From: Spirochaetota bacterium
GTDB taxonomy: Bacteria > Spirochaetota > JAHITG01 > JAFGFC01
Direction: 5' to 3'
Assembly: GCA_016931325.1 (NCBI GenBank)
Contig: JAFGFC010000143.1
Coordinates: 1 to 44,754, forward strand
DNA: 44,754 nucleotides
Positions within the stretch are counted from its first letter, which is position 1, and every line of letters starts with the position of its first letter. Below, in pieces: positions 1 through 44,754 of the stretch. Position numbers and translations under genes: made by a program. The notes under the pieces are model-generated. The model did no database searches. It was not told the origin of the DNA and saw only the letters and a program-made list of their open reading frames with translations.

Positions 1-121
1 CCTGTGATAAGGTGCTGTTAAAGACATCTCTGGGTACCCGGCGTATCCTTGATGTATTGACCGGACAGGCGCTGCCTCGGATCTGCTGATATTATTCCAG
101 TTGCCAAACCTGAAGGCTCGG

Positions 122-1471
122 CTAGATTTTCTTGTGTATCCATTTTCCCTGTAAAAAAAGCCAGATGGTTAATATAGCCTGTAGTGCACCGGCCAGGGGT
201 TGGGAGATCCATATCCCTGTGATACCCCATTTCAGCATGATAGCAAGGATATAGGCAACAGGGATCTGGAAAAAATACAGAGCAAAAACGGTAATAAACA
301 TGGGGGTGAGAGAATCCCCGGCGCCCTGAAAAGACCGGGAAAGAACCAGGGCAAAGCTCAAAAACAGAGCCCCGATCGACATATACCTCAACCATACCAT
401 TCCAATCCTCACCACTTCCCTCTCGCTGTTAAAGAGCATGACGATCTCTTTGGAAAAGACGAATGTTAAAGTTGATAACCCGATAAGCATGAGGAAATAA
501 TAAAACGAGGATAAAAGAGCGGACTGCCTGGCCCGATCAGGCTGGCCTGACCCCAGATTCTGACCGACCAGAGTGGCAGAGGCATCCGCAAAGCCGAATC
601 CGGGTAAAAGGAACAGGGTAAAATAACGGGCTCCGATGCCATACGCCGCAATAGTGGCCTGTCCAAAAAGAGCCACGATCTTGATCAGGATAATGCTGGA
701 GGAGGAGCGGATAAACATCTGTATGGAGGTCGGTATGCCGATCTTGATGATCTTTTTCATGAGATCAAAATTAACATCGATCTCTTTGAAATTAAGGTGG
801 ATATTATGTCTGCCTCTTAACAGCAGAATAAAGATGATAAAGCCACCGATGCCCCTTGAAATGACGGTCGCCAGAGCCGCTCCCTGAGCTCCCATGGCCG
901 GGAATCCGAATTTCCCGAAGATCAAGACCCAGTCAAGGAAAACATTCAAAAGATTGGCAAAAATAGAGATCTTCATGGGTGTTTTTGTGTCACCTGATCC
1001 TCTTAAGACAGCGGAGCCCTGGAACATAAAAAACATGGTAAAAATACCAAGGAATAGAGTACGTATATATGAGATTCCATGGTTAAACATCTCCCCCGTC
1101 CCTCCCAGAATGATCATGATCGAAGGAGATAAAATATAACCTATTGCCCCCAGCAAGAGCGAAAAAACGAACCCGACAAAAAAAGATTGAACAGCGGTCT
1201 CGTTGGCTTTGTGATAATCTTTAGCGCCTGTATAGCGGGCCACAAGGGCTACGGTCCCGACTCCCAGTCCAACCGCGAAGGTGGACAGGAAAAAAAGCAC
1301 CGTGCCGGCAATGGAAACTCCGGCTAAAGCCGCCGAGCCCAGCTTCCCTATAAAGACAGCGTCAGTGATCTCAAAGATGGTATTGAACACATTTGACAGG
1401 ATAAGCGGTATGGACAAATGCCAGATAACATGGGATATGTCTCCCCGGGTTAAGTCTCTACGTTTCATCAT
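122..1471 (-). CDS. MATE family multidrug/metabolite exporter
   Basis: This 449-residue integral membrane protein is predicted to export drugs or metabolites in exchange for H+ or Na+. It has about 12 hydrophobic helices in two similar halves. The N-terminal ISHVIWHLSIPLILSNVFNT stretch and the following FEITDAVFIGKLGSAALAG region are typical of MATE proteins, and the length matches the family. The start is ATG ATG at 1466-1471; either codon could be used and there is no clear Shine-Dalgarno sequence. A good promoter lies 24 nt upstream (TTGAAT at 1518-1523 and TATAAT at 1496-1501, read on the minus strand). The gene is divergent from the envelope cassette that follows. Substrate cannot be assigned, so no symbol is given. 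Confidence 0.93.
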   Translation of the reverse strand: MMKRRDLTRGDISHVIWHLSIPLILSNVFNTIFEITDAVFIGKLGSAALAGVSIAGTVLFFLSTFAVGLGVGTVALVARYTGAKDYHKANETAVQSFFVGFVFSLLLGAIGYILSPSIMIILGGTGEMFNHGISYIRTLFLGIFTMFFMFQGSAVLRGSGDTKTPMKISIFANLLNVFLDWVLIFGKFGFPAMGAQGAALATVISRGIGGFIIFILLLRGRHNIHLNFKEIDVNFDLMKKIIKIGIPTSIQMFIRSSSSIILIKIVALFGQATIAAYGIGARYFTLFLLPGFGFADASATLVGQNLGSGQPDRARQSALLSSFYYFLMLIGLSTLTFVFSKEIVMLFNSEREVVRIGMVWLRYMSIGALFLSFALVLSRSFQGAGDSLTPMFITVFALYFFQIPVAYILAIMLKWGITGIWISQPLAGALQAILTIWLFLQGKWIHKKI

Positions 1472-1495
1472 ATTTTAATCCAATAACGAAGGTCT

Positions 1496-1523
1496 ATTAT
1501 ACTAGTTTGTATTGATAATTCAA
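1496..1523 (-). promoter_or_regulatory. Promoter of the MATE gene
   Basis: On the minus strand TTGAAT (1518-1523) and TATAAT (1496-1501) are separated by 16 nt, ahead of the ATG at 1471. Seen by eye, not measured. Confidence 0.6.
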
Positions 1524-1540
1524 GTAAAAAAGTACTACGT

Positions 1541-1591
1541 AAAGTACTATGTACTAAGTTTAAGAGAAAAGAACTTTGAACATAGTACTTT
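1541..1591. repeat. Palindromic intergenic repeat, AGTACT family, copy 1
   Basis: Arms at 1541-1560 and 1572-1591 pair over 20 nt with two mismatches around an 11-nt loop. The left arm contains AAGTACTATGTACTAAGTT (1542-1560), whose exact reverse complement recurs at 26892-26910. It sits between the divergent MATE and acyltransferase genes. Confidence 0.75.
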
Positions 1592-1604
1592 GCTTATAAA
1601 TATA

Positions 1605-1632
1605 TTGAAATACCGTATATTTTTATTACATT
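1605..1632 (+). promoter_or_regulatory. Possible promoter of the acyltransferase cassette
   Basis: TTGAAA (1605-1610) and TACATT (1627-1632) are 16 nt apart. Only 6 nt separate the -10 from the ATG at 1639, so a transcript from here would be leaderless or nearly so. No Shine-Dalgarno sequence is present. Confidence 0.4.
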
Positions 1633-1638
1633 ACCACA

Positions 1639-2532
1639 ATGCCCAGGAAATTTATCAAACATTTTTCAGAATACTTTTTTCTTTTTTATCTGTACCGACT
1701 TGCCCGCATGTTCCCTTTAGACCTTTTACTGAAGGTGGCTACCCTTTTAGGCAAATGCCTTTATCACATCAATACAAAACATCGCCAGCGGGCATTGAAA
1801 AATCTGTCTCTCTCTTTTCCTGAAAAAACAGAAGAAGAACGGGAAACGATATGTAAAAATGTTTATATCAATCTCTGCAAGATCTTTACCGAATTTATCT
1901 TCCTCCCCCGTATCAATGAATCGTTTGTAAGAAAAAGGGTCAGGGTACAGGGAGAAGAGCACCTGCGGCAGGCTTTAAAGGGAAAAAGGGGAATTTTGGC
2001 TATTACAGGGCATCTTGGCAACTGGGAGCTGTTAGGGACCATTATGGTTAAACTCGGTTATCCGCTTGATGCTATCTACCAGCCGATGAAAAATCCTTTT
2101 TCAGACCGGCTCTTTTATAACATTCGAGCGAGATCGGGAATGGGGCTGATCTCAACAGATAATTCGTTGCGGGGTTCCCTCAAGGCGCTAAAACAGAACC
2201 ATTTACTCGGTCTTATCGCTGATCAGGATGCGGGAAGAAGCGGCGTGTTTGTGGATTTTTTTGGCCGCCCGGCCTCAACCGCGAGAGGACCGGCTGTTTT
2301 TGCCGTAAAAACAAAATCTCCCATGCTGTTCTTTGCTCTGATCCGTGAAAAAAATAATGCTTACAGCCTGAATATCAGCCCGCCCTTGAAAGTAAGGGAT
2401 ACGGGTCAAACAGAAGATGATATTCATTACAATACAAAGCTCTGGTCAGACAGGCTGGAAAAATGGGTAAGGCAATATCCTGACCAGTGGTTCTGGGTTC
2501 ATCGAAAATGGCATTCAAAGAAAAGATCCTGA
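1639..2532 (+). CDS. LpxL/HtrB-type lysophospholipid (lipid A) acyltransferase
   Basis: This 297-residue protein probably adds a secondary acyl chain to a lipid A precursor at the inner membrane. It carries the acyltransferase HX4E motif, H125-LGNW-E130, the family's catalytic pair, and a conserved downstream ADQDAGRSGVFVDFFGRPAS block that fits the acceptor-binding region. The C-terminal QYPDQWFWVHRKW is also characteristic. The N-terminus has a hydrophobic or amphipathic segment. The gene overlaps the next by 25 nt and opens a cassette of LPS-type sugar transferases. The ATG at 1639 has no Shine-Dalgarno sequence and lies just behind a possible promoter. The family is clear; whether it acts on lipid A or another lysophospholipid is inferred from the neighbours. 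Confidence 0.88.
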   Translation: MPRKFIKHFSEYFFLFYLYRLARMFPLDLLLKVATLLGKCLYHINTKHRQRALKNLSLSFPEKTEEERETICKNVYINLCKIFTEFIFLPRINESFVRKRVRVQGEEHLRQALKGKRGILAITGHLGNWELLGTIMVKLGYPLDAIYQPMKNPFSDRLFYNIRARSGMGLISTDNSLRGSLKALKQNHLLGLIADQDAGRSGVFVDFFGRPASTARGPAVFAVKTKSPMLFFALIREKNNAYSLNISPPLKVRDTGQTEDDIHYNTKLWSDRLEKWVRQYPDQWFWVHRKWHSKKRS

Positions 2533-3512
2533 TCATACGTCTTTCATCGCTGGGTGATGTTGCGCTTGTCCATCCTGTGATAAAAAAACTTCATCAAAAA
2601 GGGCACAGGATCGATCTTTTAACACAGAAAGAGTATGCGCCTCTGTTTCAGGCCAATCCTTTCCTGGAAAAGATAATGGCCTGGGACAAGAAAAAAGGGA
2701 ATTTTTCTCGTGTTATCAAGCTGGTAAAAGATCAGAAATATGATATGATCATTGATCTGCAGAAAAATCTCAGGACATTCTGGCTTCGAATTTTTTTTCC
2801 TGGCAGGTCCGTCACGTTAAAAAAATACAAATTCCGGCGCTGGCTTTTGATTAATTTTAAAATAAACTTTTTAAATAAAAATTCTGTGGTGAAAAATTAT
2901 CTGGCCACCCTGACAAAACTGGGATACCGGACCTCAGCCCAGGATGCCGGTTATGAGATCTTCTCTTTGCCAGAGACCGCTAAAAAAGTGAAAAAGCTGT
3001 TTAAAAAAGGAAAGCGATTCATTACGGTTGCGCCCATGGCAAAATGGGAAACAAAGATCTGGTGGGGTTATAAGGAGCTGGTCAGCATGCTTTCTAAAAA
3101 ATTTCCTGTTCTTCTCCTGGGCACGGAAGAAGAAGCGGTCAGAATGAAAAAATGGGTTACGGGTAAAAATATATTCAACCTGGCGGGAAAGCTCGGTATT
3201 CTGGAAATGGTTGAAGTGATCAGGCAGAGTTCACTCTTGATCACCAATGATTCAGGGATCATGCATCTTGGCGCCGGGACAGAAACTCCCCTGATCGCTA
3301 TTTTTGGTTGTACCACCCGGGGCCTGGGCTTTTTCCCCCTGAGGGACAATGTCCGTATAATAGAAGTTGATCAACTCAGATGCCGGCCCTGTGATTATCA
3401 CGGGAAGGACAAATGCCCCAGGAAACATTTTAAATGTATGAAAAATATTTCTGTTGAGATGGTCCTGGACCAGGTCAGGCGATCACTCTGGGTAAGCAGG
3501 AAAAAGACATGA
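2508..3512 (+). CDS. Glycosyltransferase family 9 (heptosyltransferase-like)
   Basis: This 334-residue GT-B enzyme probably transfers a heptose or similar sugar to the LPS inner core. The N-terminal motif IIRLSSLGDVALVHPVI is the GT9 signature. A second motif, TNDSGIMHLGAG, lies in the C-terminal nucleotide-sugar-binding half, and the C-terminus has the Cys-rich CRPCDYHGKDKCPRKHFKC stretch seen in many family members. An earlier ATG at 2487 is in frame, but the ATG at 2508 puts the GT9 motif at the usual distance from the N-terminus. The gene overlaps the acyltransferase before it, and its stop overlaps the next start by 4 nt, suggesting translational coupling. The exact donor and acceptor cannot be read. 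Confidence 0.88.
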   Translation: MAFKEKILIIRLSSLGDVALVHPVIKKLHQKGHRIDLLTQKEYAPLFQANPFLEKIMAWDKKKGNFSRVIKLVKDQKYDMIIDLQKNLRTFWLRIFFPGRSVTLKKYKFRRWLLINFKINFLNKNSVVKNYLATLTKLGYRTSAQDAGYEIFSLPETAKKVKKLFKKGKRFITVAPMAKWETKIWWGYKELVSMLSKKFPVLLLGTEEEAVRMKKWVTGKNIFNLAGKLGILEMVEVIRQSSLLITNDSGIMHLGAGTETPLIAIFGCTTRGLGFFPLRDNVRIIEVDQLRCRPCDYHGKDKCPRKHFKCMKNISVEMVLDQVRRSLWVSRKKT

Positions 3513-4600
3513 AGAACATCCTTATTTTGATCAATGTCAGGTGGTGGAATGCCACAGCGTTCTATGCGATCAATACCGCACGAGTCCTGCATAAAAAAGG
3601 TTATGCCGTTTATGTGGGAAGCAAGAAAGGGTCTCCCCCTTATCAAAAAGCCCTCCAGTATAACCTGAATGTGGTAAATCTGAATTTCGAACGATTCAAC
3701 CCGGTTAAACTTTTCGTCAATTTTTTCCGGATGATACGTTTCATTAAATCCAGACAGATCAGTATTTTAAACGCCCACAGAAGTGAGGACCATACCTTTG
3801 CGGCTCTGGCCAGGCTGTTTGCGCCTGTAAAATTCATCTTGACGCGGGGAGACAGGCGGCGGATCAGAAAAAATTATTTAGGTACGTTAAAATACAGAAT
3901 AGCGGATGGGATCATTCTCACCTGCCGCAGTATCTATGAACAGAACAAAGATCTTTTAACGCGGTTCAAGGACAAGATCCATATTATTCACGGTAGTGTT
4001 GATGAAGACCATTTTATACCCCAGGATAAAAAATTAACCGCCAGAAAATACCGGATCGATCTGACAAAAAAGATCGTGGGTATGGCAGGAAGACTTGATT
4101 ATGTCAAAGATCAGTATACATTTGTCAGGGCCGCCTCCAATGTCATCCACAAGGATAAAAATATCTTTTTTCTCCTGACCGGCAAAGAGGAGCATATAAA
4201 AATAAAAGAGCTGGAGGTACTGGCTAAAAAAGAAGGGATAAAAGACAATCTTATCATCCTGGGTCATATCAAGGATATTGCCAGTGTGATAAACCTCTTT
4301 GATATCGCCGTTGTCACTTCCGTTGATTCAGAGACGATAAGCCGGGTGGTCCTGGAGTACCTTTATCTGGGCAAACCGGTTGTGGGGACCAGGGTTAATG
4401 TGATACCCGAGATCATAGAGCATGATGAAAATGGTTTTATCATCAAACCCAGGGATGTTCAGGCGTTGAGTGATAATCTTATTAAACTTTTAAAAAACAG
4501 ATCCCTTTTGAAAAAAATGTCAAAACGGTCATGGATGCGTTATCAAAACTTTTTCAGTGAAGATAAATTCTTTCAGCAATTGAAAAATATATTCGAATGA
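3509..4600 (+). CDS. Glycosyltransferase family 4
   Basis: This 363-residue protein is a GT-B fold, retaining-type glycosyltransferase, presumably acting in LPS core or surface glycan assembly at the cytoplasmic face of the inner membrane. The C-terminal half has VGMAGRLDYVKDQYTFVRAA, then the EX7E-type segment in SETISRVVLEYLYLGKPVVG, followed by VIPEIIEHDENGFIIKPRD, all typical of GT4. It is bracketed by two GT9 genes and overlaps both by 4 nt (3509-3512 and 4597-4600), so the three are almost certainly co-translated. Donor sugar is unknown. Confidence 0.88.
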   Translation: MKNILILINVRWWNATAFYAINTARVLHKKGYAVYVGSKKGSPPYQKALQYNLNVVNLNFERFNPVKLFVNFFRMIRFIKSRQISILNAHRSEDHTFAALARLFAPVKFILTRGDRRRIRKNYLGTLKYRIADGIILTCRSIYEQNKDLLTRFKDKIHIIHGSVDEDHFIPQDKKLTARKYRIDLTKKIVGMAGRLDYVKDQYTFVRAASNVIHKDKNIFFLLTGKEEHIKIKELEVLAKKEGIKDNLIILGHIKDIASVINLFDIAVVTSVDSETISRVVLEYLYLGKPVVGTRVNVIPEIIEHDENGFIIKPRDVQALSDNLIKLLKNRSLLKKMSKRSWMRYQNFFSEDKFFQQLKNIFE

Positions 4601-5661
4601 CAGAAAAAAGGAAATCGAAAATTAAATTGAATGTGGCAGTGAGAATGCCTAACTGGATCGGGGATGCGGTTCTGGCCACTCCCTTCCTCTATTTTTTAAA
4701 AAAATATCTTCCTCAAAGCCGCCTTATTCTGGTCATGCGCAAAAAGGTGAAAGATGTTTTTCAGCATAATCCTTATGTCGATAAAATGATCGTTATCGAT
4801 GATAAAAAGAAAGGATTATTTTCCACCCTGAAAGAAGGGATCAAATTAAGAAAATTGGATCTTGATCTGTTCTTCATCCTTCCTGACTCGTTATCTTCTG
4901 CGGTTCACTCCTGTTTCAGCAGGGCGCGCCTGAAAATCGGGTATCGAAAAGAGGCGCGTTCGGTTTTTTTAAACATCAAACCTGATAACCCCGGGAGAAC
5001 GATACACCGTGCGTTTAAATACCTGGAGCTTTTGGAAGAATACCTTGTGGCTCATGGCAACCATAACCGTGCCAGTATAAAAAAGGATTTTCTCAAGAAC
5101 ACAAAAGCAAGGATCTTTTTGACAAAAGAAGAGATAAAACAAGCAGACCTGATCTTAAAACCTTTTCCCGGAAAGAAGATCGGTTTTAATCCCAATGCTT
5201 CAGCCGTTTCCAGGCGATGGTTCCCTGACAGATTTGCGGCCCTGGCAGATGAGATAGCCAAACATCCGGGAAACAATATAATATTTTTTGGAGACAAAAA
5301 GGAAAAGGTTTATGTCGACCGTATCCTGAAAATGATGAAACAAAGGGGTGTTAACCTGGCCGGGTTCTTGAGCCTTCGCCAGTATATGGCCGTGCTTTCG
5401 AAACTTGACCTTTTCATCACCAATGATACCGGGCCCATGCACCTGGCTAATGCGGTGTTGACGCCGGTCATCGCCATTGAGGGAGCCGCCAGTGTGCCTG
5501 AAACCGGTATGGTCAATAAAGTAAAAAGTCAATATATAATAAAAAAAGTGGACTGCGGGCCCTGTGTTAAAAATGAGTGTCATAAAGGTCTTCAATGTCT
5601 GGATCTGATCCGCGTCAAGGATGTTCTGGAAGCGGTCAGGAAATATTTACAAAGCATTTGA
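4597..5661 (+). CDS. Glycosyltransferase family 9, heptosyltransferase II-like
   Basis: This 354-residue GT9 enzyme resembles heptosyltransferase II (WaaF) more than the first GT9. The N-terminal RMPNWIGDAVLATPFLYFLKK matches the WaaF-type start, and the C-terminal half has TNDTGPMHLANAVLTPVIAI. A Cys-containing tail (DCGPCVKNECHKGLQC) is present. It begins inside the stop of the GT4 gene. Its own TGA (5659-5661) lies within the -35 region of a candidate promoter for the next gene. A role in attaching the second inner-core heptose is plausible but unproven. Confidence 0.87.
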   Translation: MTEKRKSKIKLNVAVRMPNWIGDAVLATPFLYFLKKYLPQSRLILVMRKKVKDVFQHNPYVDKMIVIDDKKKGLFSTLKEGIKLRKLDLDLFFILPDSLSSAVHSCFSRARLKIGYRKEARSVFLNIKPDNPGRTIHRAFKYLELLEEYLVAHGNHNRASIKKDFLKNTKARIFLTKEEIKQADLILKPFPGKKIGFNPNASAVSRRWFPDRFAALADEIAKHPGNNIIFFGDKKEKVYVDRILKMMKQRGVNLAGFLSLRQYMAVLSKLDLFITNDTGPMHLANAVLTPVIAIEGAASVPETGMVNKVKSQYIIKKVDCGPCVKNECHKGLQCLDLIRVKDVLEAVRKYLQSI

Positions 5662-5685
5662 TTTTAGATTTTTTTATGCTATAAT
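5658..5685 (+). promoter_or_regulatory. Candidate promoter of the PorV-like gene
   Basis: TTGATT (5658-5663) and TATAAT (5680-5685) are 16 nt apart, with TG at the extended -10 position (TGCTATAAT, 5677-5685). The next start codon is only 7 nt after the -10, so the mRNA would be leaderless. It overlaps the stop of the GT9 gene. Confidence 0.5.
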
Positions 5686-5692
5686 ATATTTT

Positions 5693-6628
5693 ATGTTAAA
5701 ATTATTGTCTTTCTGCTTTTTGTTGTCTTATTCCATTCAACTATACGCTTCGGGTGAAAAAAGCAGTGTTATTTTCAACCAGAATCCTGTCCCCCTATCC
5801 GGTGGTATTGACATTCTCTGCTATGGCAAATCGACTGATATGGCGAGCCTGGTCTATAATCCGGCCTATGCGGTGGTCAATGATTTTTCAATCGGATTGG
5901 CTACAGAAATAATGCCTCTGGACATGAATTATCATTCTCTGGTGTATCTGGGGCCTTCACCCTTCAGCCATCCGGCAGGATTGGGAATCGTATTAAAGTA
6001 TTTTAAAAGCGGAGATATTCAGGGACTGGACTCGGCAGGAAATGAAACCGGCCTGTTTTCGCTGAACAATTTTATGGCTTCCATGATCCTGGGCTTTCAG
6101 GCCGGAAAAAATTCATTTTTAGGCGGCCGGTTGAACGTCATCAATGAGAAGATCGATCGTGATATCGATACAGCCGTTTCCCTGGATCTGGGCGCAGGGC
6201 TGGGCGCTTCGCTGGGAGCTCAAAAACTGAACGTGGGATTAAGTATCCTTAATCTGGGCACAAAAATGTGGGGACAGAGTCAGGCTTCAGGGATAGGAAC
6301 AGGCATGGTCTTTACTCTTAAAACAGCATCCAATGCTTTCCTGGAATACGGCCCGGCTTTTCGTTATCGGTCAGGTATGGACTGGGAAGCCGGAGGGGGT
6401 GTTCGATATTCATACGAACTGGCCTTTTCAAATAAACAGTACTTTAAATTCAAACTGGGTATGGGCTATTTCTACAAACCCGGAATAGAAGAGAACGGGT
6501 TTGTGAACGGCCTTATGAGCGGGTTGTTGGTCAGAACACCCTGGAGCCTGGATCTGGGTTATGAAATACTATTCTACCCCTGGGGGAGCAGCAACAGATT
6601 CCTTCTGGCTTATTATTTCCGCCGTTGA
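5693..6628 (+). CDS. PorV/UPF0164-type outer membrane beta-barrel protein
   Basis: This 311-residue protein is predicted to be an outer-membrane barrel. Residues 1-19 are a signal peptide (MLKLLSFCFLLSYSIQLYAS). The mature part has the family pattern of a Ser/Ala/Gly-rich start (YGKSTDMASLVYNPAYAVV, where a predicted Asn-Pro-Ala motif is kept) followed by many amphipathic strands and an aromatic C-terminus (LLAYYFRR). An in-frame ATG at 5621 would bury the signal peptide, so the start at 5693 is preferred although it lacks a Shine-Dalgarno sequence. The protein follows the LPS cassette but may be separately transcribed. A second, larger relative is encoded at 31485-34166. Function is unknown; PorV relatives act in type IX secretion or as lipid/hydrophobe channels. 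Confidence 0.72.
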   Translation: MLKLLSFCFLLSYSIQLYASGEKSSVIFNQNPVPLSGGIDILCYGKSTDMASLVYNPAYAVVNDFSIGLATEIMPLDMNYHSLVYLGPSPFSHPAGLGIVLKYFKSGDIQGLDSAGNETGLFSLNNFMASMILGFQAGKNSFLGGRLNVINEKIDRDIDTAVSLDLGAGLGASLGAQKLNVGLSILNLGTKMWGQSQASGIGTGMVFTLKTASNAFLEYGPAFRYRSGMDWEAGGGVRYSYELAFSNKQYFKFKLGMGYFYKPGIEENGFVNGLMSGLLVRTPWSLDLGYEILFYPWGSSNRFLLAYYFRR

Positions 6629-6654
6629 TCCTGAAATCAAGCGTAACTTTTAGG

Positions 6655-6682
6655 TTGACTAAAAATTTTATCCTTGTATATT
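6655..6682 (+). promoter_or_regulatory. Promoter of the receptor/ParA/CheW cassette
   Basis: TTGACT (6655-6660) and TATATT (6677-6682) with a 16-nt spacer precede the chemoreceptor gene by about 100 nt. Confidence 0.6.
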
Positions 6683-6691
6683 TATTTCATT

Positions 6692-6778
6692 ATGAACTTT
6701 TTCAGTCTTACGGGAAAGAAAAATAATATGGTATTTCTATTCGTTATTTTTCTGAATTCTCCCCCTGTCTGGAGGTAA
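6692..6778 (+). CDS. Possible 28-residue leader ORF upstream of the chemoreceptor-like gene
   Basis: An ATG nine nucleotides after the -10 box opens a 28-codon frame that ends with TAA at 6776-6778, inside the strong GGAGG Shine-Dalgarno region of the next gene. It begins MNFFSLTGKK and has a short hydrophobic run (VFLFVIFL). It has no Shine-Dalgarno sequence of its own and would need leaderless translation. It may be chance; listed because of its position. Confidence 0.25.
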   Translation: MNFFSLTGKKNNMVFLFVIFLNSPPVWR

Positions 6779-6780
6779 CC

Positions 6781-8250
6781 ATGGAACAGGAAGATAAACA
6801 TCCGGCTCAAACGACGGCAGGTTCTATAAAAGAGAACAAATCACCAAATTCAGATAAATCTTCCCCTTTGAAAGAAAACGATCTTACTCAATTCCTGGGA
6901 GATATATATAATGTGATCACACAATATATGATGGGAAATTATGCTGCCAGAGTCAATCCGGCCTCTTTAAAGTATCCCAATCAACAATTTTCTGACCTGG
7001 CGAAAATAATCAACCAGACCGGGGAAAAAACAGGGGAGCGTATCGCTTATTATTCCTCAGGCATCAATGACATGGTGGAGATCCTGGATAAAATCCAGCA
7101 GGGTGATCCGTCCCTGCGCATTCTGAAGGACTATAAAAATCCCGGTCTTTTAAAATTAAAACATTTTATCAACTCTGTTCTGGATCAGAGGAAAGAAAAG
7201 GACGGAGAATTGACAAATATAAGATCCGATATAGACAAGACCCTGCCTATTCATCTTGAAATCATGCGCCAGATAAAAGCCGGTTCATTAAATATGAAAG
7301 CCCCTGAAACCGCCGGGTCTGACCAGATAGCGAACCTGGGAAAAGCCATTAATGACGTGATCGCACTCTTCAAAGATCTCGTTGTCAGGATGAAGACCAG
7401 AATAAAAAACATGAACAGCTCTTTGCAAAAAATATCAGAAAGTCTTCAGAGTGATGCCGGGCGTTTCAGCGAACCGAAAAAGGTCATTGACGGCGCCTCC
7501 TCATCTGTACAACAGATATCAGAGATGACCGCGCAACTTGATAAAGGAGCCGGGGATCTTCTAAAGATGGCCCATCACCTCGATACCATGATGGAAAAAA
7601 CCACGGATATAATGGATCAGTTCCATTCTCTGATGAGTGATATTCAGAACCATTATCAATTGAATTCTTCCAGGGTAAATAATATTTTTCAGGATATCCA
7701 TTTGATAAAAGAATCTGTAGCCACGGTGTATGATGTCTCTCATATTACCGGCATCCTTTCTATTAACGCCTCTATCCAGGCTGAAAAGATCGGGGAACCC
7801 GGCAGGGATCTATCTGTGGTCACGGATGAGATAAGGGGTATTTCAAGACAGGTTTTACATCTGGCCACAAAGGCCCGAAAAGCATCCGATGAAATGGAAG
7901 CCACCATCCAAACTCTGCTTGATCTGAACGCCTCGCAGGTCGATATGATCAATAACGAGGTCGAACTGTCGGCTTCCATAAAGGAGACATTTCAGGACAT
8001 AAAAGACTATATCAGGAATTCACTTATATCAACAGCCAAACAGGTCTCCTCATTCGCGCTCAAGCAGGCTCCCCCGTTCAAGCAGATCACGGATTCCTTC
8101 AAGGCTATGGCGGATTCTGCGGGAAAGGCTAAACAGGTCAGTCAAAACGAAAAGGAAAAGATCCAGATACTGGCCGGCCATATCAGCGAGCTCGAAAAAG
8201 ACCTGGAGCGTTTTAAAACAGAAAACCGTGTTAAAGAAAAAAAACAATGA
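6781..8250 (+). CDS. Cytoplasmic chemoreceptor-like (MCP) protein with HAMP-like repeats
   Basis: This 489-residue protein lacks any membrane segment or signal peptide. After a polar N-terminal tail (1-35) come three HAMP-like units (about 55-90, 100-140 and 165-205), then a long coiled coil with a receptor-type hairpin tip. The tip reads SHITGILSINASIQAEKIGE (320-339) followed by PGRDLSVVTDEIRGISRQV, clearly related to the canonical MCP tip. Several contact positions differ: relative to E. coli Tsr, F373 is His321, E385 is Gln333 and R388 is Lys336, while N381 is kept (Asn329). The start has a good GGAGG Shine-Dalgarno sequence. The next two genes encode a ParA-type ATPase and a CheW-domain protein, so it is probably the receptor of a cytoplasmic cluster. 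No CheA is encoded nearby. Confidence 0.8.
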   Translation: MEQEDKHPAQTTAGSIKENKSPNSDKSSPLKENDLTQFLGDIYNVITQYMMGNYAARVNPASLKYPNQQFSDLAKIINQTGEKTGERIAYYSSGINDMVEILDKIQQGDPSLRILKDYKNPGLLKLKHFINSVLDQRKEKDGELTNIRSDIDKTLPIHLEIMRQIKAGSLNMKAPETAGSDQIANLGKAINDVIALFKDLVVRMKTRIKNMNSSLQKISESLQSDAGRFSEPKKVIDGASSSVQQISEMTAQLDKGAGDLLKMAHHLDTMMEKTTDIMDQFHSLMSDIQNHYQLNSSRVNNIFQDIHLIKESVATVYDVSHITGILSINASIQAEKIGEPGRDLSVVTDEIRGISRQVLHLATKARKASDEMEATIQTLLDLNASQVDMINNEVELSASIKETFQDIKDYIRNSLISTAKQVSSFALKQAPPFKQITDSFKAMADSAGKAKQVSQNEKEKIQILAGHISELEKDLERFKTENRVKEKKQ

Positions 8251-8292
8251 TCCCGGTCACTTGAAAAGAACGAATAGAATAATATTGAAAAT

Positions 8293-9063
8293 ATGAAAAA
8301 TAAGATCATATCCATAAGCAATCAAAAAGGCGGAGTAGCCAAAACATCGACCTGTATTAACCTCGGTCTGGCTCTGGGCCTGTATAAAAATAATGTTCTT
8401 CTTATAGATCTTGATGCTCAATCCAATCTGTCATTGGCCCTGGGGCTCAAAGATAAAAAATCGATCTATGATGTTCTGTCATCCGGTAACGGTGATCTAT
8501 CCGGCATTATCATTAAAACTGATTTTACAAATCTGTCCGTCATCCCCTCCAATGGGAATATGGGGCTCATGAGCCGTGAATATTTTGGCCGCCCTGACTA
8601 TGAATATATGCTCCAGGATAAATTCGAAGCCCTGAGGGATAAATACGATTTCATTCTTATTGATACGCCGCCTTCCCTTGGATTTTTTTCCGTTAATGCC
8701 TTGACATCATCCGATATGGTCATTATTCCTTCACAATGCGAGTATCTTTCTGTTGTAGGCGTCAAGCAGACCATGACGATCATACACACAGTAAAGAACA
8801 AGATCAAAAAAGACCTCCCGTTCAGGATTTTGGTCGCGATGTATGATCAGAGAAATAATGTGGAACAAATGTTCTATGCTCAATTGAAAAAAACCTATGG
8901 AGATAAATTATACAATACGATCATCAGCACAGACACGAAAGTAAAGGAATCCCAGATCGTGGGTAAACCTGTTATCTATTATTCTAAAAAAAGCAAGGCG
9001 GGATTACAATACCTTACTCTGGCCAAAGAAATACTGGGAGGGATGACGAATGGTCAGCAATGA
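8293..9063 (+). CDS. ParA/MinD-family ATPase of a chemotaxis cassette
   Basis: This 256-residue protein is a ParA-type P-loop ATPase that would dimerise on ATP and bind the nucleoid. The deviant Walker A is NQKGGVAKTST (residues 10-20) with signature Lys12 and P-loop Lys17; Ala16 replaces the more common Gly. The A' motif is LLIDLDAQSNLSLALG and Walker B is FILIDTPPSLGF. There is no HTH domain, so it is the short form used for cargo positioning rather than a plasmid ParA. It follows the chemoreceptor-like gene by 42 nt and overlaps the CheW-domain gene by 14 nt. By analogy with Vibrio ParC and Rhodobacter PpfA it is likely to position a chemoreceptor array; this is inference from family and context. 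Confidence 0.88.
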   Translation: MKNKIISISNQKGGVAKTSTCINLGLALGLYKNNVLLIDLDAQSNLSLALGLKDKKSIYDVLSSGNGDLSGIIIKTDFTNLSVIPSNGNMGLMSREYFGRPDYEYMLQDKFEALRDKYDFILIDTPPSLGFFSVNALTSSDMVIIPSQCEYLSVVGVKQTMTIIHTVKNKIKKDLPFRILVAMYDQRNNVEQMFYAQLKKTYGDKLYNTIISTDTKVKESQIVGKPVIYYSKKSKAGLQYLTLAKEILGGMTNGQQ

Positions 9064-9715
9064 AATAAGGGAAAGGATAAACGAACTTTTATCAGAAGAA
9101 TTTGATATCAAAGTGCCTTTAAGTGATGCCGCGCCGGTATCATCCGGCAAAAAGATCAAAAGGGCCAAACCTGCAAAAAAAGAGAAATTACCTTTAAAAC
9201 CGCAGGATCAAACTACTGACAAAAGATCCGTTGATAAAAAGAAAAAAAAACCTTCTTCCAAAGTGACAGCGCCCCTGGTCCCGCGCCCCCCGGCCACTCG
9301 ATTGCTCTTATTTTCCCTGGGTCAGGATCATTACAGCGCCTGCCTGTTGGACCTTGATGAGATCCAATCTTATTACAATATCATCCCTATCCCCGGGAAC
9401 GAACTGGTTGAAGGGATCTTGCCCCACAGAGGAAAGATCGTTACCATCGTGGATATTAATAAAGTTTTACAGATAGAGCCTTCCCGTCAAAACCTGCCCA
9501 TCCCGCTGCCTCTGGTCATTACAGGGTCCCTGGGGTTTAAAGTGGACAGGATCATCGATATTATTCAAATTGATAATTCCCGGATCAAAAAAATATCACC
9601 GGCCGAAGAAAAAATGAAAACGTCTTACATCGATCGGACGGTTCAATATAAGAACAAACCGGTGGGTATTATTAATTTGAAAAAATTACTTTCCCAGAAC
9701 TTTACCTCCTCCTGA
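9050..9715 (+). CDS. CheW-domain protein with basic N-terminal arm (ParP-like candidate)
   Basis: This 221-residue protein has a CheW fold at about 85-217 (LLLFSLGQDHYSACLLDLDEIQSYYNIIPIPG..., with GILPHRGKIVTIVDINKVL and PVGIINLKKLL). Residues 1-80 form an extra arm: a short helix (NEIRERINELLSEEF) and a disordered Lys/Pro-rich linker containing KKIKRAKPAKKEK and KKKKK. An ordinary CheW is only about 150 residues, so the arm is an addition. ParP of Vibrio likewise joins a CheW-like domain to an N-terminal region that contacts the ParA-type ATPase ParC, and basic arms stimulate ParA ATPases in other systems. The start overlaps the parA stop and has a GGGAGG Shine-Dalgarno sequence at about 9039-9044. 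CheW identity is confident; the ParP-like role is inferred. Confidence 0.83.
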   Translation: MVSNEIRERINELLSEEFDIKVPLSDAAPVSSGKKIKRAKPAKKEKLPLKPQDQTTDKRSVDKKKKKPSSKVTAPLVPRPPATRLLLFSLGQDHYSACLLDLDEIQSYYNIIPIPGNELVEGILPHRGKIVTIVDINKVLQIEPSRQNLPIPLPLVITGSLGFKVDRIIDIIQIDNSRIKKISPAEEKMKTSYIDRTVQYKNKPVGIINLKKLLSQNFTSS

Positions 9716-9742
9716 AGCTGGATAGAATTTTCAAGATTTTGA

Positions 9743-9771
9743 TTGACACAAAAACTTTAATTTAATAGATT
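9743..9771 (+). promoter_or_regulatory. Promoter of yebC-ruvCAB
   Basis: TTGACA (9743-9748) and TAGATT (9766-9771) with a 17-nt spacer, followed by a 27-nt leader with a GAGGT Shine-Dalgarno sequence before the yebC ATG. Confidence 0.65.
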
Positions 9772-9798
9772 AAGCCCATAATTAAAATGAGGTAAATT

Positions 9799-10545
9799 AT
9801 GTCTGGACATTCCAAATGGCATTCTATCAAACATAAGAAAGCCGCTGTTGACGCGAAACGGGGACAGAAATTCACAAAGATCATCCGTGAAATAACAACA
9901 TCCGCCAGGTTAGGCGGAGGCGATGCTGATTCCAATCCACGCCTGAGGCTGGCCATGCTGAAAGCGAAAAGTGTCAATATGCCCGCTGATAATATAGACC
10001 GGGCTATTAAAAAAGGGACAGGCGAGCTGGAAGGAGTCCGTTATGAGGAAAATTATTATGAAGGGTACGGACCCGGCGGGACAGCCATCCTCATCAACTC
10101 GATTTCTGATAATAAGAATCGCACGACCGCTGAGATCAGGAGTATTCTGTCAAAGCATGGAGGGAACCTGGGAGAGAACGGGTGTGTGTCCTGGATGTTC
10201 TCTAAAAAAGGCGTCATTCTGGTCAATAAACAGGTCATTAAAGAAGATGATCTTTTTAATATCGTGGTAGATGCCGGATGTGAAGATCTGAAATCAGAGG
10301 AAAAATATTACGAAATAACGATTGAACCGGAAAACTTTGAAGCGATGAAAAAGAAACTGGATGAAAATAATATAAAATATGAAAGCGCCGAGATCACCAT
10401 GGTGCCTCAGAATTATATTGAAATGAAAGAGGAAAAACTCGCCAAGCAGATGGCCAAGCTTCTGATGGTACTGGAAGAACATGATGATGTCCAGAATGTT
10501 TATACCAATGCTGATATTCCGGATGAAGCCTTTGAAGGTTTATGA
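9799..10545 (+). CDS. yebC: YebC/PmpR family protein
   Basis: This 248-residue protein has the family's hallmark start MSGHSKWHSIKHKKAAVDAKRG and matches the usual length (about 240-250). Relatives were long annotated as transcriptional regulators; recent work on some members supports a role in helping ribosomes through difficult sequences such as proline runs. The protein has the three-domain layout with the acidic central region (GYGPGGTAILINSISDNKNRT). It heads yebC-ruvC-ruvA-ruvB, a common arrangement, with its own TTGACA promoter and a clear Shine-Dalgarno sequence. Confidence 0.95.
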   Translation: MSGHSKWHSIKHKKAAVDAKRGQKFTKIIREITTSARLGGGDADSNPRLRLAMLKAKSVNMPADNIDRAIKKGTGELEGVRYEENYYEGYGPGGTAILINSISDNKNRTTAEIRSILSKHGGNLGENGCVSWMFSKKGVILVNKQVIKEDDLFNIVVDAGCEDLKSEEKYYEITIEPENFEAMKKKLDENNIKYESAEITMVPQNYIEMKEEKLAKQMAKLLMVLEEHDDVQNVYTNADIPDEAFEGL

Positions 10546-10551
10546 TAGACA

Positions 10552-11046
10552 ATGACAGTTCTGGGTATAGATCCGGGTATAGCCATAGTGGGTTATGCCC
10601 TATTAAAAGTGAACAAAGATCAAATTCTTACCTTGCGCTACGGTGTGATCAAAACCCAAAAAGAAGAGCTGCCCGGGAGAATAAAAAAGATCAATTCCGC
10701 TTTGCAGGATATTATTCATGAATTCAAACCTTCCCAGGCCAGTATTGAAAAAATATATTTTAACAAGAACACGAAAACAGCGATTGATGTGGCTGAGGTA
10801 AGGGGATCTATTATTTTAACGGCCATGAACCATAATATCAGCGTATTTGATTATACTCCGCTTCAGGTCAAACAGGCGATCGCTGGATATGGAAAAGCAT
10901 CCAAGCACCAGATCCAGGAAATGGTAAAGATCATATTGCGATTAAAGGAAACGCCATGTCCTGATGATGCCGCTGACGCGCTGGCCTGCGCTCTGTGCCA
11001 TATTCATTCAAAAAAATTTCACGATCTTGTCAGGAACCAGGCATGA
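10552..11046 (+). CDS. ruvC: Holliday junction endonuclease RuvC
   Basis: This 164-residue nuclease resolves Holliday junctions made by recombination, working with the RuvAB motor. The acidic catalytic residues are visible: Asp7 in LGIDPGIAIVGYA, Glu in ASIEKIYF, and the DDAADALACALCH cluster near the C-terminus. The length is typical. It starts 6 nt after yebC and its stop overlaps the ruvA start (ATGA, 11043-11046). Confidence 0.96.
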   Translation: MTVLGIDPGIAIVGYALLKVNKDQILTLRYGVIKTQKEELPGRIKKINSALQDIIHEFKPSQASIEKIYFNKNTKTAIDVAEVRGSIILTAMNHNISVFDYTPLQVKQAIAGYGKASKHQIQEMVKIILRLKETPCPDDAADALACALCHIHSKKFHDLVRNQA

Positions 11047-11633
11047 TCGCATTTTTAGAAGGAAAAATATTAAAAAAATTACCGGGATACGCTGTCATTC
11101 TGACCGGGGGTGTGGGATATGAAGTGTTCATTCCTATCTCCACTTACGATAGCATGAAAAAAGAAGGGGATGTGGACTGTTTGTTCATCCACACCATTCA
11201 TAAAGAAGAGGCCTTTCATCTTTACGGTTTTAAATCTGAAGATGAAAAAGCACTTTTCAAGATCCTTTTATCCGCTTCCGGAGTGGGCCCTAAACTGGCT
11301 CTTGCCATTCTTTCCGCTACCGGAGTTGACAGGTTTAAAACAGCCATTATCCAGCAGGACACATCGGCCTTAACGGCAATAAGCGGTGTGGGGAAAAAAA
11401 GAGCGGAAAAACTTGTCTTTGAGTTAAAGGAGAAACTGACAGCCTTCTATGGCCTCTCCGCTGATGCCGGTACCCCTGTTTCCCCTATGGAAAAAGATAC
11501 AATACTGGCTCTCCAGAGTTTGGGGTATGACAGAAAGGACATCTCCGAAGCCATGGCCAGGGTGGCTGTGGATGAGAACATGGATCTTGAAACGCTTATT
11601 AAAAAATGTCTTCAGGAGCTGAGCCGGATTTAA
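11043..11633 (+). CDS. ruvA: Holliday junction DNA-binding protein RuvA
   Basis: RuvA (196 residues) binds the four-way junction and loads the RuvB motor. It starts [20 protein letters not shown], with the OB-fold N-terminal domain, the HhH region ([19 protein letters not shown] and [21 protein letters not shown]) and a C-terminal domain that contacts RuvB ([21 protein letters not shown]). An in-frame ATG at 10995 lies within ruvC and gives a non-family N-terminus, so the ATGA overlap start at 11043 is preferred. Confidence 0.96.
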
Positions 11634-11637
11634 CCTT

Positions 11638-12651
11638 ATGGTAAAGAAAAGCATCACATCACCTGATATTTTACCTGATGACAAAGATGAGGTCTCCCTG
11701 AGACCAAAGAAACTGGCTGAATTCATCGGGCAGACACAGCTAAAGGAAAATCTGTCTGTTTTCATACAGGCGGCCAGGAAACGCAAAGAAAGTCTTGATC
11801 ATCTTCTGCTTTCCGGTCCCCCGGGCCTGGGCAAAACAACGTTAGCCTATATTGTAGCCAACGAGTTAAATGTCAGTATCAAGAGTATTTCCGCTCCGGC
11901 TATCGAAAAAACAGGTGATCTGGCCGCTATTTTAACGAATTTGAAATCCTTTGATGTTCTCTTTATTGACGAGATCCACCGTTTGCCGCCGGTCATCGAA
12001 GAAATCCTTTATCAGGCCATGGAGGATTTCAAGATCGATATTATGATCGGCCAGGGCCCCTCAGCCAAGTCCATCAAGATCTCCCTGGCCCCCTTTACCC
12101 TGGTCGGAGCCACCACGCGGGCCGGGCTTTTAACATCCCCTTTGCGGGCCCGCTTCGGGATCGCTCACCGGTTCGATTTCTATTCCCCTGACCAGCTCGC
12201 CCAGATCGTTGAAAGAACAGCGAAGATATTGAACATTCCCATTGATAAAAAAAGCAAGATAGAGATCGCGAAACGGAGCCGCGGCACACCCCGGATCGTG
12301 AACCGCCTGGTTAAACGGGTGCGTGATTTTGCCCAGGTCAAAGGCAAGGGAGTGATCGATCACGACATTACCCTGCACGCTCTGGAAAAGCTGGAAGTGG
12401 ACCAGCGCGGCCTTGATACGATGGACCGGAATCTTTTAAATACCATCATCCATAAATTTTCAGGAGGCCCTGTGGGCCTTGAGACCATTGCCGTCTCCGT
12501 GGGAGAGGATCCCGGCACCATTGAAGATGTGTATGAGCCGTATCTTATCCAGATCGGACTGGTCAAAAGGACCCCGCGGGGCCGGGTAGCCACAAAGAAT
12601 GCTTATGCTCATTTTAATATCAAATCGGAAGGCCAGCTGGACCTGCTTTAG
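11638..12651 (+). CDS. ruvB: Holliday junction branch migration ATPase RuvB
   Basis: This 337-residue AAA+ motor drives branch migration with RuvA. Walker A is [11 protein letters not shown], Walker B is [10 protein letters not shown], and the sensor region reads [19 protein letters not shown]; the C-terminal winged helix has [31 protein letters not shown]. It starts 4 nt after ruvA. Its TAG overlaps the last bases of the convergent dinG gene, leaving no room for a terminator between them. Confidence 0.97.
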
Positions 12652-14576
12652 GCATCATTAAAAAATCTTATTATATCCTCTATGCTGGAGGTCACGGGGC
12701 ATTCGGGAAGGGAATTCATAAAATGCTGGCCGTATTGCTTTCTGGCGATCCTTGAATCCAGTATCGCCACTACCCCCCTGTCATTCTTCCCGCGAATGAG
12801 CCGTCCGAAACCCTGTTTTAACAGTATGGCCGCATTGGGCAGCTGGAACTCTAAAAAGGGATTTCCTCCCGCCTGTTCTATTCTTTCAATTCTGGCCGCC
12901 ACATAAGGATCTTCCGGCACATCAAAAGGCAGCCTTGTGATAATGACAGCGGAAAGAGCCTCCCCCCTCACATCGATCCCCTGCCAGAAACTCAGGGTGC
13001 CGAACAGAACAGAATGGACATCGTCTTTAAAATCCTGCAAAAGGAAGGAGGACGGTTTGTCATTCTGAGCCAGGACCGTGTACTCTATTTTATCTTCTAT
13101 CCTTTCTTTGACTTCGTACAGTGTCCTGTAACTGGTAAAAAGGACAAAGGCCCTTCCCCGGGTCGATTCCAGCAAAAGAACGATTCTTTCGCTGATGCTT
13201 TCCAGATAATTGTTGTATTCAAGGGGATAAGGTACCTTTGGGTCAATAAATAACATCATCTGTTTATTGTAATCAAAGGGAGAGGAAAGGATCAACTCGC
13301 TTCCCCTGTCAAGCCCCAGTCGTGATCGTATAAATTCAAAATTATGATCAGTGGACAGTGTCGCCGAGGTCAGTATCGCGCAGGAGAAATGGTCAAACAG
13401 ATATTCCCTGATAAGGCTGGAAATATCCAGCGGAACAAATCTTAAATGACAATATTGTTTTATTCCCTGAAATTCGATCCAGTAGTAAAGATCATCCCTG
13501 TTATGGTCCAGAAAGATCTTGAGGTTCTGGAGATAATGGGATAATTTTTCAATATACAGTTCAAGCTTGATGACCTCATCTTCTTCCAGAGAGAGGCGGC
13601 GTTTATCCCAGGACCTGAAGAATTGCCATAAGGTTTCCAGTTGATGGTAAAGGTCGTATGAAAAATACGGCTCTGAATTCCTCATGATACGTGTCGCTTC
13701 AGTAAACCGGGCTTTCAATCCGTTAAAGAATATTTCAGCCTGTTTCTTGATCTTCTCGCTATGCTGTTTTAATTCCTGCGCCTTATTTTCCTCAGCCTCT
13801 TTTAATAAACCTCCTATGGCATTGATCGTGATATAAAGGTCATGCTCTGACACATCAACCGCAAAGAACCGAAACGCCACGTTTTCCAGCTGATGGGCTT
13901 CATCCAGGGTCAGAACATTGAATGAAGGCAGAATACTGTAATGGCTGGCGATATGGGCAAAAAGAAGATGATGATTGCAGACAATGATATTCACGTTTGA
14001 AAGTTTTTCCAGCTCATTATAATAGAAACAGTCTTTAAAATACCGGCATTTTTTCCTCATACAAACTTCCGCATCCCGATGGATGCGGGACCATATATGA
14101 TCCGGAACATCAAGGTCCGTTTCCATTCTCAGGCCTGTGCTTGTATGGTCGATCCATTCCAGGATCCTTTCTTCATGGCCAAAGGGAAGCCAGCCGTCAG
14201 ACATAAAATCATCCAACCGGGATCGGCACAGGTAATTATTGGCTCCGTAAAAAACACCAAAGCTAAAGGGTTGGCCATTTTTATTGAAAATATTCTGAAG
14301 GAACGGGAGATCAATTTCGGTCATCTGCTGTTGAAGGGATTTTGTGTAGGTAGAGACGAGAACGATCTGTTTTTCTTTTAATGAATAAAAGATAAGGGGT
14401 ACCAGATAGGCAAAACTCTTTCCGGTCCCGGTAGGCGCTTCGATCAGGATATGGTTTTTTTCACATAAAGATCGCTCAACAGCCAGGGCCATATCCATCT
14501 GGCATGGTCTGAATTCATAATCCTTCAGATTCCCGGATAAGACCCCTTCTTCAGAAAGAATTTTTTCAAGGTCCAT
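12648..14576 (-). CDS. dinG: DinG/XPD-like iron-sulfur DNA helicase
   Basis: This 642-residue superfamily 2 helicase probably unwinds DNA or resolves R-loops and similar structures. Walker A is [17 protein letters not shown] and the DEAH box is [13 protein letters not shown]. Four cysteines between the motifs (CRSRLDDF, then the [12 protein letters not shown] cluster) fit an Fe-S cluster site. The C-terminal helicase motif includes [21 protein letters not shown] and [22 protein letters not shown]. The start at 14576 is the first ATG; an in-frame GTG at 14591 lies inside a perfect hairpin and is less likely. No Shine-Dalgarno sequence is obvious. It follows trpB2 on the same strand. Confidence 0.87.
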
Positions 14577-14589
14577 TTTCGTAAAGATC

Positions 14590-14613
14590 ACGCGGGGGAA
14601 AAATCCCCCGCGT
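14590..14613 (-). terminator. GC-rich hairpin between trpB2 and dinG
   Basis: A perfect 9-bp stem, ACGCGGGGG against CCCCCGCGT, closes a 6-nt loop. It stands 7 nt after the trpB2 stop and 13 nt before the dinG ATG. There is no U-run on the minus strand, so it may be a pausing site, an RNA stabiliser or a translational block on dinG rather than an intrinsic terminator. Confidence 0.5.
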
Positions 14614-14620
14614 AGTCCGA

Positions 14621-15982
14621 TTATATTTTAGGAAGATCCTTAAAGGCCTGTTCAATATATTTCTTTTCAAGATGATAATCTTCCATCTTGCCTTCAAAGT
14701 AGAGGTCATATGAGCCGAGGTCAAAATGACCATGACCGGAGAAATTGAACACGATGGTCTTTTTTTTCTTCTCTTCACGGCATTTAATGGCCTCATCAAT
14801 GACCGCTTTGATGGCATGAGCGGTTTCAGGCGCCGGAATAAAACCTTCGGCTCTGGCAAAGGTTACCGCAGCTTTAAAAGCCTCTTTCTGATGATAAGCC
14901 CGGCCTTCTACAATACCCTCTTTAACCAGCTGACAGATGATAGGGGCGTCACCATGATATCGCAGACCTCCGGCGTGTATTTTGGGTGGTATGAACTTGT
15001 GACCAAGGGTATACATTTTTAAAAGGGGTGTTAATTCAGCCACATCGCCAAAATCATATGCGTAATAACCCCTGGTCAGCGTCGGACAGGCTGTCGGTTC
15101 AACAGCGATCATTCTGATCTTCTTTCCGGCTTTCACATCCGGGACAAAGGGAAGCACCAGACCGGCAAAATTACTTCCTCCGCCAACGCAACTGATAAGA
15201 ATATCAGGTTTGACGTTCACTTTCTTGAGCTGCAATTTGAGTTCTTCACCAATTATGGTCTGATGCAGCAGAACATGATTTAACACACTGCCAAGAGAAT
15301 ATTTGGTATCATCATGAGTGGCCGCATCCTCAACAGCTTCGCTGATAGCTAACCCCAGACTGCCGGGATGGTCCGGCTGCTGTTTAAGAATGGCTTTCCC
15401 TGTATTGGTCTTATCACTGGGAGAAGGAATACAATGAGCTCCCCATACCTGCATCATGGACCGCCTGTATGGTTTTTGCTGATAGCTGACCTTTACCATA
15501 TAGATCGTGGCTTTCAGCCCAAAATAGTTACACGCGAAAGCCAGGGCGCTGCCCCATTGCCCGGCGCCGGTCTCTGTTGCGATCCTTTTCACGCCTTCCT
15601 TCATATTATAGTAAACCTGGGCAACAGCTGTATTGGGTTTATGACTTCCCGGGGGTGAAACCGATTCATTTTTAAAATAGATATGAGCCGGGGTTTTCAG
15701 GGCCTTTTCCAGCTTGGCTGCCCGGTACATGGGTGTAGGCCTCCATATATTATAGACCTTGAGGATATCCTCCGGGATGGGAATCATTTTTTCCATACTG
15801 GCTTCCTGAGCGATAAGCGCCTTGGGAAAGATGGCTTCCAGCTTTGACGGGTCAAGTGGTTTTTTGGTAGCCGGATCCAGGGGGGGTGAAAAAGGGGTTT
15901 TCAGGTCCATCAGTTCCGGAAGAACATTGTACCATTTTTTCGGCATTTCACGGTCTTCTAATAAAACTTTAACTTCTAACAT
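14621..15982 (-). CDS. trpB2: Tryptophan synthase beta chain, TrpB2 type
   Basis: This 453-residue PLP enzyme belongs to the TrpB2 branch, which is longer than standard TrpB and often not paired with TrpA. It would condense indole with serine to tryptophan. The PLP lysine is in [20 protein letters not shown], the phosphate-binding loop is [15 protein letters not shown], and [20 protein letters not shown] is a catalytic-domain motif. A good GGAGGA Shine-Dalgarno sequence precedes the ATG at 15980-15982. No other trp gene is in the window, so it may salvage indole. The upstream region carries a promoter, a Trp-containing leader ORF, a terminator and a 25-residue ORF, suggesting control by tryptophan supply. 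Confidence 0.9.
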
Positions 15983-16015
15983 AAAATTATCCTCCTGAAT
16001 GGAATTTTTTAAAGG

Positions 16016-16093
16016 TTAGTGTGATCCACACCACAGATACCGTCCGGTAAAGATCTTATAGAAAAGCATATACAGTCCAAAGAGAAAGAACAT
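16016..16093 (-). CDS. 25-residue ORF upstream of trpB2
   Basis: A complete ATG-to-TAA frame has a strong AGGAG Shine-Dalgarno sequence (16101-16105) 7 nt upstream of its ATG. It starts MFFLFGLYMLFYKIF and ends GRYLWCGSH, so it is hydrophobic at the N-terminus with one Trp codon near the end. It lies directly after the terminator U-run and 33 nt before trpB2. It could be a tiny membrane peptide or a second translational control element. No family is recognised. Confidence 0.5.
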   Translation of the reverse strand: MFFLFGLYMLFYKIFTGRYLWCGSH

Positions 16094-16105
16094 TTTAATA
16101 CTCCT

Positions 16106-16145
16106 AAAAAAAACGCCACGGAACAACAAGTGCCCCGTGGCGTTT
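16106..16145 (-). terminator. Intrinsic terminator in the trpB2 leader
   Basis: Arms AAACGCCACGG (16111-16121) and CCGTGGCGTTT (16135-16145) give an 11-bp stem with a 13-nt loop. On the minus strand the stem is followed by eight U residues (16106-16113). It lies between a promoter and trpB2, so it fits an attenuator. Confidence 0.8.
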
Positions 16146-16186
16146 CCTTTTTATTAAATAAAGAAAATTATTCCTTTTTATTTATT

Positions 16187-16193
16187 CCACGAG
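16187..16193 (-). promoter_or_regulatory. Candidate antiterminator segment
   Basis: On the minus strand this segment reads CUCGUGG and can pair over 7 bp (one U-G) with CCACGGG in the 5' arm of the terminator (16134-16140). It lies 8 nt after the leader-peptide stop, where a ribosome at the stop would cover it. Inference from base pairing only. Confidence 0.4.
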
Positions 16194-16201
16194 TCACAAT
16201 C

Positions 16202-16243
16202 TTAAGTATTCACATGCCAATTGAAAAATAATCTGATTTTCAT
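16202..16243 (-). CDS. Candidate trpB2 leader peptide (13 residues, one Trp)
   Basis: This frame encodes MKIRLFFNWHVNT and stops with TAA. The Trp codon is at 16217-16219. The ORF begins about 20 nt after the -10 box and has only a weak Shine-Dalgarno sequence. Its size and place match leader peptides of attenuated amino-acid operons, although those usually have two or more control codons. Confidence 0.4.
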   Translation of the reverse strand: MKIRLFFNWHVNT

Positions 16244-16262
16244 CGCTTGATCTCAAATTCCT

Positions 16263-16291
16263 ATTTTATAATAATAAAATCCAAAAGTCAA
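16263..16291 (-). promoter_or_regulatory. Promoter of the trpB2 leader
   Basis: On the minus strand TTGACT (16286-16291) and TAAAAT (16263-16268) are 17 nt apart, downstream of gyrA. Transcription would start near 16256, ahead of the leader peptide and the terminator. Confidence 0.65.
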
Positions 16292-16312
16292 GTGTAACTA
16301 TTGATTGATTTA

Positions 16313-16373
16313 CCACTGATCTTCGACACAGAAATCACTGAATTTATTTCAGTGATTTCTGTGACATCAGTGG
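16313..16373. repeat. Long composite palindrome next to the gyrA stop
   Basis: Inner arms CACAGAAATCACTGAA (16327-16342) and TTCAGTGATTTCTGTG (16348-16363) pair perfectly over 16 bp around a 5-nt loop. Outer arms CCACTGAT (16313-16320) and ATCAGTGG (16366-16373) add 8 bp across a 6x2 internal loop. It begins one base from the gyrA stop codon. With no U-run it is not a classical terminator, although it could stop transcription or protect the gyrA 3' end. Confidence 0.75.
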
Positions 16374-16374
16374 T

Positions 16375-18825
16375 TTATCCTGTGCTCTTCAGCACGGCCA
16401 GATCACTCACTCTGTCCTCTGATTCCGGATCAATGATTTTTATACCTGTGGTACCGCGTCCTGATACAGTTATCGCGTCAGACAGGGTCCGAAGGATCAT
16501 CCCTTTTAAAGTGGTAATAATGATCTCCTCTTCTTTATCCACGCCTGCCAGACAGGACGCAGGGCCGTTTTTCTTTCCTATTTTCAAGTAAATAACACCT
16601 TTGCCGGCCCGCCCCTGACACGGGAATTCGTTAAAAGGGATCCTTTTGGCAAAACCGTTATCTGTAACAACTAACAGCTTTTCTGTCTGTTTAACAGGTA
16701 CCATTCCTATAACCCTATCCTCCGTGTGGATAGAGATCCCCTTGATACCGCGGGAAGCGCGGCCCATCTCTCTGATCTTTTCACCGTTGATCTTTAATCC
16801 TTTGCCCGAACGGGTTCCAATAAATATCTCCTTGTGTCTGTTCTTTTCAAACACAATGACGCCAGCCAGTTCATCCTCTTTCTCCAGATTAATGGCAATA
16901 ATACCTCTTTTCTTTGCTCCTGTAAACTGGGGGCTGGTAACCTTTTTTATCATTCCTTTTTTTGTTACCAGAATAAATGAATTGTTATCATTAAAATCCT
17001 TAATGGCAATAGCGTTGGTAATATATTCATCAACAGTCAGATTAAGGATAACTTTCAAGGATTTACCTTTGATCTGTTTTCCGCCGATGGGGATTTCATA
17101 TACTTTCATCCAGAAGACTTTTCCGCGATTGGTAAAGAAAAGCAAATGATCATGAGTGGAGGCTACAAGAAGATGCTTTATATAGTCCTGAGAACTTTTC
17201 GCTGTAGTTTGAAAGGCTTTTCTCTGTTTCTTATATAATCTGGCCTGCAGGCTTTTTATAAAGCTCTCTCGTGATATGGAGATGATCATATCCTCTTCCA
17301 CGATGATATCTTCCATTGTGAATTCTGTCGTCTCTTTCACTATCTGAGTGCGCCGGGGGGAAGAGTATTTTTGCTTTATTTCCAGCATTTCATTCTTGAT
17401 AACATCATTCATCTTCTTCGGACTTGCCAGAATGGCCTTTAATTCCTTGATAAGTTTTAAAAGTCCTTCAAGTTCATCTTCCAGTTTGATCTTTTCCAGC
17501 TGGGTCAACCTCTGCAGCTTCATATCGAGTATGGCCAGAGCCTGAATGTCAGTAAATTTGAATCTGGACATCAGGGCATTTTTGGCTGTCTCAACGTTCT
17601 TCGATGCCCGGATGGTCTTGATGATGGCATCAATGCTATCCAGCGCTTTGATCAATCCCTGCAGGATATGCGCCCTGGCCTGAGCTTTTTCAAGATCGAA
17701 TCGGGTCCTTCGTTTCACGACTTCTTTCCTGTGTTTGACGTATTCCTCAATGATCTGTTTCAGGGTCAAAACCCGGGGCTGGTTGTCCACCAGGGCCAGC
17801 ATGATAATTCCAAATGTGATCTGCATCTGTGTATGCTTGAAAAGCTGATTCAGGACCACCTGGGAATTCACATCTTTACGGACTTCCAGAACCACTCGCA
17901 TTCCCTGCCTGTCAGACTCATCTCGTAAGTGAGTAATGCCATCCAGTTTTTTTTCTCTTACAAGGTCAGCGATACTTGATATCAATGAGGATTTATTGAC
18001 CTGAAACGGCAGTTCTGTTATAACAATATATTCTTTGCCTTTTTTTTCTTCGATATTCGTCCTGGCCCTAATCGTCACTTTCCCTTTGCCTCTGGTATAA
18101 GCCTCTTTCACACCCTGATAGCCGTAAAGGATCCCTCCTGTGGGGAAATCAGGACCCGGAAGTAACTGCATTAACTGTGCTATCTTTATATCTGAATTTT
18201 CAATAAAGCTGATGACCGCATTAATTGATTCAGCGAGATTATGCGTGGGAATATTGGTTGCCATACCCACAGCAATACCATTGGCCCCATTCACCAGAAG
18301 ATTAGGAAAAGCCGCCGGCATAACAAGCGGTTCTTTTCGTGTCTCATCAAAATTTCCGACAAAGTTGACTGTGTCTTTGTTGATATCCTTGATCAATTCT
18401 TCAGAAATAGCAGAGAGTCTTGCTTCTGTATACCGGTAGGCGGCAGGATTATCGCCGTCAACAGATCCAAAATTCCCCTGACCGTCCACCAGGGGAACAC
18501 CCATGGAAAAAGGCTGGGCCATTCTCACAAGGGTATCATAGACAGCTGTATCACCGTGAGGATGAAAATTGCCTATCACTTCTCCCACGATCTTGGCGCA
18601 TTTTACATAAGGATTACCGTAGGTCCATCGCCTCTCGTTCATGGCAAAGAGGATACGCCTGTGAACAGGCTTGAGCCCATCCCTGACATCAGGTAAAGCG
18701 CGTCCGATAATAACACTCATGGCATAATCGATATAGGAGTTTTTCATCTCCTCTTCAATATAGACCGGTACAATACGCCTGTCAAAAAGCTGCAGGCTGT
18801 CGCTACCCTTTTTCCTTCTTGGCAT
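16375..18825 (-). CDS. gyrA: DNA gyrase subunit A
   Basis: This 816-residue type IIA topoisomerase subunit cuts and rejoins DNA and would work with GyrB, not encoded here. The catalytic tyrosine is Tyr132 in AAYRYTEARLS. The breakage-reunion domain begins DYAMSVIIGRALPDVRDGLKPVHRRIL. At the position of E. coli Ser83 there is Thr93, while the Asp87 equivalent is kept (Asp97). The C-terminal pinwheel has a GyrA-box-like QGRAGKG at about residue 735, which departs from the consensus QRRGGKG, so ParC is a less likely alternative. The start ATG at 18825 has a GGGAGGA Shine-Dalgarno sequence 3 nt away; an in-frame TTG at 18837 overlaps that site. It is downstream of tRNA-Arg, separated by a palindrome. 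Confidence 0.88.
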   Translation of the reverse strand: MPRRKKGSDSLQLFDRRIVPVYIEEEMKNSYIDYAMSVIIGRALPDVRDGLKPVHRRILFAMNERRWTYGNPYVKCAKIVGEVIGNFHPHGDTAVYDTLVRMAQPFSMGVPLVDGQGNFGSVDGDNPAAYRYTEARLSAISEELIKDINKDTVNFVGNFDETRKEPLVMPAAFPNLLVNGANGIAVGMATNIPTHNLAESINAVISFIENSDIKIAQLMQLLPGPDFPTGGILYGYQGVKEAYTRGKGKVTIRARTNIEEKKGKEYIVITELPFQVNKSSLISSIADLVREKKLDGITHLRDESDRQGMRVVLEVRKDVNSQVVLNQLFKHTQMQITFGIIMLALVDNQPRVLTLKQIIEEYVKHRKEVVKRRTRFDLEKAQARAHILQGLIKALDSIDAIIKTIRASKNVETAKNALMSRFKFTDIQALAILDMKLQRLTQLEKIKLEDELEGLLKLIKELKAILASPKKMNDVIKNEMLEIKQKYSSPRRTQIVKETTEFTMEDIIVEEDMIISISRESFIKSLQARLYKKQRKAFQTTAKSSQDYIKHLLVASTHDHLLFFTNRGKVFWMKVYEIPIGGKQIKGKSLKVILNLTVDEYITNAIAIKDFNDNNSFILVTKKGMIKKVTSPQFTGAKKRGIIAINLEKEDELAGVIVFEKNRHKEIFIGTRSGKGLKINGEKIREMGRASRGIKGISIHTEDRVIGMVPVKQTEKLLVVTDNGFAKRIPFNEFPCQGRAGKGVIYLKIGKKNGPASCLAGVDKEEEIIITTLKGMILRTLSDAITVSGRGTTGIKIIDPESEDRVSDLAVLKSTG

Positions 18826-18880
18826 TATTCCTCCCAATCTTTATATGGAGAATATGTAAGGTCTTTTTTTTATTGTTTTT

Positions 18881-18942
18881 CGTTCTTCGTTCATCGTTCG
18901 TCGTTTTTATATCATTAAACGACAAACGATGAACGTTGAACG
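18881..18942. repeat. Palindromic intergenic repeat, GTTCATCGTTC family
   Basis: Arms at 18881-18906 and 18917-18942 pair over 26 nt with three mismatches around a 10-nt loop. The left arm is built of repeated CGTTC-type units. The short GTTCATCGTTC core also occurs at 43800-43810 between rho and rpmE. It lies between tRNA-Arg and gyrA; function unknown. Confidence 0.7.
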
Positions 18943-18948
18943 TAATTC

Positions 18949-19022
18949 AGCGCCTGGCCGGATTCGAACCGGCGACACCAGGTTTAGGAAACCTGTGCTC
19001 TATCCTACTGAGCTACAGGCGC
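18949..19022 (-). tRNA. tRNA-Arg (anticodon CCU)
   Basis: A complete cloverleaf is visible on the minus strand. The acceptor stem is GCGCCTG/CAGGCGC, the D arm GCTC/GAGC, the anticodon arm CAGGT/ACCTG with loop TTCCTAA (anticodon CCT), and the T arm GCCGG-TTCGAAT-CCGGC. CCA is not encoded. The base in the discriminator position (18949, T on the minus strand) is unusual for tRNA-Arg, where A or G is common. The first 10 nt overlap the 3' end of the DUF1015 coding region. Confidence 0.95.
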
Positions 19023-20467
19023 GTCTTATTCTTCTTCTGTAATTTACTGAAAAATCTTGAGGATTTCAAAGGAATTTTATCTTTTTCCATCTCATAGATG
19101 ACCATCCCCGTAATGACTTTGGGATAGAAATAGGTGGTCTTCTGGGGCATCCTCTCATTATGATTGGCTATCTTGATCGCTTCCCTGACTCTGGGAGAAT
19201 TCTGTATAATGGCCACCTGATGTTTGTTCCTTTTCACTTTATCAATAGCCTCTTTGAAATCCTTGGTATAATCAATATAGATCTGATTGGAAATATCCTT
19301 CTTGGTCAGATGCAGGATATAATCGATCAATAAGGTATGAATAATATTCACATCCAGCCTTTTCCAATCCTTTGATTTTTTTACCCTGCTCATTTTCAAA
19401 TAGGCCTGGGTATTCCTTAAAGTAAGGAGAAAATACCTTTTCATATTCTTGATATAGATGCCAAAAGCATGCATCCGGTGCCCTTTGGCTTTGAGGTCTT
19501 CATACCATTTTTTCCTCGCCTCTTTTTCCTCCTTGGTATTGGAAAAATTGTAGACCTCCAGTTGAAAATAATCTTTTATATGTGAAAGAAGGGCCTTTAA
19601 CTTCATGTCACCCAGATTGTAAAGGATCCTGTGTGTGGGTAAAAGGGAAAGCCCCTGATGATCCATATTAACAAGGAACATCATGATATAATCTACAGGA
19701 TGGTCCACCTTTTTCGGTATATTATGTTTTTTCTTATAGTAATTCCTGTAATTCAACATGGTATGATACCGATGATGGCCATCAGCTATATAGATCAGTT
19801 TCTTTTTCATCACTTTCTGTATCTTTTTAATAATACCAGAATCAGATACTCTCCAGAATTTATGATGCAGGTCTTTGAATTCCTGATAATCGATCTCGGG
19901 GTCATTTTCATTGATGCATTTTTCAAGCATGTTATCAATGATATTCTTTTTATCATGATAAAGGGCATAAATGGGGCTGAACTGGGTATTGGTCGTGACC
20001 GTCAATTGGAAACGATCTTCCAGCGGTTTGGCCAGCACATCTTCATGTGGCAATATCCTTCTTTCTTTATAATCCTGCAGTTTGACCAGAGCGATGAACC
20101 CTCTGATCGTTTTCACTTCTTTGAAAAACGGGAGGGCATACTTGAGTTCGTAACAATACATGGAAAAGCCCTTTTCTGTCTTTAAAATGCTTTTCTTTTT
20201 CCATTCTTTAAGGTATTGTTTCGATCGCGTATAGCGGTTATCATTTTTACTATCAAATCGTTTGATCTTCCCGAGGTCCATCCTGATAACGTTATAAGGA
20301 TTTTTTCTATAGAATTCTTCCTGCTTGGCCTGGTCTATGATATCATAGGGCCAGCAGAGGAACTGACCGGGATTACGAAAATACCGGGTATTGTATCGCA
20401 GGGCTTTAAAGGGTTTGACCATGTTTACTTTTTTAACTTTATTTCGTATGGCTCTTAATGGCTGCAT
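19013..20467 (-). CDS. DUF1015 family protein
   Basis: This 484-residue cytoplasmic protein belongs to DUF1015, recognised from MVKPFKALRYN near the start, the early RNPYNVIRMDLG-like NPYNVIRMDLG block, and IADGHHRYHTMLNYR in the middle. The biochemical role of the family is unknown to me. The start at 20467 has AAGGA-type spacing upstream; an internal Met at residue 16 (MVKPFK) has no Shine-Dalgarno sequence but would give a family-like N-terminus. The TAG stop (19013-19015) falls at nucleotides 8-10 of the tRNA-Arg, so the last three codons are shared with the tRNA acceptor stem. A promoter TTGATA/TAAATT lies upstream. Confidence 0.85.
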   Translation of the reverse strand: MQPLRAIRNKVKKVNMVKPFKALRYNTRYFRNPGQFLCWPYDIIDQAKQEEFYRKNPYNVIRMDLGKIKRFDSKNDNRYTRSKQYLKEWKKKSILKTEKGFSMYCYELKYALPFFKEVKTIRGFIALVKLQDYKERRILPHEDVLAKPLEDRFQLTVTTNTQFSPIYALYHDKKNIIDNMLEKCINENDPEIDYQEFKDLHHKFWRVSDSGIIKKIQKVMKKKLIYIADGHHRYHTMLNYRNYYKKKHNIPKKVDHPVDYIMMFLVNMDHQGLSLLPTHRILYNLGDMKLKALLSHIKDYFQLEVYNFSNTKEEKEARKKWYEDLKAKGHRMHAFGIYIKNMKRYFLLTLRNTQAYLKMSRVKKSKDWKRLDVNIIHTLLIDYILHLTKKDISNQIYIDYTKDFKEAIDKVKRNKHQVAIIQNSPRVREAIKIANHNERMPQKTTYFYPKVITGMVIYEMEKDKIPLKSSRFFSKLQKKNKTRL

Positions 20468-20507
20468 ATCCTTTCCTTATTTTTTTAAAATAGAAATAGA
20501 GGAAATA

Positions 20508-20536
20508 AATTTAACCAATAAAAAATCTAATATCAA
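20508..20536 (-). promoter_or_regulatory. Candidate promoter of the DUF1015/tRNA-Arg transcript
   Basis: On the minus strand TTGATA (20531-20536) and TAAATT (20508-20513) are 17 nt apart in the AT-rich gap after pckG. Confidence 0.45.
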
Positions 20537-20577
20537 GAAAATTATAAAGAATATAAGATTATTTTACAGGATCAGGA

Positions 20578-22473
20578 TTATTTATCCACAGGGGGCAGAT
20601 CCAGAGGAGAGATATAGTCTCCCATCTTATTTTGGGCATCCAGCAGTCGTTTTTTCTGTTCTTCGAGCAGTTTGAATATGATCTGTGGCGCATCAGCCAC
20701 CTTTTTTTTGTATATATTAACGACCCTTTCTATCTTGGCCAGATTCTCAGGGATACGGACAGTGAACTGTTTGATATAATCATCCTGAGTGTAATTTCTG
20801 TCCAGCACTTTTTTAAACAGATCCTTTAGATCTTCATACAGAGGGATGATCCCGGTAGGCGTCTTGATCCCTTTTACATCATTATGGCATCTCCAAGCCA
20901 TCCACTTGATCCATATGGATTTATCCGTCTTTGAGTTGAGAAAATTCCCCTGATCATCTTTCAAAAAGTAATTGACGGAATATATTCTCGGTGGTTTGGA
21001 AACCTTTTTACCGAATTTCAGATTATGTTCCACATAGGCGCCTATAGGAATGGAAAGAAAATCCAGATTGGACATGGGATTAAATTTTCGTATACCCACC
21101 TTCCCCAGTGTAGCGGCAGTGGTCTCTGATTCAAGAGCCGCCCCTTTTGTAACAATCCCATGGGCCCAGTCGAAAGACTCCTCGACAGGGACAGAGGTAT
21201 CTGAATCTCTTCCCCCGTATATGATACCGGCCACTTCAACCCCTTTAGGATTATCCAGGTTCTCATCAACATTCTCCAGAGTATCCAGGCTTACGGTAAA
21301 ACGGGCGTTTTTATGCGCAGGCGGTATCTCGTTATCCTTACTGTCTGTTTTACCAAGATACCACTGTCCGGAATGATTAAAGCCTTTTTCAGGGATATGG
21401 GGATCTTTGCCTTTCCAGAAGGGAAGGTTCTCTTCCGTTATCAGAACATTGGAAAAGATCACCTCATAAGGCCTGTTAAGCACTTTCCATAAAATCGGAT
21501 CATCTTTTTCATTCACGCCGTCAATGATACCGAACATTCCTTTTTCAACATTGACCGCATGAACTTTATCTTTTATGATCCTCAGATAGGCGATATCATC
21601 TCCCACGATAGTCTCACCGGGCAGCATAGACGTTGATGTCTTGCCGCAAAGGCTTGGGAAAGCTCCGGTAAAGTAGCCTTTCCTTTTCCCGGGGCCATTC
21701 ACCCCCATCAAAAACATATGCTCTGTCAACCAGCCTTCCCTGTACCCTTTATTAATAGCCAGGCGCATGGCCAGTTTCTTCAAACCCAGTGTATTACCGC
21801 CATATTGAGTATTGACACTGTAGACGATATTCTCCTCTACGTCGATATAGACTCTTCGTTTTTCAATATCTTTCGAAACGTTTCCCTCCAGTTCTCCTTC
21901 ACTGTGCAGGAACCTGAAAAAATCCGCGGAAGCGGAACCCTTTAATTTTTTAAATTGCTCATACCCCTGTCTGTAGAGAAGGATCTCGCTGTGAGCGACA
22001 TAGGTCGAGTCAGTGATCTGAAGGGCCGGCAGGGAAAACCGGGAATCTGTCGGTCCCAGACAGAAGAACAGAACATACAGGGTGTGATCTTTCATGATGC
22101 CTTTGAAAATTTCATTTAATTCAGCCAGTCCCTTTTTTCTATCTGTTTGATTTAAATTCGGATCAAAGTTAACATTCTCAGAAACCAGAAATTTTGTGTT
22201 CTCCTTGTCCCTGGCCTGATCATAGTATCCATCAAAGTGAATGGTATGCCCTTCCCATTTCAGTTTACGCTCTTCACCATGAGCCAAAGACTGATCTTTT
22301 ATATCTTTGACATCCCGGTCAGACCCGTCACACACGTAAACATCTTTTGGATGACAGAGTGTGATGACTTTTTTCAGGAATTCATTCACATGTTTATTAT
22401 TGATCGTTTCCAGCTTTTTTAAATGCGCCTTGTCCAGTTTGGATTTCAAAAGATCCATGACCTTGTCACCCAT
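20578..22473 (-). CDS. pckG: Phosphoenolpyruvate carboxykinase, GTP-type
   Basis: This 631-residue enzyme interconverts oxaloacetate and PEP with GTP/GDP, linking the TCA pool and gluconeogenesis. The P-loop and active-site Cys are in AFPSLCGKTSTSMLPG (about residues 268-285). The preceding VNGPGKRKGYFTGAF and the downstream VGDDIAYLRI metal-binding region also match the GTP family, and ATP-type PCK features are absent. An ATG at 22518 is in frame, but the ATG at 22471-22473 follows a GGGAGG Shine-Dalgarno sequence (22480-22485) with proper spacing and is preferred. The gene is divergent from rny. Confidence 0.95.
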   Translation of the reverse strand: MGDKVMDLLKSKLDKAHLKKLETINNKHVNEFLKKVITLCHPKDVYVCDGSDRDVKDIKDQSLAHGEERKLKWEGHTIHFDGYYDQARDKENTKFLVSENVNFDPNLNQTDRKKGLAELNEIFKGIMKDHTLYVLFFCLGPTDSRFSLPALQITDSTYVAHSEILLYRQGYEQFKKLKGSASADFFRFLHSEGELEGNVSKDIEKRRVYIDVEENIVYSVNTQYGGNTLGLKKLAMRLAINKGYREGWLTEHMFLMGVNGPGKRKGYFTGAFPSLCGKTSTSMLPGETIVGDDIAYLRIIKDKVHAVNVEKGMFGIIDGVNEKDDPILWKVLNRPYEVIFSNVLITEENLPFWKGKDPHIPEKGFNHSGQWYLGKTDSKDNEIPPAHKNARFTVSLDTLENVDENLDNPKGVEVAGIIYGGRDSDTSVPVEESFDWAHGIVTKGAALESETTAATLGKVGIRKFNPMSNLDFLSIPIGAYVEHNLKFGKKVSKPPRIYSVNYFLKDDQGNFLNSKTDKSIWIKWMAWRCHNDVKGIKTPTGIIPLYEDLKDLFKKVLDRNYTQDDYIKQFTVRIPENLAKIERVVNIYKKKVADAPQIIFKLLEEQKKRLLDAQNKMGDYISPLDLPPVDK

Positions 22474-22506
22474 AAGAATCCTCCCTGCTTGATATAAATT
22501 TTCATT

Positions 22507-22535
22507 AAAATAGGACAATTCATTTAAAAAGTCAA
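22507..22535 (-). promoter_or_regulatory. Promoter of pckG
   Basis: On the minus strand TTGACT (22530-22535) and TATTTT (22507-22512) are 17 nt apart, about 33 nt before the pckG start. Confidence 0.6.
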
Positions 22536-22555
22536 TAACTTTGGTATTTTTCTTG

Positions 22556-22580
22556 TCCCGGGCCTTGAGGCTTCCCGGGA
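22556..22580. promoter_or_regulatory. Palindrome between divergent pckG and rny promoters
   Basis: TCCCGGG (22556-22562) and CCCGGGA (22574-22580) form a perfect inverted repeat, with GCC-TTGA-GGC able to pair inside. It lies 20 nt upstream of both -35 boxes and lacks U-runs, so an operator site is possible; the regulator is unknown. Confidence 0.4.
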
Positions 22581-22599
22581 AATAATTAAAACTTTTATA

Positions 22600-22628
22600 T
22601 TGACAAATGGATTGAATATTATTAATAT
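22600..22628 (+). promoter_or_regulatory. Promoter of rny
   Basis: TTGACA (22600-22605) and TAATAT (22623-22628) are 17 nt apart, 38 nt before the rny ATG, which has a GGAGGGAG Shine-Dalgarno sequence. Confidence 0.7.
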
Positions 22629-22666
22629 AGCCTAGATCTTTTACTAAATATATCGAGGAGGGAGTT

Positions 22667-24202
22667 ATGGCTCTATTAAAGATATTACTCCCTTCTCTAG
22701 TTGGTGGTATAGCATTAGGTTACATATTAAGGCTTGTCATTGGAAGGATAAAATTAACAAGCGCTGAAGTTAGATCAAAAAAGATCCTTGAAGACGCACA
22801 AAGAGATGCAGAATCAAAAAAGAGAGAGTATCTGCTCGAAGCTCGAGATCAGATCTATAAAGAACGAAATGAGCTGGAAAAAGAGCTTAAGATCAGACGA
22901 GAAGAAACTAAAAAACTTGAACAGCGCTTTAGACAAAAAGAAGAGAACATAGATAAGCGTGTTGAAATATTAGAAAAAAAAGAAAACCATGCTGACCAAT
23001 TAGAGAAGGAATTAAAGGGTAAAGACGAGAACTTAAAGAAAGAACAGGAACGGATACAAAAACAACTCGAAAAGATATCCAATTTAAGCAAAGAAGAAGC
23101 CCGCAAACTTTTTTTAGAGAACATTCAAAAAGAAGCCAAATACGAGGCTTTAAAAATTGCCACAACCATTGAAGATGAGGCTAAGAGAACAGCTGAAACG
23201 AAATCCCAGGAGATCATCGCTAACGCTATCCAGCGAAACGCTTCCCTTTTAACATCTGAATTGTCTGTCACCACTGTTCATCTTCCCAATGATGAAATGA
23301 AAGGAAGGATCATCGGCCGTGAAGGGCGGAATATCCGCACCCTGGAAAATTTGACGGGGGTGGACATCATCATTGATGATACTCCTGATACCGTCGTTAT
23401 TTCCGGCTATGATCCCATGAAACGTGAAATTGCCAAGATCGCTCTGGAAAAACTTATATTCGATGGCCGGATCCATCCATCCCGGATCGAAGAGATCGTG
23501 GAAAACGTTCAGAAAAACATTGACAATTTCATGATGGAGAGGGGAGAACAGGTGATCTTTAAGCTCGGGCTTCAGGGCATCCATTCTGATGTGATCAAAT
23601 TGATCGGAAAGATGAACTACAGAACGAGTTACGGACAGAATACCTTGAACCATAGTATCGAAGTCGCTCATCTGTGTCAATCCATGGCGGCTGATATGTC
23701 ATTGGATCCCATTCTGGCCAAAAGGATAGGGCTTTTGCATGATATTGGGAAATGCCTTTCCACCGAATCAGGAGACGGCTCACATGCTGTTGTTGGCGGA
23801 GAATTCCTGAAGAAATACAATGAAAACAACATTGTCATTAATTCAATAGCCTCTCATCATGGTGACAGGGACCCGGAAACGGTTTATGCCGTACTGGTTC
23901 AGGCTGCTGATGCGATTTCCGCTTCACGCCCCGGCGCCAGAAAAGAAAATATTGACGAATATGTTAAACGATTGGAAAGCATTGAAAAGATCGCCAATGG
24001 GTTTGACGGTGTTGACAAAGCCTATGCCATCCAAGCTGGACGCGAAGTCCGTATTATCGTTTCCAATGACCATGTGTCCGATGATGACGCCAAATCACTG
24101 GCAAAGGAAATCGCCAAAAAGATCGAAAGCGAGCTGCGATACCCCGGTCAGGTCAAGGTGACTTTAATAAGGGAAACCAGAATTATTGAATATGCCCGAT
24201 GA
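22667..24202 (+). CDS. rny: Ribonuclease Y
   Basis: This 511-residue membrane-tethered endoribonuclease starts mRNA decay. Residues 1-25 form the N-terminal membrane anchor (LLKILLPSLVGGIALGYIL), followed by a long charged coiled coil to about residue 165. A KH domain has MKGRIIGREGRNIRTLENLTG (about 212-235), and the HD domain has LLHDIGKCL (about 355) with SHAVVGG downstream. The length is typical. The stop overlaps the ymdB start (ATGA), a pairing conserved in other bacteria. Confidence 0.96.
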   Translation: MALLKILLPSLVGGIALGYILRLVIGRIKLTSAEVRSKKILEDAQRDAESKKREYLLEARDQIYKERNELEKELKIRREETKKLEQRFRQKEENIDKRVEILEKKENHADQLEKELKGKDENLKKEQERIQKQLEKISNLSKEEARKLFLENIQKEAKYEALKIATTIEDEAKRTAETKSQEIIANAIQRNASLLTSELSVTTVHLPNDEMKGRIIGREGRNIRTLENLTGVDIIIDDTPDTVVISGYDPMKREIAKIALEKLIFDGRIHPSRIEEIVENVQKNIDNFMMERGEQVIFKLGLQGIHSDVIKLIGKMNYRTSYGQNTLNHSIEVAHLCQSMAADMSLDPILAKRIGLLHDIGKCLSTESGDGSHAVVGGEFLKKYNENNIVINSIASHHGDRDPETVYAVLVQAADAISASRPGARKENIDEYVKRLESIEKIANGFDGVDKAYAIQAGREVRIIVSNDHVSDDDAKSLAKEIAKKIESELRYPGQVKVTLIRETRIIEYAR

Positions 24203-25005
24203 TCAACGATCCAAAATTAGAAAATGATTTTAATGTCCTTTTCTTAGGGGATATTATAGGCCGTTCGGGCCGTGAATGCATTGAAAACGGCCTTGCACCC
24301 ATTTTACAGGAGCACAGAATAGATTTTGTTATCGCCAACGGTGAAAATGCGGCCGGTGGTTTTGGAATAAATTCAAAGATCGCTTACCATTTTCTCGAAA
24401 ACGGGATAGACTGCATCACGACAGGAAATCATATCTGGAAAAACAAAGATATCCTGGAGGTCCTTGATAAAGAAAAAAGGATCCTGAGACCGGCGAATTA
24501 TCCGGCCGGTTCTCCCGGAAGAGGTTACAGTATCTACAAACGAGGGAATAAAAAAATTCTTGTGATCAACCTTCTGGGAAGATTGAACCTGCTGGAAGTG
24601 GATTGCCCTTTCCAGAAAGCCAATGAGATCCTTGAAGCCATTGATAAGAACAGCTTTGATATTTCTATTGTTGATTTTCATGCTGAAGTGACATCAGAAA
24701 AAGTAGCGATGGGATGGTTTCTTGATGGCCGCGTATCAGCTGTGATTGGAACGCATACCCATGTTCAAACAGCAGATGAAAGAATTCTATATAATGGAAC
24801 AGCCTATATCACGGATGCCGGTATGACCGGTTCATTTAACTCCGTGATTGGTATGGAAAAAGAAAGCATTATCAATCATTTTCTGACTCGCATGCCAAAA
24901 AAGTTTCAGGTGGCTTCCGGGGATGAAAAGATCAACGGTGTTGTGGTATCAATTTCAGATCAGAACAAAGCCAGGGCTATTTATCGAATCAATCACTTGG
25001 TTTAA
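24199..25005 (+). CDS. ymdB: YmdB family metallophosphoesterase
   Basis: This 268-residue calcineurin-like phosphoesterase has the family's metal-binding pattern: FLGDIIGRSG, ANGENAAGGFG, TTGNHIWKNKDI and VDFHAEVTSEK...GTHTHVQTAD. Related enzymes hydrolyse 2',3'-cyclic nucleotides. It overlaps rny by 4 nt, and this rny-ymdB pair is widespread, so a link to RNA or cyclic-nucleotide turnover is likely. It is followed by dxs after 5 nt. Confidence 0.93.
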   Translation: MINDPKLENDFNVLFLGDIIGRSGRECIENGLAPILQEHRIDFVIANGENAAGGFGINSKIAYHFLENGIDCITTGNHIWKNKDILEVLDKEKRILRPANYPAGSPGRGYSIYKRGNKKILVINLLGRLNLLEVDCPFQKANEILEAIDKNSFDISIVDFHAEVTSEKVAMGWFLDGRVSAVIGTHTHVQTADERILYNGTAYITDAGMTGSFNSVIGMEKESIINHFLTRMPKKFQVASGDEKINGVVVSISDQNKARAIYRINHLV

Positions 25006-25010
25006 TCGTT

Positions 25011-26873
25011 ATGCTTCTTGAAAAAATAAATAATCCAAAGGATCTGAAAAAATTTAATTTTACCGATTTGGATATTCTGGCCCGGGAAATACGTGACTTT
25101 TTGATCAATCATGTATCCCAGACCGGTGGTCATCTGGCTTCTAACCTCGGTGTCGTCGAATTGACCCTTGCTTTACATTATGTATTTAATGCCCCGAAAG
25201 ACAAGATCATCTGGGATGTCGGTCACCAGAGCTATATTCATAAGATCATAACAGGCCGTAAGGATAAATTCTCCACGTTAAGACAATATAAAGGGTTGAG
25301 CGGGTTTCCCAAACCCACGGAAAGTGAATATGATACTTTTATTGCTGGCCATGCCAGCACGTCCATCTCTCTGGCATGCGGATTAGCCTGTGCCAGAGAT
25401 CTTAAAAAAGAAAAATACCATATTGTATCGATCATTGGAGACGGGGCCCTGACCGGCGGAGAAGCCTTCGAAGGGTTAAATAATTTAGGGCATCTTGGAA
25501 AAGATGCCATTATTATACTTAATACAAATGAAATGTCGATCTCTCCCAATGTCGGTGCTATAGCCACTTACCTGAACAGGATCATTACCGAATCACTATA
25601 TAATAAGATCAAGACAAAAATAGAAAATGTTCTGAAAGGCATACCGGAAATCGGGAACAGGCTCTTTCAATTAAAGAACAAAGCGGCTGAGCTGATAAAA
25701 GCCTTTTTCGTGCCCGGCATACTTTTTGAGGAGCTGGGATTCATGTATGTGGGTCCTCAGAACGGCCATGACATAAAGACAATGATCCAGACATTAAAAC
25801 GATTAAAAAAATTAAAAGGCAGGCCCATCCTGTACCATATCGTTACCGTTAAGGGAAAGGGTTACCAGCATGCCGAAAAAAGTCCGGAAAAATTTCATGG
25901 TGTTTCCTGTTTTGATGTGCAGACGGGAAATGGAACAAAAAAAGATAACCTTACCTATACGGATGTGTTTGGCAGGACAATCCTTCAAATAGGGAAGGAA
26001 GACAAGAAAGTGATTACGATCACAGCCGCCATGCCGGAGGGTACCGGCCTGGAACTTTTTAAAAGTTGCCTGCCTGAAAGATTTTTTGATGTGGGAATAG
26101 CCGAACAACATGCTGTTACCTCCGCGGCGATGATGGCCAAAGAAGGTTTTAAGGTGGCTGTGGCTATCTATTCTACTTTTCTTCAACGGGCCATTGACCA
26201 GATCATTCATGATGTTGCCATCAGCCGCCTGCCGGTCAAGTTCTTTCTGGACCGTGCCGGTATTGTCGGGTCGGATGGGGAAACCCATCAGGGTATTTTT
26301 GACCTTTCTTATTTACGCATGATCCCCCACGCGGTTATCCTTGTCCCTAAAGACGGAAAGGAGTTCAGGCATATGATCTTTACGGCCTTTCAATACAGCC
26401 ATGGGCCTATTTTTATAAGATATCCGCGATATTATATTCCGGAAAAAACAATAGACTTTTCCATGCCCCTCAAGACTATCCCCATCGGGCCAATCGAACG
26501 CTTGAAAAAAGGGAAAAGCATGGGTATTATAGCCACAGGAATAATGGTGCAGGAAGCCTTGAATCTGTCTGATATGTTCCCGCCAGGTCAATGCACTGTA
26601 TTAAACCTGAGAACCATCAAACCCCTTGATGAAAATCAATTGATCGAATATATCAAGCCTCTTAAACATGTCATTATCATGGAAGAGAACGTCACCAAAG
26701 GGGGGATCAATGAAGAGATCATCTCTGTCCTTTCTAAAAACAAAATATATAAAAAAATCAGCACTTTTGGCCTGCCTGATAAATTCATTGAACATGGCGA
26801 TCCTGATTTCTTGAGAGAAAAATACGGCCTCAAGGCCGAACAAATCTACAGAGTACTAAGTACTAAGTACTAG
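25011..26873 (+). CDS. dxs: 1-Deoxy-D-xylulose-5-phosphate synthase
   Basis: This 620-residue thiamine enzyme condenses pyruvate with glyceraldehyde 3-phosphate as the first step of the MEP isoprenoid pathway. The thiamine-binding region is IIGDGALTGGEAFEGLNN, the catalytic-Glu region is DVGIAEQHAVTSAAMMA, and DRAGIVGSDGETHQGIFDLSYLR is also typical. It supplies the isoprenoid precursors used by UppS encoded downstream. Oddly, the final codons (VLSTKY and the TAG stop) lie inside an AGTACT-type palindromic repeat, so the C-terminus is partly repeat-encoded. tlyA follows after 58 nt. Confidence 0.97.
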   Translation: MLLEKINNPKDLKKFNFTDLDILAREIRDFLINHVSQTGGHLASNLGVVELTLALHYVFNAPKDKIIWDVGHQSYIHKIITGRKDKFSTLRQYKGLSGFPKPTESEYDTFIAGHASTSISLACGLACARDLKKEKYHIVSIIGDGALTGGEAFEGLNNLGHLGKDAIIILNTNEMSISPNVGAIATYLNRIITESLYNKIKTKIENVLKGIPEIGNRLFQLKNKAAELIKAFFVPGILFEELGFMYVGPQNGHDIKTMIQTLKRLKKLKGRPILYHIVTVKGKGYQHAEKSPEKFHGVSCFDVQTGNGTKKDNLTYTDVFGRTILQIGKEDKKVITITAAMPEGTGLELFKSCLPERFFDVGIAEQHAVTSAAMMAKEGFKVAVAIYSTFLQRAIDQIIHDVAISRLPVKFFLDRAGIVGSDGETHQGIFDLSYLRMIPHAVILVPKDGKEFRHMIFTAFQYSHGPIFIRYPRYYIPEKTIDFSMPLKTIPIGPIERLKKGKSMGIIATGIMVQEALNLSDMFPPGQCTVLNLRTIKPLDENQLIEYIKPLKHVIIMEENVTKGGINEEIISVLSKNKIYKKISTFGLPDKFIEHGDPDFLREKYGLKAEQIYRVLSTKY

Positions 26874-26924
26874 GTTCTATGTTCTTTTCTTAACTTAGTA
26901 CATAGTACTTGGAACTTGGTACTA
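26852..26924. repeat. Palindromic intergenic repeat, AGTACT family, copy 2
   Basis: Tandem AGTACTA units at the left can pair with TTAGTACATAGTACTT at the right. AACTTAGTACATAGTACTT (26892-26910) is the exact reverse complement of a stretch of copy 1 near 1550. It covers the end of dxs and ends just before tlyA. A TACTAT box at its right edge stands 6 nt before the tlyA ATG. Confidence 0.75.
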
Positions 26925-26931
26925 TACAAAA

Positions 26932-27759
26932 ATGAAGAACAAGAAGCGATTGGATATACTCCTCCATGAGAAAGGATACTTCTCTTCCCGGTCTCAATCA
27001 CATCAGTATATCCTGGCGGGCAAAGTATTTATTAATGAAACAAGAGAAGATAAGCCAGGGAAACTGTTCCCGGTAGATAAGATTAAAACTGTGTATATCA
27101 AACAATCTCCCCGGTATGTAAGCCGTGGAGGTTACAAGCTCGAAAAAGCCTTAAAGGAGTTTTCTGTTAATCCTTCAGGAAAGATATGCCTGGATATCGG
27201 CGCTTCAACAGGTGGGTTCACAGACTGCCTCTTGCAGAAAAAGGCGAAAAAGGTTTATGCCGTGGATGTGGGATACGGTCAGATCGATATGAAATTACGT
27301 CGTGACCCCCGCCTTGTTCTGCTGGAAAAAACGAATATCCGCTATATTACCGAAAAACAGTTTGATGAAAAAATAGAACTGGTCACCTGCGATGTCTCAT
27401 TTATTTCTGTTCAAAAGTTCCTTCACCGGCTTGCGGCCTTCCTTTCAGAAAACTTCGATATGATCGTCCTTGTTAAGCCGCAGTTTGAAAGCTCGATAAA
27501 AGAGGTTAAAAAAGGGGTAATAAAAGATCCTCTGGTACACGCAAAGGTCTTACGATCGTTTCAAGACTATATCCTTTCCATCAATTTGAAAATAATCAAC
27601 TGGACCTTTTCTCCCTTAAAAGGGCCAAAGGGCAATATCGAATACCTGGCTCATATTACAAAGGCAGCTCCGCAAAAGGCTCCGGATATAGAAGTGATAG
27701 TCAATATGGCTCATACCAGTCTGAAAAAAGAAATTTCTAAAGAAGAAAGTGGCAAATGA
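26932..27759 (+). CDS. tlyA: TlyA family rRNA 2'-O-methyltransferase
   Basis: This 275-residue protein probably methylates rRNA; some relatives were named haemolysins. Residues about 4-65 are an S4 RNA-binding domain (RLDILLHEKGYFSSRSQSHQ, then AGKVFINE). The FtsJ-type methyltransferase domain has SRGGYKLEKAL, LDIGASTGGFTDCLLQ for SAM binding and VLVKPQFES. It follows dxs, a frequent pairing. The ATG at 26932 has no Shine-Dalgarno sequence. A methyltransferase role is confident; the exact target base is not. Confidence 0.92.
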   Translation: MKNKKRLDILLHEKGYFSSRSQSHQYILAGKVFINETREDKPGKLFPVDKIKTVYIKQSPRYVSRGGYKLEKALKEFSVNPSGKICLDIGASTGGFTDCLLQKKAKKVYAVDVGYGQIDMKLRRDPRLVLLEKTNIRYITEKQFDEKIELVTCDVSFISVQKFLHRLAAFLSENFDMIVLVKPQFESSIKEVKKGVIKDPLVHAKVLRSFQDYILSINLKIINWTFSPLKGPKGNIEYLAHITKAAPQKAPDIEVIVNMAHTSLKKEISKEESGK

Positions 27760-27780
27760 CGATTAATGTAGTGAAAAGCA

Positions 27781-28215
27781 ATGAACAAGCCAAGTAGTAA
27801 GACCCAATATGAACGCTACAAAGAGACACAGATCAAAACCGCTTCACAGGGGAAACTGATCGTCATGTTATACGACGGGGCTATCCGTTTCCTCAATATG
27901 GCTAGATCCTTTATCGATGAAAAAAATATCGAAGATTCCCATAAGAATATTGTAAAAGCCCAGGATATTATCATGGAACTTTTACTCTCTCTCAATATGG
28001 AAGCTGGTGAGATCGCCCAAAAGCTCTATAATCTCTATCTGTATCTCAATAAAAAACTGATGGAAGCCAATATGTATAAGAAGAAAGAACCCATTGATGA
28101 GGTAATAAAGATCCTCTCTGAGATGAGAGAGGTCTGGGAAGAAGCGGCCAGTAAAACCACTTCCAACAGCGGATCAGCATTAGAAAAGAACAACAGTGTA
28201 AACATCTCCACCTGA
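27781..28215 (+). CDS. fliS: Flagellar export chaperone FliS
   Basis: This 144-residue helical protein would hold flagellin in the cytoplasm before export. Its start contains YERYKETQIKTASQGKLIVMLYDGAIRFLNMA, the family signature, and the four-helix pattern continues through LYLYLNKKLMEAN to VWEEAA, followed by a Ser/Asn-rich tail. It comes 22 nt after tlyA, with no flagellin or FliD beside it. It shows that the organism makes flagella, and converges with the YihY gene. Confidence 0.92.
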   Translation: MNKPSSKTQYERYKETQIKTASQGKLIVMLYDGAIRFLNMARSFIDEKNIEDSHKNIVKAQDIIMELLLSLNMEAGEIAQKLYNLYLYLNKKLMEANMYKKKEPIDEVIKILSEMREVWEEAASKTTSNSGSALEKNNSVNIST

Positions 28216-28229
28216 GATGAGCCTTCACA

Positions 28230-29555
28230 TCAGGAAAGAAATTTCTTCAAACTTAATCCCCTGACAACAGTTTGAGTGGATTTTTCTATTTTACCCACCA
28301 GTTCATTGATGAATGTATATTCCCTGTCACCGGACATTTTTAACTGTGTTTCTCCATGGTCCCTCAGGGTTTTTATAACATCATATACATTGATCTTTTC
28401 CAAAGGTTTTCCCGGAGTAAAATAGATCCCTCCTTCCTTTTTCACGGCTACAACAAGGCCGCTCTTTTCAAGGATCCCCAGAATCTCATTGACCAGCTTG
28501 ACCGGCAGATTTAATCCGGTTGAAATGCTCTCATTATTCAAAAAGGTCTCACTGTTATAAAAACTTTTAGAGATGAGTAACATGATACGCAGGGCGAATC
28601 TTTCCTTATCCGACATGCTTATATTCACGCTGGAGGCCTCTTTCTGATAGGTTCCCAGATTCTGAGCGGCAAAAGATATTTCCGCTCCCAAAAGGACAAC
28701 GACCCAGCTGATATAAAGCCAGATCAAAAACAGGGGGATCTGTGAGAATGACCCGTATATAGCATTATATTTAGCAACCCCGACCTGGAAATGAATATAA
28801 AAGAACTGGGCTACTTGCCACAACGTGCCGCCAATAATGCCTCCTGTCAGCGCAGAGGTGAACTTGACACGGGTGTTGGGCATAAAATAATAGACAAAGG
28901 TCAAAGCCAGCCATACCATAATATAGGGGGTCAACCTTAATAAAAAAAGATAAAGATGGCTTATCACGGATACGCTCAATATCTTTTGGACAATAGTATT
29001 GCTCTGCAATCCGGCTGTCGAGCTGATCGCTATGACCGTAAGAAGGGGGTAGACAATGATCACAGAAAGATAATCTGTGAATTTCCGGCCTATTGAACGG
29101 GACCTCTGTATGCCCCATATTCTGTTCAGGGCTTTTTCAATATTGCCCAAAAGAGATATTACGGTAAACAGCAAAGTGGCCACCCCTATGGCTCCCAGGG
29201 CAGTCACATTCGTGTTGTTGATATAGGAAATGATCTGGTCCACGATCTGGGTACGGCCGGCAGCGATCTTGGTCAAAAAGGTTTTTAAATAAACGGTGTT
29301 CTGGAACCCAAAGCCTTTGGAAACAGAGAAGGCCACAGCTAAAAGAGGGACAATGGATAAGGTTGTGGTATAGGTTAAAGCCGAGGCTCTTAAAAGGCAT
29401 TGATCCTTGATAAAACCAAGAAAGACAAGATATCCGCCTTTCAAGAAATACATTATGGTCTTTCGGATCTTGCTGAGATTGGCGAATTCAAGATCCCAGA
29501 GATCATGACTGAAGAATTTTAATATCTTCTGTCCAAAATTAAACTTTCTTTTCAT
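28230..29555 (-). CDS. YihY/BrkB family inner membrane protein
   Basis: This 441-residue protein has the YihY/BrkB domain with about six helices (residues about 35-300), including LRASALTYTTTLSIVPLLAVAFSVSKGFG, ALGAIGVATLLFTVISLLGNIEKALNRIWG and IYGSFSQIPLFLIWLYISWVVVLLGAEIS. A soluble C-terminal tail (about 310-441) has a winged-helix-like look (LNLPVKLVNEILGILEKSGLVV). Such proteins were once called ribonuclease BN, which is now considered wrong; the function is unknown. It is last in the minus-strand run with uppS and a PUR gene. Confidence 0.87.
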   Translation of the reverse strand: MKRKFNFGQKILKFFSHDLWDLEFANLSKIRKTIMYFLKGGYLVFLGFIKDQCLLRASALTYTTTLSIVPLLAVAFSVSKGFGFQNTVYLKTFLTKIAAGRTQIVDQIISYINNTNVTALGAIGVATLLFTVISLLGNIEKALNRIWGIQRSRSIGRKFTDYLSVIIVYPLLTVIAISSTAGLQSNTIVQKILSVSVISHLYLFLLRLTPYIMVWLALTFVYYFMPNTRVKFTSALTGGIIGGTLWQVAQFFYIHFQVGVAKYNAIYGSFSQIPLFLIWLYISWVVVLLGAEISFAAQNLGTYQKEASSVNISMSDKERFALRIMLLISKSFYNSETFLNNESISTGLNLPVKLVNEILGILEKSGLVVAVKKEGGIYFTPGKPLEKINVYDVIKTLRDHGETQLKMSGDREYTFINELVGKIEKSTQTVVRGLSLKKFLS

Positions 29556-29570
29556 TAATAATAACTTTAT

Positions 29571-29795
29571 CTATTCTTGATGATAATCCTGATAGGTAAC
29601 CACAAAGTCCATTATTTTCTGAAGCATTTCTTTAAATTCTGAAAGACCGGTGACAGGGATCTTGATCGTATTACGCATGGCGTTGCGTTTTTCGGTAACC
29701 TTCAAGTATTCCCCCTGTGGCGTTGACTTTAGATCAAAAAAGAACATTTTTTGCTCAATAGGCAACTTTTGATTATAAATATCTTTTTCTTCCAT
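29571..29795 (-). CDS. Small PUR-domain (DUF3276-like) nucleic-acid-binding protein
   Basis: This 74-residue protein resembles the bacterial PUR-alpha-like family, which binds single-stranded DNA or RNA. The pattern is MFFFDLKSTPQGEYLKVTEK followed by RNTIKIPVTGLSEFKEML, a beta-beta-beta-alpha unit. Relatives in spirochaetes and Bacteroidetes include the regulator BpuR. A GGGGAAA Shine-Dalgarno-like site precedes the ATG, and it has its own TTGACA/TACATT promoter. Family call is fairly sure; target unknown. Confidence 0.65.
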   Translation of the reverse strand: MEEKDIYNQKLPIEQKMFFFDLKSTPQGEYLKVTEKRNAMRNTIKIPVTGLSEFKEMLQKIMDFVVTYQDYHQE

Positions 29796-29821
29796 AACTT
29801 TCCCCTTCCGTTTATAAAGAA

Positions 29822-29850
29822 AATGTATATAAACAAATATAAAATGTCAA
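29822..29850 (-). promoter_or_regulatory. Promoter of the PUR-domain gene
   Basis: On the minus strand TTGACA (29845-29850) and TACATT (29822-29827) are 17 nt apart, between uppS and the PUR gene. Confidence 0.65.
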
Positions 29851-29856
29851 CTAATT

Positions 29857-30585
29857 TTATTTGCCCCAACGCCGTTCTCTTGACTGGTATTCTTTAATAG
29901 CCAGCACCAGGTCTTTTTCTTTAAAATCAGGCCAATTGAGAGGAGAAAAATACCACTCGCTGTAAGCGCTTTCCCATAAAAGAAAGTTACTGGTACGGAC
30001 CTCGCCACTGGTCCTGATAACCAGGTCCGGATCAGGCAATTCAGGATTATACATAAACTGTTTAAATGTTTTTTCATTCAGCCGGGCGAGACTGAACTTT
30101 TTCTTTTTTATGGCGACGTTCATCTTTTTTATCCCGTCGATGATCTCCTGCTGACCGCCGTAATTAAAGCATATATTAAAGATAATATCATAATTCATTT
30201 TTGTTTCTTTAACAGCAAAGCGTATGGCCCTGCGGGTAGAGGAGGTCAGATTTCTCATTCGCCCGCTGTGAATGATCCTGATACCCTGCTCTTTCAACTT
30301 TTTATAATTTTTATTAAAATATCTGTCCACCATATCCATAATAAATTTTATTTCGTCTTTGGCCCTTTCCCAGTTCTCTGTGGAAAAGGCATAAACAGAA
30401 ATGGCTTTGATCCCTATCTCTTTTGAAAATTTAACGATCCGTTCCACATTCTCCATCCCCCTCCTGTGCCCTTCCATCGGCGGGAAGCCTTTTTTCCTGG
30501 CCCACCGCCTGTTCCCGTCAAGTATAATGGCAATATGCGCCGGTATTCTTTTTTTATCCAGAGTTATTCCAAAATATTTCTTCAT
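29857..30585 (-). CDS. uppS: Isoprenyl transferase (undecaprenyl diphosphate synthase)
   Basis: This 242-residue cis-prenyltransferase makes the lipid carrier used for peptidoglycan and LPS glycan assembly. The catalytic Asp23 lies in IIILDGNRRWARK-like IAIILDGNRRWARK. The FSTENW motif occurs in YAFSTENWERAK, and the C-terminal block VIRTSGEVRTSNFLLWESAY...FSPLNWPDF is typical. Length is normal. A promoter TTGACA/TAAATT ends 13 nt before the ATG, with no Shine-Dalgarno sequence. Confidence 0.96.
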   Translation of the reverse strand: MKKYFGITLDKKRIPAHIAIILDGNRRWARKKGFPPMEGHRRGMENVERIVKFSKEIGIKAISVYAFSTENWERAKDEIKFIMDMVDRYFNKNYKKLKEQGIRIIHSGRMRNLTSSTRRAIRFAVKETKMNYDIIFNICFNYGGQQEIIDGIKKMNVAIKKKKFSLARLNEKTFKQFMYNPELPDPDLVIRTSGEVRTSNFLLWESAYSEWYFSPLNWPDFKEKDLVLAIKEYQSRERRWGK

Positions 30586-30598
30586 CAGATGATCTGTT

Positions 30599-30627
30599 AA
30601 TTTATCATAACAAATCTATTGTGTCAA
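30599..30627 (-). promoter_or_regulatory. Promoter of uppS
   Basis: On the minus strand TTGACA (30622-30627) and TAAATT (30599-30604) are 17 nt apart. The ATG is 13 nt downstream, implying a leader of only a few nucleotides. Confidence 0.6.
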
Positions 30628-30651
30628 TCGTTTTTTCAGGGCAGGGCCCGG

Positions 30652-31488
30652 TCAAGTGATTTTCTTTAATCGCAAGATATCTTCCATATACGAATTGATT
30701 TGAGGCAGTTTGAACAAAGTATAGATGATACTGAACAACAGGGCTAAAAAGATTATTAAGCCTCCGGCCGTATGATGAGTTGTCTCAAAGGGGACATCCT
30801 TTCCTCCTGTAAAATAGATCACCACCGTATTCCTAACAATATTGGCTGTAAAAAGGATCAAGGCAACAACAAAAAAGACCCTGCGTTTTAAAGAGACATC
30901 CGCCTCAATAAAATGGATCAGAAAATAAAATAATAATATTTCTCTGACACCGGTACAACCCAGAACGATCCCGATATCCGTTGGTTCAATGGGAACATTG
31001 ACTTCAAATATATTCCCTTTGATCACGCCTATTCCCTGCTGCCAGAAAAGTGAATAGCCGGCATAGTCAATACCTCCCAGGGCTCCTTTAAATCCTAAAA
31101 GATGCGCCGGGAGAAAAGAGAGAAACGCCACGGCCAGAATCGATAAGCCTCTTAAAAGTGGAATATTTTCAATTAAAAAATAAATACCAAAAGAAAAAAG
31201 GATAATCCTGGTTAAATAACGATAAGCCGGATATCGCCAGTCTTCATCTGTTACCTTCAGGATAATGTAAGTTAAGGTTATAATCAAAATCATATGGGTT
31301 ATAATGGGGTCCGGGCTTTTCATCACATCAATCTGGATATAAATGAGCAGATTGATAAAGGAATAAAGGCAGAGAACAATAAGAGCGGAAGTGAAAAAAA
31401 ACACCTTTTCTTTTTTAAAAAGTAAAAGCAGGATCAATACCGCGGGGAAAATCAGGATCCTGTTGATATTAAATAAAAAATTTATCAT
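30652..31488 (-). CDS. Exosortase/archaeosortase family protein
   Basis: This 278-residue multi-pass membrane protein has about eight hydrophobic helices and the residues expected of the exosortase/archaeosortase family: Cys178 in LGCTGVREILLF, Arg219 in TANIVRNTVV, and His239 in THHTAGG. Family members are thought to cut or process a C-terminal sorting signal (such as PEP-CTERM) on envelope proteins. Its ATG overlaps the stop of the upstream barrel gene (ATGA, 31485-31488), so the two are translationally coupled. I find no PEP-CTERM-type tail in this window's proteins, so the substrate is unknown. Confidence 0.82.
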   Translation of the reverse strand: MINFLFNINRILIFPAVLILLLLFKKEKVFFFTSALIVLCLYSFINLLIYIQIDVMKSPDPIITHMILIITLTYIILKVTDEDWRYPAYRYLTRIILFSFGIYFLIENIPLLRGLSILAVAFLSFLPAHLLGFKGALGGIDYAGYSLFWQQGIGVIKGNIFEVNVPIEPTDIGIVLGCTGVREILLFYFLIHFIEADVSLKRRVFFVVALILFTANIVRNTVVIYFTGGKDVPFETTHHTAGGLIIFLALLFSIIYTLFKLPQINSYMEDILRLKKIT

Positions 31489-34166
31489 AAAGCCGATGAA
31501 TATCGTTTAATGGAAAATTCTTTGATCAAAAAGCTCATTTTACCCGTCGCTTTTCCTAACAGGCAGAACTTGAACTGTTCAGACCCCTTATAGGGCAATT
31601 CATCTATTCTTATATCATCAACATAGAAACCGGTGACATTACCATCATAGGTAACTTTAAGGGTATGATAATCTCTGTCTTCATCTCCAAAAACAGTGAT
31701 ATACCTGGCTTCTATTTCGTTGTCCTGTGGCCCCAGTTGAAAACAGAAATATCCTCCTGTATCATACCTGATAAACATTTTTTTATTCTTATTATCCATA
31801 AATCCAAAATAGAGACGTGACCCTTTAAAGGCCTTGGCTTTAAACTGAACTTTCATCTCAAAAGGCATACTGAGAAAACTGTGGCTCACCAATCCCAGCC
31901 ACATCCCATTCTTGAACCTCTGGTGTTCTTTGCCGGATATCCGTGATAATAAATATAACCCCCCGTCCTTTACGCCTTTTCTAATAGAAAGGTCAGGATG
32001 CGAAGGGTTGAAATATTCTTTGTCCCAGAAAGAAGGATCCAGCCTCTGGAAATCATCAGTGAAATCATCAAGAACATTTAAATAATTGGTCGTGTTATCT
32101 TCAATAATGATCCAGTCAGAAAAGACCTTTTCTCCCTTTCGGGAAACATCCAGCCTGTATTCACCCGCATCGATCCCGATCGAAAAGGGAGCATGAAGCG
32201 TTATTCTGTCTTCACCGGAGGCCAGGAAAAATTCCATGCCTTCCGGTATAGAATTGCCCGTTAAAAAACCCTTGTTTGATAGAAGAGGCAACGAACGCTT
32301 TTTTTCTTCTATGACATGGTTAATAACGGATGATATCACCTGATCACAAATAGAGGGGATCTCGGAATCGCTGGTGATAACGCTTTTTAATCTCTTTATG
32401 GATTTCTTTTTTAAGAGGTCGTTAATCAGAACTTCCAGCACAAGATCATCCTTCTTGATCACTCGATAGTCTATGGCGATGTGAGCAGGGGATTCGTTAT
32501 AGACAATATAATTTGTAAAGTATGACGATTTTTCCTTGAAAAGGATCTCAAATATCTGGCTGTATTCTTCTGCTCTTTTGTTTTTTTCAACAGTCCCGGA
32601 AACGATCTGGATATTGAATTTTTCAGGCGTGATGTTGTCTGCCAGTTTAAAATGATATTTATTCTCCCTGTTGGCCGTTACATTTATCACTTTGGTTATC
32701 GAGCGGCTTTGGCCTGTAATTTTTAAGGGATGCTGGCCGATCAGGATCGAATGAAGATAAAGTGGAGTATTACCTGCTTTTTTCTCATCAATAGTGACAG
32801 TTGCATTTTTCGGGACAGACAGGATGGACAGATCCGAATAGAAAGAATCATTGATGCTTTCCATGATCCGGGCGGATAACTTTTTTACGATCCCGGGTAT
32901 GCTCTTCTTCGTCTTGAATTTTATATTGTATTTTTTAACTCTTATGTTGTCCGACTGATTATAAAGGATGGCCTTTAATTGATAATACTGTTTTTTCTTT
33001 TCGATCCAGATAGTCAGTATGCCGAGCGGTGTAAAGTCGAAACGAACCTGCTTTTCCCGGCTTAATTCTGCGTGTAACAGATCCACAAGATCAGAAAAGA
33101 CGGTCTTCATAGGGGCGGATGACTTATCAACGATCCTGATGGGAACCGCCTCCCGGGGAAAGGAAACCGCATCCTTTTTCATTTCTCTGAAAAGATCAGG
33201 GATGGTTTCATAAAGTATCGCTTCCCTTCGAAAGATCTCAGGTGCCCCTTTCAGCATGGAAAGGGTAAAAAACAAAGCCGGACCAAGATCACTGTGAGGC
33301 TCATAAGTCATATCAAAGGCCATTCTGTACAAACCCAGCCTCATCTTTAAACCTGTTCCTAAACTGATATGTGTCCCCCGTGATGAGCCCTTCAATCCGA
33401 TACGGGGTGTGATAAAATATTCACTTAAAAATTCCAGTCCCACTTTATTTACCATGGGTCCGCTTTCCAGCCGTGTAAAATAATCCAATTCATACATGAC
33501 AGAAAAAAGTTCGATGGGTTTGTAGAATAATCCGCAAGCCAGGCAGGTGGGGATAACTTCTTCCTCTTTAATATATTTTACGCCTGTCCCAAGATTGCGC
33601 AGGGCCAATCCCACTTTAAAGTTCTCCTGGGCCCGTTCATAGTACTTGAACATTTCCATGCCAGTAAGGAAAGCCAGATCAAAAGAAAGATTTTTCGCGA
33701 CAGATCCAGCAATATCAGAATTGAGATATTTCAAGCTGATACCGCCATAATACTGATCCAGGAACTTTACCCCATACCCGGCCTGCACAATAGCGGAAGA
33801 ATAACTTATTTTTTCTCTGGTCTCAAGTCCATAACTGATCTCATTAAAATCTCCTGTCGTGATATAGTGAAGGCCGAGACCTGCGGTTCCCTGTTTCAAG
33901 GGATAGCACAGCGAAAGATGACTGTAATAAAGTTCGAATAGATTGACATACCCTAAAGCCGCGCCAAAGTCTTTTATAGTTCCAAGACCCGCCGGATTAT
34001 AAAAAAGAGTGGTCGGGGAATCAACAAGGACAACAGCGGCCTCTCCCAGGGCTTTTTCTCTGGCTGAAGGATTAAGACTAAAGATTTCAAGGGCAACAGG
34101 TTCAGAGAACAACAACATAGATAAAAAAAGGAGATAATATATAAGGATAACGGCTTTCTTATTCAT
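31485..34166 (-). CDS. Large PorV-like barrel protein with PEGA and LamG-like domains
   Basis: This protein (893 residues from the ATG at 34166) has a signal peptide (MNKKAVILIYYLLFLSMLLF), then a PorV/UPF0164-type barrel (about 20-315; starts SAREKALGEAAVVLVDSPTT and contains NPAGLG). A middle region of about 320-440 has a FlgO/CsgG-like look, and a PEGA-type repeat follows near 445-490 (LSVPKNATVTIDEKKAGNTP). The C-terminus (about 697-890) looks like a LamG/concanavalin beta-sandwich (MKVQFKAKAFKGSRLYFGFMD). It is thus probably an outer-membrane or surface protein with carbohydrate- or peptidoglycan-binding parts. The in-frame TTG at 34205 is the -35 box itself, so it is not the start. Domain order is inferred by eye. 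Confidence 0.65.
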   Translation of the reverse strand: MNKKAVILIYYLLFLSMLLFSEPVALEIFSLNPSAREKALGEAAVVLVDSPTTLFYNPAGLGTIKDFGAALGYVNLFELYYSHLSLCYPLKQGTAGLGLHYITTGDFNEISYGLETREKISYSSAIVQAGYGVKFLDQYYGGISLKYLNSDIAGSVAKNLSFDLAFLTGMEMFKYYERAQENFKVGLALRNLGTGVKYIKEEEVIPTCLACGLFYKPIELFSVMYELDYFTRLESGPMVNKVGLEFLSEYFITPRIGLKGSSRGTHISLGTGLKMRLGLYRMAFDMTYEPHSDLGPALFFTLSMLKGAPEIFRREAILYETIPDLFREMKKDAVSFPREAVPIRIVDKSSAPMKTVFSDLVDLLHAELSREKQVRFDFTPLGILTIWIEKKKQYYQLKAILYNQSDNIRVKKYNIKFKTKKSIPGIVKKLSARIMESINDSFYSDLSILSVPKNATVTIDEKKAGNTPLYLHSILIGQHPLKITGQSRSITKVINVTANRENKYHFKLADNITPEKFNIQIVSGTVEKNKRAEEYSQIFEILFKEKSSYFTNYIVYNESPAHIAIDYRVIKKDDLVLEVLINDLLKKKSIKRLKSVITSDSEIPSICDQVISSVINHVIEEKKRSLPLLSNKGFLTGNSIPEGMEFFLASGEDRITLHAPFSIGIDAGEYRLDVSRKGEKVFSDWIIIEDNTTNYLNVLDDFTDDFQRLDPSFWDKEYFNPSHPDLSIRKGVKDGGLYLLSRISGKEHQRFKNGMWLGLVSHSFLSMPFEMKVQFKAKAFKGSRLYFGFMDNKNKKMFIRYDTGGYFCFQLGPQDNEIEARYITVFGDEDRDYHTLKVTYDGNVTGFYVDDIRIDELPYKGSEQFKFCLLGKATGKMSFLIKEFSIKRYSSAL

Positions 34167-34177
34167 CACGCGATTAA

Positions 34178-34205
34178 AAAATAGTAAGATTCTGATGAAA
34201 GTCAA
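34178..34205 (-). promoter_or_regulatory. Candidate promoter of the barrel-exosortase pair
   Basis: On the minus strand TTGACT (34200-34205) and TATTTT (34178-34183) are 16 nt apart. The ATG is 11 nt after the -10, and no Shine-Dalgarno sequence is seen. Confidence 0.5.
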
Positions 34206-34215
34206 ATATTTTGTA

Positions 34216-34243
34216 TTGACTTTTATAATAATATAAATATAAT
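34216..34243 (+). promoter_or_regulatory. Promoter of purB
   Basis: TTGACT (34216-34221) and TATAAT (34238-34243) have a 16-nt spacer, 28 nt before the purB ATG. Confidence 0.7.
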
Positions 34244-34271
34244 TAGTTGTTAGTTTTTACAAAGAAATATT

Positions 34272-35564
34272 ATGATAGAACGATATACATCACCTGAAAT
34301 GGGCAAAATATGGGATCTGAAAAACAGGTTTCAGAAAATGCTGGATGTGGAGATCGCCGCCTGTGAAGCCTGGGCAGAACTGGGAAAGATCCCCAGGCAG
34401 GCCCTTTTAACAATAAAGAAAAAAGCGCGTATTGATGTGGATTTGATCAATGAAATAGAGCAGGTTACGCGTCATGATGTGATCGCCTTTATCACCTCTC
34501 TGGAGAAATGCGTCGGGGAAGATTCTAAATATATCCATCTGGGTTTAACTTCATCTGATGTCATTGATACAGCCTTTGCCCTGCTTGTCCGGGAGGCTTC
34601 AGAACTCATAATGGAAAAATTAAACAGCCTCTGCCATCTATTAAAAAAGATGGCCTCTGCCCATAAATTAACCTATATGATAGGCAGAACTCATGGCGTT
34701 CATTCTGAGGTGATCACATTTGGCTTCAAGCTGGCGATATGGTATCAGGAATGCAAAAGAAATATTGAACGATTCAAACAGGCTGTCAAAGAAATGGCAT
34801 GTGGTAAGATATCCGGCGCTGTCGGGACCTACTCCAACCTGGACCCAAGACTTGAAACGATAGCCTGCAAGATCTTGAAATTAGAACCGGCAAAAATATC
34901 TTCTCAGATCATTCAAAGGGATAGATACGCCTATTATATGCAGATCCTGGCGCTCATGGGTACATTCATTGAAAAGATCGCTCTGGAGATCCGGCTTTTG
35001 CAAAAGACAGAAACACTGGATCTGGAAGAGCCTTTCAGTAAAGGACAGAAAGGGTCTTCTGCCATGCCTCATAAACATAATCCCATACTCTGCGAGCAAA
35101 TGACAGGACTGGCCAGGGTTCTTCGGTCTAATTCACTGGCGGCCCTGGAAAACAATGCCCTGTGGCATGAGCGGGATATTTCTCATTCCTCTGTAGAGAG
35201 GATCATTTTTCCTGATTCGACCATACTGATCCATTACATGCTCAACAAAGTCATCTACATCCTGCAGAATCTCAAAGTGAACAAAGAAAAAATGATCAAA
35301 AATATTTATACCACAAAAGGCTTGATCTTCTCACAAAATGTATTGACCCGGCTGATCGAGAAAGGACTTTTACGGAATCAGGCATATGAACTGGTCCAGA
35401 GAATAGCCAATGAAGCCTGGAAAACAGAGAATGACTTTATCAAAATGATAAACTCTGATCCACAGATAAGGGAACATCTCTCTTCTGAAGAAATAGATAA
35501 TTGTTTTGATTACAGATCAAATGAAAATAAGATACTGAAAGCCATCCAGCGGGCTTTGAAATAG
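34272..35564 (+). CDS. purB: Adenylosuccinate lyase
   Basis: This 430-residue enzyme of the fumarase/aspartase family cleaves SAICAR and adenylosuccinate in purine synthesis, giving fumarate. The start MIERYTSPEMGKIWDLKNRFQKML is typical of PurB; HLGLTSSDVIDTAFALL and RTHGVHSEVITFG carry active-site residues, and the family signature is GSSAMPHKHNPI. It has its own promoter and converges with the next minus-strand gene, with only 10 nt between the stops. Confidence 0.96.
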   Translation: MIERYTSPEMGKIWDLKNRFQKMLDVEIAACEAWAELGKIPRQALLTIKKKARIDVDLINEIEQVTRHDVIAFITSLEKCVGEDSKYIHLGLTSSDVIDTAFALLVREASELIMEKLNSLCHLLKKMASAHKLTYMIGRTHGVHSEVITFGFKLAIWYQECKRNIERFKQAVKEMACGKISGAVGTYSNLDPRLETIACKILKLEPAKISSQIIQRDRYAYYMQILALMGTFIEKIALEIRLLQKTETLDLEEPFSKGQKGSSAMPHKHNPILCEQMTGLARVLRSNSLAALENNALWHERDISHSSVERIIFPDSTILIHYMLNKVIYILQNLKVNKEKMIKNIYTTKGLIFSQNVLTRLIEKGLLRNQAYELVQRIANEAWKTENDFIKMINSDPQIREHLSSEEIDNCFDYRSNENKILKAIQRALK

Positions 35565-35574
35565 ACCCCTGGTG

Positions 35575-37551
35575 TTACTCTTTGCTTCCGTAGAATTTAC
35601 TGCCTCTGACATATTTAAAATCAAAGGATTTTTGATCATGATTCCATTCGCTTTTAGCAGCCAGCATATATTGACTTCGCAGCTTGGATAATTCCGGAGA
35701 AATACTGATCTTAAAATTTAACGCCTTGGTCTCACCGGGCCCAAGGTAAGGCGTGATCACTTCGCTTATCACAGGTTGAATGCCGGGATTATCAATTATC
35801 TGTGTCTTTATATTTCGTATCTCCCGTAAACTCTGGTTTTCAATGTTTACAACAATATTGAACGCATTATTAAAATAGACCTTTTTAGGAGCCGCAATGG
35901 AAGTTTTGATCTCTAATTCTCCTTTTTCCAGCCTGAATTCAGAAAACGATTTTCCCGCCGTAATGAACCATTCCCTGGGAGAATAGACCCCCTTTCGGCC
36001 CCACAGAGCGCGTGAAATATCATGCCAGAAAATACCATCTGCCATACCACCGAATGTTATCTTTTTGCTGCCAAGCAATGTACGTCTTACTATTTCTTCC
36101 GGAGGGCTCAGATAGGGACTGTCCAGAAGTTTTACATCCACACTCTCTCCCACAAGAATATTGACCTGTTTGGATGAAATATAGCCCTTCCAATCGATCA
36201 GAACCTGTCTGAACTGTACCTGATTGGCTTCATAGAGCATAACCGCATCGTAAGTGACACCGGCGTCCGTAAACATCAGAGGATCCTGTCCATGCTGTTT
36301 CCCATGTTCCCAGCCCAGAGTGAACACCCATACCGGTTTCTTCGTCCCGGAATATTCGATCAATCGGTTAACGATCGTAGCTGACTTGTGGGCCCTCCAC
36401 CAACGCCACTGTTCAACGATATCTTCGTCTTCATCCGCCTTTATTTTTTTAGCAAACCACACGGCTTTAGCCGTCGAAGACAGACTTTCCCAATCCTCCG
36501 GAACAGCGATGTTCATATCCCGGACCACGTCATCGGCCAGTTCATAGCCATCCAGATGCCCGGTCCTGATATAATCAATCCCGATAAAATCAATATCATC
36601 ATTACTATCAAATTTTTTTACAAGATCTAAAAGGTCATCGAATCTTTTCTGATCACTTAGCGATATGTGCATATAAGAAGGATAAAGCTTCCCTGTAGAA
36701 ATGTTATACCCCATGGAAGGAGCATACCCCACTTTCTCACAATTCTTTCCCTGATAACCAAAGCTCATGATCCAGGCGCCAAAATCAAGATCTTCCTTTT
36801 TAGCCGCTTTGGCCACCTTTGCAACAGCCCTTATCATATTCGGATCAAAAGGATTTTCTTTATCGACCTTGCTGTTATAAGTTTCTGTCTCACCCCCCAG
36901 CATAAAAAAGGCATCGGCTCCTGTATACTTGACCCATTGGATGATATTGTTCCAGTTCCCATTTCTGCCATCAGGCCCGATAATCTGTTTCCCGGTTATA
37001 TCTCCGCCATATTCCAGCAGAACAGCGCAGAATCCCTTGGTCCTTTTAGGAGGATTCTTTCCCATGATCTCAAAAGAAGCGGTTGCCGTCAGGACAGGAC
37101 CGGGATAATCAGGAGAAGCCTTGACCAGGAGCTGATATTCTCCCAGTTCGGGACTCCAGGGTATCGCCCATTTCGCCGTCCACATTTCCAGCTTGGGATT
37201 ATACTTCAGAACGATCTCCTTGTCCCTTCCGACGGTTTCCACGATCTTGCTGTTCTTGTATACGGAAGCGGTCAGTTCACCTGTCACGATGGGCTGTTGT
37301 GACAGGTCCTGGTACCTGGCTTTTATATCCACCAGTTCATACCTGTAATATTTATCTTTCGATGTGGTGACATAAAGGGGTGAGAAAACCTTATCCACAT
37401 TATTGTCTATATCATTTTTATTATTGACCCGGGCAGAAACGATATTAGGATTAAAGATATCACTTACAAAATCATAAAAATAATTAATCAAATACGTGGA
37501 AATGATAATAGCCGCAGCGAAAAATAATCCGATTAATTCATGTCTCCTCAT
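35575..37551 (-). CDS. Membrane-anchored protein with TIM-barrel-like region and Ig-like flanks
   Basis: This 658-residue protein has a signal anchor (MRRHELIGLFFAAAIIISTY) and would face the periplasm or surface. Residues about 45-160 look like an Ig-type or macroglobulin-type beta domain (VTTSKDKYYRYELVDIKARY). The centre (about 170-515) looks like a (beta/alpha)8 enzyme-like region with Asp/Glu-bearing strand ends (GFCAVLLEYGG, DIDFIGIDYIRTG, PVWVFTLGWEHG, YDAVMLYEANQ), vaguely like glycoside hydrolases. Residues about 525-650 look like a CARDB-type beta domain. No specific family is recognised. The ATG at 37551 is chosen since AAGGAG lies 5 nt upstream; the gene overlaps the 92-residue gene by 14 nt. 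Confidence 0.55.
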   Translation of the reverse strand: MRRHELIGLFFAAAIIISTYLINYFYDFVSDIFNPNIVSARVNNKNDIDNNVDKVFSPLYVTTSKDKYYRYELVDIKARYQDLSQQPIVTGELTASVYKNSKIVETVGRDKEIVLKYNPKLEMWTAKWAIPWSPELGEYQLLVKASPDYPGPVLTATASFEIMGKNPPKRTKGFCAVLLEYGGDITGKQIIGPDGRNGNWNNIIQWVKYTGADAFFMLGGETETYNSKVDKENPFDPNMIRAVAKVAKAAKKEDLDFGAWIMSFGYQGKNCEKVGYAPSMGYNISTGKLYPSYMHISLSDQKRFDDLLDLVKKFDSNDDIDFIGIDYIRTGHLDGYELADDVVRDMNIAVPEDWESLSSTAKAVWFAKKIKADEDEDIVEQWRWWRAHKSATIVNRLIEYSGTKKPVWVFTLGWEHGKQHGQDPLMFTDAGVTYDAVMLYEANQVQFRQVLIDWKGYISSKQVNILVGESVDVKLLDSPYLSPPEEIVRRTLLGSKKITFGGMADGIFWHDISRALWGRKGVYSPREWFITAGKSFSEFRLEKGELEIKTSIAAPKKVYFNNAFNIVVNIENQSLREIRNIKTQIIDNPGIQPVISEVITPYLGPGETKALNFKISISPELSKLRSQYMLAAKSEWNHDQKSFDFKYVRGSKFYGSKE

Positions 37552-37816
37552 CCTGTTCTCCTTTCCCATCCGGGTTATCAAATAAGATCTTCAACCTGTA
37601 ATCCTCATTTATAATACCGCGTATCATATAATGGACAATATACGCGCTGCCGAGTCCGATCAATAAAGTGATGATCCAGATAAGATTCCTGTACCTTGGA
37701 AAAATTTTAAAATAAGTAAATATGATCAGAGGTATTTCTATACCCAGAAAGGCTCCCAATAGAAAAACATAGAACCTGATGCGCGCGATAATGGTCTTGA
37801 ACATTCTGTAATACAT
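37538..37816 (-). CDS. Small two-helix membrane protein
   Basis: This 92-residue protein has two hydrophobic helices (FYVFLLGAFLGIEIPLIIF and LIWIITLLIGLGSAYIVHYM), with a polar C-terminus ending GKGEQDEET. No family is recognised. It precedes and overlaps the large membrane-anchored gene by 14 nt, so the two are probably made together. The ATG at 37816 has an AAGGA-type site upstream. Confidence 0.6.
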   Translation of the reverse strand: MYYRMFKTIIARIRFYVFLLGAFLGIEIPLIIFTYFKIFPRYRNLIWIITLLIGLGSAYIVHYMIRGIINEDYRLKILFDNPDGKGEQDEET

Positions 37817-37991
37817 GAATTGTCCTTTTTTCTTTCCTTATCGGATACCCTATTTTTTTCTTGATTTCTAAGAAAAGTAAATATTTCTCCCATAATGCAT
37901 ATTTTACCGCAGTTTGAAAATAATTCATTCACTTTTTATAAAAAAGGCAAGATAAAGCAAGGGCCATGAAGTCTTTGATATAAAAGGTAAA

Positions 37992-38264
37992 TTATTTTTT
38001 TTCTTCCTGATCGATCTCAGCCATGCGTTTCTTTAAAAATTCGTCCATTTTAGCCTTCTTGTTCTTCATGGATTCCACATTCTCCTGGAATTTCTTCTTC
38101 GTCTCATTTTTATCACTTTTGTATTTTTCAAAGGCATCCTGGAAGCGGTCACCGCTGCTCTTTTTGACCAGGGGTTTACGGACCTCCACAACCTTGTTAT
38201 CATGTCGATCAATGATCAGGATCGACTCGCAATGGGGACACTTTATTTTTAAATACTCCTCCAT
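37992..38264 (-). CDS. Small CxxC zinc-ribbon/coiled-coil protein
   Basis: This 90-residue protein starts MEEYLKIKCPHCESILIID with one CxxC pair (Cys9, Cys12), then a highly charged helix-rich tail (KKKFQENVESMKNKKAKMDE). The ATG at 38264 follows GGAGGG with a 7-nt spacer; an in-frame ATG at 38279 overlaps that site. The single CxxC may bind zinc in a dimer. Function unknown. Confidence 0.65.
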   Translation of the reverse strand: MEEYLKIKCPHCESILIIDRHDNKVVEVRKPLVKKSSGDRFQDAFEKYKSDKNETKKKFQENVESMKNKKAKMDEFLKKRMAEIDQEEKK

Positions 38265-38353
38265 ACAAAATCCCTCCATCGTTATTGTCCAAGATATAAA
38301 ATGAATAAGGCTATGTCACGTTAAATCTTAGATGACAACCTTTTTAATATTCC

Positions 38354-38381
38354 TTGACATTAAAATTAAGTTGTATAATTT
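38354..38381 (+). promoter_or_regulatory. Candidate promoter of the CBS/PAS/Fis-type gene
   Basis: TTGACA (38354-38359) and TAATTT (38376-38381) are 16 nt apart; a better TATAAT (38374-38379) would be only 14 nt away. The start codon lies 14 nt beyond. Confidence 0.5.
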
Positions 38382-38395
38382 TTATGTAAACTGGC

Positions 38396-39286
38396 ATGGT
38401 AGAGACTAAAAAAATCAAAAACGCTAAAATTAAGGATATTATACGATTATTCTTTCAATATGATATTGAAGCCTTTCCTATAGTCGATAAGAGTAATCAG
38501 TTTAAAGGTCTTGTCTTTAAACATGAGGTTATTAATCATGCCGGAGAAGTATCGTTTATTGAAAAGCCCTTCTCTTTTCTGGTCTCCCAGTCTCTCTTCT
38601 ACCCTAATGAGAGTGAATTTTTACAGTACATTTCAAGATTGAATGAAACATTGGAATTTCCGGTTCTTAATTTAAAGGGAGAACTCCTTTCTTTATGGAA
38701 GAAAAGCGATCTTTTAAATCTGTACTATAGCATCAATAGCCCCAAGAAAAAACCCGTTTCAGGGGATCAGATTGATCAGGAGATCATTATTGATTCATTG
38801 AATCTTAATTTCCTTATCGTTAATTCAAAGAACAAGATCATTCACGCCTCCCGCCCTTTTTTAGAGAACCTGGACTTTAAAAAAGAGATACTGTTAAATC
38901 AGAGCATCCAGAAAATATTTCCCAAAGTGAATATTATCAGGTCACGGGAATTGCTGCACCCTCATCACCACAGTATAAAATACCAGCATCAGGATTGGCG
39001 ATATTTTATTTTCGAGATGAAAAATAGCGGCAAAGAATTTTTCATCTATCTGTTCATGCCCTTTGATAAACCCCTTTTCACTCAGGATTTGGATGAAATG
39101 AAAGAGAAGATCGTTCTCGATCTAAAGGAAAAAAAACCCCTTAATGAAATGATCGAATCACAGGAAAAAGAACTGATAAAAAATGTCCTGGAAGAAAATC
39201 AGTGGAATATAAGCCATGCGGCCAGAATTTTAAAAATCCCCCGTCAGACCTTGCAGTATAAGATCAGCAAATATAAAATATCTTAG
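38396..39286 (+). CDS. CBS-PAS-Fis-type regulator lacking an AAA+ domain
   Basis: This 296-residue protein has a CBS-like pair at about 1-115 (YDIEAFPIVDKSNQFKGLVF, then TLEFPVLNLKGELLSLWKKSDLL), a PAS-like fold at about 125-225 (LNFLIVNSKNKIIHASRPFL), and a C-terminal Fis/NtrC-type HTH (KELIKNVLEENQWNISHAAR ILKIPRQTLQYKISKYKI, about 258-296). The order is like bacterial enhancer-binding proteins, but the AAA+ ATPase that contacts sigma54 is missing. It stands 6 nt before two diguanylate cyclases, so control of c-di-GMP or motility genes is possible. The start has no Shine-Dalgarno sequence. Confidence 0.6.
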   Translation: MVETKKIKNAKIKDIIRLFFQYDIEAFPIVDKSNQFKGLVFKHEVINHAGEVSFIEKPFSFLVSQSLFYPNESEFLQYISRLNETLEFPVLNLKGELLSLWKKSDLLNLYYSINSPKKKPVSGDQIDQEIIIDSLNLNFLIVNSKNKIIHASRPFLENLDFKKEILLNQSIQKIFPKVNIIRSRELLHPHHHSIKYQHQDWRYFIFEMKNSGKEFFIYLFMPFDKPLFTQDLDEMKEKIVLDLKEKKPLNEMIESQEKELIKNVLEENQWNISHAARILKIPRQTLQYKISKYKIS

Positions 39287-39292
39287 TTTTTT

Positions 39293-40750
39293 ATGAAAAA
39301 ATATATAAAAAATCTAAGATTCATCCGCTTGTATTCAATTTTAAAAGGGTGCTTGTTATTTCTTTTAACCGCTATCTGGGTTATCATGGCCATTCCTCTC
39401 AAAGAGAACTTTGACATGATATCACTGGCCCTTTTTTTGCCCAATGTTCTATTATCCATCGCGGTCCTTCTTTTTAACCTGTTATTTTGTGTTCTTTACG
39501 GCTGCTTGCTTTTCATTATCGATATTATTCTTTTTAACTTTCTGGCCCCTTCCTATTCCGCTAACAATACGATCTATATATTACAGCTCACCACTGTCGG
39601 GGTCTATATTACAGTTATCTTTTCCTATTACACACGACTGCAGTTCGAACGCCGTTCAAGCAATCTGGCCATTCAAGAACAGCATGAAACCTACAACATG
39701 GCCACAAAAGAATATTCTAAAAACCTTTTAAAGAACCAGAAATTAAAAGAAGAGATCAAGCGGATGAAAAAACTATCACAGACCTCTGCCCTTCTCGGGA
39801 CATCCTTTGATTCCTCAGAAGATATTATCTCTGGAATCGTTAAAGAAACAAAGGATATTTTAGGACTTGATAAAGTTCTCTTCTCCATGCCGAACAGTGA
39901 AAAAAAACATTATGTCATAACAGAAGCCATCGGATACAGTCAAAAACATATGGGACAGCCTACCGATAATATTGATGAATGGCTGGAAGTACTGAAATTC
40001 CCGGTTCTAATCACAGATATTGATAAAGAAGGAAGGATCAAGTTAAAGAGGTACAGTAATTTTTCCAATGCCAGTTCCATTATCGCCTCCCCTGTCCTTT
40101 TAAAGGATAAAGTATACGGTATATTAAGGATGGAATCAGATGAAACCGATGTGTTTTCCAACGATGATCTTCGTGTAGCCAGTTATATTACTGATATGGC
40201 TTCGATCGTAGTGGAAAACAACTACTACTACAAGGAAGTGGAAAAGCTGGCTATCACAGATGGGATCACCGGATTGTTCGTTCACCGGTATTTCAACGAA
40301 AAAATGGATTCAGAAATAGAGCGTTACTTCAGGCACAATGTCCCCTTCTCCCTGATCATGCTCGATGTTGATAATTTCAAAATTCTGAATGATACTTACG
40401 GACATCCTTTTGGTGACAAAGTACTGGTATCCATTGCCAAGACCATAAGATCGGCCATCAGGGAAGTTGATTTCCCCGCGCGATACGGGGGGGATGAGTT
40501 CGCTGTTATTCTTCCCCATACGACCATGGAAGGATCAAAAAGTCTGGGGGAAAGGCTTTTTGAAAGGATCTGCGCCACCAAACTGAATGAACTGACAAAG
40601 AGCAGAATAAAACACTCTCTTTCGATCAGTATGAGCATAGGCAGTTTTAAAAAGATTTACAAGGACAGGAGCACTTTTATCAATAAAGTCGATAAAAAAT
40701 TATACGATGCCAAGTCAAAGGGCAAGAACAGAATAGAGATATTAAAATAG
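39293..40750 (+). CDS. Membrane diguanylate cyclase, GAF-GGDEF
   Basis: This 485-residue protein would make c-di-GMP. About four N-terminal helices (residues about 14-116) are followed by a coiled coil, a GAF-like domain (about 165-310) and a GGDEF domain (about 322-485). The active motif is RYGGDEF with GGDEF at 399-403; Asp401-Glu402-Phe403 are intact. The inhibitory I-site is also intact, Arg390-Asp393 (REVD), five residues before the motif. It begins 6 nt after the CBS/PAS/Fis gene and precedes a second cyclase of the same layout. No Shine-Dalgarno sequence is apparent. Confidence 0.88.
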   Translation: MKKYIKNLRFIRLYSILKGCLLFLLTAIWVIMAIPLKENFDMISLALFLPNVLLSIAVLLFNLLFCVLYGCLLFIIDIILFNFLAPSYSANNTIYILQLTTVGVYITVIFSYYTRLQFERRSSNLAIQEQHETYNMATKEYSKNLLKNQKLKEEIKRMKKLSQTSALLGTSFDSSEDIISGIVKETKDILGLDKVLFSMPNSEKKHYVITEAIGYSQKHMGQPTDNIDEWLEVLKFPVLITDIDKEGRIKLKRYSNFSNASSIIASPVLLKDKVYGILRMESDETDVFSNDDLRVASYITDMASIVVENNYYYKEVEKLAITDGITGLFVHRYFNEKMDSEIERYFRHNVPFSLIMLDVDNFKILNDTYGHPFGDKVLVSIAKTIRSAIREVDFPARYGGDEFAVILPHTTMEGSKSLGERLFERICATKLNELTKSRIKHSLSISMSIGSFKKIYKDRSTFINKVDKKLYDAKSKGKNRIEILK

Positions 40751-40759
40751 GAGAGGCTT

Positions 40760-42199
40760 TTGGATTCGATTAAAAAATTTATTTTTGTCCATATGTTATT
40801 GATCCTGCTGTTTGGAGGGACGATTCTTATCTTAAATATAAGAGGAAAGGAGGTCCAGTATTATATTTCCATTGGTCTTTTATTATATCAATATGTTATC
40901 TATGTCGCTCTGTTTAAAACATTTCCCAAGAACTTTTATCTTTTAAATTACAGCATCGGGTTCCTGCATCTGATAAACTACCGCAGCCTGTTGACCGAAT
41001 TTAACCTTTACCAGATGATCTTTGTCACAGCCGTTACTTTACAGATCTTTTTTCTAACTTATTTTAAACAGATCTGGACAAAATACAGGGAGAGTCTGAC
41101 CTTTGAAGTATCATCAACCTCTCTTCGCAAGATCATAGAAAAGCAATTTCAATTGGAAGACAAACTATCCAGGATGCAAAAGACTAATTTCGAGCTCGAC
41201 AAGCAAAAGATCCTTTTAAACCAGATCTACAGTCAGACAAAGATCATTAACTCTACTTTGAATTTTGATGACATGATCGATCTGACAAAAAAGATCCTGG
41301 CAGAGATCATTCACCTTTCTAATTTTGTCATATGGATAAAAGAAAGGGAAAGTACTGAAACGGAATCTTATATCATACACAATATCAATGAGTATATGAG
41401 AAACTATCTCACCTATTTAGAAGAAGAGAAAATGGGGAAAAAATTTGATATTGCGATCTATTCCAGAGTCGAAATTAAAAATGATATGATGTTTAAACGC
41501 AAGTATGGTTATCACGATCTTTCAGCCGTTAATATATTGCCTCTGACAGTGAAAGACGAACAGGTCGGCTTTATCCTTAATTTCGAACAGCAGGGTCAGC
41601 ATTATGATCCTCTTCTTATAGAAGATACTAAAATAGCGCTTCCGCAGATCGCCATGGGCTTGAAAAAGGCGATCCTTTATAAAAAAGTAGAAGAGTTGTC
41701 CAGAAAGGATGGATTGACAAAACTGTATCTGAGACGAATATTTGATGAAAAATTAGAAGAAGAATTTAACCGGGCCAAGCGTTACAAGGACAAACTGAGT
41801 CTGATCATATTGGACATTGACCTGTTTAAAAATTTCAATGATAAATACGGGCATCTTGTCGGAGATCAGGTGCTCATTATGGTAGCCGAAACCATTGAAA
41901 AACATATCCCTCCCCCTTCTATTATTGCCCGTTACGGAGGAGAAGAATTTGCCGCGATCTGTCCCAGCCTGTCAAAAAAACAGGCCTTTAAATTAGCCGA
42001 GCAGATCAGGAAAGATCTGGAAAAGAAAAAGATCAAATTTAATAAAAAACAGCTGGGTGTTACCATCAGCGGCGGAGTCGCGGAATCAAATCTAAAGATG
42101 AAATCAAAAGAAATCCTCATTGCCCACGCTGATTCAGCCCTTTACAAGGCCAAAAACAGCGGTAGAAATAAAATACATAATTTTTCAAAAAAAGGTTGA
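40760..42199 (+). CDS. Membrane diguanylate cyclase lacking the I-site
   Basis: This 479-residue protein matches its neighbour in layout: about four N-terminal helices, a coiled coil, a GAF-like domain and a GGDEF domain. The active motif is GGEEF at 393-397 (RYGGEEF), with the DGLTKLYLRRIFDEKL start of the domain kept. At the I-site position the residues are Pro384-Pro-Pro-Ser387 rather than RxxD, so product inhibition at this site is unlikely. The start is TTG at 40760 with a GGAGAGG Shine-Dalgarno sequence 4 nt away, the only reasonable start before the hydrophobic segment. Confidence 0.87.
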   Translation: MDSIKKFIFVHMLLILLFGGTILILNIRGKEVQYYISIGLLLYQYVIYVALFKTFPKNFYLLNYSIGFLHLINYRSLLTEFNLYQMIFVTAVTLQIFFLTYFKQIWTKYRESLTFEVSSTSLRKIIEKQFQLEDKLSRMQKTNFELDKQKILLNQIYSQTKIINSTLNFDDMIDLTKKILAEIIHLSNFVIWIKERESTETESYIIHNINEYMRNYLTYLEEEKMGKKFDIAIYSRVEIKNDMMFKRKYGYHDLSAVNILPLTVKDEQVGFILNFEQQGQHYDPLLIEDTKIALPQIAMGLKKAILYKKVEELSRKDGLTKLYLRRIFDEKLEEEFNRAKRYKDKLSLIILDIDLFKNFNDKYGHLVGDQVLIMVAETIEKHIPPPSIIARYGGEEFAAICPSLSKKQAFKLAEQIRKDLEKKKIKFNKKQLGVTISGGVAESNLKMKSKEILIAHADSALYKAKNSGRNKIHNFSKKG

Positions 42200-42223
42200 C
42201 ATTTTAAACCTAGGTGTTATTTT
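42196..42223 (+). promoter_or_regulatory. Promoter of rho
   Basis: TTGACA (42196-42201) and TATTTT (42218-42223) with a 16-nt spacer; the -35 overlaps the TGA of the preceding gene. A leader of about 95 nt follows, with an AAGGAAGGTG Shine-Dalgarno sequence before the ATG. Confidence 0.55.
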
Positions 42224-42323
42224 AACTATAAATCTAAATCAATCTGTCTTATTAACTGCGGGTAAATTTTTAAAAAATCAAGAAACCCATTTTTAAAAAG
42301 CTATTTAAGGAAGGTGTATATTT

Positions 42324-43793
42324 ATGCCAAGAAAAAAGAAAAAAGATTCTGAAAAGGAAGAGAATACACTTGTAAAAGAACAGACGGAAGAGGTTAAAAA
42401 AGCCCCTGAAAAAGAAGAAAAGGAAGGAAAAGAGAAAGAAGGTGAATCTTTTTCTGTAAGGGAAGATAAAAGAGATCTATCAGGGAAAAGGAAATACAAG
42501 AAGAAAGAGGACCTGGAAGGCCTGGAAGAACTGGGCTATAGAAAATTGATCATGATGAAAATGGATGATCTTATTGAAATGGCCCATGATCTGGGCATTA
42601 AAAGCGTCTCTGATGATATACGAAAAAAGGACGAATTAATCTTCAAGATCCTGAAAGCCAAGACAGAGAAATCAGGACTTTTATTTGTCACGGGAGTACT
42701 GGAAATCCTTCAGGAAGGATATGGCTTCTTGCGTTCATCCAAAACCAGTTATCTCCAGAGTCAGGACGATGTTTATATCTCACCGTCTCAGATAAAATAT
42801 TTTTCTCTGAGAACAGGTGACACCATATCAGGTCAGGTCCGCCCGCCCAAAGAGAATGAGAAATATCTGGCCATGCTCAGAGTGGAAGTGATCAATTTTG
42901 AACCTCCGGAAAAGATGAAGCACAGACCCAATTTTGATACCCTGACACCCCTCTATCCCCTGGAACGGTTCAATCTTGAAACAGTACCGGAAAATATTTC
43001 CACGAGGATCATGAATCTTTTGACTCCCATCGGAAAAGGGCAGAGGGGCCTTATTGTTTCACCGCCAAGAGCCGGTAAAACCATGCTGCTGCAGAATATC
43101 GCCAACGCGATAACCAGCAATCACCCGGAAGTTTATCTGATCGTTCTTCTTATCGATGAAAGACCGGAGGAAGTGACGGATATGGAACGAAATGTTCATG
43201 GCGAGGTCGTCAGCTCAACATTCGATGAACCGGCCAGCCGTCACGTGCAGGTTGCCGAGATCGTGATCGAAAAAGCAAAACGTCTGGTTGAATGTAAAAA
43301 GGATGTCGTTATCCTGCTTGACAGTCTGACCCGTCTTGCCCGCGCTTATAACCAGGTTGTTCCCACCAGCGGGAAGATCCTTTCCGGTGGTGTGGATTCG
43401 AACGCATTGCACAAGCCAAAACGGTTCTTCGGAGCGGCCAGGAACATTGAACAGGGTGGAAGCCTCAGTATCATGGCAACAGCCCTGATCGATACGGGCA
43501 GCCGTATGGATGAAGTCATTTTTGAAGAATTCAAAGGAACCGGTAATTTAGAGATCCACCTTGACAGGAACCTGTTGCAGAGAAGGATCTTTCCGTGTAT
43601 TGATATCAACCGTTCAGGAACAAGAAAAGAAGAGCTGTTACTTACTGATGAAGAATTAAACAAGGTCTGGATCTTGAGAAAAGTATTTTCACCTTTAACC
43701 CCTGTTGAATCCATGGAATTGCTGGTAGAAAAGATGAGAGTCACAAAAACAAATTCAGAGTTTCTTAAAGCCATGACCACGAATAAAATATAA
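42324..43793 (+). CDS. rho: Transcription termination factor Rho
   Basis: This 489-residue hexameric RNA translocase ends transcription. The family begins after an extra charged N-terminal segment (residues 1-70, Lys/Glu-rich). The cold-shock-type RNA-binding part is about 115-190 ([21 protein letters not shown]), and the ATPase has [13 protein letters not shown] near residue 245, [18 protein letters not shown] and [15 protein letters not shown]. The Shine-Dalgarno sequence is strong and the gene has its own promoter. rpmE follows. Confidence 0.97.
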
Positions 43794-43830
43794 ATTTAGT
43801 TCATCGTTCAGATTTTATTGGAGGAAGATA

Positions 43831-44028
43831 ATGAAAAAAGGGATACATCCGGATTATAAGGAAACAACGATCACCTGCGCCTGCGGGAATGTGATCAAAA
43901 CACGTTCAGTCGTTCAGAACCTGAAAGTCGAGATCTGCTCGGCCTGTCATCCTTTCTATACAGGGAAAAAGAAAATGCTGGACAGTTCAGGCAGGGTAGA
44001 AAAATTTAAAAAGAAATACAAAATTTAA
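43831..44028 (+). CDS. rpmE: 50S ribosomal protein L31, zinc-binding form
   Basis: This 65-residue ribosomal protein begins [19 protein letters not shown] and keeps all four zinc-ligand cysteines: Cys16, Cys18, Cys36 and Cys39. It is the C+ form, useful as a zinc reserve in other bacteria. It has a GGAGGA Shine-Dalgarno sequence and follows rho, a common order. Confidence 0.96.
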
Positions 44029-44041
44029 ATAAATAATGGCT

Positions 44042-44083
44042 GGGAGATATCTCTCTGTTAACAGAGAGATATCTCCCTTTTTT
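44042..44083. terminator. Strong intrinsic terminator after rpmE
   Basis: A perfect palindrome of 36 nt (GGGAGATATCTCTCTG arm at 44042-44057 against CAGAGAGATATCTCCC at 44062-44077) is followed by TTTTTT (44078-44083) on the plus strand. It ends the rpmE transcript and borders the convergent GGDEF gene, whose TAA stop begins in the T-run. Confidence 0.9.
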
Positions 44084-44754
44084 ACTTTCTCTTCTTTCGG
44101 GAAGGTTTTATTTTTTTCTTTTTCAGAACTTTTGATGGCCTTTTCTCTCCAAAAACCGCGACGCAATTCCTGCCTGACTCTTTGGCTTTGTACAACGCCT
44201 GGTCAGAGCGCTCGATCAGGCTGATCGGCTCCTCCCCTGCCTGGAGCTGGGCCACTCCCACACTCACCGTTACCCCGATCTCTTCTTCCTTCTGCCCAAC
44301 CCTCGTCTTTACACGGCTCGTGTCTATCGCTTCCCTGATCTTCTCCGCCGCTATTCTGGCTCCTTCCAGCCCTGTCTCGGGCAGGATGATCGCAAACTCT
44401 TCTCCCCCGTACCGCGCCACAAGATCACTTCTTCTGGCTGTCTTCTGCAGGATCTCCGATACCCTGACAAGCACCCCGTCCCCGGCCCTGTGGCCATAGG
44501 TGTCATTGCACTCTTTGAAATGATCAATGTCAATCATAAGAAGGCTCAATTCATTATTGAAACGCCCGGCTCTGTCCACGCTCTTCATCAGATAGTTCTG
44601 GAAAAAGGTATGATTATAAAGCCCGGTCAGCCCGTCCGTGATCGCCCGCTTGTACAGTATAGCATTGGAGATCGAAATGCCCGCCTGCTTGGCCAGTACC
44701 TCCAGCACCCTCAGATTCTCCTGCGTAAAAAGCCCGCTCACAAGCCGGTTGTCC
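44082..44754 (-). CDS. GAF-GGDEF diguanylate cyclase, 5' end outside window
   Basis: The minus-strand frame stays open to the window edge, so the N-terminus is missing and no true start is visible. The residues before the GTG at 44741 (DNRLVSGLF) continue a typical GAF-domain C-terminus (LRVLEVLAKQAGISISNAILYK). Then follows a GGDEF domain with ITDGLTGLYNHTFFQNYL and an active GGEEF motif (RYGGEEF, near 44400-44420), with RRSD forming an intact RxxD I-site. The C-terminus is Lys-rich (KKKKIKPSRKKRK). It lies across a terminator from rpmE and is the third GGDEF gene in 6 kb. Confidence 0.85.
   Translation of the reverse strand, partial: DNRLVSGLFTQENLRVLEVLAKQAGISISNAILYKRAITDGLTGLYNHTFFQNYLMKSVDRAGRFNNELSLLMIDIDHFKECNDTYGHRAGDGVLVRVSEILQKTARRSDLVARYGGEEFAIILPETGLEGARIAAEKIREAIDTSRVKTRVGQKEEEIGVTVSVGVAQLQAGEEPISLIERSDQALYKAKESGRNCVAVFGEKRPSKVLKKKKIKPSRKKRK

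Follow-up and report, generated by a model that had tools for sequence, protein, structure and literature searches.

ParA/PpfA homologues encoded in che operons without ParB have been found in 77 of 206 species (37%; Hamer et al., PMC2829493). In Halothiobacillus neapolitanus (Hn0722/Hn0723), ParC is required for the assembly and the position of the chemosensory cluster, parC overlaps the gene of its CheW partner, and the contact of partner proteins with such ATPases is said to be made by charged, disordered N-termini (PMC10241942). The Vibrio partner ParP binds ParC with its N-terminal part, which is followed by a proline-rich linker and a CheW-like domain; its AIF domain is reported to be closer to CheA-P5 than to CheW, and the Vibrio ParC/ParP arrays are polar (PMC5706961). 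In Rhodobacter sphaeroides, PpfA has the soluble receptor TlpT as its binding partner on the nucleoid, where a cytoplasmic cluster is found, and CheOp3 encodes both proteins (PMC10924463, PMC2829493). With the Vibrio, Rhodobacter and Halothiobacillus systems and surveys of che-operon ParAs published, this kind of positioning ATPase is already known.

We analysed a 44,754-nucleotide stretch of DNA from a Spirochaetota bacterium (the window, on contig C171) that carries a further arrangement of this kind. An earlier note on this DNA had described three adjacent genes for a receptor-like protein, a ParA-type ATPase and a CheW-domain protein with an N-terminal arm, the last two overlapping; all three open reading frames are intact where it placed them, and the overlap is real (Table 1). 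cheW begins at 9050 and shares its first 14 nt with parA; GGGAGGG stands seven bases 5' of this start, and translation of cheW is likely coupled to that of parA. The start of the receptor gene is preceded by GGAGGT. Just 5' of the trio, at 5621-6628, lies a gene for a PorV/PorQ-like outer-membrane protein (NCBIfam PorV_fam, E 2e-10, below the cut-off).

Table 1. Coordinates of the three genes and of selected elements, in window positions.
Feature	Position	Strand	Remarks
Soluble chemoreceptor-like gene	6781..8250	+	489 aa, frame intact
Receptor hairpin tip, about ITGILSINASIQAEKIGEPGRDLSVVTDEI	7744..7833	+	approximate bounds
ParA-type ATPase gene	8293..9063	+	256 aa, frame intact, catalytic residues kept
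cheW ribosome-binding site GGGAGGG	9036..9042	+	within the parA 3' end; from the sequence
CheW-domain gene	9050..9715	+	221 aa, frame intact, 14 nt shared with parA
CheW N-terminal arm, residues 1-82	9050..9295	+	from composition; low-confidence model

The arrangement resembles the Halothiobacillus pair by description: in both, the ATPase gene overlaps the CheW gene, and the N-terminus of the partner, proposed there as the ATPase contact, is proposed here in the form of the arm. The Halothiobacillus pair lies within a chemotaxis operon, whereas the CheA of the window genome is encoded on another contig and the third gene of the window encodes a diverged soluble receptor. With Rhodobacter CheOp3 the window shares a ParA homologue and a soluble receptor in one unit. 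Given CheOp3, the 37% of surveyed species and the published parC-CheW overlap, the suggestion that a unit combining receptor, ATPase and adaptor is special in itself was overstated. We consider it fairly probable that the trio serves to position a chemosensory array, with the CheW arm as the link between array and ParA.

The ATPase matches AAA_31 with an E-value of 5.5e-51. Its Walker motif reads QKGGVAKTS, and K12, K17, D39, D41 and D124 are invariant in the alignment; by these motif criteria it is classed as a positioning ATPase of the ParA/MinD family, ParA branch. Receptor and CheW genes adjoin it, and no parB lies beside it. Of the 80 best relatives listed in a scan of named genomes, 79 lie beside parB. 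In 60 genomes of the phylum to which the window belongs, the closest ParAs are chromosomal and adjoin parB, and the best pairwise matches there reach 37-43% identity, which would suit a chromosome or plasmid partition ParA that lies next to chemotaxis genes by chance. We regard this origin as highly improbable, as an AU test rejected a grouping with chromosomal ParAs (p 3.9e-5), no parB is found nearby, the sister clade lies wholly in che operons, and the genome has a separate chromosomal parAB on contig C118, next to rsmG and mnmE, the usual chromosomal locus.

The top relative among those listed is encoded in a chemosensory operon of a Desulfatitalea metagenome-assembled genome (G149), with 46% identity and an E-value of 6e-79, against 3e-57 for the runner-up. 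At E-values below 1e-57, the subfamily of the window ParA occurs in five of 395 Desulfobacterota genomes (G149, G365, G387, G469 and G505); these proteins are 45-46% identical to the window ParA, and all five are encoded in che operons with CheA and CheB. In a tree of 93 ParA proteins, built without the Vibrio ParC and PpfA sequences, the window ParA and the five form one clade with a support of 100. Together with the AU result, in a test set beforehand, this agrees with the expectation that the ATPase groups with cargo-positioning rather than plasmid or chromosome ParAs. The sequences point to an apparently undescribed chemosensory ParA subfamily common to two phyla.

All five Desulfobacterota genomes share one operon type, which encodes CheA, a CheB-like protein, CheB, a zinc-ribbon ParA, a HAMP membrane protein, a permease and an ABC transporter; receptor, CheW and CheY precede it where the contig extends far enough and the gene caller detected them. 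The zinc ribbon is N-terminal in the one member scanned. None of the five che operons holds an armed CheW, so members of the subfamily do not always come with the arm, which counts against the array-positioning reading. The window ParA, in contrast, is encoded with an armed CheW and without CheA. In the operon of the five genomes (loci L204, L205, L206, L207 and L208), the HAMP-domain membrane protein has no signalling domain, and a SafE-like permease and a nitrate/sulfonate-type ABC transporter are combined with two CheB-like proteins and a chemosensory kinase. The operon of L204-L208 is possibly a chemosensory system coupled to uptake.

The third protein of the trio has a CheW domain at residues 85-216 (E 8e-15), which scores 79.5 bits against the CheW profile and 8.8 against that of CheA-P5. 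On paper the protein resembles Vibrio ParP, with a putative N-terminal partner-binding part, a proline-containing linker and a C-terminal CheW fold. However, the ParP AIF is closer to P5 and the window domain is CheW-like, and we therefore rejected membership in the ParP family. The best tree likewise places the domain with CheWs, although the alternative was not rejected (AU p 0.36). The protein sits on a very long branch, and its join with the CheW of genome G029 is probably long-branch attraction.

The first 82 residues form the arm, with 16 Lys, 10 Pro, a net charge of +10 and a pI of 10.1. Its positive charge is concentrated between residues 30 and 72, at net +13, whereas the first 24 residues are slightly acidic (net -3). 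A low-confidence single-sequence model (pLDDT 39 for the CheW protein) predicts a helix at residues 4-17, followed by a disordered, basic, proline-containing linker. The proposed Lys/Pro-rich arm is hence confirmed in its length, its prolines and its overall basic character, although the N-terminus proper is short, probably helical and slightly acidic, and it is the linker that is basic. As residues 1-24 are the expected ATPase contact, their acidic net charge counts against the array-positioning reading. Among 38 standalone CheWs, arms of more than 75 residues were found only in the window protein, in G002 and G048, and possibly in G001.

The receptor matches MCPsignal at residues 285-445 (E 3e-11; 43.8 bits, Pfam cut-off 34.6). 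A transmembrane receptor was rejected, as no stretch of the sequence is hydrophobic (the 19-residue Kyte-Doolittle mean peaks at 1.02). It appears to consist of a polar N-terminal tail, a HAMP-like helical region at about residues 30-210 and a coiled-coil hairpin, whose tip lies near residues 337-343; its single-sequence model is of low confidence (pLDDT 45). The HAMP-like region is weakly supported: one segment matches with an E-value of 0.028, below the cut-off, and two segments have no match. It resembles a G001 receptor, whose own HAMP match is also below the cut-off. No methylation-site consensus was found in the sequence. The G001 protein, a soluble receptor similar in its N-terminal half (G001:C2, L075, 1654-3339), is encoded 3' of hydrogenase-maturation-like genes, and its tip, I-E-A-S-S, likewise has no usual Arg.

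The solubility of the receptor and its polar tail bear on the main rival to a contact through the CheW arm. ParA could have its partner in the receptor itself, in the way that PpfA has TlpT, with the N-terminal tail of the receptor touching ParA and nucleating a cytoplasmic cluster, while the arm would be a linker or a DNA binder. TlpT both binds PpfA and nucleates its cluster (PMC10924463), and FrzCD binds the nucleoid directly by a basic N-terminal tail that tethers its clusters there (PMC5716589). The position of the arm charge in residues 30-72 is also more in keeping with DNA binding or a spacer than with a charged extreme N-terminus. We nevertheless consider this alternative unlikely: the overlap of parA and cheW favours CheW as the direct partner, as does a parA-cheW pair without adjoining receptor in G002.

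The tip of the window receptor reads N-A-S-I-Q-A-E-K, against a canonical N-A-A-I-E-A-A-R, while the tip of the MCP on contig C142 of the same genome is canonical. The changed E and R are trimer-contact positions in Tsr, which makes normal activation of a kinase by this receptor doubtful. A receptor that may not activate CheA, in a unit without CheA and in a flagellated cell, would also suit a control in the reverse direction, in which receptor and CheW govern ParA, and a signal sets the ATPase to place something else, e.g. flagella. In the published work searched we found no precedent for such a control, and the relatives of the ParA sit in ordinary CheA operons; we hold it to be quite improbable.

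Three CheW-domain matches were found in the whole genome (2.88 Mb in 204 contigs, 95% complete): a CheW and a CheA on contig C142 and the window gene. As the earlier note had observed, no CheA or CheY lies near the trio; contig C171 has no response-regulator domain and no second CheW or CheA, and the 22 response-regulator matches lie elsewhere. The CheA sought elsewhere in the genome is the only one it has; on C142 the gene order is cheW, mcp, cheA, the neighbours being an ordinary CheW and one of three MCPs. Its Pfam domains are Hpt, P2, dimerisation, HATPase and CheW. CheOp3 differs in having its own CheAs and in the adaptation of TlpT by CheR3/CheB2, whereas no CheB match was found in the window genome, of which 5% may be missing. 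The chemosensory system of this genome (G000) apparently lacks the standard adaptation enzyme, the CheB methylesterase. Flagellar rod genes are present in the genome, and at 27781-28215 of the window a gene for a FliS-like flagellar chaperone is seen on inspection of the sequence, which fits a flagellated cell.

Conservation of the three-gene order, which the earlier note had set as a check, was not found. The trio is unique among the genomes searched: no receptor orthologue occurs in 149 genomes of the phylum, a receptor-based scan of named genomes gave no relative, and 393 genomes of the phylum contain no further member of the ParA subfamily. This uniqueness also counts against the array-positioning reading. 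A partial parallel is seen in G002, from the same order, where parA lies directly 5' of the gene for a CheW with an arm of ~118 residues and no receptor is adjacent. The G002 ParA is very divergent from that of the window and the G002 arm is not net basic; orthology between the two parA-cheW pairs is neither demonstrated nor rejected (AU p 0.12). At this locus (G002:C315, L085, 1423-3242, minus strand), a ParA with an N-terminal helical extension and the armed CheW are followed by an NtrC-type regulator. In G021, parA near cheW is part of a full che operon, and the order in G029 is cheA, cheW, parA, soluble receptor. The G029 locus (G029:C69, L073, 5367-9139, minus strand) has a cheA without a recognisable Hpt and a soluble receptor of 291 residues. 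In the best tree, the CheW-adjacent ParAs of the phylum fall into more than one clade, which suggests that links between ParA and CheW arose more than once, although a single clade was not rejected (p 0.09).

The missing conservation, the degenerate receptor tip and the very long CheW branch could together mark a former chemosensory operon in decay, its CheA lost and its remaining proteins drifting, with little function. Since all three frames are intact, receptor and cheW have good ribosome-binding sites and every ATPase motif residue is retained, we judge this very improbable. Of the proposal of an array-partitioning system, the placement of the ParA among che-operon ATPases and the presence of CheA elsewhere in the genome stand, while the conserved order and the distinctiveness of the single unit do not.

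For the preferred array-positioning module, we propose that ATP-bound ParA would dimerise on a surface that serves for positioning, in all likelihood the nucleoid. Through its CheW domain, the third protein would insert into the chemoreceptor/CheA lattice, and its basic N-terminal arm would bind the ParA dimer and stimulate ATP hydrolysis. As a result, the lattice could be tethered or spaced, so that one is inherited per daughter cell. The soluble receptor would be made along with them, as a cytoplasmic part of the lattice or as its nucleator, with CheA, the ordinary CheW and the ordinary receptor supplied by the second operon on contig C142. A variant that we consider improbable is a kinase-free unit, in which the diverged receptor, the armed CheW and ParA form a nucleoid scaffold of their own, apart from the CheA array.

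The trio is probably a lineage-specific form of a known kind, a positioning cassette without CheA and with a degenerate soluble receptor, whose mechanism we infer. What is distinctive here is the three-gene layout without CheA, the degenerate soluble receptor, the long basic arm and the apparently undescribed ParA subfamily. If a kinase-free scaffold were true, a chemoreceptor-type lattice would be used without signalling, either as a scaffold or as a cargo that is partitioned. For the array-positioning module, a positioning cassette that is genetically apart from the kinase operon could be transferred to another host, and such a separate cassette would permit the arm alone to be tried as a cargo tag.
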